64,000 nucleotides of DNA from Bryobacterales bacterium (lineage in GTDB: Bacteria; Acidobacteriota; Terriglobia; Bryobacterales; Bryobacteraceae). Positions within the stretch are counted from its first letter, which is position 1, and each line of letters opens with the position of its first letter. The stretch spans positions 124,001-188,000 of the forward strand of contig PMOK01000284.1 in NCBI GenBank assembly GCA_003162425.1. Reading direction: 5' to 3'. The notes beneath the pieces are model-generated. The model did not search any database and was not told the origin of the DNA. It worked only from the letters and a program-made list of their open reading frames with translations. The position numbers and the translations under genes are program-made. Of the stretch, positions 1 to 64,000 are shown piece by piece.

Positions 1-176
1 TTCCGGAAAGCCATCGAACTGGATGGCAAGAATGCGGACGCTTATTTATGGCTCGGAATCGCGCTGCGCAAAGTGAACCAGCCGGAGGAGGCGCGCAAGG
101 CCATCGCGAAGTCACTGGAGCTGAATCCAAGCCGACTGTGGGCCAAACAGCAGCTCGATAAGACCCCGACCAATTG
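1..176 (+). CDS. C-terminal part of a TPR-repeat protein (truncated by window edge)
   Basis: Frame 1 reads FRKAIELDGKNADAYLWLGIALRKVNQPEEARKAIAKSLELNPSRLWAKQQLDKTPTN*; typical TPR spacing. Confidence 0.75.
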
Positions 177-1769
177 ATGCGCGATCGGCTCGCGATCGGC
201 GCCGCGATCATCGCGCTCACTTTTCTCAGTTATTTCCAGTTTCCCGGCCACACCTATTTAGGATCGGACACGCAAATCTACGTGCCGATGCTCGAACATA
301 TCTGGGACCCCTCGGCGCTTACGCGCGATCTGGTCGCCACCAAGCCGCACCTTGCATACACGCTGTACGACGAAATCGCAATTGCTCTCCGCTGGCTCAC
401 ACACAGTTCTTTTCGAGCGGTATTGATCGCGCAGCAACTGTTGTTCCGTGCGCTTCAGATTCTGGGCGTGTATTTGCTCGCGCTATCGTTTCCATTGGCG
501 CGCGGAAAGGCGTTAGTGGTGGCGGCTCTGTTTGCGTTGGGCGCAACAATCGCCGGACCAGCGGTGCTGACGTTCGAATATGAGCCGGTGCCGCGGGCGT
601 TCGCGGTGGGACTGGTCTTTCTCGCCATCGGACTTGTGGCACAAGAACATTTAATGTGGGCCGACATCGCCGCAGCCCTTGCGTTCCTTTATCATCCGCC
701 GACGGTGTGGGTATTTTGGGCGCTGTATTTGTGGCTCACATTGCGGCATCGGGATTACCGCGATCTGTGGCCGCTCGCGGCAGGAATCGTACTGCTGTTC
801 GTGTCGTCGCGGTTGCAGCCGGGTGCAGCGGAGTCGCAATTCTTTTTCACGCGTGTGAGTCCGGAGCTGGAGAAACTGCAGCGCATGCGAGCTTCCTACA
901 ACTGGATCTCCACTTGGCCGGCCCAGTTGATCTGGCAGTACATCCTACTATGGCTCGTGTCGATGGTCGCTTTCTGGAGAGTGCGGCCCAGGACGGCGCG
1001 CCTTTTTCTGATCGGTATGCCGGCACTCGGCGTCCTGAGCGTGCCCGTTTCATATATATTGCTCGATCAACTGAAATGGGGTTTGATTCCACAGTTTCAA
1101 CCGGCGCGCGCACTTGTTTTCGTAACGGCTTTTGCGGTGATCCTGGGCGCGGCGGCAGGCATCCGCGCGGCTGAGCAAAAGCGATGGATTGAATCCGTGG
1201 TTTGGTTTGTGATGGTGCTGGCGGTTCCCACTGCCGTGCCCCTATTTTCAATCTCCACGCGCAATCTTCTTTTGTTGCTGGCGTTATCCATTGCACTGTG
1301 CGCCACGCTGGCGCTGCAGCGATTTCGTTTGGCGCCGGCGCTGTTGACCGGGGTAGCCATCGCACCGAGTTTCGTCTTGCCATATTTGGCGCACGTCCGG
1401 AACTATCCGCGCCCTAATCTCGCGGGCCTCGAGGACCTGGCTCGGTTCGCCCGAGCGCAAACTCCCAAGGATGCGGTGTTCCTATTTGGCGATGCGGGAA
1501 GCAGTCCCGATCCGAGCATTTTTCGCGCTGAAAGCCAGCGAGCCGTATACGTCGACTGGAAGTCAGGCGGCCAGATGAATTTCAGTGAGCCGCTCGCGCG
1601 AGAGTGGTGGCAGCGCTGGCAAAACACGAACGCGCTGCGTTTCGATACGGCGGAAGTCAGCAGAATGGTGGAAATGGGACTTGACTATCTGGTGCTCTCA
1701 CCAAGTCATCGTTTGCTGGACCGGCAGCCCGAGTATGAAAACAGCCAATTCGTCTTATACAAGCGCTAG
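174..1769 (+). CDS. Polytopic membrane protein, hypothetical
   Basis: 531-aa ORF overlapping the preceding stop; many hydrophobic segments. Confidence 0.75.
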   Translation: MMRDRLAIGAAIIALTFLSYFQFPGHTYLGSDTQIYVPMLEHIWDPSALTRDLVATKPHLAYTLYDEIAIALRWLTHSSFRAVLIAQQLLFRALQILGVYLLALSFPLARGKALVVAALFALGATIAGPAVLTFEYEPVPRAFAVGLVFLAIGLVAQEHLMWADIAAALAFLYHPPTVWVFWALYLWLTLRHRDYRDLWPLAAGIVLLFVSSRLQPGAAESQFFFTRVSPELEKLQRMRASYNWISTWPAQLIWQYILLWLVSMVAFWRVRPRTARLFLIGMPALGVLSVPVSYILLDQLKWGLIPQFQPARALVFVTAFAVILGAAAGIRAAEQKRWIESVVWFVMVLAVPTAVPLFSISTRNLLLLLALSIALCATLALQRFRLAPALLTGVAIAPSFVLPYLAHVRNYPRPNLAGLEDLARFARAQTPKDAVFLFGDAGSSPDPSIFRAESQRAVYVDWKSGGQMNFSEPLAREWWQRWQNTNALRFDTAEVSRMVEMGLDYLVLSPSHRLLDRQPEYENSQFVLYKR

Positions 1770-1790
1770 CAGCCGGAGGCGTTGGGTTCA

Positions 1791-2513
1791 TCACTTGGAG
1801 TCGCAGTCATATTGTTCTTTCCACTGGCCCTTCAGGCAGCCACAAGCTGACTCTCGAAGCTTTGGGTCCCCAAGAGCGGCGAGATCCCTGATTCTTCGGA
1901 CGCACTCCTCCCTGCCTAGCAGCTCGCAGGCGATGTCTACGACATCCCAAAAGTAGTCAGCATAATTGTCGAGAGTATCGGCGTTCGCGGAGGGCGTAAG
2001 CAGCAGCGAGCCCAGGTGTTGCCGCGGAGGAAGCGTCGGATCATCTTCCCATCTCGTGAACACCCCCAAGAAACGGTGCGCTCCATAGTCGAACGTCGGT
2101 CGGAGGAACTCGCCCTCCTCGCGAAGGAGCCACGCTCGCGTTTTGGATCGATTAGCGACGTGATTAGGATTGTCGGGCAGAAGTTTGCAGCCCGGTATGG
2201 TGGAAGCCCACAGAAGTTTCTTCGTTGGCACACTTTCCCCCTTAACAACCGCCGTCGCGTGAAAGTCACCGACGCACCAGTACAGTTCATGTACGTCCAG
2301 CATTGTGGGCGGTGGGAGCCGATCAACAGTCTGCTCGCCGTAGAAGACGATATTCGTCACCTCGCCGATGGCCACGATGGGCGACGCCATCCAAACACCA
2401 AACAGCCCGCGCGTGCTGACCCGCGGCTGCGGGAATTTCTGCTCCGCAATCGAAGGAACGAGGCACAGTAGCGCGCCCAGCACGTATGGGAAGCGAGTCA
2501 GCCGCAATCTCAT
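1791..2513 (-). CDS. Hypothetical secreted protein
   Basis: 240-aa ORF with N-terminal hydrophobic segment; abuts ribokinase gene. Confidence 0.6.
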   Translation of the reverse strand: MRLRLTRFPYVLGALLCLVPSIAEQKFPQPRVSTRGLFGVWMASPIVAIGEVTNIVFYGEQTVDRLPPPTMLDVHELYWCVGDFHATAVVKGESVPTKKLLWASTIPGCKLLPDNPNHVANRSKTRAWLLREEGEFLRPTFDYGAHRFLGVFTRWEDDPTLPPRQHLGSLLLTPSANADTLDNYADYFWDVVDIACELLGREECVRRIRDLAALGDPKLRESACGCLKGQWKEQYDCDSK

Positions 2514-3442
2514 TTGGACGTCAGGAACGCGTCCACTTCCGCGCGAGTGGGTACCGACGCCTGGGCCCCCATGCGCGTCACTGATATTGCCGCGGCTGCG
2601 TTCGCAAACCGTAATGCTTCCTCTATTCCCCGATCTTCCGCTAACGCCACAGCCAAAGCCGCGTTGAATGTGTCACCCGCGGCCGTGGTGTCCTTAGCAA
2701 CCACCGGAAAAGCGGGACTGAAGAGCTCGGTCTCGCCATCCAGGTAATAACAGCCCTGATCGCCCAGCTTCAGAAGGACAGCTCTAGGACCACGCTGGCG
2801 CAGCGAGTGAGCCAGTGCCGCGGCATCGGACATCGACACGCGTGCAGGCGGCAGGCCCAACAACAGCGACGCTTCCGTTTCATTCGGCGTAAGAATATCG
2901 ACGCTCGCGAGCAATTCCGGCGCTAGCGGCGCGGCGGGTGCTGGATCCAGAATGGTCCGCGCGCCTTCCGCCCGCGCCAGCTTCAGAGCAGCCGCGACCG
3001 TGTCCAATGGCGACTCTAATTGGAACAATACGAACCGCGCTCCGCGAAAAACGGACCGCATCGCCTCTGTTTCTGAAGCCACGAGCGCGTGGTTTGCGCC
3101 AGACGCCACCACAATGGAATTTTGCCCGGAGGTGTCCACCGAAATCAGCGCCACGCCGGTGGGCTGCGCGCGCGTAGCATGAACTGCGCTGACATCCACG
3201 CCCGCCGCGGAGAGACTGGCCTTTAAGTGATCGGCGAATACATCGTAGCCCACGCGTCCCACCATCCGCACGGCTACTGAGTTTGCGCCGAGACGCGCGG
3301 CCGCACAAGCCTGGTTGGCGCCCTTGCCGCCAGGAATCATTTGGAAATTGCGGCCCAACACGGTCTGGCCGGGCGCCGGCAGTTGATCCACCGTCACCAC
3401 GAAATCCATGTTGAGACTGCCAACCACGACCAGCGTGGTCAT
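2510..3442 (-). CDS. rbsK: Ribokinase (PfkB family)
   Basis: MTTLVVVGSLNMDFVV...GGKGANQACAAARLGA...DTTAAGDTFNAALA; PfkB signatures; internal ATG preferred over longer ORF. Confidence 0.92.
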   Translation of the reverse strand: MTTLVVVGSLNMDFVVTVDQLPAPGQTVLGRNFQMIPGGKGANQACAAARLGANSVAVRMVGRVGYDVFADHLKASLSAAGVDVSAVHATRAQPTGVALISVDTSGQNSIVVASGANHALVASETEAMRSVFRGARFVLFQLESPLDTVAAALKLARAEGARTILDPAPAAPLAPELLASVDILTPNETEASLLLGLPPARVSMSDAAALAHSLRQRGPRAVLLKLGDQGCYYLDGETELFSPAFPVVAKDTTAAGDTFNAALAVALAEDRGIEEALRFANAAAAISVTRMGAQASVPTRAEVDAFLTSK

Positions 3443-4026
3443 CGGGCAAAATCGATGCCGAACTTTTTGAGCTCTTCGGCATAATAACGCCGGTGGAGCA
3501 GATCCCACTCTTCGCTGCCTTCGGGTATTTCTTTTTTCTGCGAGCGGATCTTGGTGCGCGCCGCGCGGTCCACTTTCTCCTCAACCGCCAAAAGCTCGGT
3601 CATGGAGCGGACAATTTCCAGCCGCACGTCGTTCGGATCCTTCTTCAAACGAAACTCGCGTGCCTTGCGGAAAGACGCGACCAGCTTATGGGAGATATCG
3701 TTGATCTTGTCGCGAGAGAGCTTCATGTTGTCGCCCGTATCGCGGCCGGCCGCACGGATCACCTTACGCTGCGAAATCAGCGTGTTCTTGATACGCCGGA
3801 ACATCTCCTGATAGCTGACGCCTTCGCGCCGCATGTAGTCGCTATACTGGCTCAATAATTCGCGGACCTCGTCGTTCAGGCGATCCTCCACCTGCAACTC
3901 GTCCTCAATGACGTGGCTGATCATTTCCGTGGCCGAATTCGGATCGGTGGTTTCGATGATCTGAGGCGTCATCCGTTTTACGAGTTGTCGGGAGAGGTAC
4001 GCGATAAATTCTCTGCTCAGCAGCAT
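3439..4026 (-). CDS. DUF507 family protein
   Basis: MLLSREFIAYLSRQLVKRM...RRIKNTLISQRKVIR; characteristic of DUF507; overlaps rbsK start. Confidence 0.8.
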   Translation of the reverse strand: MLLSREFIAYLSRQLVKRMTPQIIETTDPNSATEMISHVIEDELQVEDRLNDEVRELLSQYSDYMRREGVSYQEMFRRIKNTLISQRKVIRAAGRDTGDNMKLSRDKINDISHKLVASFRKAREFRLKKDPNDVRLEIVRSMTELLAVEEKVDRAARTKIRSQKKEIPEGSEEWDLLHRRYYAEELKKFGIDFAR

Positions 4027-4147
4027 CTTTATGTAAATTGAGGCAGCGACCCTTTGGCCCTCCTTCTGACGAGGAGCGGCCTGTGACCGTTTCTCAATTT
4101 TCGCACAGAATGATCGCGCACGCACTGATTGGCAGCTCTATAGAATT

Positions 4148-6784
4148 CTACGCGCGTTGGAGTTTGCGAGCGGCGTCCACGCGCGTGGCGCGTGCCAATG
4201 GGAGCGCGGCGCCGAATGTCGCGATTGCGATTACCACCAGGGCGGCGGCGCTCAGCATAGTTATGTCGCGCGGGGAGATGCCGAAGACCAGCGAGTCCAG
4301 CAAGTTCGAGGCTGCCCACGCAGCGCCAACTCCGAGCACCACTCCTGCCGCAATGAGCTTCGAGGCCGCGGTGCCTGCCCAAGTCAAAATCCCGGACCGC
4401 CCAGCCCCGAGCGCCAGGCGAATGGCGATCTCTTCTTCCCTGGCCGTGACCCAGTAGTTGAGAAGACCGTACACTCCCACGGCGGACAAGGTTAAAGCGA
4501 GTCCAGCAAAGATGGCCAGCAGCAGGGTCGCGAAGCGACGGCGATCTAATGTCGACGCCATGCGGCTCTCCTCAGGAACCAGCCTCTGGATGGGCAGGTT
4601 ATGATCGAGCGATGCTGCCAAACGCCGCACCGCGGGCGCGAGGGAGTTCGGATCGCCGACGCTACGAATCATGGCCGTCATAGCTTGCTGCGGGTCCTGG
4701 GCAAAGGGCCTGTAGATTTCTGGATACGGTACGGTGCCCATCCCTTCCTGCTTAACGTCGCCAACCACGCCGACGATTTCGAAAGTGGCGCCTGGCATGT
4801 ACGGGCCGCCGTATTTGATGACGTGCCCGACGGCGGATTCCTTGGGGAACCATTGCCGCGCAATTGTTTCGTTGACCACCGCCACCAATGGCGCACCCGT
4901 GCGATCCGCGCTGGTAAAAGTGCGGCCTTCGCGCAATGGGATTTTCATGGTCTCAAAATATCCGGGACCTGCGACGTTGAACAAAGAGAGCGGCACGTCT
5001 TCTTTCGCTGGAACGGGAGCTCCCAGCACCGAATACCACCAATCGCCGCAGTCGCCCTTCGGTGGAGGACAGTAAACGGCGCCCACTTCATCGGCTCCCG
5101 GAATTGTGCGAAGCCCATCGAGTAAACGATCGTAGAAATTTTGAATGGCTTGCGGATTTTGGTAACTGGCGCCTGGAAGTACCAACTCGAGAGAAAGCAC
5201 GCGCGCCGGCACGAATCCCGGACTCGTGTTTTGCGCGGCGATCAAGCTGCGAAGCAACAGCCCGGAGCTGAATGCCAGCACCAGCGTGATGGTGATTTCA
5301 GCAATCACCAACGCATTCCGGAACGAGCGCTCGCGTTTGGTGTCGGTACCTGAGCGGCCACCGGCGTTAAGCGCGGAGGTGAGGTCGACTCTTCCAGCCG
5401 TTAATACCGGCGCTAATCCCACCACTACGCCGGTGACGATGGTGAGGCCCGCGGTGAAGAGCAGCACGCGCAGATCCAGACCGACCTCTGCCAGGCGCGG
5501 AATCCCTTTCGGAGCGATCAGAATCAGCGCCCGCAGCGCCCAGTAACCGAGCAACAAGCCGAGCGCGCCACCGATCGACGCTACCAACAGGTTTTCGGTG
5601 AGGACCTGCCGGACCAGACGCATCCGTCCGGCGCCAATAGCGGTTCGAATGGCGATCTCGCGGGAGCGTGTCGCGCTGCGCGCCAGCACAAGATTAGCGA
5701 CGTTGGCGCAGGCGATCAGCAGGATCAGCCCGACTGCTCCCATCAGCAGCCACAAGATAGGACGAACATCTCCCGCAGTCTCGTCTATTAAGAACTTTCC
5801 CGCGGAGCGGTGATCATCCTCGGTTCCAGGATCTTCCCGGGCCAGCCGTTGCATGATCTGGTCCAGGTCGCCGAGTGCGGTGGCTAGCGTTACGTCCGAC
5901 CGCAATCGCCCGAGCACGCGCATGGAGCCATGTTGCGTACGAGGTTCCGAATCGCTACGAAACAGGCCCATGGGCAGATAGAAATCGACGGCCATGTTGT
6001 GAAAATCCGGCCCAGGTGGAAGTACTCCGATAATGCGATAGGACAATCCGTTCAGGTCGAGCGTGCCGCTTAGCACGCCCCTATCGCCACCCAGCTTGTT
6101 GATCCAGAATTTGTAGTCCAGAACGGCGGTACGCTGCGTGCCCGCGCGATCTTCCTCAGCGGTGAATACGCGCCCCAGCACCGGCTTCGCTCCCACCAGA
6201 CGGAAAAAGGCGTTGTCTACTTGGATCGCCCTGGTGAACAGCGGCTCACCACGGCCAGTCAGCGTAAATTGATTCCATTGGTAGCCGGCCATGTCCCCGA
6301 AGGTGTGATTGTACTTTTTCCAAGCCCGATAGTTTCCCCAGGTGACGCTAATCCCTTCCACTTTGCCGTGTGACTCACCCAGCCAGACCAGCCGCTCGGC
6401 GTCGGGATACGGCAGAGGTTTCAGCAGCACCGCATCCACCACGCTGAAGATAGCCGAGTTGGCGCCGATGCCCAAAGTCAAAGTGAGAATCACCACCAGC
6501 GAATAACCTGGCGACTTCAGAATGCCGCGAAGACCATAGCGCAGGTCTTGCAGTAACGTTGCAAAACGCGGGAAGGTCCAGGCTTCCTGCGCGCGTTCTT
6601 TGATCAAGGTAGGATTGCCAAAGTGGCGCCGGGCTTGGTTTCGCGCTTGATCGGCAGGGATGCCTCGCGCGAGATGATCGTCAGTTTCGAGCTCCAGGTT
6701 GGATTGGATCTCGGCCGCGAGATCGTCAGGAATAGCGCGCCTCCCGGTCAGCGCGTAGCGGAGCTTCGCCCACCATTCACGCAC
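4148..6784 (-). CDS. ABC transporter permease, MacB/FtsX-like (ADOP-type acidobacterial duplicated orphan permease)
   Basis: 878 aa with N-terminal domain, two FtsX-like halves ([51 protein letters not shown]); no ATPase gene adjacent. Confidence 0.9.
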
Positions 6785-7139
6785 GGCCCACTCCTTTGGG
6801 AGCCAGCACGCGTCCCATGGCTTCCACGAATCGCTCCCACTTGGAAGTGGCCGCCAGAAGCTGCTTGCGGCCGAGCGCGGTGAGACGGTAATACTTCGCG
6901 CGGCGGGAATTGGGCGACGTTTTCCATTGCGCCGTGATCCAGGCCCGCTGCAGCAACCGCTGCAAGGCGGGATAGAGCGAGCCGTTGTCCACCAGGAATT
7001 CGCTGCCGGAATGATGTTCGATGAACTGGCCGATGCCGTAGGCGTGATTGGGCCCCATTTGCAGGCTGCGCAGAATCAGGACTTCGAGTGTGCCTTGCAG
7101 CAGCTCCAGCCGTTCAGATAGATTGTCTACGGTAGACAT
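6777..7139 (-). CDS. PadR family transcriptional regulator
   Basis: [50 protein letters not shown]; overlaps the permease start. Confidence 0.9.
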
Positions 7140-7193
7140 GCTATCTATGTAACATGAATTCTGGGAAGGCGTCAAGGCGGCGAAATTGCTATA

Positions 7194-7817
7194 TTGCCAT
7201 TGTTGATCGCTTTCATCCAAACGGTTCGCGGACGCAGCTTCACCTCGATATTCAGCCACTTGGGAGCCTTGGGGCTTTTCTTTCTGGCGATCCTGGATAG
7301 CTCTCCAATCCCAACATTTGGAGGGCCGGATATCCTGATCGCGATACTTGCTGCCACCCACCGGAACCCGTGGTACGAATATGCGGCGGTTGCGACAGCG
7401 GGCTCGGTGATCGGCGCGTATTTAACATTCCGGATCGCACGCAAAGCAGGCTCAGCCTATTTGAACAGCAAGTTCGGAGACAGTAGGGTGTCCGGGCTTC
7501 TGAAAATATTTGAGAAGTGGGGCTCCGGAACTCTGGCAGCCTCCGCCGCCATTCCCTTCCCTTTTCCAACCAGCATGTTCTTCGCCGCAGCGGGCGCTTC
7601 CAAGTACCGCACGGACAGGTTTCTCGCGGTTGTCACCATCGCTCGGGCTGCCCGCTACTCAGCCATCGCCGTCGTGGCGGATCTTTATGGGCGGCACTTC
7701 ATCCGGATGCTCCGGCACCCGATGCAATATTGGGGTTGGTCGCTGCTTTTCGTCGCGATGATTTTCGCGTTAATCACTGCGTGGATTCTGATCAACCGGC
7801 GCTTCCGCACCGCATGA
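7194..7817 (+). CDS. VTT/SNARE-associated (DedA/YqaA-like) membrane protein
   Basis: Membrane protein with AILDSSPIPTFGGPDILIAILAA and AIPFPFPTSMFFAAAGAS motifs. Confidence 0.7.
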   Translation: MPLLIAFIQTVRGRSFTSIFSHLGALGLFFLAILDSSPIPTFGGPDILIAILAATHRNPWYEYAAVATAGSVIGAYLTFRIARKAGSAYLNSKFGDSRVSGLLKIFEKWGSGTLAASAAIPFPFPTSMFFAAAGASKYRTDRFLAVVTIARAARYSAIAVVADLYGRHFIRMLRHPMQYWGWSLLFVAMIFALITAWILINRRFRTA

Positions 7818-7832
7818 AATATGCTGAGTGTT

Positions 7833-8165
7833 TCACGATTTGTCCACCAGGATGTGCTCGGCTGAAACGAAGTACGCAACCCTGCCGTGATCGATGAAGT
7901 TCGCTTCGTCCTCGCGGGAGGCGTTCCATTCCGGCGATTGACGAGCCGCCAGCAACGCCTCCTCGTTATCGAACCATAGTTCCGCCATGCCGTCGTAGTC
8001 CGGCTGGTATTTGTCCCCTTCCACCGAGCGGCGATGGCTTTGCACTAATTTGCGGAGATGGGGAATGCGAGCACCGATGGGGCCGTGGACGTTCTTCCAG
8101 TAATGAAAGAATTCGTCATCGGTAAGGCCCGGCCTCTTGGTGATGCAATAAACCAGTTTGATCAT
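7833..8165 (-). CDS. EthD-domain protein
   Basis: MIKLVYCITKRPGLTDDEFFHYWKNVHGPIGARIPHLRKLVQSH; EthD/dimeric ferredoxin-like fold signature. Confidence 0.85.
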   Translation of the reverse strand: MIKLVYCITKRPGLTDDEFFHYWKNVHGPIGARIPHLRKLVQSHRRSVEGDKYQPDYDGMAELWFDNEEALLAARQSPEWNASREDEANFIDHGRVAYFVSAEHILVDKS

Positions 8166-8167
8166 CG

Positions 8168-8686
8168 TTATAAGCGCATATTGGAGCAAGCCTTCAATTC
8201 CCAAACTCCACCCAAGTTTCGGAACCCATAAAAGATGGTCCGGTTCTGCTTGGCATCCAAGGTTCCCGGTGACCAGAGAGTATGCACAGCGGCTTGGCGA
8301 TGCCGGGTTGTTCGAGCTGGAACAGCGATCCGCACGAAGTTGAATCGTTTTGCCGGCATTTCCGAAGGAACAATCCAGCCCGGCTGAGCTGGGTCGAATT
8401 GCAGTTTCACGCTCCAGTCGAACTCCGGCAGACCGGATCGAGAGTGACGGGTGCCATCGTAGCCGCTCGGGAGTGCAAAACCGCCGGCCGCGGTCCAGCG
8501 CGTCTGATGAGGACGAAGCGAGTGGGAACAACTGCCTACTTCGGCGTACAGATGCGAACGTTGGTTGGCTGCTCGAAGCACTGAAGCGTCCTCCGCTACA
8601 GTTTTCAAGACCTGTTCCCAGAGCGCTGGGTCATCCTGCTCCGACAGTTTCTCCTCAACAGGCGCAGGCACGACCATCGACTCCAT
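8168..8686 (-). CDS. Hypothetical protein, downstream of radical SAM gene
   Basis: 172-aa ORF in the same direction as flanking genes. Confidence 0.5.
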   Translation of the reverse strand: MESMVVPAPVEEKLSEQDDPALWEQVLKTVAEDASVLRAANQRSHLYAEVGSCSHSLRPHQTRWTAAGGFALPSGYDGTRHSRSGLPEFDWSVKLQFDPAQPGWIVPSEMPAKRFNFVRIAVPARTTRHRQAAVHTLWSPGTLDAKQNRTIFYGFRNLGGVWELKACSNMRL

Positions 8687-8759
8687 CCTACGACAGACTG
8701 CGGCGGATTTCTGCGATTCCAGAAGCGAGGTAACCAGGGCAACGCCGAAATGCGCCGGC

Positions 8760-9809
8760 TTACGAAGTTGCGATGATTGGGAACGATTCCGGACTAGCGG
8801 CCTGTCTGGCGCAACGTGTCAGTTCCTGATACCAATTTATGAATGGCAGTTCGGCTGGCTGCAGTAATCCTTCCATCGTCCGCCGGCAAACCGCCGCAAA
8901 GCGCGCGGACCGGCCCGCCATCCAATCCGCCGCGAGCTCGGTCAAGGTTTTGTGCCGCAGGCTGCCCAAGCCGTATTCGCGAGGAAACCCGTACTGCGCG
9001 GGAACAACATCTCCGTCAGCCTCGATCACTAGCGGCGAAACCAACCCCGCTAAATGACCAGGCTCGCGGCTGGCTGGCGCCAGGTTCTCCATCTGCAGAA
9101 GCAGCCCCTCAAAGGCGTTGCGGTTGACAAAATCCGTGTGAAAGGTCAATCTTCCGCCGTACCGCGCGCTCAACCGATTTACATGGAGCCACGCCATAGC
9201 CGCGTCGACGTCGGTGGGCGAGGATCCCTGTAGCAGTGATTCCGCGCGCCCAGCTTCCTCGAGTGGATGGATCTGCAGGCTCCGCGCTCCCTCTTCGTGT
9301 GCAAATTTGGCTACCCAGGGCAACTCGTTAACGTTGTGCCGCGTCAGGGTGAATATAAACCCGAAGCGAAAGCCTGCTTCCCGCAGGCCCGGCAGGCGCT
9401 CCCGCATAGCCTGAAACGCCAAGCCGGAGTCCCGGAGCCGGTTGTGAGACTCGGGTATTCCATCAATACTGATCGCAACCAGGTCGATCAAGCCACCGAG
9501 CATGCTGAGCCTTCGTCGATTCAGCAAAATGCCATTGGTAGTCACCGTTGTGCGCAAGCCAAGCTGTTTTGCCTGATGCAACAGCTCGGGCAATCCGGAA
9601 TAGAGCAAAGGTTCTCCGCCCGATACGCTAACCACGTTATAGCCCTCACAAGCGGCATCCCGGATGGCGCCGAGTAACAGATGCCGGTCCAAATCATCGA
9701 CTTCGCGCGGTCCGGAAGTTGAGTAGCAATGCAAGCACTTCAAATTGCAGCGGCGGGAAGGGTGCACTTGCAGAACCCGCTGATGACAACCAGTCCAGTT
9801 CATCGGCAC
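8760..9809 (-). CDS. Radical SAM protein
   Basis: CNLKCLHC cluster motif, VSVSGGEPLLY, TTNGILL; C-terminal region has further Cys residues. Confidence 0.92.
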   Translation of the reverse strand: MPMNWTGCHQRVLQVHPSRRCNLKCLHCYSTSGPREVDDLDRHLLLGAIRDAACEGYNVVSVSGGEPLLYSGLPELLHQAKQLGLRTTVTTNGILLNRRRLSMLGGLIDLVAISIDGIPESHNRLRDSGLAFQAMRERLPGLREAGFRFGFIFTLTRHNVNELPWVAKFAHEEGARSLQIHPLEEAGRAESLLQGSSPTDVDAAMAWLHVNRLSARYGGRLTFHTDFVNRNAFEGLLLQMENLAPASREPGHLAGLVSPLVIEADGDVVPAQYGFPREYGLGSLRHKTLTELAADWMAGRSARFAAVCRRTMEGLLQPAELPFINWYQELTRCARQAASPESFPIIATS

Positions 9810-9821
9810 ACCCTTCCTTCT

Positions 9822-10118
9822 CTAGCCCTGCTCTCCGATAGTGGCTGGGCCAATCTGCACAAAGGCCTCGTCGATGGTTGGTATCCCATATGGGAACACC
9901 TTCACCGTCAGTCCTTGCGCGGTGAGCTGTCCCACAAGATTGCCAACGACATGGCCTGGCACCCGAGTGCCGCAGTATCCGTCGTCTTCATAACCGGTCA
10001 CCACCGTGCCGCCCTGGGCCAGCACGAGGTCGACGACTGCACGTAGATCTGCTTTGGAAACGGGCTTCTTGGCCGACAACAGATGATCGACAATTTGGTC
10101 TGGATTTTGCTTTGACAT
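9822..10118 (-). CDS. Small protein (98 aa) immediately upstream of radical SAM gene; candidate peptide substrate
   Basis: MSKQNPDQIVDHLLSAKKPVSKADLRAVVDLVLAQGG...IGPATIGEQG; AAGGAGAG RBS-like sequence just upstream of this ATG; 12 bp from the radical SAM start. Confidence 0.65.
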   Translation of the reverse strand: MSKQNPDQIVDHLLSAKKPVSKADLRAVVDLVLAQGGTVVTGYEDDGYCGTRVPGHVVGNLVGQLTAQGLTVKVFPYGIPTIDEAFVQIGPATIGEQG

Positions 10119-10339
10119 GCGTGAACTCTCCTTGCCAAAAGAGTGAGTCTCGTCCGCGTCGCGTTTCATTTTTTCCACGAACATTCTGAAATCGGCGCTG
10201 CTTGGCTTTCGATCACCGTCGTGCTTTAGCCCATCCAGGAGGCGCCAGGCGCGGGGGACCAAGACAAACTCCACGCGCTGGCCTCCTGGACGTACGTTCA
10301 TAGGTGACAGCAAGGTGACAAGCGTTTCACGCGGACTCT

Positions 10340-12997
10340 TTAGTTCCCGACGTAAAGTTGGAAGGGTCCCCAGTAATAGGGCTTGCGGTAGGTTTGCCCG
10401 GCGTGCAGCAGGCTAAGCTTGGCGGTGCGGAGTGCGTCTTCGGCCGGCACGCCACGCGCCAATTCTCCGTACAAAACCGACATCAAGGTAGAAGTGGACG
10501 CGTCACTCACGTCCCACAACCCGGCGATGACCTGACGCGCCCCCGCGTGCAGAAAAGCCCACGTTAGACCGACCAAGCCTTCGCCGGAATACGCCCGCGC
10601 GCCGGCGCTGCGGCACGAAGAAAGCGTCACCAGGTCGGCATTCAAGGGTATCTGCGTGATGTCGCGCGCTGTCAGAGCATAGGACGTGCCTTCCCGCGAG
10701 AGAATCAGTGCCGAATCCAACGGACTTGCCCGATTCGCCGTGGCATGAGCCGCGAAATGAATCAGCGAGAAGCGCGCTGCATCCGCTTTCCGGTATGCGG
10801 ACGGGCGCGACGCACGGCCTTCGAACACAACTTTGCTCGGAGGCGCGAAGAGCGCTGCAATGGTCTCTACTTCTTTCCGGCTGTTGGGAAGTTGCGGGTA
10901 CTCCGGCCCCGGCGATTCTGGATCTCCAATCGCAAGCAGCGAAGGCGGCGGCCTTCTCGATGGACGCGAATTCAGCAACAGACCAAGGGACGGTGCAACC
11001 GACAACGTGACATCTTCAACCCAGTATTTTGACGGATCACCGGGGGCCGGCAAGGTGTCGAAATTTAGAGAATGCAGTGCGCCGTCGGGTACGACAACTA
11101 CTCGGGAGCCGGCCGGTACTAGCTCGCGAATCGGACCCAGCAGAATCTTCGAGAGCTGCTCCCCGGCGGGGTGGTGCGAATCGATGGGGTCCCGGAGATC
11201 CTCGATGGCCGTTCGATAGCTATCCACCAGCTCGCGAATCCTGCTCTCCGCCGGTAGCGTGAAAGTTTCAAACTTCGTCGGCGTAATAACCCATAGGCGC
11301 GATTGTTTGGGGCCCAGCCAGTAAGAGAGCAGAATGTGCTTCGATGATCGTGCCCTTTGCTGGAGCTCGGACACGCTCGCGTAACGCTTCATGGGCGACC
11401 CAATGCGCTCAGTGAGAATCCGAGCGCGGCTGGATTCCACAACTTCGAGCGCCCTGTCCGTATGGCCCTCCTCGACCAGAAAATCCACATAGTTCCGGTA
11501 GAAGCGAATCATGCTGGAAAGATAGGAGAGCTTGTAGTCTTCTTTGGCGATGCTGCCCTGGCTGGTTTCGAGAGTAGTGATGGCCGAGCGGAATTGTGCC
11601 TCGGCCTTGCGCACATCGCCGGTCTGAACGTACAGGTCGGCCAAGCCGCCTCGTGCATCGAGGGCGGGTGTGGGATCTTCCGACGGCGAATTCACCACGG
11701 ACTGAAACAATATTTCGGACTCGGCGTACTGCTTGCGCGCCGCGGCAATGCGCGCCGAGTTCAAATGGTTATTGATTTCTTCACTGGTCAAGCCGAGTCC
11801 TTGGTTTATGGCGAGAGACTCCTGGTTGTATTTTTCGGCGGCGTCAAGCTGTTCCGTTGCGATGGCCGCCACTGCCAGCTTGGTTAGCCATTCGGCTGTC
11901 CGCGAACGGTTGTGCAGGTCTCTTGCGATCGCTAGCGCTTGCTTATAGCGACCGATAGCCCCCGGGAAATCGCCCGCCTCCAGTTGCATTGTCCCGATGT
12001 CGCCAAGCCATTCTTGTTGCGCGCTGCGATTTCCGATTTGGTCGAAACTGGACTCCGCCTGGACGAATCCATGGAGTGCCTGTTCAAAATCGCCTAGCCG
12101 GTAATAACACCATCCCAGGTTGCCGAATGTCTGCGCCGCGAGCGCAGTCGCGCCAATTTGCTGCGACAACGTGAGGGTTCTCTGGAACCAATAAATCGCC
12201 TCTTCGAATTGCGATTGGCCCAGGAACAAGTATCCGAGGTTACCCATGGCTTTGGCTTGTACATAAGCATCGCCCGACTGGACTGCGTCTTTTATGGCTC
12301 GCCGGGATGCGGCGTCCGCGTCTGGAAACCTGCCCAGTTTTGCAAACACTGGCCCTTGGCGCAGTTCCGCCTCCGCCATCAGAAGGGGCGACGCGCAGCT
12401 TTCCGCGAGAGCCTGGGCCTCGCGGAGCCCTTTCTCAGCCTTGGGATAGTCAGAAAGACGGTACCAGGCCCAGCCCTGGTGGATACGGCGCCGGGCCTGG
12501 AGGTCGGTCCTAGGCGGATTATCGGGGACGTTCAGTACCGAAAGAGCGGCGTCCGGTTGTCCCGCCAAAATGATTTCAGCCTTCAACAGCCGAAACTCCC
12601 AGCACCATTCCTGGGATAATCCACATTTCTTGAGTCCCTGCTCGGCCTGTGCTAGGGCTTGTTTCGTGTTGGCTTTCTTGAACGAGTCCTCAGCTTTCCC
12701 GTAAAGAACCTCGTTAGTCTCAATAGGCGCACGATGGCACCCACCGACGAGGGCAACCAGGATCAGAGGCCAACACTTTATGGTGGGAACGGATTGCCAC
12801 CACTCCCGGGATTGAGACCTCCGAGTGTGGCCAAAAGGTGGATAGCCAGATGGATCAAACAGATGACAATGATCATTCGCAATACCCTCCTTAGAATATT
12901 CCGGAGCAGAATATCCTCGGCAGGTATGAATGTCAAGTGTTTTCTTGAGTATTCTCGTGAATATGTTCTCGATTGCGGTCAAAAAAGCGATGGGCAC
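10340..12997 (-). CDS. TPR-repeat lipoprotein-like protein with C-terminal CHAT (caspase-like) protease domain
   Basis: TPR array followed by LIHFAAHATAN (catalytic His) and DLVTLSSCRSAGARAYSGEGLVGL (catalytic Cys); lipobox-like LVALVGGC; true start uncertain. Confidence 0.9.
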   Translation of the reverse strand: MPIAFLTAIENIFTRILKKTLDIHTCRGYSAPEYSKEGIANDHCHLFDPSGYPPFGHTRRSQSREWWQSVPTIKCWPLILVALVGGCHRAPIETNEVLYGKAEDSFKKANTKQALAQAEQGLKKCGLSQEWCWEFRLLKAEIILAGQPDAALSVLNVPDNPPRTDLQARRRIHQGWAWYRLSDYPKAEKGLREAQALAESCASPLLMAEAELRQGPVFAKLGRFPDADAASRRAIKDAVQSGDAYVQAKAMGNLGYLFLGQSQFEEAIYWFQRTLTLSQQIGATALAAQTFGNLGWCYYRLGDFEQALHGFVQAESSFDQIGNRSAQQEWLGDIGTMQLEAGDFPGAIGRYKQALAIARDLHNRSRTAEWLTKLAVAAIATEQLDAAEKYNQESLAINQGLGLTSEEINNHLNSARIAAARKQYAESEILFQSVVNSPSEDPTPALDARGGLADLYVQTGDVRKAEAQFRSAITTLETSQGSIAKEDYKLSYLSSMIRFYRNYVDFLVEEGHTDRALEVVESSRARILTERIGSPMKRYASVSELQQRARSSKHILLSYWLGPKQSRLWVITPTKFETFTLPAESRIRELVDSYRTAIEDLRDPIDSHHPAGEQLSKILLGPIRELVPAGSRVVVVPDGALHSLNFDTLPAPGDPSKYWVEDVTLSVAPSLGLLLNSRPSRRPPPSLLAIGDPESPGPEYPQLPNSRKEVETIAALFAPPSKVVFEGRASRPSAYRKADAARFSLIHFAAHATANRASPLDSALILSREGTSYALTARDITQIPLNADLVTLSSCRSAGARAYSGEGLVGLTWAFLHAGARQVIAGLWDVSDASTSTLMSVLYGELARGVPAEDALRTAKLSLLHAGQTYRKPYYWGPFQLYVGN

Positions 12998-13044
12998 GAT
13001 GCTACTGGAAATCGTGGGCCGTTTCAGCGATGAGAACCAACACC

Positions 13045-13836
13045 TTATGGAGGATACGGATCACCGCCGCTCTTCCCACCCGCCGTCTGTATGCCGCCTT
13101 TCACGGGGCATCCTAGGTCGATTTTGAGCATGACCAAGTGGCGCGTGTATTGGTGTACGAAAAACTGTCCCAAATGCACGGTTCCAAGCTGGGTGAGATG
13201 GATCCGGGCGGGCACTTCCATTGCATTCGAGGATTTTCCCGCCGCTGAGCAAAGAGAGAAGCCAACCACGTTTGGCATGCGGTCTCCTTCCGGCAGCGGA
13301 ACCGGATCTCCGTTGGGGGCTGGCATGCCCAGGCGCTTCAACTGGTCGCGAGTGCCGCCGTTCCCGAGCGCGCTTTGTAGTTTGGACCACGTTGGGCAAT
13401 CGGCAAGAACTCCCACCCCCATGTCTAATTCGTCCCAGAAGTAACTCCCGACGCGCAACCGTTCGAAGCGGCTACCCATCGTCGTGAAGGATGGCTCCTT
13501 GCCGCCCACGGAGAATGCGGACGCGATCCGGCACACCATCCGTTCGCACGTTATGACATCCAGGATGTTAAGTTTCTCGATGGCCGCCACCGCCAGCGTT
13601 TCAAATGGCCCATCCTTACCCCCGACGCCGGCCACCTCAGTGTACGCGGAGCCAAAGGAGAGGATCTCCTTATAGCGAAAGCCCTCCACTCGGGTTGAGC
13701 CATAGCCGCCACTCACTGGCAGCGCCAAGGCTGCTTGGGTGGGAATGAGATCTTCAAACGGCGAAACGATCTGGCCGGATGCCGCGACGGCGCTGGCATC
13801 GTGCAGATACGTGCTTCGGATTGTTTTGTCTTCCAT
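13045..13836 (-). CDS. Hypothetical protein (263 aa) between anti-sigma and CHAT genes
   Basis: ORF co-directional and tightly packed with neighbours; no recognised family. Confidence 0.65.
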   Translation of the reverse strand: MEDKTIRSTYLHDASAVAASGQIVSPFEDLIPTQAALALPVSGGYGSTRVEGFRYKEILSFGSAYTEVAGVGGKDGPFETLAVAAIEKLNILDVITCERMVCRIASAFSVGGKEPSFTTMGSRFERLRVGSYFWDELDMGVGVLADCPTWSKLQSALGNGGTRDQLKRLGMPAPNGDPVPLPEGDRMPNVVGFSLCSAAGKSSNAMEVPARIHLTQLGTVHLGQFFVHQYTRHLVMLKIDLGCPVKGGIQTAGGKSGGDPYPP

Positions 13837-13848
13837 TAGGCTCCTGGG

Positions 13849-14577
13849 TTAATCAAGTTTGAGAAAAAGTAAAAACCGATCGAGTTCAGCTTCAGGTTCG
13901 CCACCCGGCGCGGCGCCGCGGACAATTACTTTATATTGTCCGGATGGTAGCTGATTTCTCGAGATCAATATCTGCAGCGGCTTGCTAGGCGCGGGCGCGG
14001 GCACGCGCACGGAAAGGCGTGTGGCGCCGGCTTCGTCAACGAAAGACCAAAGATACTCCGCATAAGATTTCTCCCACGCCTTATCGACAACGAGTTCATA
14101 GGCCCGGTAGTTTTTGGGAACTTCTGTTGTTCGCTCGTCCCCGCGCGATAACGGCTGAAGCACGTAGCTGGCCGTGGCTTGCGGCGCCTGAGCCTGCCGC
14201 ACTTGTTCGCGTAGGCCAGGCACAACCACCACAGCCTGGTAGGCTGCCAGGCAAAGCAGCCCCACAGCCGCCAGCGCCGGCGCAGCGCTCCATGGCCGCT
14301 GCCACAGCAGGGTCCACCAGGCGAGTCGAGCCCGCTCGTTTTTCGATTCGGGCACGTAGGCGCCTGACGCGCCCGCACTCTCATCCAGGAAAACAGCTTT
14401 TGCGTTCTCTTCAAAGATGGCGCCTGCCCGTAGCTCCTGCGCGCACTGCGTGCATCCGAAAAAGTGAATCTCAAACTCTTCGGACTCCGGAGTTGATAGC
14501 TCGCCCAGGAGGTACCGCTCAACCACCCCCTTGTTTACTGCTTGTTCATGGTCCATGTCACAGCCCTTTCGGCCCAA
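13849..14577 (-). CDS. Putative zinc-finger anti-sigma factor / membrane protein
   Basis: VERYLLGELSTPESEEFEIHFFGCTQCAQELRAG; single TM segment ALAAVGLLCLAAYQAVVVV. Confidence 0.85.
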   Translation of the reverse strand: MGRKGCDMDHEQAVNKGVVERYLLGELSTPESEEFEIHFFGCTQCAQELRAGAIFEENAKAVFLDESAGASGAYVPESKNERARLAWWTLLWQRPWSAAPALAAVGLLCLAAYQAVVVVPGLREQVRQAQAPQATASYVLQPLSRGDERTTEVPKNYRAYELVVDKAWEKSYAEYLWSFVDEAGATRLSVRVPAPAPSKPLQILISRNQLPSGQYKVIVRGAAPGGEPEAELDRFLLFLKLD

Positions 14578-14601
14578 CTTGCCTACCTACGCTCGCTTTC
14601 T

Positions 14602-15324
14602 TTAAGGCAAACCCGCACTGGCCCCCTTCGCCCTGACAATCTCCCGAAATCGTTCCTTGGCGCGATGGAGCAGCACACGCAGATAATCGTTGTCCACCTG
14701 AAAGTGACGCGATATCGCGGACCGATCTCCTTCCTCCAGGAACACCATCCTCAGCAACGCACGATCCTTCTCGGGAAGATCCGCTAGCACCTTCCGCACC
14801 ATGCGCTTCCGTTCTTCGGTCACAATATCGTCGGCGAATCTCACGCGTTCGTCGCGCGGCTCCACGGCCAGGCCGGTTGGCGATTGGCGCGACTCATGGC
14901 GCAGCACCTCAAGCATCACGTTGTTGCAGACCGACAAAACGAAGCCACCGAACCGCTCGGGATACTCGATCGTCTTACCGGATTGCAAATACTTGAGAAC
15001 ACGCGCGAATGTCTCCTGCCGGATTTCGTCGATCAGATGCCGCGCGCGAACGCGGTTCCGCAGTTTAAGCCAGATGACGTTGCTAAAGTACGCTGTGAAG
15101 TGACTCTCGGTTTCGAAATCACCACTCCTCAGACGCCTAAGGTATCCCGCATCGAATTGGGCGCTTACCAATGGAGCTCCAGTAACAGTTAGGGTACTAA
15201 AAGAGCGTTGCCTGCTCAATCGCAGATCCTCAACTTCACTGGAGATCATAAACCCTTTCAGCACACTTGGGCGCCTACATCTCAAGTTTTTTGCCCTTAG
15301 TGCATTGCTGCTCACTAACACCAC
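14602..15324 (-). CDS. ECF RNA polymerase sigma factor
   Basis: ARHLIDEIRQETFARVLKYLQ...LADLPEKDRALLRMVFLEEGDRSAISRHFQVDNDYLRVLLHRAKERFRE (sigma2/sigma4). Confidence 0.9.
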   Translation of the reverse strand: MVLVSSNALRAKNLRCRRPSVLKGFMISSEVEDLRLSRQRSFSTLTVTGAPLVSAQFDAGYLRRLRSGDFETESHFTAYFSNVIWLKLRNRVRARHLIDEIRQETFARVLKYLQSGKTIEYPERFGGFVLSVCNNVMLEVLRHESRQSPTGLAVEPRDERVRFADDIVTEERKRMVRKVLADLPEKDRALLRMVFLEEGDRSAISRHFQVDNDYLRVLLHRAKERFREIVRAKGASAGLP

Positions 15325-15614
15325 TTACCGGAGGGTGTTTGCGCCCATACGCTACGGCCTAGAGCTCGGCCATGGTTCGCTCATTATTTGTCGTGTCGTC
15401 TGGCTCGTGAGCGTTTCATCAGACGGAGGAGCTAGAACGCTTTTTTCGTTCTCGGCGCGCGTCTTGGCGGGGTCCGGTGTCTGGGATTTGCTACTTTGGC
15501 AGTTTTACCGCCCTTCAGTATATACCCGGCCTTTCAGGGCCTGGCGCGGTGGATGCCTCGATCTTCCCGGCAAGAGCGGTAAGGCTCGCACGTAAGAGCG
15601 ATGTCCGGGGAAAT

Positions 15615-17120
15615 TCAAGGGCGCGCAGCCGCGCTTGCCACGTTGTCCGTCACCAACTGTGCCTTAGCTGCTTCCACCAGCCGGGTCACTTCGGCTATCA
15701 GTTCCTCGCGCCGCCTGTGCTCCTTCTCGTATGTCTCGGCCGCGTCGCGCAGATTCGAGCCGCAGTGCGGGCACGTCGTCTCATGGGGCCAGATGTATTG
15801 GTTACACGCGCGGCAGATATCCAGGGCGGGTGGGATGCGTCCATCGCGAGTCAACGGCGCGCCGCGAGACCGGCGGGTCAACTGCACCAAATCGTTTCGA
15901 GCCGGAGTGCGGCGGACCACTTCAGCAGGTCCCGCTCCATCGCCGGGAATCTGCTCCGCGATGAGCTCAAATTCGCCGACGCCGAACGACGCGGGCGAGG
16001 CTTCGCGCCGTTTCACAATCCGTTCGCGCAGCCCCTGCTTCCGGAGTTCGAGTACGCGGTAGTGGCAATACGGATTGTTGCCGGGGCGGCCCAGTAGCGA
16101 ATGCGAAGTCCAGGTGCAGCCGCCGCGGCAGACATCGGCGTAGTAGCAATCGCGGCAGAAGCCCCACAGGTCATTAACATCGCGGAGCCGTCCAAAATGG
16201 ATTTCGGGACTCGTCGCCCAGATTTGGTCCAGGCTCATGTCCCGCACGTTGCCTCCGGAGAAGCCGTTGGTGGCAAGCGATGGGCATCCCTTGACAGTGC
16301 CGTCCGCCTCGAGTGCCAGCACGGTGTGTCCGGCGCTGCAGCCAGTCCAATGCACGCGCTCGTCGCCTAGGCCTCGCCACAAATGTTCGTAGGGTCCGAA
16401 GTAACCAATGTTGTTGCCCACCACCATCAACAGCCCCCGTTCGACACCTTCGGAATAAAGGCGCGCGAGCAACGGCATAAACTCGGCGAGTTGATAGGGC
16501 TGCAACAGCAGATGGTCATTGTCCGCGGCATTTCCCATGGCGACGGTAAGCTGAATCTGCCAATGCGTGGCGCCGACATCGATTATCGTGTTCATCAACT
16601 CCGGCAGATGCGGCATTGTCTCAGAACCGATCTGCGTGTTGACGCTGATCCTCAACCCGGCAGCCTTAGCGCGACGCAGCGTATCCAGCGCACGGGCGAA
16701 GGAGCCGGGCACACCACGAACGCGGTCATGCAGCGCTTCCATGCCGTCCAGCGAGACTCCGATTCCCTGCAGTCCCGCGTCCACAGCAGCCGCTAGACGC
16801 TTGGGAGTGAGGTTCCGGCCGCCGGTCTGGATGGCGCAATACATCCCGTGGGACCGTATGGCGCGGACGATCTGGGTCCAGTCTGAACGCAGGTAGGCTT
16901 CGCCGCCGATCAGCGAGACCTCGCGGGTGCCTAGGCGCGCAAGATGCTCCACAACATCGAGGCATTCGGCGGTGGAGAGCTCGTTCGGCCGGCGGCGTCC
17001 CGCACGCGACCCACAATGCAGGCATTTCAGGTCACAGGCTAGCGTAATTTCCCACACGACGTGCACCGGAACGAAATTCCGATAGTCGTTTTCAACGCGG
17101 ATACGCGCGGGTTTCGGCAC
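15615..17120 (-). CDS. Radical SAM/SPASM RiPP maturase, Y_X(10)_GDL type, with C-terminal zinc-ribbon
   Basis: CDLKCLHC; SPASM-like CSAGH...GCPS...FCRDCYYADVCRGGCTW; C-terminal CRACNQYIWPHETTCPHCGS; adjacent to four Y-x(10)-GD[L/V/I] peptides. Confidence 0.92.
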   Translation of the reverse strand: MPKPARIRVENDYRNFVPVHVVWEITLACDLKCLHCGSRAGRRRPNELSTAECLDVVEHLARLGTREVSLIGGEAYLRSDWTQIVRAIRSHGMYCAIQTGGRNLTPKRLAAAVDAGLQGIGVSLDGMEALHDRVRGVPGSFARALDTLRRAKAAGLRISVNTQIGSETMPHLPELMNTIIDVGATHWQIQLTVAMGNAADNDHLLLQPYQLAEFMPLLARLYSEGVERGLLMVVGNNIGYFGPYEHLWRGLGDERVHWTGCSAGHTVLALEADGTVKGCPSLATNGFSGGNVRDMSLDQIWATSPEIHFGRLRDVNDLWGFCRDCYYADVCRGGCTWTSHSLLGRPGNNPYCHYRVLELRKQGLRERIVKRREASPASFGVGEFELIAEQIPGDGAGPAEVVRRTPARNDLVQLTRRSRGAPLTRDGRIPPALDICRACNQYIWPHETTCPHCGSNLRDAAETYEKEHRRREELIAEVTRLVEAAKAQLVTDNVASAAARP

Positions 17121-17127
17121 GCCGTTC

Positions 17128-17322
17128 CTACTTCTTATGCTCGGCTTTGGCTATCTCAATTTTAAGGGCTTGCAAAGCGGCGGGAAGGTCGCCAGCCTGT
17201 TGCAAGTACTGCTCCGCTTCCTGGGCGACTTGTTTCATGCGATTGATATCGCCGGAGCAGATCGCATCATGGATAGTCACTCCGTAGAGCGGGATTGGAT
17301 GGTGTTTTTCTTTTTCAGCCAT
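17128..17322 (-). CDS. DUF1843-type Y-x(10)-GD peptide 4 (64 aa, divergent)
   Basis: MAEKEKHHPIPLYGVTIHDAICSGDINRMKQVAQEAEQYLQQAGDLPAALQALKIEIAKAEHKK. Confidence 0.9.
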   Translation of the reverse strand: MAEKEKHHPIPLYGVTIHDAICSGDINRMKQVAQEAEQYLQQAGDLPAALQALKIEIAKAEHKK

Positions 17323-17337
17323 GTTTACAATCTCCTT

Positions 17338-17535
17338 CTATTTCTTGCTCTTGTGTTCATGCTTGGCGATCTCGATTTTCAGGTATTCGAGAGCGGCCCC
17401 CACATCCCCGGCCTGCTGCAAGTGCTGTTCGGCCTCGGCGGCGAGTTGCTTCATCTTGGCCAGGTCGCCCTTTGCGATGGCTTCCTGGATTGGCGGCCCG
17501 TACGGAGGCACGGGGCCCCGGTCTGATTGCGCCAT
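17338..17535 (-). CDS. DUF1843-type Y-x(10)-GDL peptide 3 (65 aa)
   Basis: MAQSDRGPVPPYGPPIQEAIAKGDLAKMKQLAAEAEQHLQQAGDVGAALEYLKIEIAKHEHKSKK. Confidence 0.92.
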   Translation of the reverse strand: MAQSDRGPVPPYGPPIQEAIAKGDLAKMKQLAAEAEQHLQQAGDVGAALEYLKIEIAKHEHKSKK

Positions 17536-17550
17536 AAAAATCCCTCCTTT

Positions 17551-17742
17551 TTACTGTTTGCGCGAAAGCTTTGCGATTTCGATTTTCAAGTACTCGAGCG
17601 CGGCCCGCACATCGCCAACCTGCGCGAGGTGCTTCTCGGCTGCGGCTTCGAGCTGCTTCATCCGCGCCACATCGCCCTTCGCGATAGCTTCCTGGATAGG
17701 CGGTCCGTAAGGAACAATGGACGCTGGTTCTTTTTCCGCCAT
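17551..17742 (-). CDS. DUF1843-type Y-x(10)-GD peptide 2 (63 aa)
   Basis: MAEKEPASIVPYGPPIQEAIAKGDVARMKQLEAAAEKHLAQVGDVRAALEYLKIEIAKLSRKQ; internal ATG chosen by alignment to paralogs. Confidence 0.9.
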   Translation of the reverse strand: MAEKEPASIVPYGPPIQEAIAKGDVARMKQLEAAAEKHLAQVGDVRAALEYLKIEIAKLSRKQ

Positions 17743-17785
17743 AAGTCCTTCCTTGCTACCCGGGTTTCCACCCGGACTTATCAAC

Positions 17786-17968
17786 TCAATGAGGTTTGGT
17801 GGTTCGCGAAGCTTTCGCGATTTCGATCTTTAAATACTCAAGGGCCGCCCGCACGTCACCCGCTTGCTTGAGGTGTTCCTCGGCTTCCGCAGCAAGCTGC
17901 TTCATGCGCGGCAAATCCCCTTTTGCAATCGCCTCCTGGATGGGAGGACCGTAGAGTACAACAGCCAT
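17786..17968 (-). CDS. DUF1843-type Y-x(10)-GDL peptide 1 (60 aa)
   Basis: MAVVLYGPPIQEAIAKGDLPRMKQLAAEAEEHLKQAGDVRAALEYLKIEIAKASRTTKPH; internal ATG chosen by alignment to paralogs. Confidence 0.9.
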   Translation of the reverse strand: MAVVLYGPPIQEAIAKGDLPRMKQLAAEAEEHLKQAGDVRAALEYLKIEIAKASRTTKPH

Positions 17969-18058
17969 AGGTTTTAATTTATAACCGGTTTCTCGCAACA
18001 TGTCAAATCAATTCTTGATAACACGGCGACAATGTTAGGGCATTAACAACCAGCCAGT

Positions 18059-18463
18059 TTAGTCAGGGGTTGCCGCGCGCCGGAATTCGTCGCCGGGCTC
18101 CTGAACTTCAGTGACAACCTGCGGGCAACGCAGGCACGCGGGCCGGCCTTCCTGGCGGAACCAACGGCATTCGTACCGAATCTTGCACGGCGGTAATGAT
18201 TCCACTACCGCCGGAAGAATCTGAACGATGCGGGATGCCAGGCGGCAATTCGCGCCGTCGAAGTGACGGCACGCGCCCTCTTCGCAGCGCGCGGCGAAAC
18301 GCAGAATCTCCGTGGGCTTGATTGCTCCCGTGAGATTCAGCCATCCTGTTGAAACCGGTACTGGATTTTCGAGATACGAAATCCGGGGCGCTTCCGGCGA
18401 TCCTCCACGAACACCGAGGATCACCGGTTCAGCCATCTCTGGCTGTGCGCTGGGACACATCAA
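18059..18463 (-). CDS. Cys-rich hypothetical protein
   Basis: AARCEEGACRHFDGANCRLASRIVQILPAVVESLPPCKIRYECRWFRQEGRPACLRCPQVVTE; start may be the Met at 18436. Confidence 0.7.
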   Translation of the reverse strand: MMCPSAQPEMAEPVILGVRGGSPEAPRISYLENPVPVSTGWLNLTGAIKPTEILRFAARCEEGACRHFDGANCRLASRIVQILPAVVESLPPCKIRYECRWFRQEGRPACLRCPQVVTEVQEPGDEFRRAATPD

Positions 18464-18493
18464 ACTGCGATCAGTGGCCGTTATGGGGGCCTC

Positions 18494-18781
18494 CTACTCC
18501 TCGCGGAGCACAAAGCCCATGGTTGAGCCGCCAGGGAAGTTGGCAGCGACAGGATCTGCTTTAATCCCGGCCACCTTCGCAGTCACCTGTTTGGTAATTT
18601 CTTGAGCGGCGGCCTCTGCGTCAGCATGAGGAATCTGGGGTTGAATCCAGCGGCCGATGATGAGCCGGCTTTTGGCGATCTCCTGCGCGCCATGGGTTTT
18701 TTGCTGCTGGAGTTGGTGAACGGCGGCCGTAACCGCTTTTTCCAACTCGTTGAGACTGATCGTATGGGGTTGCTCAGCCAT
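18494..18781 (-). CDS. Small hypothetical protein (95 aa), candidate RiPP precursor
   Basis: MAEQPHTISLNELEKAVTAAVHQLQQQ...ADPVAANFPGGSTMGFVLREE; divergent from the B12-type radical SAM gene. Confidence 0.7.
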   Translation of the reverse strand: MAEQPHTISLNELEKAVTAAVHQLQQQKTHGAQEIAKSRLIIGRWIQPQIPHADAEAAAQEITKQVTAKVAGIKADPVAANFPGGSTMGFVLREE

Positions 18782-18914
18782 CGAGAGACTCCTTCTCGGT
18801 GAATATAGTCGCGATAATGGCTGTTGTCAACGAAAAAAGCACCTTAAGTGACATTTGTGAAGAAAAAGCTGGTACATAAAGGCGCTGCCGAAGTATACTG
18901 AGCGGAACCTGGCT

Positions 18915-20834
18915 ATGAAACCCGTGGCACTGATCAGCATGCCGACGCTTTCCGCGCGGTTCCCCTCTTTCCAGTTAGCCCTGCTGAAACCAACCCTGGA
19001 ACGGGCCGGGATTCCGGCGCAGACCTTTTCGCTCTTTATGTATTTTGGGACACGCATCGGCTGGAAGATCAACGAGGCGATTGCGGACGTGTGGCCCAGC
19101 ATGGTTGGTGAATGGATCTGGACGAAAGCCGCGTTCGGAGCGGAAATAGAAGCGCGCGATGAGGAGTATTTTGGCGCCTACGATTACATTTTCCGCGCGA
19201 TCTGCAAGCGCGCCGGGTGTACAACCAGGCGGTTTCAGAAAATTCGCGACAAAGATGCGCCTGAGTTCATCGATTTCTGCGTCGACGCCGTGGACTGGAA
19301 GCGGTTCGGCCTGATCGGTTTCTCAGTTGTGTTTCAGCAGAGCCTGGCCAGCATCGCTCTGGCAAAAGCGCTGAAAAAACGATACCCGGAGATCCCGATC
19401 GTGTTCGGGGGCGCGAGCCTGGAAGACGACATCGCTGACGAGATCATGCGCGGATGCCCCGAGGTCGACTATCTGCATTGCGGCGATGGCGAGATCTCGT
19501 TTCCCGAGATGGTCCATCGTCTGGACCGTGGTGAATCGATGCAGGGCCTGCGCGGCGTCATGTGGCGCAACGGAGGCAAGATCGAATACGCCGGGCGCGC
19601 GCCGAACTTTCAGGCGATGAATGAGACACCGATCCCGCAGTTTGACGAGTATTTTTACGCGCGCGAAGAAGGGGGTTATGAGGACTGGGATGAGGCCTGC
19701 GAGCCTATGCTCCCTATCGAATCGGCGCGCGGCTGCTGGTGGGGCGAAAAGCATCACTGCACCTTTTGCGGGCTGAACCGTTCCGGCATGGAGTTTCGCG
19801 CCAAGGACCCCGAGCGTGTCATTGAACAGATCGAGCACCTGTCGCGCAAACATGGCATCTACAGTTTCAACGCCATCGACAACATCATGGCGCCGGAGTA
19901 CACCGAAAAGCTTTTCCGGCGGCTCGCGGAGTCGAACACCGATGTGGAGTTGCACTACGAGATCCGCCCGAACTTCTCGCGCACGCAGCTAGGGCGAATG
20001 CGCAAGGGCGGCCTCACTTCGGTGCAGCCTGGCGTCGAAAGCCTGTCAACGAACATTCTGAAGAGTATGCGCAAGATGACGACGGGCATGCGGAATGTCG
20101 AACTCATTAAGTGGTGCACCTATCACGACATCAGTTGCATGTACAACATCCTGATGCGATTCCCGGGCGAGACCGTGGAAGATTACCGGATGCAGGCCGA
20201 ACTGGCGCCGAAGATCGTGCATTTGCAGCCGCCCTGGGGCATCGTGAAGGCTCGAGCCGACCGCGGCTCGCCGATGTATACGGATCCGGCATCGCAGTCC
20301 ATCCGGCGGCTCAAACCGGCCGTTTGCTACAACTACCTTTTCCCGAAGAAGTTCAATCTCGAACGAGTGTCATACTACTTCGATCACGAAATGGACAACG
20401 TGGTGGACGAGGAACATTACGACGACTTGCTGGAAGCCGTTGCGAAGTGGCAGGCCAGTTGGACGGAGCGCGGGCACCCCTACCTGCGCTATCGCAAGGC
20501 GTTGACCAGCATCACTATTGAAGACGGGCGGCGGCGCAAGCAGCGTAAATATCAGTACGCCGACGGCCCGGCGCTGTTGTATGAGTATTGCGCGGACGCT
20601 CGAACGCCTCGCGACATCGCGTCGGCCATGGGGACTGATCCATGGGTGCAGCAGGCCCTGGACGACTTCATCCGAAAAGATCTCATCCTATTCCTGGATG
20701 GCCGCTATTTAAGCCTCGCGCTTCCAGCCAATCCGAACTTCGAGATGTCCGTTGGTCCTCAAGCCGCGGCCCTACCGCAACAACGCCCCAGCGACGGTTT
20801 TGTGCCCGCGATCGAACTGGTCACGGTGAGATGA
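18915..20834 (+). CDS. RiPP maturation radical SAM C-methyltransferase (B12-binding type)
   Basis: ESARGCWWGEKHHCTFCGLNRSGMEFRAKDPERV (C-x7-C-x2-C variant typical of this family); N-terminal cobalamin-binding-like FGGASLEDDIADEIMRGCPEVDYLHCGDGE. Confidence 0.92.
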   Translation: MKPVALISMPTLSARFPSFQLALLKPTLERAGIPAQTFSLFMYFGTRIGWKINEAIADVWPSMVGEWIWTKAAFGAEIEARDEEYFGAYDYIFRAICKRAGCTTRRFQKIRDKDAPEFIDFCVDAVDWKRFGLIGFSVVFQQSLASIALAKALKKRYPEIPIVFGGASLEDDIADEIMRGCPEVDYLHCGDGEISFPEMVHRLDRGESMQGLRGVMWRNGGKIEYAGRAPNFQAMNETPIPQFDEYFYAREEGGYEDWDEACEPMLPIESARGCWWGEKHHCTFCGLNRSGMEFRAKDPERVIEQIEHLSRKHGIYSFNAIDNIMAPEYTEKLFRRLAESNTDVELHYEIRPNFSRTQLGRMRKGGLTSVQPGVESLSTNILKSMRKMTTGMRNVELIKWCTYHDISCMYNILMRFPGETVEDYRMQAELAPKIVHLQPPWGIVKARADRGSPMYTDPASQSIRRLKPAVCYNYLFPKKFNLERVSYYFDHEMDNVVDEEHYDDLLEAVAKWQASWTERGHPYLRYRKALTSITIEDGRRRKQRKYQYADGPALLYEYCADARTPRDIASAMGTDPWVQQALDDFIRKDLILFLDGRYLSLALPANPNFEMSVGPQAAALPQQRPSDGFVPAIELVTVR

Positions 20835-23677
20835 GGGCCTCGACGGCTGTCTCCGCCAAACAGCAAACCGAACGCGAAGAACTGCTTGGGCTATTGCTCG
20901 AGCGCGGAATTCTGCAGCGCTCGGAAACGCAGCCCGTACTTTCACGCGACGGCTCATCAGCGCGCTGGATGCTGGATTCGCTCGCGGTGACGCTGACTCC
21001 GCGCGGTGCTGAGCTTGCTGGGCGGATGGTCCTGGAGCAATTGCAGAGATTCGACGGGCGACAATTGGCGGCGTACGGGCTGACCGCCGTTCCCATCCTG
21101 CAATCGGCTGTGCTGCAGTCCAGCGGCCGCTATAAGGGATTGCTAGTCCGTAGCGAACGCAAGCCGCACGGATCGCAAAAGTTGATCGAAGGCCAATTCG
21201 ATCCGGACGAGCCCGTGATCCTGATCGAGGATTCGATAGCGTCGGGGATGAGCGCGCGGGAGGGCGTTCAGAAGCTGGAGGAAGCAGGCCTGCGCGTGGA
21301 GGGATGCGTCGCGTTGGTCCGCTTCGGTTGGGAAGGCGGCTGTTCAGATTTCGCGGAACGCGGCTACCACGTGGAAGCGATCTACGACATCTTTGAAGAC
21401 TTGATGTCTCGCATGGAAAGTGAAAAGGGACCGGATTATAACCCTACCAAATGGTTTCCCGAATTTAGCTGGGGTGCACGCCGCGCGCCCGAGGGACTGC
21501 ATCCGGCACACCTGGCGCGCGAGGTCCTGCGTGAATACTTTACCAGCGGTGAATGGCTGGCGCCGCCGCGCTCGCTCGATCGGGATGACTACGATTCCCA
21601 TGGTGGCGCGTGGGTGAGCATCCGTTCGCGCGAGGACATCCATGATCGGCACGCGCGCGACGGCTTTTGGCATTTTCCGAATGAGAGGTCATGGGGCGTT
21701 GCCGAAGATGTTGTTCGCGCTGCTGTACGAACGGCTCGCGAACTGCCAAAGGGATCCGACGCGCTGAAGTTGATCGAATCGAGCTACGTCGCGGTGACTT
21801 TCTTTTCCGCCCTCGAAGCGGCGACGGTGGGAGAGCTGGACAACAATCGTTACGGGATTGTGGTGGTGAGTGGCGAACGGCCCGAGATCATGGGCGGCGC
21901 ATTACCTCGGATGCCGGGGGTTCGCGATGAATGGCAGCAGTTCCATCATGCCCGAATCAACAATGCGCAACTCTACGAGTACGAGCCTTACGTTATCTAT
22001 CGGCACGCGGTGTCGAAGTTCGTCGAGCCCGGCGCACCTTGGCAATCGAGCGGCGTTCCTGGCTCTGACGAGTCGCCGGACCTGGGAGCGCTCGCAAGGC
22101 ACGCGCGAGATCTGGTCCTGGGCCGCGAGCGGCGCGAACCGCTCCCGCAGATAACGCTGACGGAAACGGTGAAGCAGCTATTCGTCACTATTTATGTGGA
22201 TGGCGAGCCCTGCGGCTGCATGGGCTCCGGAATCGGTGACTTGGAGAACGATCTGCGTACGCTGACGAAAGCCGCGCTTCAAGATGAGCGGTTCGAGCAC
22301 CCGGAGATCGACGAAGACGCGAGCGTAGCGGTGAGTGTTTCGCTGCTCTCCAATGAACTAGAGATGGGTGACTTCTCGCCCGAAGAGGTGCGGAGCAAGT
22401 ATCGGCACGGCCAACAGGCTCTCATGGTGGAACAGAACCCGCGGTCCGGCATGCTTCTGCCGTTCATGACGTCGTGGCTCAGCCTGGACGCGGAGGGCTT
22501 TGTTGACGAAGTGCTCGACAAAGCCGGCGTCACCCGAGCTCCCTATAACTGGATCCGCTTCGATTGCGATACGTGGCTGGCCGATGAAGACGGCGTTGGA
22601 AAACTGGAGGGTGGTTTCAATCGTCTAACTCCGACGTTGCAGGCGGACGAGATTGCGCGGCTGCACGTCGACTATCTGCTTCGCAACCAGCGTGAGGACG
22701 GGGCGCTATACTTCGGCTATTACGTTTTCGAAAACATGTTGTATCAAGGGATCGACATGACGCGGCTGGCGCACGGCGCCTGGACTCTGGCGCGCGCCGG
22801 AAAGTCTGATGCCGCCGCATCCGCTCTGAAGCACATCCTTGGTCACGCTGACGACCCGGTGACGGGCCTCGCCCGCGATGCTTTTTTGCTTCTGACGCTG
22901 TGTGAGCCGGGCATGCAAGAGATGGTTAGCCGGTCGAAGCTTGCAGAAAAGTTATGGGCGTCGATCGACCGGCACGGGCGGGTCACAACGTGGGTTCCCG
23001 CGGCTCCAAGTGAAGATGACGACACCGGCGATGAGAGCGCTTCCGAAGAGGTGTCGCCTGAAGATCTTCAGAATTATGTGCCGGGTCAGGTTTTGCTCGC
23101 CTTGGCAGCGGCGGTGCGGACGGGTGCGACGGACGCGGACGAACGGAAGATCGAAAGCGCGTTCCGTTATTACCGTCACCGGTTCCGGTACAAGCGCGAT
23201 TTCGGCCAGGTTTCGTGGATGTCGCTCGCGGCGGCGGCATGGTGGCGCCTGAGGGAGCGGCGCGAGTTCGCCGATTTCCTTTTCGAGATTACCGACTTTA
23301 TCCTGACGTTCCAGCAGACTCACCCCGAGCAGGCGACACCAGGCGCGTTCCTGACTGGCCAACAGCCCGACCCGCCGGGATTCACCACGGCGGTTTATCT
23401 GGAGGCGGTGGCGTCTGCGCTCGACGTCGCGTCCGCGCTCTCAGACACAGCTAGGGAACACCGGTACGATGATGCGTGGCGGCTTGGTTTCACTTTCCTC
23501 GGCCGGCTAATCATTCAGGATCGCGATTCATCGATTCTGCCGAACGCCGAGTACGCGGTGGGTGGGCTCCGGGAAAACCTCTACAGCGGCCACGTCCGTA
23601 TCGACTTTGTTCAGCATTCCCTCGCCGCGATCATGGAGCGGCATCCAGATGTTTTCGTAAACAATCAGACAGATTAG
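20831..23677 (+). CDS. Multidomain fusion: phosphoribosyltransferase-like + AMMECR1-like + C-terminal helical-repeat domain
   Basis: ATGA overlap with upstream gene; PRPP-loop-like VILIEDSIASGMSAREG; AMMECR1-like TVYVDGEPCGCMGSGIGDL...DERFEHPEIDED region; C-terminal DYLLRNQREDGALYFGYYV...RLAHGAWTLARAG repeats. Confidence 0.8.
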   Translation: MRASTAVSAKQQTEREELLGLLLERGILQRSETQPVLSRDGSSARWMLDSLAVTLTPRGAELAGRMVLEQLQRFDGRQLAAYGLTAVPILQSAVLQSSGRYKGLLVRSERKPHGSQKLIEGQFDPDEPVILIEDSIASGMSAREGVQKLEEAGLRVEGCVALVRFGWEGGCSDFAERGYHVEAIYDIFEDLMSRMESEKGPDYNPTKWFPEFSWGARRAPEGLHPAHLAREVLREYFTSGEWLAPPRSLDRDDYDSHGGAWVSIRSREDIHDRHARDGFWHFPNERSWGVAEDVVRAAVRTARELPKGSDALKLIESSYVAVTFFSALEAATVGELDNNRYGIVVVSGERPEIMGGALPRMPGVRDEWQQFHHARINNAQLYEYEPYVIYRHAVSKFVEPGAPWQSSGVPGSDESPDLGALARHARDLVLGRERREPLPQITLTETVKQLFVTIYVDGEPCGCMGSGIGDLENDLRTLTKAALQDERFEHPEIDEDASVAVSVSLLSNELEMGDFSPEEVRSKYRHGQQALMVEQNPRSGMLLPFMTSWLSLDAEGFVDEVLDKAGVTRAPYNWIRFDCDTWLADEDGVGKLEGGFNRLTPTLQADEIARLHVDYLLRNQREDGALYFGYYVFENMLYQGIDMTRLAHGAWTLARAGKSDAAASALKHILGHADDPVTGLARDAFLLLTLCEPGMQEMVSRSKLAEKLWASIDRHGRVTTWVPAAPSEDDDTGDESASEEVSPEDLQNYVPGQVLLALAAAVRTGATDADERKIESAFRYYRHRFRYKRDFGQVSWMSLAAAAWWRLRERREFADFLFEITDFILTFQQTHPEQATPGAFLTGQQPDPPGFTTAVYLEAVASALDVASALSDTAREHRYDDAWRLGFTFLGRLIIQDRDSSILPNAEYAVGGLRENLYSGHVRIDFVQHSLAAIMERHPDVFVNNQTD

Positions 23678-23687
23678 GAGAATCAGA

Positions 23688-24119
23688 ATGGCAGCTAAGA
23701 AACGACCAACGAAAAAGCGAAAGAAGCCAGGCGTGATAGTAGAAGTTGCGCCACCTAGAAAGAAGAAGCCGTACGGGCCGGTTGTAGAGGTCGCGCCCGG
23801 TAAGAGGCCGAAGGGCCGGCCGATCGTCGAGGTCGCACCGCCGAGGAAGGGCAAGAAGAAGGCGGGGTCGCGAGTCACTGAAGTGGCTCCAATGACGAGG
23901 CGAAAGCGGCCGGCCAGCGGAGTGATCGTGGAAGTGGCTCCGGAAATCGCACCCGATATCGCGAGGAAGTCGCGCGGAGTGATCAAGGAGATGGCGCCGG
24001 CATTGAAGAGGAGATCGGCGGGGACAATCAAGGAGATTGCGCCTGCGACGAAGAGAAAGGGGAATTCGAGACCAGGCGTGATCGTGGAAGTTGCGCCGCC
24101 AGTGGACAAGAAACAGTAG
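23688..24119 (+). CDS. Lys/Arg-rich protein with eight [V/I]-x-E-[V/I/M]-A-P repeats; candidate multi-core RiPP precursor
   Basis: GVIVEVAPP / GPVVEVAPG / PIVEVAPP / SRVTEVAPM / GVIVEVAPE / GVIKEMAPA / GTIKEIAPA / GVIVEVAPP separated by basic linkers; AGGAG RBS; starts 10 bp after the fusion gene. Confidence 0.85.
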   Translation: MAAKKRPTKKRKKPGVIVEVAPPRKKKPYGPVVEVAPGKRPKGRPIVEVAPPRKGKKKAGSRVTEVAPMTRRKRPASGVIVEVAPEIAPDIARKSRGVIKEMAPALKRRSAGTIKEIAPATKRKGNSRPGVIVEVAPPVDKKQ

Positions 24120-24181
24120 TAAGCGGGAGGGCGGCAGGAATCCGGGCTCATGCCGTCCACTGCTCAGGGACGCTAGCCAGT

Positions 24182-24721
24182 ATGGGGCAGATCGCAACCG
24201 TGCTTCTTTTTGCCGTTATGGCAGGAGCCGACAACTTCCAGGTTGCCTGCGGTCTTGGCATGTTGCCCCTGGGACGCGCAAGGAGGTGGGCGCTCGGCGC
24301 ATCGTTCGGGATTTGCGAGGCATTCATGTCGCTGGCCGGCCTTCTGGCGGGGTCATATTTGCGCATCCATGTTTTTGGCGCTGCGTCGCTGGCCGGTACG
24401 ATCACGCTACTCGCAAGTGGATTTTTGATCATCTATCTCGCGTTGAACGATCGGGACATGGAGGAACTAGCCAACAACAAATGGGTGATATTTGGTCTGC
24501 CGCTTTCGCTGAGCCTCGATAATCTGGCCGCCGGCGCTGGCCTCGGCGCCAACGGCTATCCCGTAATATTGTGTGCCGCAGTCATTGGATTGATTTGTAC
24601 TGCGATGAGCCTGGCTGGTCTATTCCTAGGTGAACGAGTTCGCCGCCTGCTGCCGCGACGCGCCGGCGCGCTGGCCGGGGCTTGGCTGGTCCTGATGGCG
24701 GTGCATTCCCTCCTCAAGTGA
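24182..24721 (+). CDS. MntP-like (putative manganese efflux) membrane protein
   Basis: MGQIATVLLFAVMAGADNFQVACGLGMLPL...LPLSLSLDNLAAGAGLG duplicated membrane repeats. Confidence 0.75.
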   Translation: MGQIATVLLFAVMAGADNFQVACGLGMLPLGRARRWALGASFGICEAFMSLAGLLAGSYLRIHVFGAASLAGTITLLASGFLIIYLALNDRDMEELANNKWVIFGLPLSLSLDNLAAGAGLGANGYPVILCAAVIGLICTAMSLAGLFLGERVRRLLPRRAGALAGAWLVLMAVHSLLK

Positions 24722-24733
24722 GATACCCCAGCC

Positions 24734-26671
24734 TCAATGAAAACGATACCGGACGCCGACCCGCACATACACACCGGGGTTCGGAAAACCGATGTACTCG
24801 TGATATTGCTGGTTGAATAAATTGTCCACTCGCAGAGATGCGGTGAACGCATCTGAAAACTCGTAGCTCGACGACAGGCTCGCAGTTGAGTATCCGCCGA
24901 CTGTTTGCTCGAGCGGCAACGGAACCTGAAAATCGTAGCGGCGGCCGACCGCCAGTACGTCCGCCTGGGAATGCCAGCGCGGCTTGATTTTCCAGGTGAT
25001 GCCGCCTCCGCTCTGCCAATGCGGGACATCGCGTAGAGGCTCAGTGGTGTCCATCAATCGCCACTGCAGGTATGAAGCGTAAGCGCGCAACTCCAGGTGG
25101 GAGTTGACTGGCGCCGTGAGCGCGAACTCCGCCCCCTGTGTTCGCGCCTGGCTCCGATTGACCAAGCGGAATACGAGCGCGCTGAAGTCTATTAGATCCG
25201 TATAGGAATTGCGAAACGCGGTCAACTCCGCGCGCAGCCGCCGGTTCAGGAAATTGTTTTCGATACCGACGTCGTAGCTTCGGCTGAACTCGGGCTTCAG
25301 GAGAGGATTGCCGACCACCTTGTCCGCCAGCGCGTAAAAAGACGGAGTCTTGAATCCTCGCCCCCAATTCGCCTTCAATCTGGGACCGTCGGGAGCAAAA
25401 CGGTAGCTGATCCCGGCGCTCGGGGAATAGACCGCGCGAAAATCGGTGGTCTTATCCACTCGTATGCCGGCAGTCGCAGTCAGCCCCCGGACCGAGTAGA
25501 TGAGTACGCCATTAGCGTCCGCGGTATCGCGCGTTAGCGTGAAATTGTCGGGAATCGTGCCTGCGAGCACGCCGGTGCTGACGCCCTGCTCCCGCATCCA
25601 GCCCGCGCCAAGCTCCGCCGAGAAATTCGCACCCAGACGAAGCGTGTTCGTAAAACTAAAGCGGTAGCGTTTGAAATTGGTGTCGGTGATCTCGGTGGGG
25701 ATGGAATTGAAAGTGGGTGGGATCGCGTCCAACGATGCCGGAATGTTGGAGTTTTGCGTTCGATCGAAGAAGTCGAAATTCAAACCGTAGAGCCAGGTTT
25801 GGTTTACCTGATGCTGAAAGCCTATCCCGGTTACCAGTTCGATGGTGTGCACCGCTTGCGCCTGTTGCAGGATGGAGAACTCCGGTCCTCCGCCGCCGGG
25901 AGGGAATCCGGATGCCTCGGCATTCTGATACCGGACGACAAATCGGATCAGCTTGTCATTTCCCAGCGAGAGATGCGAGCTCAGGCCGGCGGTACCCAGA
26001 CTATAAGGATCCTTCTTGACCTGCTGGCCGATGTCCAGGTACGAGCCTGCGAATGAGTAATCCAGATTCCCGTTCTTACCGGATGCGCCGGCGGTTACAT
26101 CGCGTGTCAGGAAATTGCCCAACGCTCCTCCCAACTCAAACATCGGCTTGCCCTCACCCCGGCGTGGAATGATGTTGATGACTCCCGCAATGGCATCCGA
26201 GCCATACATCGACGAAAGAGGTCCGCGTACGATTTCGATTTGCTCGATGCCATCGGTGCTCATGGTCGACAAGTCATAAGAACCGCCCAGAACGTCGGTG
26301 ATGTCATTGATCGGAATGCCGTCGTAGAGCACCACTGTGAAGTTCGGTTTGCCGCCGCGCAAGGTAATGGTGGTCAGTCCGCCTCGCGCTCCGGACTGGG
26401 CAACAAACAGGAAAGGGACCTGCCGCAGCACGTCGGCGACGTTTTCGGCATGGCTGTCTTCAATAACCTGCCGCGTTACTACCATCACTGACGCCGATGT
26501 CGCCGACACAGGAGTGGCCTGTCCGGTTACAGTAATGACCGTCGGCTCCGCTTGCGGAATAGACTGGGCCGATTCGAGCGCCGGCCAAAGCATAGCGATC
26601 GCCAGAATACTGAAAGTTAGGCGCGTCACGATTGTTTTAAGGCAAGTTAAAGCGGTAAAGATTAGCGCCAT
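24734..26671 (-). CDS. TonB-dependent receptor (BtuB-like)
   Basis: Plug domain GIEQIEIVRGPLSSMYGSDAIAGVINIIPRRGEG; C-terminal GVYVRVGVRYRFH. Confidence 0.92.
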   Translation of the reverse strand: MALIFTALTCLKTIVTRLTFSILAIAMLWPALESAQSIPQAEPTVITVTGQATPVSATSASVMVVTRQVIEDSHAENVADVLRQVPFLFVAQSGARGGLTTITLRGGKPNFTVVLYDGIPINDITDVLGGSYDLSTMSTDGIEQIEIVRGPLSSMYGSDAIAGVINIIPRRGEGKPMFELGGALGNFLTRDVTAGASGKNGNLDYSFAGSYLDIGQQVKKDPYSLGTAGLSSHLSLGNDKLIRFVVRYQNAEASGFPPGGGGPEFSILQQAQAVHTIELVTGIGFQHQVNQTWLYGLNFDFFDRTQNSNIPASLDAIPPTFNSIPTEITDTNFKRYRFSFTNTLRLGANFSAELGAGWMREQGVSTGVLAGTIPDNFTLTRDTADANGVLIYSVRGLTATAGIRVDKTTDFRAVYSPSAGISYRFAPDGPRLKANWGRGFKTPSFYALADKVVGNPLLKPEFSRSYDVGIENNFLNRRLRAELTAFRNSYTDLIDFSALVFRLVNRSQARTQGAEFALTAPVNSHLELRAYASYLQWRLMDTTEPLRDVPHWQSGGGITWKIKPRWHSQADVLAVGRRYDFQVPLPLEQTVGGYSTASLSSSYEFSDAFTASLRVDNLFNQQYHEYIGFPNPGVYVRVGVRYRFH

Positions 26672-28960
26672 ATCCGATCACGACATAGTCTCCATAAATG
26701 GCCGGACCAAGGATATATATAGACGGCCCTGAAGGTAGTCCGGGCGCGGTCCACAGATGCAGGCCGGTCTGGGCATCGAACGCGTAGAGCGCGGGAAGCC
26801 AAGTGGAGACGAAGACCACGTCGTTGACCACCCCAGGCGAGCTTAAGCCCACTTCATTCGGCGTGGCATAGAGCGGGGTGGGCCCCACGTTGTACATGGA
26901 GGCCTGATTAGCGCCGACGGTGTTGACCTTGGTGGGCCAAGCATCGCTGAGGTCACTCCAATTGAGGGCACGAACGAAAGGTGTGGTGGTGTTGTCGATT
27001 GCGCCACCCCAACCACCCAATCCAACGAAGATGCGTTCGAGACCGGTGTGGACCGCTGCGGTACCGAAAATGCCGTACCTGTTTTCGCCGCCGTTTTGTC
27101 CAGCGGGGTCGACATTGGGGAGCTGCGCGCCGGTTACCGCGTCCTTTGGCAAGAGCTGACGGCTATTCAATTGGCCCATAGTCTTGGCGTCATAGATGAA
27201 GAAGGAACCAATCTTAGATCCGATACACATGACTCGGTCCGAGCCGCGCGTGAACAGAACCGGGCTGCTGGGCATATCCGCGTCAGAATCGGCGGGGTAA
27301 TAACTGTCGTATTGCTGCGGCGCGTTGTAGCCCTCAAAAGTACCCGTATCTGCGTCGAGACCCAGGGCCCCGCTGCCATACCAGGAATCCGGAAGAGGGC
27401 CATCGTTGTAGGAGTTCCCGGTGCCGAAAAATACCTTATTGAGGGAACTGTCGTACGCCAAAGACGACCATGGCGAGCAACCTATATGAGGAGGATCGGC
27501 ATGTACGCTGAACGTCGTTGCCCAGGAAGGGAGAACTCCACCCGGTGTACAGCTCTTGGGAATTACATTCGGCAGGTTGGTTTGTCCGCTATCGTTGCCG
27601 CCGGAAAATTGGTTGGTGCAGAAGAGCCATTGCACATGCCCTGCCGCCGCATCCAGGCACCACACAAACCCGAAACCACCCAGCTCACCCTCGCCCGTTC
27701 CCACGTAAACCTTGCCGTTCACCACCAGAGGAGAACTCCAGGTGTCGGCTTTGGGGTTAGAAACCGGCTGGTTCTTGTCCTTGGACGGGTGTTTAGATCG
27801 GTGGACCACACTAGCGTCATGGAGGCGCTGTGCACACAGTAAACGAAGCCTCCGAAGCTGGTGAAGTAGATGTTGCCGCCGACCACGGCAGGGGATCCTC
27901 CGATGCCTGTGTAGGATTGTGAGCTCATGTCGGTATCCGCGACTACGTATGAGCCGTTAATTCCGCCTGTGGCCAGGTCGATATTGTAGAGTGTTCCAGT
28001 CCCTTTAGAATTGTTCACGGTGCCGACATAGATGTTGCCTTGAACGATGCATGGGATGGTGATCACGCAGCCATCCAGGGGAATACTCGCGAGTGCCGTC
28101 ATGTTTGCGACGGTCGTACTAGTGATGCCGCTGCAACCGGAAGCGGTGCCGCTGTGGGATTGGTCGTGATGATACATCCACCAGTCCTGAGAGATGAACC
28201 GGCAAGGAAACCGGACCGGAATCGGCCCGCGCAGCGGTAAATGGAGCCCGGCGGTACCGTGAACAATCTCGGGATTGGTCAGAGTGTGGAATAAGCTTTC
28301 CTCGGCAAGTCCCCCAGGCGGAGGGTCGAGTTGTTTAATGCGGTCGCGGAATTCGGCGAGACTGGCATTACCCGGTAATGGCGGAGCGACAACATGCGCG
28401 CTGCGTCCCCGGCGAGGCTCGGCGGCCGCATCGGTTCGAGCCAGGTGGTCACGCACCTCGGCCAAATCCTTTTCCGGCAGGGTGAGGAAATGATCCAGGC
28501 TGGCGAGGGTGATTCGCTTCATTTCGCCGGCCGAGTTGCTGTAAGCCATACTCCGTTCACTGGCCATGCGAAACAGAGCTTCGCGGAGCAGCGGATCCTC
28601 AGGCAGGCTGACCGGAATATAGACTCCCGGTGCTGAGATTTTTGCCCAGATGAAACGGCTGCCGGGGTTGACACCGGAGTTCCAGACCTTCTGCAGCGAA
28701 TTGGATTTTTCATCCCACTTGAAGAAACGAGCGGAAAGCAGATCGAATCCGGCCAGGCTGGAAGGATCGTAAGGCTGCAACAGAACCGTGAGGCCGAATT
28801 CGGCCGGTCCGGAAATCTGTGTGGCCCGACCGGTGGCGCCTAGCGTGCCATGAGGAAGTGGGTTATCGACGGTTTCGAGTTTCAGGTTTGTGGATGGATC
28901 CCATCCAGCTACGCCTGGCGTCACGATCGCTTCAATGTGGACGTTGGTAATGGAACTCAT
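26637..28960 (-). pseudogene. PQQ-type beta-propeller protein split by a one-base frameshift (ORFs 27719..28960 and 26637..27809)
   Basis: The two ORFs overlap in different frames; restoring one A near 27792-27794 gives TDLKHPSKDKNQPVSNPKADTWSSPLVV, matching TDLRHADPEHNQPVTN...WSSPLVA in the paralog at 34803..36488. Confidence 0.8.
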
Positions 28961-29003
28961 AACGCTAGACCTCCGTGGATCGGGCGGACGGTGAATTCGG
29001 AGC

Positions 29004-29471
29004 TCAACTCGACGTCCTCTCGGTCAGATTAGCTAGCGACGCGGACGCGCCCTGGAGGCGATCCAATTCCGCGCCCGCGATTTCACGATCGTCGGCGAAT
29101 GCCGCCCCGACCACCGCAATGATCGCCCCGTATTGATCGCGCACTGGAATTGCGACCGCGGCTCGCGCGTCCACCGCCTTGGCGCCCGGCTTTACGGCTC
29201 CCGTGCGATCCTCCTGCAGATTACAGGTCTGAACAGGCTCTCCGCGCTCCAGCGCGAGACCGGCCATTCCTTTCCCCGAGGGTACCCACGCCACAATCTC
29301 CCGTACTTTCTCGGGAATGTTTTGGGAGGCTGCCAGCACCAAGCCTCCCTTCTGGTGAAAGTGAACCGTGCCTGCAACGGCGCCGGCTTCACGGAGAAAC
29401 GCTGCCAGCCAGGATTGCGCTGCTTCGTTGATTTGTGCCATGGCTCCCGGCCTATGTTGCGCGTTAAACAT
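29004..29471 (-). CDS. GAF-domain protein
   Basis: VAWVPSGKGMAGLALERGEPVQTCNLQ...AVAIPVRDQYGAIIAVVGAAFAD. Confidence 0.75.
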   Translation of the reverse strand: MFNAQHRPGAMAQINEAAQSWLAAFLREAGAVAGTVHFHQKGGLVLAASQNIPEKVREIVAWVPSGKGMAGLALERGEPVQTCNLQEDRTGAVKPGAKAVDARAAVAIPVRDQYGAIIAVVGAAFADDREIAGAELDRLQGASASLANLTERTSS

Positions 29472-32400
29472 CCCAAGGTGGGGGAACGCGAATAATGATG
29501 GTACGCACCTCGCCGTGCCGCTTCGGTTCCCGAACCACGGTCACCCAGCTCCGCTCCTCCAACGCGTTGCCGGCAATCTCCAGCACACGCTTTTCACGGC
29601 TGTGGAAGCGCTCCAGCTCGCCGAGCCGTGTTTCAAGAATGAAGCCTTCGAAATCTCCGAAATGATCGAAGACCAAGCCGTTGACCTTTCCTGTCACCTC
29701 GTGGTGTTCGTGGCGGTGCTTGTCAACCAGGCACACTTCCGCAGGAGCAGTTATGGCGCCAGTGGGCGACGGCAGAATGTCGACGGGGTTTCCGCCGTAA
29801 TGTAAGACGCGGATCGCCAACTGTTCGATATAGCGCTGCATTACGGGATACCAGCGGTTTTGCGGCAGAACATTCTGAGCGATCCAGCGGAACAGCGCAA
29901 GCCGGTGTTCTTCCGGCGCCAGCAGTTCCTGCTTAATGTGGATCCTCAGGTTGATCTGGAAAGCGCCGAGAACGCGCCTCCATGTCAGGATTTTGAGCCT
30001 GGATCGCTCCTTACGCGAGGGGGGCCCGGCGACGGGGACGTTTAGGCCGGCTTCGTTCGGTTGACCGCGCCCCACCACCTGGTTGGCGTCGGTCAACTGA
30101 CGCACTACGATGGTGTAAAGGTCCCCGTCCTGAATACCAGGCGGAAGGTCCACCGTCAGCAAGCCGGCCAGGAATCCAGTGTTCAACGGGATGGGAACAA
30201 ATGTTACGGGGCCAGTCGGGGTTGTTATGGTGTTCTGATCCTGAATGGTCAGCGTGTGATACGAGTATAAGCGGTCGGCAAGAGCGAGGATCTCAGCCGC
30301 GGTTACTCCCGGAAGATAAATGGATGCTGAACTGCCCGCCGGCGTGTTACCCCAGGTGATCATCAATTCGTCGACATCTTTGGTGGTCGCACTGCTCGCT
30401 TTAATCTGGAAGGGATGCGGCATGCGGCGGGAACCGGGCGCGCCCGGATTGGGTCCGTCGATATAGGCGAGATTGCGCTGCGCCAGCTTATCCGAAGAGG
30501 AGCTGTCGGCGTTGGGCGGAATGGGCACATCGTCAAAGGCGATCTCAGCGATCAGGCACTGGTGCGGCGCCTTGGTGAAGGCTGCGTTGATGGACTGGGT
30601 GATAAAGCCGGGGGTATTGAAATAGCCGGTCTTGTTGTCGAAATCACCGGCCTTGACAGATTGCGGGAAGAGCGCGGTGGGCTGGTTCATGTCGAGCCAA
30701 CAGCCGTAATAGGTATCGATTTCCTTCCCAGTGACCGGCGAGATGGTCTGCACATTCGGCGTATCAGGGAGCTGCTTGGTGAGGTCGGCCGGGCCGGCGA
30801 AATTCACCCGCTCGACGGCGAAGAACGGGATGGTGACGATCTCGTTCATTCCCAGGGCGTCATTCTGGACGCCCAGCAGCGGGACCCGCGGAGTAACGTC
30901 GGGCGTGCCGATGGGGGTTGAGCGATATGTGGTGCTGGTATCGAAGGTCGAGACGGTGTTCTGCGCCTGGAAGGCGCGGAAGAAGACGCGGCAATTCTGT
31001 GCTTGCGTAGTGAACGGCGGGGGTGGGGGAGGCGTGGTGCCCTGGATACGCACGCGGCAGATCGCGAAATTGTAGGCGGGCTTTTTGCTACGAGGATTAA
31101 TGGTCAAGTATTCAAGCTCATCGCCCGTCGCATCTTCGGCCTCGGTCAGGCTGGTATCGAAACTGTCCGTGCCGGCCGCGCCACTCGGGGTGATCCGTTT
31201 AATCAGATCGGCGATGTACGCCGTCGCGGCGGCGGATGCCTGAGCCGGCGACGGGGGATTGGTTGTTCCGGGCGGGTAGAAGTCGCTGACCGTCTTGTCG
31301 AAGAACTTCTTGTCGTCATCTACGCTGAATACTCGCAGGTCGGTGCTCAGCCAGGTTGTGTAATTGTTGCCCGCATCAGAGTCGGTGACATAAGGATTCG
31401 CGGCCTTCGTCAATACCAGCGGGGCGGAGGCACTGTAGGGCTTGCCGTTGACGGTAATATTCGCGGTCAGCGTTAAATTCTCGGTCTCATCAATGAAACC
31501 GTCGGTGCCCGTGAATTGAATATTAAACGGATATAGAATGCGCTGTGGCGCATTGGGCGGCGGCACGGTGGTGGTGAATACCGGACCGCTAAACGGCTGG
31601 ATGTGCAGTTGCCCCATGGTCTGCAGATAGTTGATGATCGCGGCCTGATTCGCGTTCGTGGGGTCGACCGAGAATGTGACGATCGGTGGGTTCGTAGGAC
31701 TGGTGAGATTGTCGCTCGAATCAATACCGAGTTCAGACGGAAAGAACCCCTCCATAACCACCCAGAAGGCGGTTGGGAAGTTGGCCGGCAAACCCATCGA
31801 TGTCAGCTCGTTCTTGCCGAAGGTGCTGTTCTGGATCTGCAGAGAGCAGGTCTTCGCCAGCTGCGCGGCCGGGTTGACTTTCAGGCTCCCATAGACGATG
31901 CCGTCGAGCTCGTCGGTGTGGAATGTGTGCAGCTTGTTGTAGTAGGCGAAAGCGGTGTAGCCTTCGAAGAAGGCCATGACGCTGGACGTGTTGGGTTGGA
32001 ACGTAATGCTGTCATTAACCTGCCCGTTCTCATACTCCTCCTGGCTCTCCCAAGCGCTCTGGTAGGATGCGGGCCTACCGCCCGTGCCCCCGCCGAAGGA
32101 GGGCGGCGTCAACGTTGCCGCCGACAGGGCCTGTATCCGTCGAACCAGGTTGCGGCCCTCCGCCGAACCTGTCAGCGGCACGATGGCGCCGGCGGCAGTC
32201 AGGGTTGGTTTGTCGGCTGCGGGCAGCGCGGCGTAGTCATTCTGGAGTTGAGTTTGGCGCGCCGAACTGAAGGTGTTGAAGTCAGTGACGCCGGTGGTGG
32301 TGGGGATGGGTGAATCTGAATCGTCGGACCAACCGGTGTACCCAGTCGACCTGGGGCGTTGATCTTTGGTAGGGTCCGGGTCTTCTATGGCGGGCTTTCC

Positions 32401-33237
32401 GGAGAAGAAGCCGTCGATATGGAACTCGAACAGAGCCATTGGCTCAAAGGTGGCTCCGTTTATTTGGAACTCTTTCGGCATCGGATCCGGCGGACTGTTC
32501 GCTTCCCAATTTTGGGCGAGGTAGGTGTTCGGCCCCACATTTACCGTCGCGCCAATCACGGGATCGCCGGCCGTGAAATAGACCGCGGCGGCGGTGCTGA
32601 GCGTGCCACGGATGCCGTTGACCGTGGTAACAACGGGCGCCGCGTGGGAGCGGAGGGCGACGGGGCTATTGAAGCGAAGCACCCTGCCGACCCCCGTCTT
32701 ATCGATCGTCGTGGGAACGCTCAAGGGAACGCCATGCGCATCCACGCCTGAGGGCGTGAACGGAGGCTCGCCCTCAAGCCAAAAGGTGTTACCGGGACCC
32801 TGCGAACCGAACCCGAGGGGATTGGTCCCATCGTTCAGTGCGCCCCAAGTGCCCTTTGGATCGTTGTACCAGTCATTGTCCGTCGCAAAGCGGACCTCAA
32901 ACCGGCCCGAGAACCAGATCTCCGGGTTGCTGATCGCTGTTAACGTAAATGAAGTGGTAGTGGCGCCGACATGAACATTGATCACCGTGTCGCCCTGCGC
33001 TGCGCTCACGGCTGTCGCAAAGATCGGGATCGTCATGCCGGCCGGGCTGATGCTGATGGTGCCGCCGGGTAAAGTCACGCCGGCCCCGTTCGGAGTGGCG
33101 TCGATGGTGGCGCTTTGCGTGCTGCCGTCGTTGGTGCTTAGGTTTAGCGGGACCGAGAATGTGATGCCGTTGTCCGGCGCGATTAGAAAACCATCGCCTG
33201 CGCTACTTCCATTGACGCTAATGACGATATTGCTCAT
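29464..33237 (-). CDS. Large hypothetical protein (1257 aa)
   Basis: Long ORF with Ig-like N-terminus; overlaps GAF gene; no family recognised. Confidence 0.8.
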   Translation of the reverse strand: MSNIVISVNGSSAGDGFLIAPDNGITFSVPLNLSTNDGSTQSATIDATPNGAGVTLPGGTISISPAGMTIPIFATAVSAAQGDTVINVHVGATTTSFTLTAISNPEIWFSGRFEVRFATDNDWYNDPKGTWGALNDGTNPLGFGSQGPGNTFWLEGEPPFTPSGVDAHGVPLSVPTTIDKTGVGRVLRFNSPVALRSHAAPVVTTVNGIRGTLSTAAAVYFTAGDPVIGATVNVGPNTYLAQNWEANSPPDPMPKEFQINGATFEPMALFEFHIDGFFSGKPAIEDPDPTKDQRPRSTGYTGWSDDSDSPIPTTTGVTDFNTFSSARQTQLQNDYAALPAADKPTLTAAGAIVPLTGSAEGRNLVRRIQALSAATLTPPSFGGGTGGRPASYQSAWESQEEYENGQVNDSITFQPNTSSVMAFFEGYTAFAYYNKLHTFHTDELDGIVYGSLKVNPAAQLAKTCSLQIQNSTFGKNELTSMGLPANFPTAFWVVMEGFFPSELGIDSSDNLTSPTNPPIVTFSVDPTNANQAAIINYLQTMGQLHIQPFSGPVFTTTVPPPNAPQRILYPFNIQFTGTDGFIDETENLTLTANITVNGKPYSASAPLVLTKAANPYVTDSDAGNNYTTWLSTDLRVFSVDDDKKFFDKTVSDFYPPGTTNPPSPAQASAAATAYIADLIKRITPSGAAGTDSFDTSLTEAEDATGDELEYLTINPRSKKPAYNFAICRVRIQGTTPPPPPPFTTQAQNCRVFFRAFQAQNTVSTFDTSTTYRSTPIGTPDVTPRVPLLGVQNDALGMNEIVTIPFFAVERVNFAGPADLTKQLPDTPNVQTISPVTGKEIDTYYGCWLDMNQPTALFPQSVKAGDFDNKTGYFNTPGFITQSINAAFTKAPHQCLIAEIAFDDVPIPPNADSSSSDKLAQRNLAYIDGPNPGAPGSRRMPHPFQIKASSATTKDVDELMITWGNTPAGSSASIYLPGVTAAEILALADRLYSYHTLTIQDQNTITTPTGPVTFVPIPLNTGFLAGLLTVDLPPGIQDGDLYTIVVRQLTDANQVVGRGQPNEAGLNVPVAGPPSRKERSRLKILTWRRVLGAFQINLRIHIKQELLAPEEHRLALFRWIAQNVLPQNRWYPVMQRYIEQLAIRVLHYGGNPVDILPSPTGAITAPAEVCLVDKHRHEHHEVTGKVNGLVFDHFGDFEGFILETRLGELERFHSREKRVLEIAGNALEERSWVTVVREPKRHGEVRTIIIRVPPPWDV

Positions 33238-33607
33238 GAATGCCTCCCTAGCTTACGTGAACTACCGGCCGCCGCCGTTTCCTCTCTGCACCAAATCTCG
33301 TCACAATAATTAAACGTTGGCTTGGCCTGCCATGCGGCGACTCCTCCGTTCAATATTTACTTTGCATCGCGCTTCGAGACCGCAAAGGGGGACATGGTCG
33401 AGTTATTATACGCAGTTTTCGTGTGAACGCAGCATTCTTTTTACCTTAATGAATGCTACAGCCTCCACCTAAGGGCGGATAAGTCGGCTACTTCACTGTG
33501 AGGCCTGATGAGCACCAAGGTCCGTGACGAATATACCGAAACACCCTGTGCAGCTATACTACTTCCCTTTTGCACATTGTTCTAGTAAAGTATCTTTACT
33601 GGCCGAG

Positions 33608-33766
33608 ATGAGCTACCTCAATTCAATCCGACTCCATTTTGCCGGCCAGTTTCAAGCGGCTCCCTCCACGGTGAATAACGATCCGTTGCACTTCGACAAC
33701 GCTACTTTCCAGCCGTCCTATCAACAACCCGCTACCGGGAATCAACCAAATCAGTTAAGTGGCTGA
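33608..33766 (+). pseudogene. Short N-terminal remnant resembling proteins found beside VioB-like ferritin genes
   Basis: MSYLNSIRLHFAGQFQAAPSTVNNDPLHFDNATFQPSYQQPATGNQPNQLSG* ; ends abruptly and overlaps the next start. Confidence 0.5.
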
Positions 33767-34796
33767 GCCAATGGTCCATTTAAGAGCCGAATTATTTCAA
33801 GACCTGAACGGAACGGTGGAGGGCTTGCGGTGCGCGATGCAGAACGCGATCGAACTCGAACACGCCACCATCCCTCCGTATCTGTACGCCCTCTATTCGA
33901 TCAAGCCCGGCGCGAATGCCGAGATTGCCGGCCTCATCAAATCGATCGTCGTGGAAGAGATGCTGCACATGGCGCTCGATTGCAACATCCTGAACGCCAT
34001 TCGAGGGACGCCCAAGATCGACGATCCGAACTTTGTGCCCAAATATCCAGGACCGTTGCCGGGCGGCGTGGAAAGCGAATTGACCGTTGGACTTGCACCT
34101 TTCTCGAAGCAAGTGGTCAAGAACACGTTCATGGTGATTGAGGAGCCGGAAGATCCGCTGCACTTTCCGGTACTGAAACTGGCAGAGGGCGAGAAGCCAA
34201 CCACCATCGGCCAGTTCTATGCGGGTATCATCGACCAAATCCAGAAACTCGGTAACGGGATTTTCACCGGCGATCCAAAGAAGCAACTGACCACGGGCTT
34301 CGGCCCGCTGCAGACGATACACGTGCACGACGTCAAGTCCGCGATCGAAGCGATCAAGCTGATCGTGGCGCAGGGCGAGGGAACAACGACATCGCCGCTG
34401 GATCCGGAACATGATCCCGCGCACTACTATCGCTTCGCAGAAATCTATTACGGAAAGAAACTTATCCCCAACCCTGCTCCTCCACCGGACTTCGCGTATG
34501 GTGGCCACAACGTTTCTTTTGACCCCGCGGGAGTGTGGCCCGTCATCACGAATCCGAATCGAACCTCATACCCCGACGGATCGAAAGCCCGCAACCTGAA
34601 CGAGACTTTCAATTACACTTACACCAGCCTTTTGAAGTCCATGCAGCTCACGTTTGGCGGCCAGCCCGATCGATTGGGACCGGCCATCGGATTGATGGAG
34701 TCGATGAAAGAGCAGGCACTGGTGATGATGGCGACCGAAACAGTTCCGGGCCAGACTGCCGGACCATCCTTTGAATACACGCCGGTGAACGAGTAG
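33759..34796 (+). CDS. Ferritin-like domain protein (VioB/iminophenyl-pyruvate dimer synthase-type)
   Basis: MQNAIELEHATIPPYLYALYSI...IVVEEMLHMALDCNILNAI (ExxH diiron pattern). Confidence 0.85.
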   Translation: MAEPMVHLRAELFQDLNGTVEGLRCAMQNAIELEHATIPPYLYALYSIKPGANAEIAGLIKSIVVEEMLHMALDCNILNAIRGTPKIDDPNFVPKYPGPLPGGVESELTVGLAPFSKQVVKNTFMVIEEPEDPLHFPVLKLAEGEKPTTIGQFYAGIIDQIQKLGNGIFTGDPKKQLTTGFGPLQTIHVHDVKSAIEAIKLIVAQGEGTTTSPLDPEHDPAHYYRFAEIYYGKKLIPNPAPPPDFAYGGHNVSFDPAGVWPVITNPNRTSYPDGSKARNLNETFNYTYTSLLKSMQLTFGGQPDRLGPAIGLMESMKEQALVMMATETVPGQTAGPSFEYTPVNE

Positions 34797-34802
34797 CGCA
34801 CT

Positions 34803-36488
34803 ATGTCCAAATCGAACTGGTGGATGTACCATGGCGATCCGGCTCATACCGGACTCGCGACTGGCAGCCGGATCAATTCACGAAATGCCGCTGCTCTAAG
34901 AATTCTGCACGATATCGAGATTCCAGGGCCCGTGCTTTCTGTTCCCGCGATTGTGGATGGTTTCGTCTATGTCGGGCTTGCCAACAGCCATGCTGCGCAA
35001 GGAGCCAATGGCGGGCAGTTCCTCAAGATCGACGCAAAGACCGGTAAGATAGCCGCGACTTTCGAATGGGACATCGATGCTCCTGAAGGCGACTCGCATG
35101 GGTTCATGGGCATGGGTTGCACGCCAGCCGTAGTCAACGGTCAAGTCTTTTTCACGGCGTTCAATGGAAAGATTTATTGCCTTTCAGCGGAGGACTTGAG
35201 CCTCACGTGGGTGACTGACCTGAGGCATGCCGACCCCGAGCACAATCAGCCTGTCACCAATGTGGGACCGGTTGGCGCTCCGCCCGCAGCCGGTTGGAGT
35301 TCGCCACTGGTCGCCGCCGATATTTTGAACGGCTGTGTCTACGTGGGTATAGGGGAAGGCGAGAATCCAGTGCTCTTCGGCTTCGTATTCTGCCTGGACA
35401 TGTCGACTGGGAACGTGATCTGGGTTTACTGCGTGTGCCAGTTCGAGGAGGGAGTTGCGAACCAGCCCAATGTCCTTCCTCCCGCGGTAGTCAAGGGCGA
35501 TCTGCCGCCTCCGTTCAGCGCCGGTCCGTGCAATCCGCCAATCCGCGGTTGTTCGGTTTGGTCGTCGATTGCTTACGATGACCTGCTGGGGCGGATTTAT
35601 TGTGCCACCGGCAATCCTGTGCCCGATTCTACACTTCCATCGAAAGGTTTCTCCAACGGCATTCTGGCTTTGGACGCTACGTCGGGCGAGTTCCGTGGCT
35701 TTTTTCAGGCGCTTCCCGAAAGCAGCTATCGCAATACCGATAACGATGTCGATTTTGGCGGTTCGCCCGTGCTATTCACGGTGAACGGGCGCAGGCTGGT
35801 CACTGCGGGTTGCAAGAATGGCGGACTTTTCGTGCTGGACGCTGTAACGATGGAGCTGGTTCGCTGGCGGCAACTGCTGCCTTACTACAACGACGGCAGT
35901 CCAATTCCGTCGGTCGACCCGCACGTCGGTCCCAATGATGCGCGGCTCGATCCGCTGGTCCCAAACCGGATGTCCGCCGGTGAGGACCAGGAGAACTATT
36001 CGGGCACCTACAGCACTCCTGCGATCTACTCCGATCTGGGGCGGATTTATATCGGAATCGGCGGAAACAACTATCACAATGTGCAAGCGGGCATCGACTA
36101 CTCAACCACTCCTTTCTTGCGAGCGCTGGACTGGGAAACGTTGGACGATGCATGGAAAATGGATGACGGCAATCCGCGCCTCTATGTAAATCCGCAGCCG
36201 CCCATGTATCGCACACCGGGCGAATCGGGACTAAGCTCGCCGGCGGTAGTCAACGATGTGGTTTTCTGTTCCACTTCGAAAATCGCCGTTTATGCCTTCG
36301 ATGCCTACAGCGGCAAGATGCTGTGGGAAGACCAGCTCGGCGAACAAACCGGGGGCTTCAATGGAGGCTACGGATATTGTCTTGGCCCCGCAGTGGCAGG
36401 CGACTTCGTGGTTGCGGGTGCGCTCGTGTTCGGCAAGCGCGGGGGCGTACTCCGAATCTACTCGCTACCGGATTCCGAAGAGGCTTGA
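34803..36488 (+). CDS. PQQ-type beta-propeller protein
   Basis: Repeats such as VPAIVDGFVYVGLANS, GCTPAVVNGQVFFTAFNGKIYCL, SSPAVVNDVVFCSTSKIAVYAFDAYSGKMLWED. Confidence 0.88.
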   Translation: MSKSNWWMYHGDPAHTGLATGSRINSRNAAALRILHDIEIPGPVLSVPAIVDGFVYVGLANSHAAQGANGGQFLKIDAKTGKIAATFEWDIDAPEGDSHGFMGMGCTPAVVNGQVFFTAFNGKIYCLSAEDLSLTWVTDLRHADPEHNQPVTNVGPVGAPPAAGWSSPLVAADILNGCVYVGIGEGENPVLFGFVFCLDMSTGNVIWVYCVCQFEEGVANQPNVLPPAVVKGDLPPPFSAGPCNPPIRGCSVWSSIAYDDLLGRIYCATGNPVPDSTLPSKGFSNGILALDATSGEFRGFFQALPESSYRNTDNDVDFGGSPVLFTVNGRRLVTAGCKNGGLFVLDAVTMELVRWRQLLPYYNDGSPIPSVDPHVGPNDARLDPLVPNRMSAGEDQENYSGTYSTPAIYSDLGRIYIGIGGNNYHNVQAGIDYSTTPFLRALDWETLDDAWKMDDGNPRLYVNPQPPMYRTPGESGLSSPAVVNDVVFCSTSKIAVYAFDAYSGKMLWEDQLGEQTGGFNGGYGYCLGPAVAGDFVVAGALVFGKRGGVLRIYSLPDSEEA

Positions 36489-36499
36489 AGGAGGTCCAG

Positions 36500-36745
36500 A
36501 TGGACTCGTCCGTGTCATTCGAAAAAGACATCGTACCTATTTTTCGGCAGTTCCGAGATTCGATGACGTGGAGACTCGATCTGACCAGCTTCGAAGACGT
36601 CAAGGCCAATGCCTCCACGATCTATAGTCAGATCCTATGGAGCCCTGGGACACAGCCGGGCATGCCCCCTCCGCCTTATCCGCCATTGACTGCGGCCCAA
36701 GTTGCTTTGTTCAAGGCGTGGAAGGACGGAGGTTTCCCGCCGTAG
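36500..36745 (+). CDS. Small hypothetical protein (81 aa)
   Basis: MDSSVSFEKDIVPIFRQFRDSMTWRLDL...PPLTAAQVALFKAWKDGGFPP; GGAGGT RBS. Confidence 0.75.
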   Translation: MDSSVSFEKDIVPIFRQFRDSMTWRLDLTSFEDVKANASTIYSQILWSPGTQPGMPPPPYPPLTAAQVALFKAWKDGGFPP

Positions 36746-36847
36746 ACTGTCCCACGCACGAACTTTAGCATCGAAATCCCATGCGTTCGCATGAGTGTAT
36801 CTCATGGGCTTGCAGCCCATCCAATGGAATGAAAACTTCGGCTAATG

Positions 36848-36963
36848 GTGGGGCGGACCCCCTGGTCCGCGCGGGTCCCCCAGGACCCGCTACCTCAAGC
36901 ACTGACAAATACCAGCAGCAGGCCGACGTGGGCGTCGGCCGCGGACCAGGGGGTCCGCCCCAC
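36848..36963. repeat. Nested inverted repeat (REPIN-like element)
   Basis: GTGGGGCGGACCCCCTGGTCCGC (36848-36870) and its exact reverse complement (36941-36963), enclosing two smaller hairpins. Confidence 0.85.
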
Positions 36964-37323
36964 TTTGTATTCGTCCATCTGGGACCAAGCGTTTTCGACG
37001 GTGCGAACGCAGCAAACACGAGTGTTCGCGCCACGCGCGTAGCGCACTCTTGCGAACACCTGGCGACCGAACCCAAGCGTTCACAGAGTGTGAACGCGGC
37101 ACGCAAAAGTGTTCCCATCACGGCGGACCGTGCAACAATATTGATGAATATAAAGGACTTGCCTGCGGCAGCATCCTTTACATTCGAGGGTGCGTGCGCC
37201 ACGAGGCGTCTTCATCACCTTTGGTGGGCCGCAGGCCCATGCCAACTCCCTTGCGGTCGCGGTTCGGTAGCACCTTCGAGATGAGGACTTCGAACACTGA
37301 ATCGGTCCGGTATATTGGATGAC

Positions 37324-39462
37324 ATGAGATCGCGCCTTGCTGCGGTTCTTTTCTGCTTGATCGTTCTTCGATCGCTTGCGCATGGAGCCGAGCCGTCGCG
37401 ACACAACGTCCCGCCGAGCGGCTATCGTGATTGGACCGTCTATGGGGGCGGGCCGGAAAGCATCCGCTATTCGAGTCTTGATCAGATCAATCGCGCCAAC
37501 GTCCAGAAGCTCCAAGTTGCCTGGACATTTGATACGGGTGATGCGTTCGAAGGATCGGAGATGCAGTGCAATCCGATCGTTGTCGACGGCGTACTCTTCG
37601 CGACCACCCCGAAACTGCGTGTCATCGCTCTAGACGCGGCCACGGGGACGCTGCGCTGGAGTTTCGATCCAAACGAAGGCGCACCGATCACGCATGCGAT
37701 TCGAAACCGGGGCGTCACCTATTGGTCGGACGGACACGATCAGCGGATTCTTTTCGTCTCGCGGCACTGGCTCTACGCGCTCAATGCCCGCACCGGATTG
37801 CTGATCACAACTTTCGGCAGCGGAGGCCGCGTGGATTTGCGGGAAGGTTTGGGCCGCGATCGGCGCGAGATCTCGATCTCTGCCACAAGTCCTGGAATTA
37901 TCTACCGCGACCTTTTCATCATTAGCGGGTTGATGGCAGAGGATCTTCCAGCCCCGCCTGGCGACATCCGCGCTTTTGACGTGCGTACCGGGACAATTCG
38001 CTGGAGCTTTCACACCATCCCGCATCCGGGCGAGTTCGGCTATGACACCTGGCCGAAAGATGCGTGGAAGTCGAGCGGAGCGGCGAATAACTGGTCCGGT
38101 ATGAGCTTGGACGAAAAGCGTGGGCTCTTATTTGTTCCCACCGGATCAGCGGCCTTCGACTTCTTCGGTTCGAACCGCATTGGCGATGACCTCTTCGCCA
38201 ACTCGCTGCTCGCAGTTAGGGCTGAGACTGGCGAACGCGTGTGGCATTTCCAAGCTGTTAAACACGATCTGTGGGATCGCGATTTTCCCGCGCCGCCTAA
38301 CCTGGTAACGGTCAAGCGCGGCAACAAACTGGTCGACGCCGTCGCGCAAATTACGAAAGCCGGTGTTGTGTTTGTTTTCGACCGCGTGACCGGCAAGTCG
38401 CTGTTCCCAATCGAGTATCGCTCAGCGCCGGCCTCCGACGTAGAAGGTGAATTGACAGCGAAGACGCAGCCGTTTCCGCTGAAGCCGCCGCCGTTTGCAC
38501 GGCAAATCCTAACGGAGGACATGCTGACGCATCGAACGAGGGAAGCGCATCAGGCCGTGCTGGACGTGTTTCGGAGGGTTCGCAGCGCCGGGCAGTTCGT
38601 TCCTCCCAGCCGCGAAGGTACCATCGTCTTTCCCGGTTTTGACGGTGGCGGCGAGTGGGGCGGCGCGGCATTCGATCCGGCCTCGGGATTACTGTACGTC
38701 AACTCTAACGAGATGCCCTGGATCTTGCGGCTGATCGAGCGCCCCAAAGTGGAGGGTCGCACCACAGGGCGCAACTTGTATCTGGCCCACTGCGCCACCT
38801 GCCATCACGCAGACCTCCGGGGTAGTCCGCCCGATTTTCCCGCGCTCACCAACATCAGCGCCAAGCTCTCCGAAGAAGAAATTCGTACACTCGTTTATGA
38901 GGGCCGTGGCCGAATGCCGGCATTTACGAAGCTGTCAAGAGATGAGATAACCGCGCTCGACCACTTCCTGCTGACAGGCGAAGATGTACCGGTTGATGCA
39001 CCGGCCTCGGAGAGTCCGTGGCCTTTCGGCTTGAAATACACAATCGACGGATATAACCGGTTTCTCGACACCGATGGCTACCCGGCCGTTGAACCGCCAT
39101 GGGGCACGCTAAATGCAATCAACCTCACCACGGGCGAATTCGCGTGGAAAATCCCATTCGGCGAAATCCCCGAACTGGCCGCTAAAGGGTTACGCAATAC
39201 AGGGAGCGAAAACTATGGCGGACCCATAGTCACAGCCGGCGGCCTGCTGTTCATCGGCGCTACAGACTACGACCGAAGATTCCACGCTTACGATAAATCA
39301 AACGGCCGGCTTTTGTGGGAGACGACGCTGCCCGCTGGAGGCAATGCCACGCCTGCTACTTACGAAGTAAACGGCCGTCAATTTGTGGTGATTGCGGCCG
39401 GCGGCGGCAAGTCAAAACAGCCGTCCGGAGGCACGTACGTAGCGTTCGCCCTGCCGCAGTGA
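37324..39462 (+). CDS. PQQ-dependent quinohaemoprotein dehydrogenase
   Basis: [37 protein letters not shown]; internal c-type haem motif CATCHH; signal peptide. Confidence 0.92.
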
Positions 39463-39495
39463 GCGGCGGCCGCCCGGCGTGGTTATCGCGTGACG

Positions 39496-40389
39496 TCATT
39501 CGGCGTATACGCTCTTGACAAAACCCGATACGCTGTTAATTTGCCGGTCTGAATACTTTGTCTTGAACTCCACAGTGAGTCGCTTGCCAGCCTCGTCGGC
39601 ATCGACGCCCTGCCGCTTGAGTTCCAATGCCCGTGTCCGCAAGTCGGTGATGAATGCCTTCTCTTGCGCTACCAAAGAGCCGTCTCCGACAGCGCTGTGA
39701 TCGGGCAATACGTGTACCGCCCCTAACTTGGCCACCTGGTCCAGCACTCGAATCCAGCTCGCTGGCGTACCTCCATCGCCGTAGATGTTCGGTACCACCT
39801 TATTCTGGACCACATCTCCTGAGATCAAGGTTTTATCGGGTTCTACAAACGTGAGCTCGTCACCCTTGGTATGCGCGCCACCGAACCAGAGCAGGCGTGC
39901 CTTCACGCCTCCGCCGAGATCGAGAACCCGCTCTTTGTCGAAGGTCTCATCCGGCGGCGGAAGTTTTGCATCGGCGAGTAACTCCTTCCACTGAGCATTG
40001 CGACTCGAAAACATTTCGATCATTTCCGCACCGTGCTTTTCCATTTCGTCCTGCTGCACTTTGTCTCGTATCAGGATCGTACCGGCTGGAAACCCGGATG
40101 CACCCCCGGCGTGTTCGGGATGAAAATGGGTTGTCGTCAAATACAGCTTGTTCGGAGGCGCAAAGCGTTTCGCCACCTTCGCGGCGGTGGCGCCGTTGCG
40201 GGGTCCAAGGCCGGTATCTACCACCAACGTCGCGTCTCGCCCTACAACAATGCCGATATTGGGGAAACCCATAATCGCCCAAACATGATCAGATACTCGG
40301 ACGGTGTCCTCACCGAGAATCGCCTGATTCTGCGCGTTTGAACTGATCGCGAAAAAGGCGAGCATCAGGAGGGCCTGGATGATCTTCAT
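39496..40389 (-). CDS. MBL-fold metallo-hydrolase, secreted
   Basis: MKIIQALLMLAFFAISSNAQ signal peptide; TTHFHPEHAGG (variant metal-binding motif). Confidence 0.88.
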   Translation of the reverse strand: MKIIQALLMLAFFAISSNAQNQAILGEDTVRVSDHVWAIMGFPNIGIVVGRDATLVVDTGLGPRNGATAAKVAKRFAPPNKLYLTTTHFHPEHAGGASGFPAGTILIRDKVQQDEMEKHGAEMIEMFSSRNAQWKELLADAKLPPPDETFDKERVLDLGGGVKARLLWFGGAHTKGDELTFVEPDKTLISGDVVQNKVVPNIYGDGGTPASWIRVLDQVAKLGAVHVLPDHSAVGDGSLVAQEKAFITDLRTRALELKRQGVDADEAGKRLTVEFKTKYSDRQINSVSGFVKSVYAE

Positions 40390-40480
40390 GAGGTCAGTTG
40401 TACTACTTTGGTGAGCCGGGTGGGTGACGCGCCCAAACGTAGCCCAAGCCGGGCAGACTGGACGCAGAGTTACTTGGCAA

Positions 40481-40560
40481 GTTCGAATCCATCTAGGGCC
40501 CGACAAACATTAAAGGAATGTTGAGAGAGAAAGTTGTAAAACCGTGTTTTTTGGGGAGCC
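40481..40560 (+). repeat. tRNA T-arm-like dispersed repeat copy (GTTCGAATCC ... GGGGAGCC)
   Basis: Shares ACATTAA...TTGAGAGAGAAAGTTGTAAAACCGTGTTTTTTGGGGAGCC with the copy at 57238. Confidence 0.75.
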
Positions 40561-40769
40561 AGGACTGCGATTTCTCCAAACGTTAATTCGCGACACCTTG
40601 TTCGGGTACAAGGCGAACTGCGTTTCCGGAATCAAACTTGACCCGAGGCCCCTTCTTCCGCAAACGAATTCGGCAATGGACTCCGAAGGGGGCCGGGTGA
40701 GGCTAAACCTGGCGATTCGATGCGATCTCTCCTGAGCCTGGTCGACTTGGCTTAGACTGATGTAGAACT

Positions 40770-41534
40770 TCACAGCGACATTCCGCCTGAGACCTCGATG
40801 CGCTGCCCATTCACCCAACGGTTGTCATCTGACAGCAGCGCCGCAATCATCGGCCCGATATCGTCCGGTACGCCAACGCGTCCTAACGCCGTCATGGCCG
40901 CAATCTGCTTGTTAATTTCCGGATTGTCGCGCACCATCCCGCCACTGAAGTCTGTCTCGATCGCCCCCGGGGCAACCACGTTGGCTGTGATTCCACGTGG
41001 CCCCAGCTCCTTGGCCAGGTAACGCGTCAATACTTCGACTGCGCCCTTTGCCGCCCCGTAAGCTGAAGTCCCTGGAATACTGAGGCGCGCCAGTCCCGAC
41101 GAAATGTTCACAATGCGGCCGCCATCCTTCATGAGCGGCAGTAGCTTTTGAGTCAGGAAGTAAACGCCTTTGAAATGCACATTCACGATCTGATCGAATT
41201 CGGCTTCGGAAGTTTGATCGAATGGTTTGTGCAAAGAGGTTCCAGCGTTGTTTACCAGATAATCAAATTGGTCACGGTCCCAAACTCGAAGCATGTTGCG
41301 GACCTGGTCGACGAAGCCATCAAACAAGCTGACATTTCCGGCGTCGAGTTGAAATGCTGCAGCTTTCCTTCCCACGGTTTCTACCTCGCGGATGAGGCTC
41401 TGGGCCTCAGCAAGATTCGAGTGATACGTGAAGAGAATATCCACGCCGCGCCGGGCCAGATTGATCGCCGTGTTGCGCCCGAGCCCGCGGCTGCCGCCGG
41501 TGATGATTACAGTTTTGTCGTTTCCGTTGCTCAT
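40770..41534 (-). CDS. SDR family oxidoreductase
   Basis: VIITGGSRGLGRNTAINLARRG...NNAGTS...YGAAKGAVE. Confidence 0.92.
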   Translation of the reverse strand: MSNGNDKTVIITGGSRGLGRNTAINLARRGVDILFTYHSNLAEAQSLIREVETVGRKAAAFQLDAGNVSLFDGFVDQVRNMLRVWDRDQFDYLVNNAGTSLHKPFDQTSEAEFDQIVNVHFKGVYFLTQKLLPLMKDGGRIVNISSGLARLSIPGTSAYGAAKGAVEVLTRYLAKELGPRGITANVVAPGAIETDFSGGMVRDNPEINKQIAAMTALGRVGVPDDIGPMIAALLSDDNRWVNGQRIEVSGGMSL

Positions 41535-41556
41535 AATTTCCTCCTTGTCTGCAGTT

Positions 41557-42297
41557 TTACCAGGGAACGATGCCTTGCGCGTTCGAGAAGGTCCCGGTTG
41601 GACCATTGTCAGGGAGCAGCGCCAGGCGAATGATCTCCGCCGCCCCTTCTGGAACGGACTGCGTCCCCTGGTGTTGGTTGAGATCGGTTGCGGTGTAGCC
41701 TGGGTCGACTGAATTCACTTTGATCGCCGTGCCGCGCAGTTCGTAGGCCAGTTGCACGGTGAGCATATTGAGAGCTGCCTTCGACGCGGCGTAGCCGAGA
41801 TACTTCGCAGCGACATGGGTCCATGCTGGATCGCTGCTCTTGGTCAGCGATCCGAGTCCGCTCGACACATTTACGATGCTCGCGGAGGAAGCCTTGCGCA
41901 GCAGCGGAAGCATGGCTTGAGTTACTGCCACTGTGCCCAGAAAGTTCACCCGGAAGTCCCGTTCTATAGCATCGAGACTGCTACTTGAAGGCAGGCCGTC
42001 ACCCTGCCAGGCGATGCCGGCGTTGTTGACGAGGACGTCGAGATGGCCGAAGCCGGCATCGATATCCTTGGCGGCGGTAGCGATGGTGGCGGGATCATCA
42101 AGGTCGATGGAGAGATATCGAACATCGCAGCCTTCACGTTTGAGCGTAGCTGCCGCTTCTTCCCCGAGTGCTTTATTGCGCGCGCCCAGGAGGACTGTGC
42201 AGCCTGACGCGGCGAGCTGGCGGGCGACTTCGAATCCGATGCCTTTATTCGCCCCCGTGACGAGAGCGATTTTCTTCAGTGCGCTTTCCATTTTCAT
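41557..42297 (-). CDS. SDR family oxidoreductase
   Basis: KIALVTGANKGIGFEVARQLAASG...NNAGIAW...YAASKAALNM. Confidence 0.92.
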   Translation of the reverse strand: MKMESALKKIALVTGANKGIGFEVARQLAASGCTVLLGARNKALGEEAAATLKREGCDVRYLSIDLDDPATIATAAKDIDAGFGHLDVLVNNAGIAWQGDGLPSSSSLDAIERDFRVNFLGTVAVTQAMLPLLRKASSASIVNVSSGLGSLTKSSDPAWTHVAAKYLGYAASKAALNMLTVQLAYELRGTAIKVNSVDPGYTATDLNQHQGTQSVPEGAAEIIRLALLPDNGPTGTFSNAQGIVPW

Positions 42298-43211
42298 CTG
42301 CTTCCTGCCGCATGCACTTCGGTAGCGGCTTCGAAATAGCTCCGGCGCCCGATATCGGCAATCAGCGAAGGATGCGTGGGGCGCCATCCCAGTTGTTCCT
42401 GGGTTTGCGCGCTTGAAGCCGGGCAGTCAATACTTACGAACTGCGAGATCCAGCTAAAATGGTCCGCTGCCTCCTCCGGTGATTTGGAGACGAGTGGCAC
42501 ATTCAGGTGCCGGCCGATCACCTGAGCGATGTCTCGGAAGGGAACACCCTGATCGGCCACGGCATGATATCGACTACCAGCGGAACCCTTTTCAAGCGCC
42601 AACCTGTAGAGACGAGCAGCATCCAGCCGGTGCACAGCGGGCCAGTGATTGAGCCCGTCCCCCACGTATGCCGAAACGCCTTTTTCACGCGCAATGGCAA
42701 AAAGGCGCGGAACGAAGCCGTGATCGCCGTCTCCATGCACCGATGGCGGAAGGCGTACCACGGACACGCGCACGCCCTGCGACGCTAGCGCAAGCCCCGC
42801 CGCTTCCGACTTGCGGGGAAAATTGGGAACGGCCTCATCCTTCTCCGTCGCGAGGGAGCTTTCGCGTTGAAGGAGCAAGGTCCCGGAAGTGACGACGAAT
42901 GGGCGGCCAGATCCCGCGAGCGCCGTGCCGAGCGTCTCGATGGCGCGCCCATCCGCCTCAGCAGCGGCCGCGTAGTTCAAGAAGTCATGGATGAAGGCCG
43001 TGTGAATCACTCCATCCGAGTTGGCTGCTCCACTCCGCAGGCTGTCCAGGTCTTCGAGTGAACCGCGAAGCACATCAGCTCCTACCGCGGCAAGGGATGC
43101 AGCACCCTTATCCGAACGAGCCAGGCCGAGCACCTGATGGCCCGCGTTAACGAGTTCCGAAACAATGGCAGAGCCGATAAAGCCTGTAGCACCGGTGACA
43201 AAGATACGCAT
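42294..43211 (-). CDS. NAD(P)-dependent epimerase/dehydratase family protein
   Basis: MRIFVTGATGFIGSAIVSELVNAGHQVLGLARS. Confidence 0.92.
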   Translation of the reverse strand: MRIFVTGATGFIGSAIVSELVNAGHQVLGLARSDKGAASLAAVGADVLRGSLEDLDSLRSGAANSDGVIHTAFIHDFLNYAAAAEADGRAIETLGTALAGSGRPFVVTSGTLLLQRESSLATEKDEAVPNFPRKSEAAGLALASQGVRVSVVRLPPSVHGDGDHGFVPRLFAIAREKGVSAYVGDGLNHWPAVHRLDAARLYRLALEKGSAGSRYHAVADQGVPFRDIAQVIGRHLNVPLVSKSPEEAADHFSWISQFVSIDCPASSAQTQEQLGWRPTHPSLIADIGRRSYFEAATEVHAAGSR

Positions 43212-43246
43212 AACGTCTTGACCAGCCTTTCACGAATTTGATAAAA

Positions 43247-43290
43247 CGGAGATAGCCTCCGCATATATAGAATACCGGAGGCTGTCTCCG
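43247..43290. promoter_or_regulatory. Inverted-repeat operator in the divergent TetR/epimerase promoter region
   Basis: CGGAGATAGCCTCCG (43247-43261) and CGGAGGCTGTCTCCG (43276-43290): 14 of 15 positions complementary, AT-rich spacer. Confidence 0.75.
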
Positions 43291-43302
43291 GTTGCAAGTT
43301 TT

Positions 43303-43893
43303 TTGCCGATGGCCACGAAACGTTTACAATCTGCGGCACGAAAGCCACGCGCCGATGCGCAACGGAATCGCGACCGGGTTCTGGAGGTGGCGAGGGAGGC
43401 ATTCACCCGGTTAGGTGCGGATGCCAGCCTGGACGACGTTGCCAAACAGGCCGGTGTAGGAGCGGGGACTTTGTATCGCCACTTTCCTACACGCGATGAA
43501 CTTCTAAAGGCGGTTTACCGAAGCGAAGTAGAAAAGCTGGCCTCAGCCGAGCAGAAGTTTGCGGAGACGATGCCCCCCATGGAAGCGCTGCGGGCCTGGA
43601 TGCTGTTGTTCGTCGATTACATCGCGAAAAAGAAGATCATCGCGCCGGCGTTGAATAACCTGGTCGGAGGCCCCTCCAAGGTGTTCGAAGCTTCCCACGA
43701 CCAGTTATGGGAAGCGATTCGTGCATTGGTGAAGCGTGCGATCAAGAGCGGCGATATACGCAAGGACCTGGATCCGGTTGATCTACTTCGGGCTCTTATC
43801 GGCGTAGCGAACGTGGCGACCAGCCCTGACTGGCAGCAAAGCGCCCGGAGATTGGTGGATATTCTCATCACTGGGTCGCGGCCGATCAAGTAG
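43303..43893 (+). CDS. TetR/AcrR family transcriptional regulator
   Basis: RVLEVAREAFTRLGADASLDDVAKQAGVGAGTLYRHFPTRDELLKAVY; first ATG uncertain. Confidence 0.93.
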   Translation: MPMATKRLQSAARKPRADAQRNRDRVLEVAREAFTRLGADASLDDVAKQAGVGAGTLYRHFPTRDELLKAVYRSEVEKLASAEQKFAETMPPMEALRAWMLLFVDYIAKKKIIAPALNNLVGGPSKVFEASHDQLWEAIRALVKRAIKSGDIRKDLDPVDLLRALIGVANVATSPDWQQSARRLVDILITGSRPIK

Positions 43894-44254
43894 GTTCGTT
43901 TCTCCTTTTTCAAAACCCGGTCACGATTGTGACTGGCGTGCGACTGTCCGCCCGCATAAACCGCGGCGCAGTTGGCGTTGAAGCCTTCCTTGACAGCCGG
44001 TACCGATGTTGTACCGATGCCCATTGTGCTTCGAAGCTATGCCGGGGAGCCAAGACTTCGAATTACCATCCGCACGTTTCTTCGCGACTGGCGTGTCTCT
44101 CCGGTTTCGCGAGAGAAACCTGGCCATAGCCAAGTTAATTCTTCCCGATGAGCCCTCTCTGCCCGTTTTTCTCCGCTTTCTCCTGTTGACAGGTCGCGTT
44201 TGTTGACAGGGGGGTTAAGCTTGGGGTGCCTCTGTTTTCTACCCGCCGATTGTA

Positions 44255-44482
44255 CTAGTCGTTGAGCTGGCGGAACGATTCTAGCGTCCACTCGTTGCGA
44301 GCCGTATTGCGCCGGAGTATGTAGAGATTGCGGTCATCCGCGCGCACTTTGAAGAACGTATCATCCGAACCGTGCCATTGGTCGAGTATTTCTTCGACCA
44401 GGTAATCGTGGTCATCGAGCTGAAAGCGCACCGGTCGCTCAGCCGCCTTCCGACCGGCACAGCACTCCACCCGCAGCTGCAT
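44255..44482 (-). CDS. Small hypothetical protein
   Basis: 75 aa: VRFQLDDHDYLVEEILDQWHGSDDTFFKVRADDRNLYILRRNTARNEWTLESFRQ; coding-like composition. Confidence 0.6.
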   Translation of the reverse strand: MQLRVECCAGRKAAERPVRFQLDDHDYLVEEILDQWHGSDDTFFKVRADDRNLYILRRNTARNEWTLESFRQLND

Positions 44483-45382
44483 CAGCTTTTCCTGATCTGT
44501 GATAGGAGCTCGTTATGACGCACTAGATCTTGAACGGAGCTGTGGAGTATTGCCAGCGTCCCTCCGTTCGAGATTGGCAGTGGCGACTCGGATGCACGTT
44601 TGGCACATGACCTCAGCAGACTCACGGGGCATCGCGGCCATCAGTACAAAATTGTCGTCGGGCCAAATTCCGCAGAGCGCAAATCGGTCCACCGCATTGC
44701 GCTTTAGATGAAGCTTTTTAAGCATTTTGCGCGCTCTCCCCAAACCATCATGTTTGAAATGCCGACACTCAAGGCCAAGCGCTCGCCTTGCTTGATCGAG
44801 ACCACCCTCGGACCGTCGGGCGAAGCACTCGGCTGCTCGGCCACTGAAGGACTCTTTCTCCCAATACACCCCATATACGTATATAGCGTAAAGCGGGCGT
44901 GATTTGCCTCATGGATTCTCACGGAGCGGTGGCTCGATCCATCCGGGGATACAGAACGCATTTCGAGATATCTCGCTTGGCTGCCCAAGCAGCACATCGA
45001 AACAGAGAATCGTGACCCACGGATGAGCCTGTTTTCACGTTGCCGATTTTACCGAGGTAGTTTTCAAAACAATGGCTTACAGACTCTCTGTTGGCGCATG
45101 CCCATTTCTATTTCTTGTAATGTCGCTCTCGGGGAGCCAAATGATCAGTCCACCCGATAGCTAACATGGTGGGTTAAAAGCGGCAGCTCCTGGTATCCTA
45201 CCCCCGTGAGCCGGTTCAGGGCCTCAGGGTCCCTTTGATCGCCCTCAATACCATGGCTCACCTCCCACAGCGCCAGCCACGTATTCACCGTAGAGACCAT
45301 GCCCCCGCAACTGTTGGCGGCTAATTCTGCTGGCGCGCCGGTACGCTGCTTCATTCTGAGTTGCCGTCGCCAATGAAACGGT

Positions 45383-46336
45383 CTAGCCGGAAGGCGTTGG
45401 CGAATTTCTTAAATGACCGACCAGGTAATTCAAGAGCACTTTATAGCGAACCGGCAGGAAGGTGGGGAAGGGCCAGTGCGCCAAAGATCGCCAAACGAGA
45501 GATTGCCCGCCCCCGGGACGATTCGCGCGGTCGACCAAACCAGCGTAATACAGTTGGGCCGCCCAGATACGGCGCTTCATAACCCATCGCTCGAAGCCGC
45601 TTAACCCGGCGACCATGGTGCTCTCACAAACTTCGGGGATACCATCGAGGTTCTTCTTCAAGTCGTGACTAGCGCTCTGTGACAGCACTCGATAGAACAT
45701 CAACGGCTCGGAACAGGACGTAAAGGGATGGCGCAACCGCAGGCGTACCCACATCTCCCAATCCTCGAAGCCGATAAGATCTTCCCGAAATGCGCCCACT
45801 TCGATCAGCGCGTCGCGTCGCGCCAACACCGTAGAAGCGCCGATGCCGTTGGTCCACCGCAGAGTGGGCCACACGGCTTTGGCATCGGGGCACGGGATGA
45901 ACTTGCGTTCCCCGGAGCCCTCCCGAACCATCCAGTACGCCGTGTAATTCACGGCTGCGCCGGGGTGCCTCTCAATATTCGCCAGTTGGGCGCCAGTCTT
46001 CCCGGGGTCCCACCAGTCGTCTGCATCGAGGAATGCCAGCCACTCTCCCGACGCCGCCTGAACGCCTACGTTTCGAGCAGCGGCGATGCCCCTTCCGCCA
46101 TTCATCCGCTCCTCTAATAACCGTACGGGCTCACCGTAGCTCCTCACCAAGTCCTGAGTACCGTCGGTAGAGCCGCCATCGATCACCAGCACTTCGAGCA
46201 CGGGATGTGTTTGCGCCAACGCACTGTCAATCGCCGCTCGGATATAGGGTGCGGCGTTCCGCGATGGAATTATGACCGACACCGTCGGGACGCCGGCTTT
46301 TCTGGAAGGGTGACTCCCCGGCGAGGCGCCTCTCAT
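45383..46336 (-). CDS. Glycosyltransferase family 2
   Basis: VSVIIPSRNAAPYIRAAIDSALAQTHPVLEVLVIDGGSTDGTQ...LAFLDADDWW; start overlaps upstream stop. Confidence 0.9.
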   Translation of the reverse strand: MRGASPGSHPSRKAGVPTVSVIIPSRNAAPYIRAAIDSALAQTHPVLEVLVIDGGSTDGTQDLVRSYGEPVRLLEERMNGGRGIAAARNVGVQAASGEWLAFLDADDWWDPGKTGAQLANIERHPGAAVNYTAYWMVREGSGERKFIPCPDAKAVWPTLRWTNGIGASTVLARRDALIEVGAFREDLIGFEDWEMWVRLRLRHPFTSCSEPLMFYRVLSQSASHDLKKNLDGIPEVCESTMVAGLSGFERWVMKRRIWAAQLYYAGLVDRANRPGGGQSLVWRSLAHWPFPTFLPVRYKVLLNYLVGHLRNSPTPSG

Positions 46337-47325
46337 CGTACACCTGCCTCCCGGTAGACCTTCTCGATGATCCCCAGGGCCGCCTGGGCGTCGCGAATGC
46401 CGGGAACAGGATCGCGATGCAGGCGGATATCGTCGAGAAACTCGGAAAATTCCGTTTCCCACGAATTGTCGGCCGTGGGATATTCCCAAATGGTGGTTTC
46501 GGGCGGGCCCATTTCGGGAGACATCCGATAGCAGGCCAGCCGTTCCACGCCATAGCTGCCGCCCAGTCCCGAAATTTCGAGCTTGCCCGTGCGGCCGTAA
46601 ATCTCGAGCGAGAACAGGTTCTTCCATTCAGTCCAGGTGGCGTGCAGGAAAGCGGTTTGCCCGCCGCGAGTAGTCAGGATGAGGAAGGCGTTGTCCTCCA
46701 CCGGCATGTCCCAGAAATACGTGGCGATGTGCGCTTGCACGTTCTCGAATTCGCCCAAAAACCAGCGCGACAGATCGATCAAATGGATTCCCTGGTCGAG
46801 CAGTTCACCCCCGCCGGATACGCGCGGATCGGCGCGCCACTCGCGGTCATAACCGATTCGCCCGCCGTGACCATAACGCCCGCGGATGAACATCATTTCG
46901 CCCAAAACCCCCGACTGAAAGATTTTCCGCGCTTCCCGGAACGCCCGGTGATAGCGGTGGTTGAAGCCGACTCGCACGGCCACCGCGGTACGCTGAGCCT
47001 CGCGCAGGACGCCGTCCAATTCCGACGCGCGGCGCGCGCCCGGCTTCTCGATCAGTACATGCTTTGATGCCGCGGCAGCGGCCTTCGCGATCGGTGCAAG
47101 CTGGTCGTGAGTGACCGCAACGATCACGAGGTCTACTTCGGAATGGTTTACGGCCGCGGCCCAATCGGCGACGGCTTCCGCTCCCGGGTACAGTGCCGCG
47201 AGCTTTTGCGCGCGGTCGAGCACGGTGTCGCAACAGACGCGGACGCGACAGCCGTTTAGAGCTTGAGCGCGCTTGACCCCGATTAACCCACAGCCAATGA
47301 TGGCGACCGCCGGCGGCTCATGCAT
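46333..47325 (-). CDS. Gfo/Idh/MocA family oxidoreductase
   Basis: VAIIGCGLIGVKRAQAL...HVLIEKPGARRASELDG. Confidence 0.92.
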   Translation of the reverse strand: MHEPPAVAIIGCGLIGVKRAQALNGCRVRVCCDTVLDRAQKLAALYPGAEAVADWAAAVNHSEVDLVIVAVTHDQLAPIAKAAAAASKHVLIEKPGARRASELDGVLREAQRTAVAVRVGFNHRYHRAFREARKIFQSGVLGEMMFIRGRYGHGGRIGYDREWRADPRVSGGGELLDQGIHLIDLSRWFLGEFENVQAHIATYFWDMPVEDNAFLILTTRGGQTAFLHATWTEWKNLFSLEIYGRTGKLEISGLGGSYGVERLACYRMSPEMGPPETTIWEYPTADNSWETEFSEFLDDIRLHRDPVPGIRDAQAALGIIEKVYREAGVR

Positions 47326-48187
47326 CGGGCCACGCGATTCCACGGTCTGCGGGGACGATTCGGCGCAGTGTGTAAACGTCGCTCGAGCGAAGCACCGCGG
47401 CTTGTTCGTGGAGAGTGCGCCAAGGATCCCAAAGCGCGCTGATCAGCTTGCCGGTGATACCGGCGGATCGCTCAGAAGCCAGATAAACGGTTAGGTCGGC
47501 TGCGATTTGCGGGTCGGTGGCGCCGGAAGCTACTTGTTTGCGCACCTGTTCGTACTCCGCGGCGCCGGCCTGCTCCGTTCCGGCATTCAGGATCTCCTGC
47601 AGCATGGCAGTATTCATCGGCCCGGGCGCGATCGAGTTCACGCGGATGCCGAGATCCGCTACTTCGGCGGCAATGGTCTCGCTGAACTTCACCAATCCGC
47701 ACTTGGCGGTGGCGTACGCGGAGAAATTGGGCCGTAGTCCCGCGGCTCCGCCGCCGCTGAGATTCACGATGCGGCCGCCGCCGGTTTGGCGCATCCACAT
47801 GATGGATAATTTGCAGAGCTCAGCCGGCGCCAACAGATTGATCTGAATGGTGTCGCGCCAGGCCGCCCAGTCGTTGTCCGCGATCGTGCCGATGGGTCCC
47901 TGGATTCCGGCGTTATTGATCAGGATGTCGAGACGAGGCCAGTGGCGTTGGGCCTCCTTCAGAATGGCTTGCGGCGCTGACGGGTCGCTGAGATCAATTG
48001 GAAAGGCGTGGGCTTGTTGTTGCGGGCGGCCGGTGGCCGTGAGGCGGTCGCGAAGTTCGTGCAGGGCGGATTGGGGCCGGTCGATGAGCAGGAGATCGGC
48101 GCCTTCCCGCCACATGGTTTCAGCGATGACGGCTCCGAGGCCTCGGGCGCATCCGGTGATGATGGCTGTCTGAGAATGGAGGGTCAT
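47318..48187 (-). CDS. SDR family oxidoreductase
   Basis: MTLHSQTAIITGCARGLGAVIAETMW...NNAGIQG...YATAKCGLVKF. Confidence 0.9.
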   Translation of the reverse strand: MTLHSQTAIITGCARGLGAVIAETMWREGADLLLIDRPQSALHELRDRLTATGRPQQQAHAFPIDLSDPSAPQAILKEAQRHWPRLDILINNAGIQGPIGTIADNDWAAWRDTIQINLLAPAELCKLSIMWMRQTGGGRIVNLSGGGAAGLRPNFSAYATAKCGLVKFSETIAAEVADLGIRVNSIAPGPMNTAMLQEILNAGTEQAGAAEYEQVRKQVASGATDPQIAADLTVYLASERSAGITGKLISALWDPWRTLHEQAAVLRSSDVYTLRRIVPADRGIAWPDA

Positions 48188-48198
48188 TCGACGAAGTC

Positions 48199-49452
48199 TC
48201 ATTGTCGCCGATTTGGGAATTCTTCTCTCGGCGGCAAAAACCATCCAGGGGCGTTCCATCCTCCAGATTTGAGAGTCAGCGTAGCAATCCATTGCAAGCC
48301 AACCGCGGCGTAAATCATAAGGACGGGCGCGATAGCATTCCGGAAACGTGCTGAGCCATAGAAGATCAGCGCGCTGGTCAGATTTCCCAAGACGAAGGCA
48401 TGCATCGCAAGCCATCTTGAACCTGAATACGTCCGTCGCATCCTCCAGCACGCGCCCACGCCGAAGAAAATCAACAAACCGTAAGGCAGATACGTTACCG
48501 ATTCGAGCAGAACAAAGTTTTTGTTCTTCGATTCCACGGCCGGCATTATGAACCTGGCAAGCTTATAACAGAACAGCAGCGGCATTTGGGACCAGTGGCT
48601 GCGGACCCATCGAAAGCCGAGCCGCCATTCCATCTGATCATGGCTGACTTCGTCCGGCTGAGCGTCGATCAGCGGCCGACCGGGTAACTTCGTCGTCGAG
48701 ATCCAACTCCCGAGAAAGGCGCGATCGTGAAGTACGATATCGTTGTTCCCTCCATAGAATGTGGCGCCGCCATTGGTTGTGATCGACACCAGCTTGTGAA
48801 AGACTGCAACATTCCTCGCTGTCCAGGGAAGCACTACGCAAGCCCACGCGGCGCAGAGCAATGTGGTTCTTAGCAGGAACAATTTCGAAATCCGGCCCAC
48901 GGAGCGCCATAGGACGAAAACGAGAAAAGGGCAAAATAGCATGGCGATGGGACGCGTAAGCGCGGCATAGCCGAAAAGCAATCCCGCCCATAATAAGGAA
49001 ACGAACGAGGCGGTCCTCAAGTGAATCAGGAAGGCCCACAAGCTCAACGCGACACACAGTGCGAATAGCCCTTCTGAGAGGAAGATAGTCGCAAAATAGA
49101 CGTGACCGAAATAAACCGCCAGGAGGAAGCCGGAAACTCTCGCTAGAGACTCTGGGAGTAATTCTCTAGCGAGGCAGTAGGTCGCCACGGCGGTCGCGGC
49201 TCCCAATAAGCAGAACAACAAATATGCCAACAGGTAATTGCTATAGGAATACCAATACAATAACGCCAGCACGAGAGGGAACCCAGGTGCGCGAAAAGCT
49301 GTCGGCTCGCCGGGGTGAATCACATAACCCCTCCCGGCTGCGAGGTTTTGAGCCAATGTGTTGAACTCTACAGCGTCTGCCCCCGCAGTCCCGGCCCCAG
49401 GAATATTCCGGACATCCCGTAGCGATAAGACGGCGCCGAATCGCAGCGACAA
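48199..49452 (-). CDS. ArnT/GT39-like membrane glycosyltransferase
   Basis: Multiple TM segments; N-terminal DAVEFNTLAQNLAAGRGYVIHPGEPTAFRAPGFPLVLALLY. Confidence 0.8.
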   Translation of the reverse strand: MSLRFGAVLSLRDVRNIPGAGTAGADAVEFNTLAQNLAAGRGYVIHPGEPTAFRAPGFPLVLALLYWYSYSNYLLAYLLFCLLGAATAVATYCLARELLPESLARVSGFLLAVYFGHVYFATIFLSEGLFALCVALSLWAFLIHLRTASFVSLLWAGLLFGYAALTRPIAMLFCPFLVFVLWRSVGRISKLFLLRTTLLCAAWACVVLPWTARNVAVFHKLVSITTNGGATFYGGNNDIVLHDRAFLGSWISTTKLPGRPLIDAQPDEVSHDQMEWRLGFRWVRSHWSQMPLLFCYKLARFIMPAVESKNKNFVLLESVTYLPYGLLIFFGVGACWRMRRTYSGSRWLAMHAFVLGNLTSALIFYGSARFRNAIAPVLMIYAAVGLQWIATLTLKSGGWNAPGWFLPPREEFPNRRQ

Positions 49453-49534
49453 AGCAACACAAAAAAGCAGCGACGCAAATCGTCTAGTTGACAGAGTGCC
49501 TCACATTCTAACATTCAGGATCGTTTTGTTCGCC

Positions 49535-50713
49535 TTAGCTGCCGCTGTCTATCGGATGGTAGTGAGCGAGGCACTCCATGCAGATTTCGAAGGTTTCTTC
49601 GGCAACCTGGTCCCACCCGCGCTGAGAACGCTGAGAAATCCCGGCTTCGTCCCATCGTCGCGACAATGCCTGGTCAAGAGCCTCGGCGAGCGCTTCCGAA
49701 TCCTGCGGCGGAACAAGAATTCCGGATTCAGAATTCACCAGCTCCGGGATGCCGCCTACGTTCGTCGCCACGACGGGCCGGCCGCAGGCCAGCGCTTCGA
49801 TCACCGAATTGGGGCAACCCTCCGCATAGCTGGGGAGACAGAAGACATTGGCGGCGGCCAGCCAGGAAGCCACTTCGAGCGATGTGCGCCATCCCAGGAA
49901 CCGAATGCGATCCGCCAGACCCGCGTCGATCGCGCGAGCTTCCAGTTCGGCCTGAAACGCTCCTTCTCCAATGCAGAACAGGTGCAAGCTGGGATGGGAA
50001 ATTCCCAGGCTGTTCACCGCATCCACCAGTTCCCTCAGACCCTTAGTGGGAGCGATCCAACCGACAAAAACGACGACTTCCGATTCCGCGTCCAGGCCCA
50101 GCGCGGCGCGCGCTGCGGCACGATCCGCGAGCCGAAATACCGAGGTGTCGCAGCCGTTTCGGATCGCTCTCGTTCGCTCCGGAGACGCACCCAGCCTGAC
50201 CGCCTGCTCGCGCAGATGCTCGCTCACAGCCAAAACGAAGGAGGCTTCACGCAGAGCTTTTCGCGTCAGGAATGCGCTGATCCTGTCCGGGATACGGTTG
50301 ATATCGGAACCGATGGCGCCCAGAATCACCGGAACGCCCAATCGCTTGCCTGCGGAGAGCGCGGCGTAACCTTCCGGGTACACGTAATAGCTCAGAATCA
50401 GGTCAGGCTTGAACCGCTCCAGATGTGGCAGCACGTAGTGGCCACACACCAGGCCGTTCAGAGGCCGGCTGACCAGCGGAAGCGCGGGATACTCAATGTA
50501 TTCGGCGGGCACGTCTGGTGGGGAATAACTAGGGTCAGCCCGTACATAAGAGAAGTTACGCGGTCGCCAGAAAAAGGGGTAGGCAGCGAACGGACAAAAA
50601 ACCTGGATATCCATCCAGGAAGTCATCCGGCGGAGAGTCTGGTACGCGGAGTGCCCGCGATGCGGTTGGGCGCGGATCGGGAAGTAGGAGCTGACGACGG
50701 CGAGTCGCGGCAC
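49535..50713 (-). CDS. Glycosyltransferase family 4
   Basis: FVGWIAPTKGLRELVDAV...FCLPSYAEGCPNSVIEALACGRPVVATNVGGIPELV. Confidence 0.92.
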   Translation of the reverse strand: MPRLAVVSSYFPIRAQPHRGHSAYQTLRRMTSWMDIQVFCPFAAYPFFWRPRNFSYVRADPSYSPPDVPAEYIEYPALPLVSRPLNGLVCGHYVLPHLERFKPDLILSYYVYPEGYAALSAGKRLGVPVILGAIGSDINRIPDRISAFLTRKALREASFVLAVSEHLREQAVRLGASPERTRAIRNGCDTSVFRLADRAAARAALGLDAESEVVVFVGWIAPTKGLRELVDAVNSLGISHPSLHLFCIGEGAFQAELEARAIDAGLADRIRFLGWRTSLEVASWLAAANVFCLPSYAEGCPNSVIEALACGRPVVATNVGGIPELVNSESGILVPPQDSEALAEALDQALSRRWDEAGISQRSQRGWDQVAEETFEICMECLAHYHPIDSGS

Positions 50714-50715
50714 GG

Positions 50716-51804
50716 CTAATTCCGGCCGAGCGCTTCAGCATAAACCGCTTGGTAGCTGCGCCACATTTGATCGAGGCTAAACTTCGCGATAGCGATTTCG
50801 CGCGCTTTTTTTCCCATGCAAGCGAGATCGCAACTGGTGGCCGCCTTGTACATCGCCTCGGCAAGGTCGCTCGCGCTCCCCGGCCTGCACAGCACGGAAA
50901 CGTCCCCCTCCGGGGCAACCTCGGACACGCCTCCGATGCGGGTGGAAACCACGGGAAGTCCGGCAGCCATCGCCTCCAGAATAACCAGCGGCAGGCCCTC
51001 GCTGGTGGAGGACATCACAAAGATGTCGAGTTCCTGCAGCACGTCTGCGATGTGATGATTGAGACCTTCGATGCGGATGCGGTCGTCCAGGCCTACTTTT
51101 CGGGCCTGTTCCTTCAACTCGTCTGCGAGCGGCCCGCCACCCACAATGCGCAGTTCAGCATTGGGCAGCTTCCCGCTGAGTTGAGCGAACGCGTGGATCA
51201 GAATCGAGTGCGCCTTCACGGGCACCATGCGGCCGACCGCGCCAAAGCGGACTCGCGGCGAAGCGCTCATCGGCGCGGCCGGTTTTTCGAGAAACCCTCC
51301 CAGCTCGATTCCGTTTATGATTACCACCGATTTGCCGCCGGCGAGGCCACGTTTCTCTACCAAATAACGCCGGGAATCTTCACACACGAAGACCACGCGA
51401 TCGGTCAGTGGCATCACCGCCCGGAAATAACGTTCCTGGTAGGCGCGGCCGAACGATGTCGCCGGCCCATGGCGCGTGTTCACCACTGCGGGAACTCGAG
51501 CCATCCACGCCGATATCGCGCCATAGTGATGCACCCCCGGATTGTGAGTGTGCAACACGTCTGCCGCATCGCGCCGCAGTTGCCGCGCCAGCCTGAACAG
51601 CATCTTCACCGAAAAGCCCTGCTTTTTGTGAAATTCGGTCACCGGAATGCCCGCCGTGCGAGCGTCGTCCGCAAGCGGCCCGCCCGTGAACATGCAGTAA
51701 AGCATCGGGCTGTGGCCGGCCCTCTTCTGCGCCAGCGCGAGATCGACGGCGATTCGCTCGAGGCCCCCGGTCTCCAGCGTTTCTACTAGCTGTACGATTC
51801 GCAT
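50716..51804 (-). CDS. Glycosyltransferase family 4
   Basis: MRIVQLVETLETGGLERIAVDLAL...VMSSTSEGLPLVILEAMAAGLPVVSTRIGGVSEV; start approximate. Confidence 0.9.
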   Translation of the reverse strand: MRIVQLVETLETGGLERIAVDLALAQKRAGHSPMLYCMFTGGPLADDARTAGIPVTEFHKKQGFSVKMLFRLARQLRRDAADVLHTHNPGVHHYGAISAWMARVPAVVNTRHGPATSFGRAYQERYFRAVMPLTDRVVFVCEDSRRYLVEKRGLAGGKSVVIINGIELGGFLEKPAAPMSASPRVRFGAVGRMVPVKAHSILIHAFAQLSGKLPNAELRIVGGGPLADELKEQARKVGLDDRIRIEGLNHHIADVLQELDIFVMSSTSEGLPLVILEAMAAGLPVVSTRIGGVSEVAPEGDVSVLCRPGSASDLAEAMYKAATSCDLACMGKKAREIAIAKFSLDQMWRSYQAVYAEALGRN

Positions 51805-51862
51805 ACGGGCTGAACGGCGGCGATGCCCGCCGGGGCTCAGATACTCACTGCCCCGAGGATAC

Positions 51863-52765
51863 TCACTGCGCCGAGTCGGTCCCTTTCTGTTTCCCAGCAA
51901 AGATCGCTTTTTTTCGTCGCGCCAGGAACGAAAAGGAAGATTTCCTCACGCTAGCAGGAAGATGCGCGTACGCCACGTGCATGAGCACCAGCGCCAGAGC
52001 TCCCGTGAACCCTCGATATCCCGTGCGATGGCGAAACACGATCTTCACGGCGGATAGCACGTTCTTGCGCTGCTGCTGAAACGACCCGCCGCCGCTCCAG
52101 AGCGTATATCGCGCGAATACTTCCGGAAAATTGTAAAGCTTCCCGAGCCGGCCGAACCGAAGCCAGATATCCCAGTCCTGGTAGCCGGCCAGCGACTCGT
52201 CGTAGTACCCGATCCCTTCGCCGAGCGAGCGCCTGAACATAGTTGTCGAGTGGGTCATGGGATTCGCGTACAGCGCACGGGACCGGATCTCGTCGTCCTG
52301 TTCGGGTTTCAGATACGACATTTGGATGTTCTCGTTTTCGTCGACAACAGTCATACCGCCGCCGCAGCCGGCATAATCGGGATGGCTTTTGAGGAACGCC
52401 ACCTGCTTTCGGAGCTTGTCGGCCGGCACCCAGTAATCGTCGTCATCGAGAATGGCAACATACTGGCCACGGGCACGCGCAAGGCCGTAATTACAGGCGT
52501 TCGCGATGTTGCCGCCGCGGTCGCGGTGGAAGTAGCGAATTCGCGGGTCGCGCTTCACCCACTGCTCCATGACTCGCGCCGTTTGCTGGTTCGGCCCATC
52601 CTGGACAACGATCAGCTCCCAATCCTCAAGGGTCTGGCGAATGACGCTCTGAATGGCGCGACCCAGGAATTGTGGGCGATCGCAGGTCAACATCAGGACG
52701 CTGACCTGAGGGGATCCCGAAACAGGCGCACTCGAGTCAGAACTATAACTGACGGTCCCGGTCAT
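51863..52765 (-). CDS. Glycosyltransferase family 2
   Basis: VSVLMLTCDRPQFLGRAIQSVIRQTLEDWELIVVQDGP...VAILDDDDYWVP. Confidence 0.92.
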   Translation of the reverse strand: MTGTVSYSSDSSAPVSGSPQVSVLMLTCDRPQFLGRAIQSVIRQTLEDWELIVVQDGPNQQTARVMEQWVKRDPRIRYFHRDRGGNIANACNYGLARARGQYVAILDDDDYWVPADKLRKQVAFLKSHPDYAGCGGGMTVVDENENIQMSYLKPEQDDEIRSRALYANPMTHSTTMFRRSLGEGIGYYDESLAGYQDWDIWLRFGRLGKLYNFPEVFARYTLWSGGGSFQQQRKNVLSAVKIVFRHRTGYRGFTGALALVLMHVAYAHLPASVRKSSFSFLARRKKAIFAGKQKGTDSAQ

Positions 52766-52929
52766 GATCGACTTGAAGCCACTGAAGCAATTTGGGTGCC
52801 AACCCAACCCATGATAACAACAGTCGGGCCAAGTGACCCTGCTGAGGCGTTGCCCTGTTGTGGGTTGGACTCTTTTCATGCGCCCACGATGGTCTGAGAC
52901 GCAAGCCGCGTTTAGAGCCGTGAATCGTG

Positions 52930-52952
52930 GTTCGAATCCATGGCGGGGAGCC
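52930..52952 (+). repeat. tRNA T-arm-like fragment (GTTCGAATCCATGGCGGGGAGCC)
   Basis: Same GTTCGAATCCAT + GGGGAGCC elements as the other copies, with the intervening segment missing. Confidence 0.5.
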
Positions 52953-53405
52953 AGCCATTTTGGTTCGAAAAGTCTCTCCCCGTTATTCAACGCGAACCTT
53001 ACACAATAGCGGCATTCCGGCGGGTTTTTGGCGACGTGGGCGTCTCTCCGAGGTACTGAAACAAGCAAGCATGCCCTCGGAGATCCCGAAATAGCGCGAG
53101 CGTCTCCGTTTTCCATTTAGGGCCACCCCGTTATTTAATACCCTCCAAGTGATGTGACCGGTCCGTGACGTCACTTGCTGATAGCGACGTGATCGAGTTG
53201 ACCAGCGACAGCGAGCAGGCGCCGATCAAGACGTTGGAGCTTACGTCGGGCGTTTTGATCCGAAAGGCCGCGCCGGTACATTTCCAGGAGGTGGCGTGTA
53301 GCGGCCAGTGCTTGATGGATTCCTGTGGAGCCTTATCGCATTGCTATTGCTGTTATTGCGGCTGCATAGTTAAAGAAAAGTGCTCGAATTACCGAAGTGT
53401 AACTT

Positions 53406-54107
53406 ATGGTGGGAAGTACGCTTGGTTGCGCGGTCTGCATCGCGATGTCTGCGGCCAGCCTGAGCCAGGCTGGCGACATCCAGGGAACCATTGTCGTGCA
53501 GCGCAAGCTTACCAAACGGCGCGTCACGGCGTCCTTGAGCGCCTACGACCGGGGACCCGCGGTCGACCTGAAGAAGGATTTCGGCGAAGATGTGCTGGCC
53601 TTTGAGCGCGAGCACGTGGTCGTCTATCTGGAAGGCGATCTGCCGTCCCAGACCGGCGCGATCACAGCCGAGATCGCGCAGGAGAACCGCCGCTTTGTCC
53701 CCGACACCCTGTGGATCCCCGCGGGTTCCACCGTCTCCTTCCCCAACCTCGATCCGATTTTTCACAACGTCTTTTCGCTATCGAAGCCCAAAGAGTTCGA
53801 TCTCGGTAATTATCCCAAGGACCACACGCGCACCGTGGTCTTCCAGAAGCCGGGCGTCGTATTCGTGAACTGCCATCTGCACCCGAACATGTCCGCGGCG
53901 ATCGTCATCAGCCCGAATCGCTGGGGTGTCAAGGCCGGTCCGGACGGAAAATTCACGCTCGCCGCCGTGCCGCCCGGCTCCTACACCATCGTTGCGTGGC
54001 ACAAGACCGCGGGTTTTTTCCGCCAGCGCGTCACGGTCGCGGATAAGTCTGTTGCGGTGGAGTTTTTTATTCCCCTCGGCGAAGCACCCGCGCCGCGCGA
54101 GAACTGA
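53406..54107 (+). CDS. Cupredoxin-like secreted protein
   Basis: DTLWIPAGSTVSFPNLDPIFHNVFSLSK...VFVNCHLHPNMSAAIVI type-1-copper-like spacing; signal peptide. Confidence 0.8.
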   Translation: MVGSTLGCAVCIAMSAASLSQAGDIQGTIVVQRKLTKRRVTASLSAYDRGPAVDLKKDFGEDVLAFEREHVVVYLEGDLPSQTGAITAEIAQENRRFVPDTLWIPAGSTVSFPNLDPIFHNVFSLSKPKEFDLGNYPKDHTRTVVFQKPGVVFVNCHLHPNMSAAIVISPNRWGVKAGPDGKFTLAAVPPGSYTIVAWHKTAGFFRQRVTVADKSVAVEFFIPLGEAPAPREN

Positions 54108-54110
54108 CCC

Positions 54111-55787
54111 ATGCGCTTCGCGACTCGCACCTTTCTGTTGTCGTTTGTGCCCATATCCCTGCTGCTGCTGGGCTGTTTCTGGGCGGTGCAGATCCTGGTG
54201 CAGCGCGCGGTGCGCGATCAGTTGCAGGCGTCGCTCCGTCAGACCCATGAATCCATCGCTCGGATGCAGTTGAAGAATGAAGCCAAGGACGGCCGGTTTC
54301 TTCGCATTCTGGGCGAGAACGCGACGCTCAAAGCAGGACTTCAACTGCTGCTGGCGGCGCACAACAGCCGCGACGCGCGCATCACGGTGGAGGACCAGCT
54401 GCGCGAAATGAGCGAACAACTGGATTTCGATCTTCTGATGATCTCGGATCCGGCGGGCAATCCGCTGGCGGGCGTGTTCCGGGTTGCGGATCAGCTCGCC
54501 GCGATCGATTTTCCCCGCATTCATCCACCGCTCCGGGGATTGTTGACGCTTGGCCGGTCGGCCTATCAGATCGCTTCGACGTCGATTGATCAGGGTGAGG
54601 AAAACCTCGGAACGCTATCGGTGGGTGAGCGGCTCGATTTTTCTGGCTTCAGCACGCCGGTGGCTCTGGAACACAACGGAGAGCCGGTTGAGTCGACTCT
54701 GCCCGGCATTTCGCTCGCCGAAGTCCAGGCTGGCCTCAAGGGCTGTGGCAAGACCGCGGAGTGCGAAGTGCCGCTGCGCGGCGACACCTACCTTTCGGCG
54801 TCGATGAAGAGCTTGTCTTTTGGCGACGGCTATTCGATTCGCACCTTTCAAAATCTGGACGCGGCCGATCGGCCCGTACGGAACATCCTGCGCACCGTAT
54901 TTCTGCTCGCGGGAGTCGGCGCGCTGCTTGCCGCGGTGATTCTGAGCGCCCTGTCGTCGCGTTCGATCGTGGAACCGATCCGGGCGGTGGTGGAGCGGTT
55001 GCGCGAGAGCGAAAAAACGGGAGTGCTTCCGGAGTTCCGCGCGCTGGCCACCTCGATTCAGGAGATCGGTGAACTGACGGAAAGCTTCAATCATGCCGGC
55101 GCGGCGATTCGAGAGGGCCGGCGTACGCTACAGCATGCCTATGTGGAATTCGTCGGCTCTCTGGCGAGCGCGCTCGACGCGCGCGATCCCTACACCGCGG
55201 GCCACAGCCGCCGTGTCAGCGACTATTCGCTTGCCATCGGACGGCAACTGAGCCTGACTTCGGAACAACTCGATGAACTGCGCATCGGCGCCCTGCTCCA
55301 CGATATTGGCAAGATCGGAATTCCGGACAAAATCCTGCAAAAGGTCGACGCGCTGACCAAAGAAGAGTTCGCGCTCCTGCGTCAACATCCGACCATCGGC
55401 CGCAGGATACTGGAAGGCGTCAAGGGGTTTCATCCCTACCTGCCCGTAGTCGAGCTGCATCATGAAAACTGGAACGGGAAAGGCTATCCGCTCGGTTTGG
55501 AGGAGGACACGACGCCGCTCCAGGCACGAATCGTGAAACTCGCCGACGCCTATGACGCGATGACCTCGGATCGTCCATACCGGCCTGGGATGAGCGACGC
55601 CGAAGCCGTGCGCCGCCTGGAAGAAGCGTCGGGCACCGAATTCGACCCCGTAATCGTGAAGGCTTTCGTCGCGACCGGCGTGCACGCCGAGCAAGAACCG
55701 GACGAACTCCGGTCCCTCCGGACTCTCGGAGCCGCGGTCGAAAGCGATTCGCCGCAAACACTGACGGCCAAGGAATTACCAAAATGA
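54111..55787 (+). CDS. HD-GYP domain signalling protein with N-terminal membrane sensor
   Basis: HSRRVSDYS...LLHDIGKIGIPDKIL...HHENWNGKGYPLGL; HAMP-like linker. Confidence 0.92.
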   Translation: MRFATRTFLLSFVPISLLLLGCFWAVQILVQRAVRDQLQASLRQTHESIARMQLKNEAKDGRFLRILGENATLKAGLQLLLAAHNSRDARITVEDQLREMSEQLDFDLLMISDPAGNPLAGVFRVADQLAAIDFPRIHPPLRGLLTLGRSAYQIASTSIDQGEENLGTLSVGERLDFSGFSTPVALEHNGEPVESTLPGISLAEVQAGLKGCGKTAECEVPLRGDTYLSASMKSLSFGDGYSIRTFQNLDAADRPVRNILRTVFLLAGVGALLAAVILSALSSRSIVEPIRAVVERLRESEKTGVLPEFRALATSIQEIGELTESFNHAGAAIREGRRTLQHAYVEFVGSLASALDARDPYTAGHSRRVSDYSLAIGRQLSLTSEQLDELRIGALLHDIGKIGIPDKILQKVDALTKEEFALLRQHPTIGRRILEGVKGFHPYLPVVELHHENWNGKGYPLGLEEDTTPLQARIVKLADAYDAMTSDRPYRPGMSDAEAVRRLEEASGTEFDPVIVKAFVATGVHAEQEPDELRSLRTLGAAVESDSPQTLTAKELPK

Positions 55788-56866
55788 AGCCTTCCGCGCC
55801 GCTGCTGCTAAGCACGCTGTTCGGCGCAGTCTGCGGCCTGCATGCGCAGGAAGCCACATCCGGCTTCGACCTCCGTACAACCATCACCGGCCAGGGCGTG
55901 TATTCGCCCGAGCTCACCGAACCGCCGCGGTCCGGAGGGACGATTCTCGGCGGTGCGCGCGTCATGCTCTATCCCACCTGGAAGCTGAACAACCACTGGA
56001 CGATAACGGCATCGCTCCAGGCTTATACGCGGCCTTTTTTCGAATCGCAATTCTCGGAGCAAGGCTACGGCGTGACAACCGACGTACTACAGGCGAGCCT
56101 CAATTACACGCGGTTTTGGAATCGAGCCTCGATAAATGTGCGCGTGGGGCAGCTCTCCTCCACGTTCGGATCGTTTCTGCTGCGCTATGACGACGCCGTG
56201 AATCCGCTGCCCGGCATACCGGAGGGTTATGGTTACTATGCTCCGATCTCTCCGCTAGGGCTTGCAGGCGCCGAGATCAACGCCACCGCCGGACGCTTCG
56301 ATGGACGCGCGCAGTTCGTCAATTCGTCCCCGGCGAATCCGCGCGGGATCACCCAACCGGATCAATACGGCACCTGGGCCGGAGGCGCGGGCTACACCAT
56401 CAGGCAGGGCTTTCGCGTCGGCGGATCGACGTATTATGGGCCTTATCTCGATCGCCAGTACCCTTACTATTTCCCCGGCGAGGAGGAACCACGCAAGCTT
56501 CCAGCAACCGCCCTCGGACTCGATGTGCAGTTCGCGCAGGGTCCTTGGAATGTGTACGGCGAGTGGCAGCACTTCCGCATGGACTATACCGTGATCCCCA
56601 CATTCACCGAGCACACTGGCTACGGCGAGCTGCGACGCGTGCTGAATCCGCGCTGGTTTCTGGCGGCGCGAATCGAGTATGTCCGTTCCAATTCATTCAC
56701 CGGCTATCAGCGTTACGAGGTGGGCGCCGGCTATCGCCCGAACCGTCTGCAACTAGCCAAAATCAGTTACGGAATCGAACAGGGACCGGGTCAAGGCGCG
56801 ATCAGCGGCGTCTTGACGGTACAGTTTGTCACTTCGCTCGATCTCTTCTCGGCCGCGCGCCACTGA
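55784..56866 (+). CDS. Outer-membrane beta-barrel (porin-like) protein
   Basis: Signal peptide; alternating aromatic strands (WKLNNHWTITASLQAYTRPFF); ATGA overlap with HD-GYP gene. Confidence 0.7.
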   Translation: MKPSAPLLLSTLFGAVCGLHAQEATSGFDLRTTITGQGVYSPELTEPPRSGGTILGGARVMLYPTWKLNNHWTITASLQAYTRPFFESQFSEQGYGVTTDVLQASLNYTRFWNRASINVRVGQLSSTFGSFLLRYDDAVNPLPGIPEGYGYYAPISPLGLAGAEINATAGRFDGRAQFVNSSPANPRGITQPDQYGTWAGGAGYTIRQGFRVGGSTYYGPYLDRQYPYYFPGEEEPRKLPATALGLDVQFAQGPWNVYGEWQHFRMDYTVIPTFTEHTGYGELRRVLNPRWFLAARIEYVRSNSFTGYQRYEVGAGYRPNRLQLAKISYGIEQGPGQGAISGVLTVQFVTSLDLFSAARH

Positions 56867-57133
56867 ACTGCGGCGGGGACGCCTCGTCCGGCAATCGCTG
56901 AACCGTTGCGCTTGAGCTCGGCATCGCGCTACCTTACTCTTGGCTTATATGGTTGTATCGGCAGCCCCCAATGGGAAGGGTCAGCCACTCGGCTTGGAAA
57001 TGTTGGCTGCCCTACGTATCTGTTCGTAGTCTGTGCGCTTACATCCGCAGCAGCTTATTGGCTAGGGCGACGATGACCACGTTCTGGTGAGCGCGATTCA
57101 GCAGTTGACCCAGCCAGCTGCTCAGTGGACGTT

Positions 57134-57316
57134 GGTTTTGTCCGGTCCTATAAAAAAGGACCCCAACCCGCCAATTGCCCTGATCCGATGTGTACGCGAT
57201 CGGGTCTTTTACGCCGCGAGTCCCCCGCCTGGGGCCAGTTCGAATCCATGATGGGTCCCCAGAAACATTAAGACATCTTGAGAGAGAAAGTTGTAAAACC
57301 GTGTTTTTGGGGAGCC
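57134..57316 (+). repeat. tRNA T-arm-like dispersed repeat copy
   Basis: Shares AAAAAAGG.CCCCAAC.CGCC.AATTGCCC, TACGCCGCGAGT..CCCGCCTGGG and GTTCGAATCCATG...GGGGAGCC with the copy at about 60190-60549. Confidence 0.75.
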
Positions 57317-57478
57317 AATACATTCAGATCCTGTCTTTGCTCTCTCGAAGTTGACCGTCGCGAACGACGCAAGATTTGATGAGCATAGGTGATGGTGGCC
57401 GCTGCAGTTTGGAGCGGCTTTTATTACGCGTGGCGGGGATAATCTTGCTGAGGCGTCCTCGAACTGAGGCGTCTGCCG

Positions 57479-60130
57479 TCACGCTGCTATAGTCAACATC
57501 AGGTTCGGTTGGGCGGCGATTCCGCTGACCGTCAGGACCACGGGCTGGTCTCCGCCGCTGAGGCCGCTGGGAACCTGAACGTTGATCTGGTACAAGCCAG
57601 CCCCCACCAGTCCGGCGAAACTCACTGTGGCCGCCTGGCCGCCGATGGTCATTTGAAATGCGGCCAGGTTCGCGGCGGGATACGACTTACTGAAAACCAC
57701 GCCGTCCGGCGCCGCGGGGTTGGTGGGTCCCATGCCTGTTCCGTAAAACTCGATGATATCGCCGGCGCTCGCAGGGCGGCTGGTAGAACTCAGGGCGCCG
57801 ACTGCGGCCACGATGACGGAACCTCCGGCAAACAGCGCCACTGGATAAGATTTGCCATTGAGCTTGTACGCAAACAATCCCGGAGCAACCGGGTTGATCT
57901 GCATCGAGGTGGTCATGCCACCGCCGGGCATGGTCAATTCCAGATTCTGGATGCCCGCGGGGACGCCGGACGGCAGCAGGAAATTGACCTGCGTGGGACC
58001 GGCGTAGGCCACGTAGGCGTACCGGGATCCTACTTTCACCTTCACTTCGTTCAGCTCTGTCGGCAGCGTGGTGGTTGGCGCCCAGTTCACTGCGGGACCT
58101 TGGAATCCGGCGCCGATAATCGAAACGTATGAGCCGGGGGCGCAATTGGGTTGGAAACTTGCTCCCTGCACAACGCTAATGATTGACGGGGCACTGGTAG
58201 GTTCCGACGCTAAAGGCACGCCTCGAGACTCAAATGCATTGATACATTGAGTCACGACGTCAATCGGTCCTTCCGAGTTGGCGATTAGCGCCACATCGTA
58301 ACCTTCCCCCAGCCGCACCACGCACGTATTCAACTGCTGCGGGGGGTTCGACGTGTTTGTGAGTCCCCCATTTTTGTAATAATACGTGCCAAAGTTTCCC
58401 ACCACTTCTCCATCCCAGCCGATTAAGTCGTTGAACATCTCCGTTACTGCACTCGCCGGCAAAACCTTGGTACCCCGCATCGCGATCAGTATCTTGATCA
58501 ATTCCCGGACGCTCGAAATCCATCCGCCGGGAGCGACGAAAGTTAACGGGGTCCAGTAGTTTCCTGGGCGCGTATCCTGCGGACCGGAATATTGCAAAGT
58601 AGCGATATTTTGGGGATCGGGCGTTGCGTTAAAGATGGTCGGATCGATTCCTGCCGGCACGAGCACATTCTGGGTGACGTAGTCGACATAATCCATCCCG
58701 GACACCTCTTGGATAACCCCCTGCAGGATAGTGAAGTTTGTATTGTCGTAAAAGTACGTAACCCCGGGAGTTCCGGTAAGCGGCTGGGACAGATAGGAGG
58801 TGAGATAGCTCCAGATATCCGTGTAGGGAGCCGGCGGATTCAGCGGCCCTTCACCGGTTTGCTGCAGCATGCCGCTCTTCATCTCGGCAAGGTTGCGGAG
58901 GGTCACCACTTTGACGGAGGGGTCGGGAGTGGGCACTTGGTTCTGGATCAGGGGCCAGAAGGGAGTGTCGAGCGTGTACGTCGGATTTTGCACCAGCAGA
59001 ACTTCCAGCGCGATTCCCGTGATCGCTTTCGATACACTGGCCAGATTCATTCGGCTGTCCGGAGTATACGGCACGCTCGGATGATTTGACTCGTTTGCGC
59101 TGCGGGCGAATCCCTCGCCGTTGGCGATCACCGTACCGTTCAGGGCCACGGCGTAAGCGTAACCTTCGACAAACGGCGCCTCATTGGTTTCGAAGTAGTC
59201 ATCGAACGATGGGGCATTCGGATAAGCCGCCATCGCGGTCAAAACCATGCCGCCGGCGGATGCCTTCTGTGCGGTTGCGGTAAGCGCGTCCCAGTTCTGG
59301 TTGGAGACAAACTCGGAAGGCGTAACCTTGTTCAGCCAGCAACCGAGCATATCGCCGCTGGTCGGGTCGAACGCGATACCAGCCAGCGAGTTGCCGCTGA
59401 ATTTCCCGTTGACATCGGTAAAGAAAGTGTCCGCCGGCCCATAGTCGAGCAGATACCCGTCCTTGCTTGGAGCGAAGAGCGCCGAGTACATCGTACCGGC
59501 ATTCTGCGGATACGCCTGGATGCGCGTCATAAGCTGGCCTTGTGCGCTAAGGGTCTTCCACTGGGACGTAAGGTCGTTTAAACTGAGATCCCAAATCAAC
59601 GTCTGCCCGGCCGGTTTCGCGCTCGCGGCATTGGCCAGCCAGTAACCGGAGTAAGAAAGGTTTCCCAGTTCCCAGGCAATATTGAAATCCACTAACTTGT
59701 GCGTATTTTGAAGCTGGGTGAACATCTGCTGAAAAGCACTCGGGTCAGAGGTCTGAAAGAGTTGATAATTGCCTGTGCCTTTCTGATACGCACCATAGAA
59801 CCACGTGCGATTGAGATTCTGAATGGAGGTCATGGCGCTGAGCACATAACCGTTCTTGCTTTGAGCCTGTGTCCGCGCCGTGAAATCCGCCCAGGTTTCG
59901 GTGCGGACCAGTTGGACAGGTCCGGTGCCGGGAGCGAACATGGCGGCGAAGGTCGGCGTCAAGGTGGGAAACCCGGCCTGCGGTGTTGACAGCAGTTGCT
60001 TCAACAGCCACATTTTGTTACGGGTATCCTGCTGGGAAGGGTTAGGTTCCGCACCGCGCATAACCCGGGCAAGCTGACCCGGTGTCATGCCGGCTAATGC
60101 GCTAATGGCTATAAAATTTCGGCGGTTCAT
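57479..60130 (-). CDS. Serine hydrolase (beta-lactamase/PBP-like) with TIGR03437-type Solibacter C-terminal domain
   Basis: MNLASVSKAITGIALEVLL (SxxK); C-terminal GSYVSIIGAGFQGPAV...GDIIEFYGTGMGPTNPAAPDG...GLYQINVQVPSGLSGGDQPVVLTVSG. Confidence 0.9.
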   Translation of the reverse strand: MNRRNFIAISALAGMTPGQLARVMRGAEPNPSQQDTRNKMWLLKQLLSTPQAGFPTLTPTFAAMFAPGTGPVQLVRTETWADFTARTQAQSKNGYVLSAMTSIQNLNRTWFYGAYQKGTGNYQLFQTSDPSAFQQMFTQLQNTHKLVDFNIAWELGNLSYSGYWLANAASAKPAGQTLIWDLSLNDLTSQWKTLSAQGQLMTRIQAYPQNAGTMYSALFAPSKDGYLLDYGPADTFFTDVNGKFSGNSLAGIAFDPTSGDMLGCWLNKVTPSEFVSNQNWDALTATAQKASAGGMVLTAMAAYPNAPSFDDYFETNEAPFVEGYAYAVALNGTVIANGEGFARSANESNHPSVPYTPDSRMNLASVSKAITGIALEVLLVQNPTYTLDTPFWPLIQNQVPTPDPSVKVVTLRNLAEMKSGMLQQTGEGPLNPPAPYTDIWSYLTSYLSQPLTGTPGVTYFYDNTNFTILQGVIQEVSGMDYVDYVTQNVLVPAGIDPTIFNATPDPQNIATLQYSGPQDTRPGNYWTPLTFVAPGGWISSVRELIKILIAMRGTKVLPASAVTEMFNDLIGWDGEVVGNFGTYYYKNGGLTNTSNPPQQLNTCVVRLGEGYDVALIANSEGPIDVVTQCINAFESRGVPLASEPTSAPSIISVVQGASFQPNCAPGSYVSIIGAGFQGPAVNWAPTTTLPTELNEVKVKVGSRYAYVAYAGPTQVNFLLPSGVPAGIQNLELTMPGGGMTTSMQINPVAPGLFAYKLNGKSYPVALFAGGSVIVAAVGALSSTSRPASAGDIIEFYGTGMGPTNPAAPDGVVFSKSYPAANLAAFQMTIGGQAATVSFAGLVGAGLYQINVQVPSGLSGGDQPVVLTVSGIAAQPNLMLTIAA

Positions 60131-60189
60131 GAAGTGTTAAACTTACCACAATCCTTGATCGTGGTGATTCGCTAGATGCTATTTTGCTT

Positions 60190-60549
60190 GTTTTGTCGGG
60201 CACATTAAAAAGGTTCCCAACGCGCCCAATTGCCCCTTCGGCCTCAGCCTAATCGTTGAAGACTTCACTTGCCGTCTTTCCGGACCAGAGCGAGGAATTG
60301 TGACGACCGCAACCCGGTCAGGAGGAAAGCGATGAGTATGAACAGAATCGATATGGAAAAACCACGCCCTCGGAACTAGGTGTTCAGCAGGCGAAGGACA
60401 AGCGCACGGGCCGCCAAAGCCACGTAGTTCGACCTCCGATCTACGCCGCGAGTTACCCGCCTGGGACCGGTTCGAATCCATGTCGGGCTCCCCAGAAACA
60501 TTAAGGAATCTTGAGAGAACAATTCCGAAAACCGAGTTTTTGGGGAGCC
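60190..60549 (+). repeat. tRNA T-arm-like dispersed repeat copy
   Basis: GGTTCGAATCCATGTCGGGCTCCCCAGAAACATTAAGGAATC...AAAACCGAGTTTTTGGGGAGCC; terminal inverted repeat GGCTCCCCAGAAA / TTTTTGGGGAGCC. Confidence 0.75.
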
Positions 60550-60775
60550 ATTCAACAACTCCGTAGCTTTTGGACCCGAACGAGCAGCTCCTCTCGTTGG
60601 CGGAGGTAACTTGTCCCCATCCGCTCTCATCTGCCAGTAGCTTCGATCACATCCCGACGACAGGCGTAAGAGTAAGAAACATTACAACTAGGCTAGCTGC
60701 GAACATGCAAAGAGCCAGGCAAAATGTTGGCCATTTAACAGTTTCGCTGATTTCCTATGATACGATAGGCCCATC

Positions 60776-61352
60776 ATGAAAACTTTAGCTCTATTTGTAC
60801 TAGGACTCGGCGGTCTGAGCGTGTTTGCTATCAACGGACAAGCCGCACCGCTGGTCAACTCCCTAGCCTTCCCCTTCGGGAGGAATCATTAACTACAACG
60901 TTTGCTGCGACGTCCCCGGAACCTCTTTTTTGTCGACTGGAGATTTCATCACCTTCTACGACGCTGGAGAAGACCCCATCAACCTCTCCGGTGATATTGC
61001 CAACCCGCTGTTGTTCGACATCTCCACCAACCTGACCGATACTCCTGCTCCTGGACTAAGCCCTACCGATAATCCCACGATCAGCAATATAAGGTTTACT
61101 TATATCGGCGTGGCGAACCTCGGCGACGCGAATCTGGGTACCTTCTCGCTCCTGGACCCCTCTAACGGCCACCGTTCCGTCGACGAAGACGGCACAGCAC
61201 ACACCAGTGCCGGCGCCATCGAAAGTGTCAGCTCTGACATCGCACCTTCGCTTGTTGCCGCCACGCCTGAGCCTTCCGCATTGATCTACCTGGCAATGGG
61301 TTTTCTCGGCATGGTCGGATTTGCCCGCAAGCGCGCCCGCGCCGCTCGTTGA
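60776..61352 (+). pseudogene. PEP-CTERM sorting-domain protein, frameshifted after the signal peptide
   Basis: MKTLALFVLGLGGLSVFAINGQAAPLVNSLAFPFGRNH* then in another frame GGIINYNVCCDVPGTSFLSTGDFITFYDAGE...ATPEPSALIYLAMGFLGMVGFARKRARAAR. Confidence 0.75.
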
Positions 61353-61378
61353 TCCCGCTTTAGCCGCTGCTGTTTTTC

Positions 61379-61499
61379 GGCTCCCCAGCTATAGTTCACT
61401 ACACTGTGGCAAATCCGCGTGAGGTTTCTGTTGGTATCAAAGAAGCTAAGATCAACAGGTACCGAAGGGTTGTAGGCTTCGAATCCTACCTGGGGAGCC
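61379..61499 (+). ncRNA. Candidate structured RNA / tRNA-like element
   Basis: GGCTCCCCAG ... CTGGGGAGCC 10-bp closing stem; T-arm-like GTAGG-CTTCGAAT-CCTAC immediately before it; internal CTGTTG/CAACAG stem. Confidence 0.4.
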
Positions 61500-61706
61500 G
61501 CTTTACGTTCAGCTACTTGGGCAGAATCTTGAGCCTCACCGTGTACCGATACTGTTAACCCTTAATTACTGTCGTTGCTTTGGCTTGCCATCTTTGAGCT
61601 CTGGTGCGAGGGGGTCGAGTAAGACCGATCGCCTTCACGCTGGCGGTAGTGTCCTAAATCTGTGTGGGTCTTGGTGGCGGCCTCGCGAGTGCGGGCCGCC
61701 AGTGGA

Positions 61707-62831
61707 TCACGTGGCAGACTCCCGAGGGTCGAACAGCATCCTCTGCCCAGACGCCTCGGAGCGGCGGACGATTTTAAGAGCGTAATTGAAGGAAGCGTTC
61801 CGACCATATATCTCTTGAAGTTGTTTTCTGAGTTGTTCAATCGTGTCACACGTGCTGGCAATGCCGATGATCTTCCAGATGTGTTCGACCAGCTTTTTTA
61901 GCCCGTATTGCTCGCTCAGCCACTGGTGGTAATTTTGGCCATGCTGAGGTTTTGGTGCGTTCTGCCTTAACCATTCGGCTACGTCGGGATCTAGGTTCTC
62001 ATAAATGAACTCCATGACTAAATTACCCCAGTATTTCGGCCTGGAGTGCAGCGCACCTTGCCAGTTAGTGAGGCGTCCGAATTGTTCCCAGAGTTGGTCC
62101 GGAAATGTTTTTTCCCACTTGCGCATCTCTTCAGCCAAGAAGAGCCGAAGCTTCATTTCGAGAGCATCGCTGGCGCGTGCGTATTGATAGCCAGTAGCCT
62201 CATCTATCATGGCGATGAGGCCAACTTTGGCACACGCCGCAAGGAACATGGCGGCTTTGATAGCAATGACTCTCTGCCGATCCGTAGTCAGCGCATCGGC
62301 CTCGAAAGCGGCTACGTAGGCTTGACAGATCTCCACGAAGGTTTCGGCTGAGATGCCCCTCGTTCGGATATTGAAGGCGGCGGCTATCTCTCTTACTTCG
62401 AAATCAATCATCTGATCGCGGAAACCAGGAGGGACAAATCCCTTCAAGCCTTCAACGACCAGATACTGTTCGAGGTTTCCCCCACCCTTACCGTCCGTCA
62501 ACACTGCCGTCGCGGCAGCCCTTGTGATGACCCGCCTTCCATCGTCCAGCACATAACATGGAATTTCGGTCGACGATCCAATCTTCAAAACACCAGGCCA
62601 CCTAGCAACCGGCAAGTTATTGTTTCCAGTATCGTTTCCCTCCACAATCATGGGCTGGTAAGGGCCATTTTCACCACCAGCGGCAATGCTAGCTGCTTTT
62701 GCTTTTTTCCATCTCGCTTTTGCGGCGCTCCTAGCTAGCTCCTTGCGTCCTTCGATGCTAAGCTTTCCCATCCGACCCTTGCCACCAAGGGAAGCCCGCT
62801 CACTTGCAAACTGATCATCCTTTTCCGTCAT
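61707..62831 (-). CDS. P63C domain-containing protein
   Basis: RPKYWGNLVMEFIYENLDPDVAEWLRQNAPKPQHGQNYHQWLSEQYGLKKLVEHIWKIIGIA. Confidence 0.88.
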   Translation of the reverse strand: MTEKDDQFASERASLGGKGRMGKLSIEGRKELARSAAKARWKKAKAASIAAGGENGPYQPMIVEGNDTGNNNLPVARWPGVLKIGSSTEIPCYVLDDGRRVITRAAATAVLTDGKGGGNLEQYLVVEGLKGFVPPGFRDQMIDFEVREIAAAFNIRTRGISAETFVEICQAYVAAFEADALTTDRQRVIAIKAAMFLAACAKVGLIAMIDEATGYQYARASDALEMKLRLFLAEEMRKWEKTFPDQLWEQFGRLTNWQGALHSRPKYWGNLVMEFIYENLDPDVAEWLRQNAPKPQHGQNYHQWLSEQYGLKKLVEHIWKIIGIASTCDTIEQLRKQLQEIYGRNASFNYALKIVRRSEASGQRMLFDPRESAT

Positions 62832-62922
62832 GAAGCTAGCATAACCCAAATAAGCTGGCATAACAATTACTATTTTGTTGACATGCCAGCCTTGCCAGCT
62901 TGTACTTGGTCATGCAGCAAAA

Positions 62923-62956
62923 AGCCCCGATCAGCGCGTCAACGCTAACCGGGGCT
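62923..62956. other. Strong hairpin
   Basis: AGCCCCGATCAGCGCGTCAACGCTAACCGGGGCT: AGCCCCG/CGGGGCT with inner AGCG/CGCT. Confidence 0.7.
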
Positions 62957-63038
62957 GTAATCCGTACAGCCGAAGCCGCACAGATTCGCAATCTCAGTAT
63001 CCGGCTTTTGGCTGTGGAACTCAAGAGGAGATTCACAG

Positions 63039-63974
63039 ATGACTTGTCACAATTGCCGGATCGAATGCCAGAAGCACGGTAGAGACCGCAAGGGTAACCA
63101 GCGGTTCAAGTGCCAGCAGTGCTCCAAGACGTTTCTGGAACCTCGCGACAAGCCCCTTGACGGCATGTACCTGCCCATGGAGAAGGCCGAAACGATTGTC
63201 AAGATGTTGGTCGAGGGTGTCAGCGTCCGAAGTATTGAGCGGGTGACAGGAGTTCACCGCGACACAATCCTCCGGCTCCTGGTGAAGGCCGGTGAACGCT
63301 GCGAAAAACTATTAGGCGACAAGATTCGTAACGTGCCGGTGAAAGACGTCGAGCTTGATGAGATTTGGGGTTTTTGTTTCAAGAAGCAAAAAGCCCTTGA
63401 AGCTGGCGACGATCCGAACTTCGGAGATGCCTATACTTTCGTGGCTATCGAGCGTAATTCCAAACTGGTACTGAATTTCGCGCTCGGCAAGCGCGACCAG
63501 GCGACCACTAATATTTTCATTGAGGGATTACGGTTAGCAACGTCATCTCAACCGTTCCAGGTGAGCGCCGATGGATTTCCGGCCCACCCGTCCGCAATCG
63601 AGAACACCCTGAGTGACCGCGTAGACTTCGCCCAGCTCATCAAGGTTTACAGGGCCGCGCCGGAAGGTGAGCGCCGGTACTCTCCCGCCGAAGTAGTTTC
63701 GACGGAGCGAGTCCCAGTCATCGGCAATCCTGACCCTTCGAGAATCTGCACCAGCATCGTGGAGCGCGGCAACCTCACCATGCGGATGCAGATTCGTCGT
63801 CTGACGCGGCTAACGAATGCGTTCTCTAAAAAGTGGGAGAACCTTTGGGCCGCGTTGTGTTTGCATTTTGCGTGGTACAACTTCGTTCGCATTCATCGTT
63901 CATTGCGCGTGACGCCTGCGATGGAAGCGGGGATCGTGGATAGGGTATTAACGTTCGGAGATCTGCTACGGTGA
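63039..63974 (+). mobile_element. IS1-like DDE transposase with N-terminal zinc ribbon
   Basis: MTCHNCRIECQKHGRDRKGNQRFKCQQCSKTF; HTH VSVRSIERVTGVHRDTILRLL; C-terminal WENLWAALCLHFAWYNFVRIHRSLRVTPAMEAG. Confidence 0.8.
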
Positions 63975-64000
63975 AAAGGTGAAAAGCGCCTAGCTCATCA

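Follow-up and report, generated by a model that had tools for sequence, protein, structure and literature searches.

An EVAP-repeat peptide gene recurs in Acidobacteriota beside a B12 radical SAM enzyme and an OPRT-AMMECR1 fusion protein

We report a peptide-modification cassette that has apparently not been described before and whose multi-site substrate can be tested. It lies in the window (the whole 64,000-nucleotide stretch of Bryobacterales DNA that was analysed) and comprises genes for a peptide with repeated EVAP motifs, a B12-binding radical SAM enzyme and a fusion protein (Table 1). The EVAP peptide recurs beside the same two enzymes in distant soil bacteria and is therefore, very probably, what a new peptide-modifying system acts on. 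A RiPP-like reading is well supported, as the cassette has one hallmark of such systems, a short precursor gene conserved beside a peptide-modifying enzyme.

We propose that the EVAP protein is ribosomally made and leaderless, and that it serves as a multi-site substrate of the neighbouring radical SAM enzyme. This enzyme would act on one V/I-x-E-V-A-P motif after another, with the variable linkers as mere spacers, and the OPRT-AMMECR1-helical fusion would assist as an accessory or second enzyme. Judged from sequence comparison, this account is probable as a whole; that the EVAP motif is the modified site is a part of it in which we have good confidence.

Table 1. Features of the cassette and of the adjoining GDL-type genes in the window
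Feature	Position	Strand	Details
GDL-motif peptide radical SAM/SPASM maturase (TIGR03913)	15615..17120	-	859 bits, cut-off 592
Tandem array of four DUF1843-type (GDL-motif) peptide genes, running divergently to the cassette	17128..18001	-	DUF1843 6.3e-20 for one
B12-binding radical SAM enzyme, TIGR03975 (rSAM_ocin_1), EVAP-associated clade	18915..20834	+	
Cx7Cx2C cluster motif of the radical SAM enzyme	19734..19769	+	CWWGEKHHCTFC
Fusion protein: OPRT-like phosphoribosyltransferase, middle region, AMMECR1 domain, C-terminal all-helical region (low-confidence model)	20831..23677	+	
OPRT-like domain	20951..21382	+	RxERKxHG loop and PRPP-binding motif PVILIEDSIASG
AMMECR1 domain	22145..22546	+	GCMG signature
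EVAP-repeat peptide, proposed substrate	23688..24119	+	143 aa, eight [VI]xE[VIM]AP motifs and a ninth degenerate EIAP

The EVAP-repeat peptide

The EVAP motif is repeated far beyond what composition alone yields. A first-pass annotation, made from the sequence alone, had described eight motif copies in the 143-aa ORF, and matching with [VI]xE[VILMA]AP recovers all eight, with glutamates at residues 19, 34, 48, 65, 82, 101, 116 and 134 as claimed; the degenerate ninth copy (Glu86) follows motif 5. When the residues of the peptide were shuffled 20,000 times, the maximum was two motifs, and 0/20,000 shufflings reached eight. Mean identity between motif copies is lower for nucleotides (0.67) than for amino acids (0.75), and third bases are equal at 46/126 identical residues. 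The motif is thus held at the peptide level, in agreement with the earlier view that the copies are kept by selection and are not recent DNA duplications. The start codon lies 10 bp downstream of the fusion stop, and the gene has its own RBS, as first described: an AGGAG that overlaps the fusion stop codon. AGGAG/GGAGG-type sites also lie 5' of the orthologous EVAP genes in loci L025, L087, L117 and L123.

The peptide falls into no family in Pfam or NCBIfam scans, and a comparison with PHROGs gave a single weak, unnamed match. A search of the open-access literature likewise gave no match for the core, in line with the first-pass annotation, which knew of no described RiPP family with it. General Pfam/NCBIfam scans gave no match to an RRE family, and the Pfam scan found no DUF1843 domain in the window EVAP protein. 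No leader is visible in the peptide, whose repeats start at residue 17, and no homologs of it were found in plasmids.

Judged by residue identity, the motif is under stronger constraint than the linkers. The alignment of orthologs that the first-pass annotation had called for finds the motif better kept: between the window and L025, from the same genus, identity is 39/48 residues in the motif and 54/88 in the linkers, and the motif persists in orthologs from other families. In the cross-locus motif table, the invariance of Glu and Pro arises partly by construction, since occurrences were gathered with an ExxP pattern; what is informative are the strong preferences for V/I before A-P and for V/I two residues before Glu.

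Linker composition varies among orthologs. Linkers are basic in the window, L025 and L117 (K+R 24-28%), and acidic in L087 and L123 (D+E 20-22%, K+R 10-12%). The suggestion that repeated cores are generally released by cleavage at basic linkers thus loses its footing; no conserved protease, exporter or leader was seen at the loci compared. The shift from basic to acidic linkers, with the motif kept, also argues against a conserved histone-like role. A histone-H1-like basic nucleic-acid-binding protein had been offered as an alternative; such a protein, beside the radical SAM gene by chance, would suit the 28% K+R of the window protein. However, the acidic orthologs, the better conservation of the motif than of the linkers and the fusion gene that is always present alongside in the genomes searched make it very improbable.

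The cassette in Acidobacteriota

The three-gene cassette (EVAP peptide, TIGR03975 enzyme and fusion) occurs in five acidobacterial genomes from four families, with a partial sixth. Full cassettes are found in the window, L025 (same genus, 10 motifs), L117 (genome G383), L123 (G270, 23 motifs) and L087 (G343), while in L132 (G623) an EVAP gene comes after a partial fusion gene. These comparisons cover Acidobacteriota only; all cassette loci are in draft assemblies, at least one of them a MAG, and the EVAP genes known number only six, two of them from one genus. The genes come in three orders: enzyme-fusion-peptide, peptide-enzyme-fusion and peptide-fusion-enzyme. In the window they are tightly packed on the same strand.

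EVAP arrays are rare and keep company with the fusion. Triple-repeat arrays were found in 3/237 Bryobacteraceae genomes (G000, G003 and G623), all with a close fusion gene; G619, outside these three, carries a diverged fusion. The nominal hypergeometric chance of this co-occurrence is 1.8e-6, uncorrected for the shared ancestry of the genomes, which are not independent. Across 396 genomes of the phylum searched with a DNA pattern, 14 further loci inspected encoded low-complexity EAAP/ETAP proteins or had no repeated motifs, and among all pattern-matching loci a fusion or radical SAM gene was present only at cassette loci. A scan of genome contigs returned the same-genus relative only. A weak P0001-like match in G057 (L023) had no EVAP-repeat ORF among the frames listed. 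The first-pass annotation had named two kinds of sequence-level counter-evidence, orthologs in genomes without the radical SAM gene and linkers better conserved than the motif; on both points the outcome was favourable in the genomes searched.

Other genes flank individual cassettes. The manganese-pump-like gene at 24182-24721 has no counterpart at the matching position in L025 and is thus not part of the cassette. In G383, a 2OG-Fe(II) oxygenase gene (L117:8442-9005, minus strand) lies directly upstream of the EVAP gene and was not seen in the other cassettes. Upstream of the EVAP gene in L087, a gene on the plus strand (L087:3527-4657) belongs to the mandelate racemase/muconate lactonizing (enolase-type) family and may encode a dipeptide epimerase.

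The radical SAM enzyme and the fusion protein

The radical SAM enzyme matches TIGR03975 over its full length (546.1 bits, cut-off 281.85; residues 4-603, model positions 1-606), a subfamily name that is not in itself proof of methylation. This score and the retention of the cassette across families bear out the earlier claim that the peptide belongs with a RiPP-type B12 radical SAM gene. Pfam places the Radical_SAM domain above and the B12-binding domain below its cut-off, and TokK is a PDB match (1.7e-8). With the TIGR03975 RiPP-maturation radical SAM C-methyltransferases the enzyme shares a full-length family match, B12-binding and radical SAM domains, and an adjoining partner peptide gene. 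Its Cx7Cx2C motif has the spacing found in the characterised enzymes PoyB/PoyC and the bottromycin methyltransferases (RMTs) (PMC5682303); the link to PoyC is this shared motif from the literature. The motif is general among the TIGR03975 loci compared and so speaks for the type of enzyme, without marking out the EVAP clade.

EVAP-linked enzymes are phylogenetically distinct from other TIGR03975 enzymes. In a tree with the latter, the five EVAP-linked enzymes form one separate clade with full support (100/100). The other four are 55-89% identical to the window enzyme, whereas identity to other TIGR03975 loci is at most 35%, and none of those loci compared has an EVAP gene. The leaderless EVAP repeat substrate and the constant OPRT-AMMECR1-helical partner further set the present system apart.

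As the likeliest reaction we tentatively put forward methylation, at C-beta, of the Val/Ile beside Glu, on the model of PoyC, which methylates valine at that carbon (PMC5682303; review PMC11285071). C-C cross-linking of side chains is another reaction of a B12 radical SAM RiPP enzyme (PMC12257519). The poly-cyclopropylglycine RiPP TvgA/TvgB of Halomonas is similar in pairing a radical SAM enzyme with a repeated Val motif (TVGG) in one precursor, but its motif differs, and TvgB belongs to a subfamily screened for binding as many as three 4Fe-4S clusters instead of B12 (PMC9062424).

The fusion protein joins two recognisable domains to two less tractable regions. The most likely start of its gene is ATG 20831, which overlaps the stop codon of the radical SAM gene (ATGA); this is a minor correction and leaves the 10-bp gap to the peptide gene unchanged. 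Profile matches (Pfam/NCBIfam) identify pyrE (2.1e-16) and AMMECR1 (6.3e-17), and OPRT and AMMECR1 structures were matched in the PDB. Every EVAP-type fusion has an intact OPRT loop and PRPP motif and retains the AMMECR1 GCMG signature. For the helical and middle regions, AlphaFold models made from the window and L025 sequences only are poor (pLDDT 43), and fold searches with them gave nothing significant. A GH76-like helical barrel was a weak top match for the helical region and is not claimed; a second, degenerate AMMECR1 domain in the middle region is unsupported by hhalign and Pfam. No fusion homologs were found in plasmids or viral contigs. To our knowledge, TvgA/TvgB has no OPRT-AMMECR1 partner.

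The cassette shares an AMMECR1 domain and a radical SAM protein with the AmmeMemoRadiSam system (AMMECR1, Memo, radical SAM). However, no Memo gene is visible in the cassette, its radical SAM family differs, and its AMMECR1 domain is fused to OPRT and helical domains and scores below the TIGR04335 cut-off (63.7 bits against 99). Through the cassette, the little-understood AMMECR1 domain, which here shares a protein with a phosphoribosyltransferase whose motifs are intact, gains a defined peptide as candidate substrate, and AMMECR1 function becomes directly testable.

Related loci combine similar genes with other repeat peptides. L121:151-7913 and L122:1605-9500 hold an LQLGDE-type repeat protein, an AMMECR1-less OPRT-helical fusion and a TIGR03975-like enzyme with differently spaced first cluster cysteines (CWWDRSGSTGDPKRRCLFC). 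L131:1-6388 carries a diverged OPRT-AMMECR1 fusion, genes for SDR-like, TTL-like ATP-grasp and 2OG oxygenase proteins, and a truncated GGGPEPEPE-repeat ORF; no TIGR03975 gene is visible on this short contig. Since the fusion is found with EVAP, LQLGDE and GGGPEPEPE arrays, it seemingly goes with repeat peptides generally. Adjoining TIGR03975 genes at three further loci (L107:4606-6039, L109:7929-9218 and L110:4677-6038) are ORFs of 429-477 aa with 15-18 copies of a [DE]EVGRRxxP repeat. These ORFs are a second repeat-type candidate substrate, and their repeat also holds a Glu-Val pair.

We infer about an even chance that the PRPP-binding motif of the fusion is used. A stronger proposal is that the fusion does the key chemistry, its OPRT domain moving phosphoribose from PRPP to Glu or another acceptor, with the radical SAM enzyme acting before or after. 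The intact RxERKxHG loop and PRPP motif of EVAP-type fusions are consistent with this, as are the PRPP motif of the fusion variants and of L131, the company that the fusion keeps with three kinds of array, and the strict retention of the motif Glu. However, that retention is partly a product of the ExxP pattern, and the OPRT domain could instead produce a small molecule or have a regulatory role. We also know of no RiPP pathway in which a PRTase acts on a peptide, and consider the proposal unlikely. Less likely again is its specific form, in which a PRPP-dependent OPRT-AMMECR1 enzyme would add ribose phosphate or a derived group to the Glu of every EVAP motif, in addition to C-methylation of the adjacent Val; the EVAP peptides would then form a new class of radical-SAM-matured repeat peptides.

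Adjoining GDL-type genes and the fate of the product

The cassette adjoins a second radical SAM system of a different kind. GDL-type genes lie divergent beside the cassette in both the window and L025; their TIGR03913 maturase belongs to a different enzyme family from the EVAP radical SAM enzyme. In a list of 121 Bryobacteraceae genomes without G003 and G623, TIGR03913 scored above its cut-off in the window's own genome only, and this rarity makes chance adjacency to the cassette unlikely. In L132, the EVAP array itself carries a fused C-terminal DUF1843 domain (68 bits), and its gene is followed, in an apparent operon, by two further DUF1843-type genes and a GDL-type (TIGR03913-type) radical SAM/SPASM gene. 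Through this natural gene fusion, TIGR03975 and the GDL/DUF1843 trio, both orphan radical SAM systems, are connected. No GDL-type peptide genes were found by the EVAP arrays of L117, L087 and L123 in the stretches compared.

One alternative departs from our account in a single respect, what becomes of the product. The EVAP chain may stay an intact repeat polymer, modified at each motif and never cut, that serves as a scaffold, carrier, surface or binding polymer. The cassette gives no sign of cutting or export, and no protease or exporter is conserved in the neighbourhoods compared. Chains of 8 to 23 repeats with linkers that range from basic to acidic also fit such a polymer, as does the fusion to DUF1843, a family that occurs as repeated paralogs in operons and has been suggested to form part of larger self-assembling complexes (PMC10994174). 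However, the DUF1842-DUF1843 protein of the same study was probably monomeric (PMC10994174), TIGR03975-type maturases are associated with RiPP pathways, and processing genes may sit elsewhere in the genome. We regard the intact polymer as a real possibility, somewhat short of an even chance.

Further along the window, a 1257-aa ORF without a Pfam match lies at 29464-33237 (minus strand). In its C-terminal part it is similar, at 25% identity, to a protein encoded at L025:62-1063, which is also near GDL genes, and the ORF is followed by a ferritin-like (PF12902) gene at 33759-34796.
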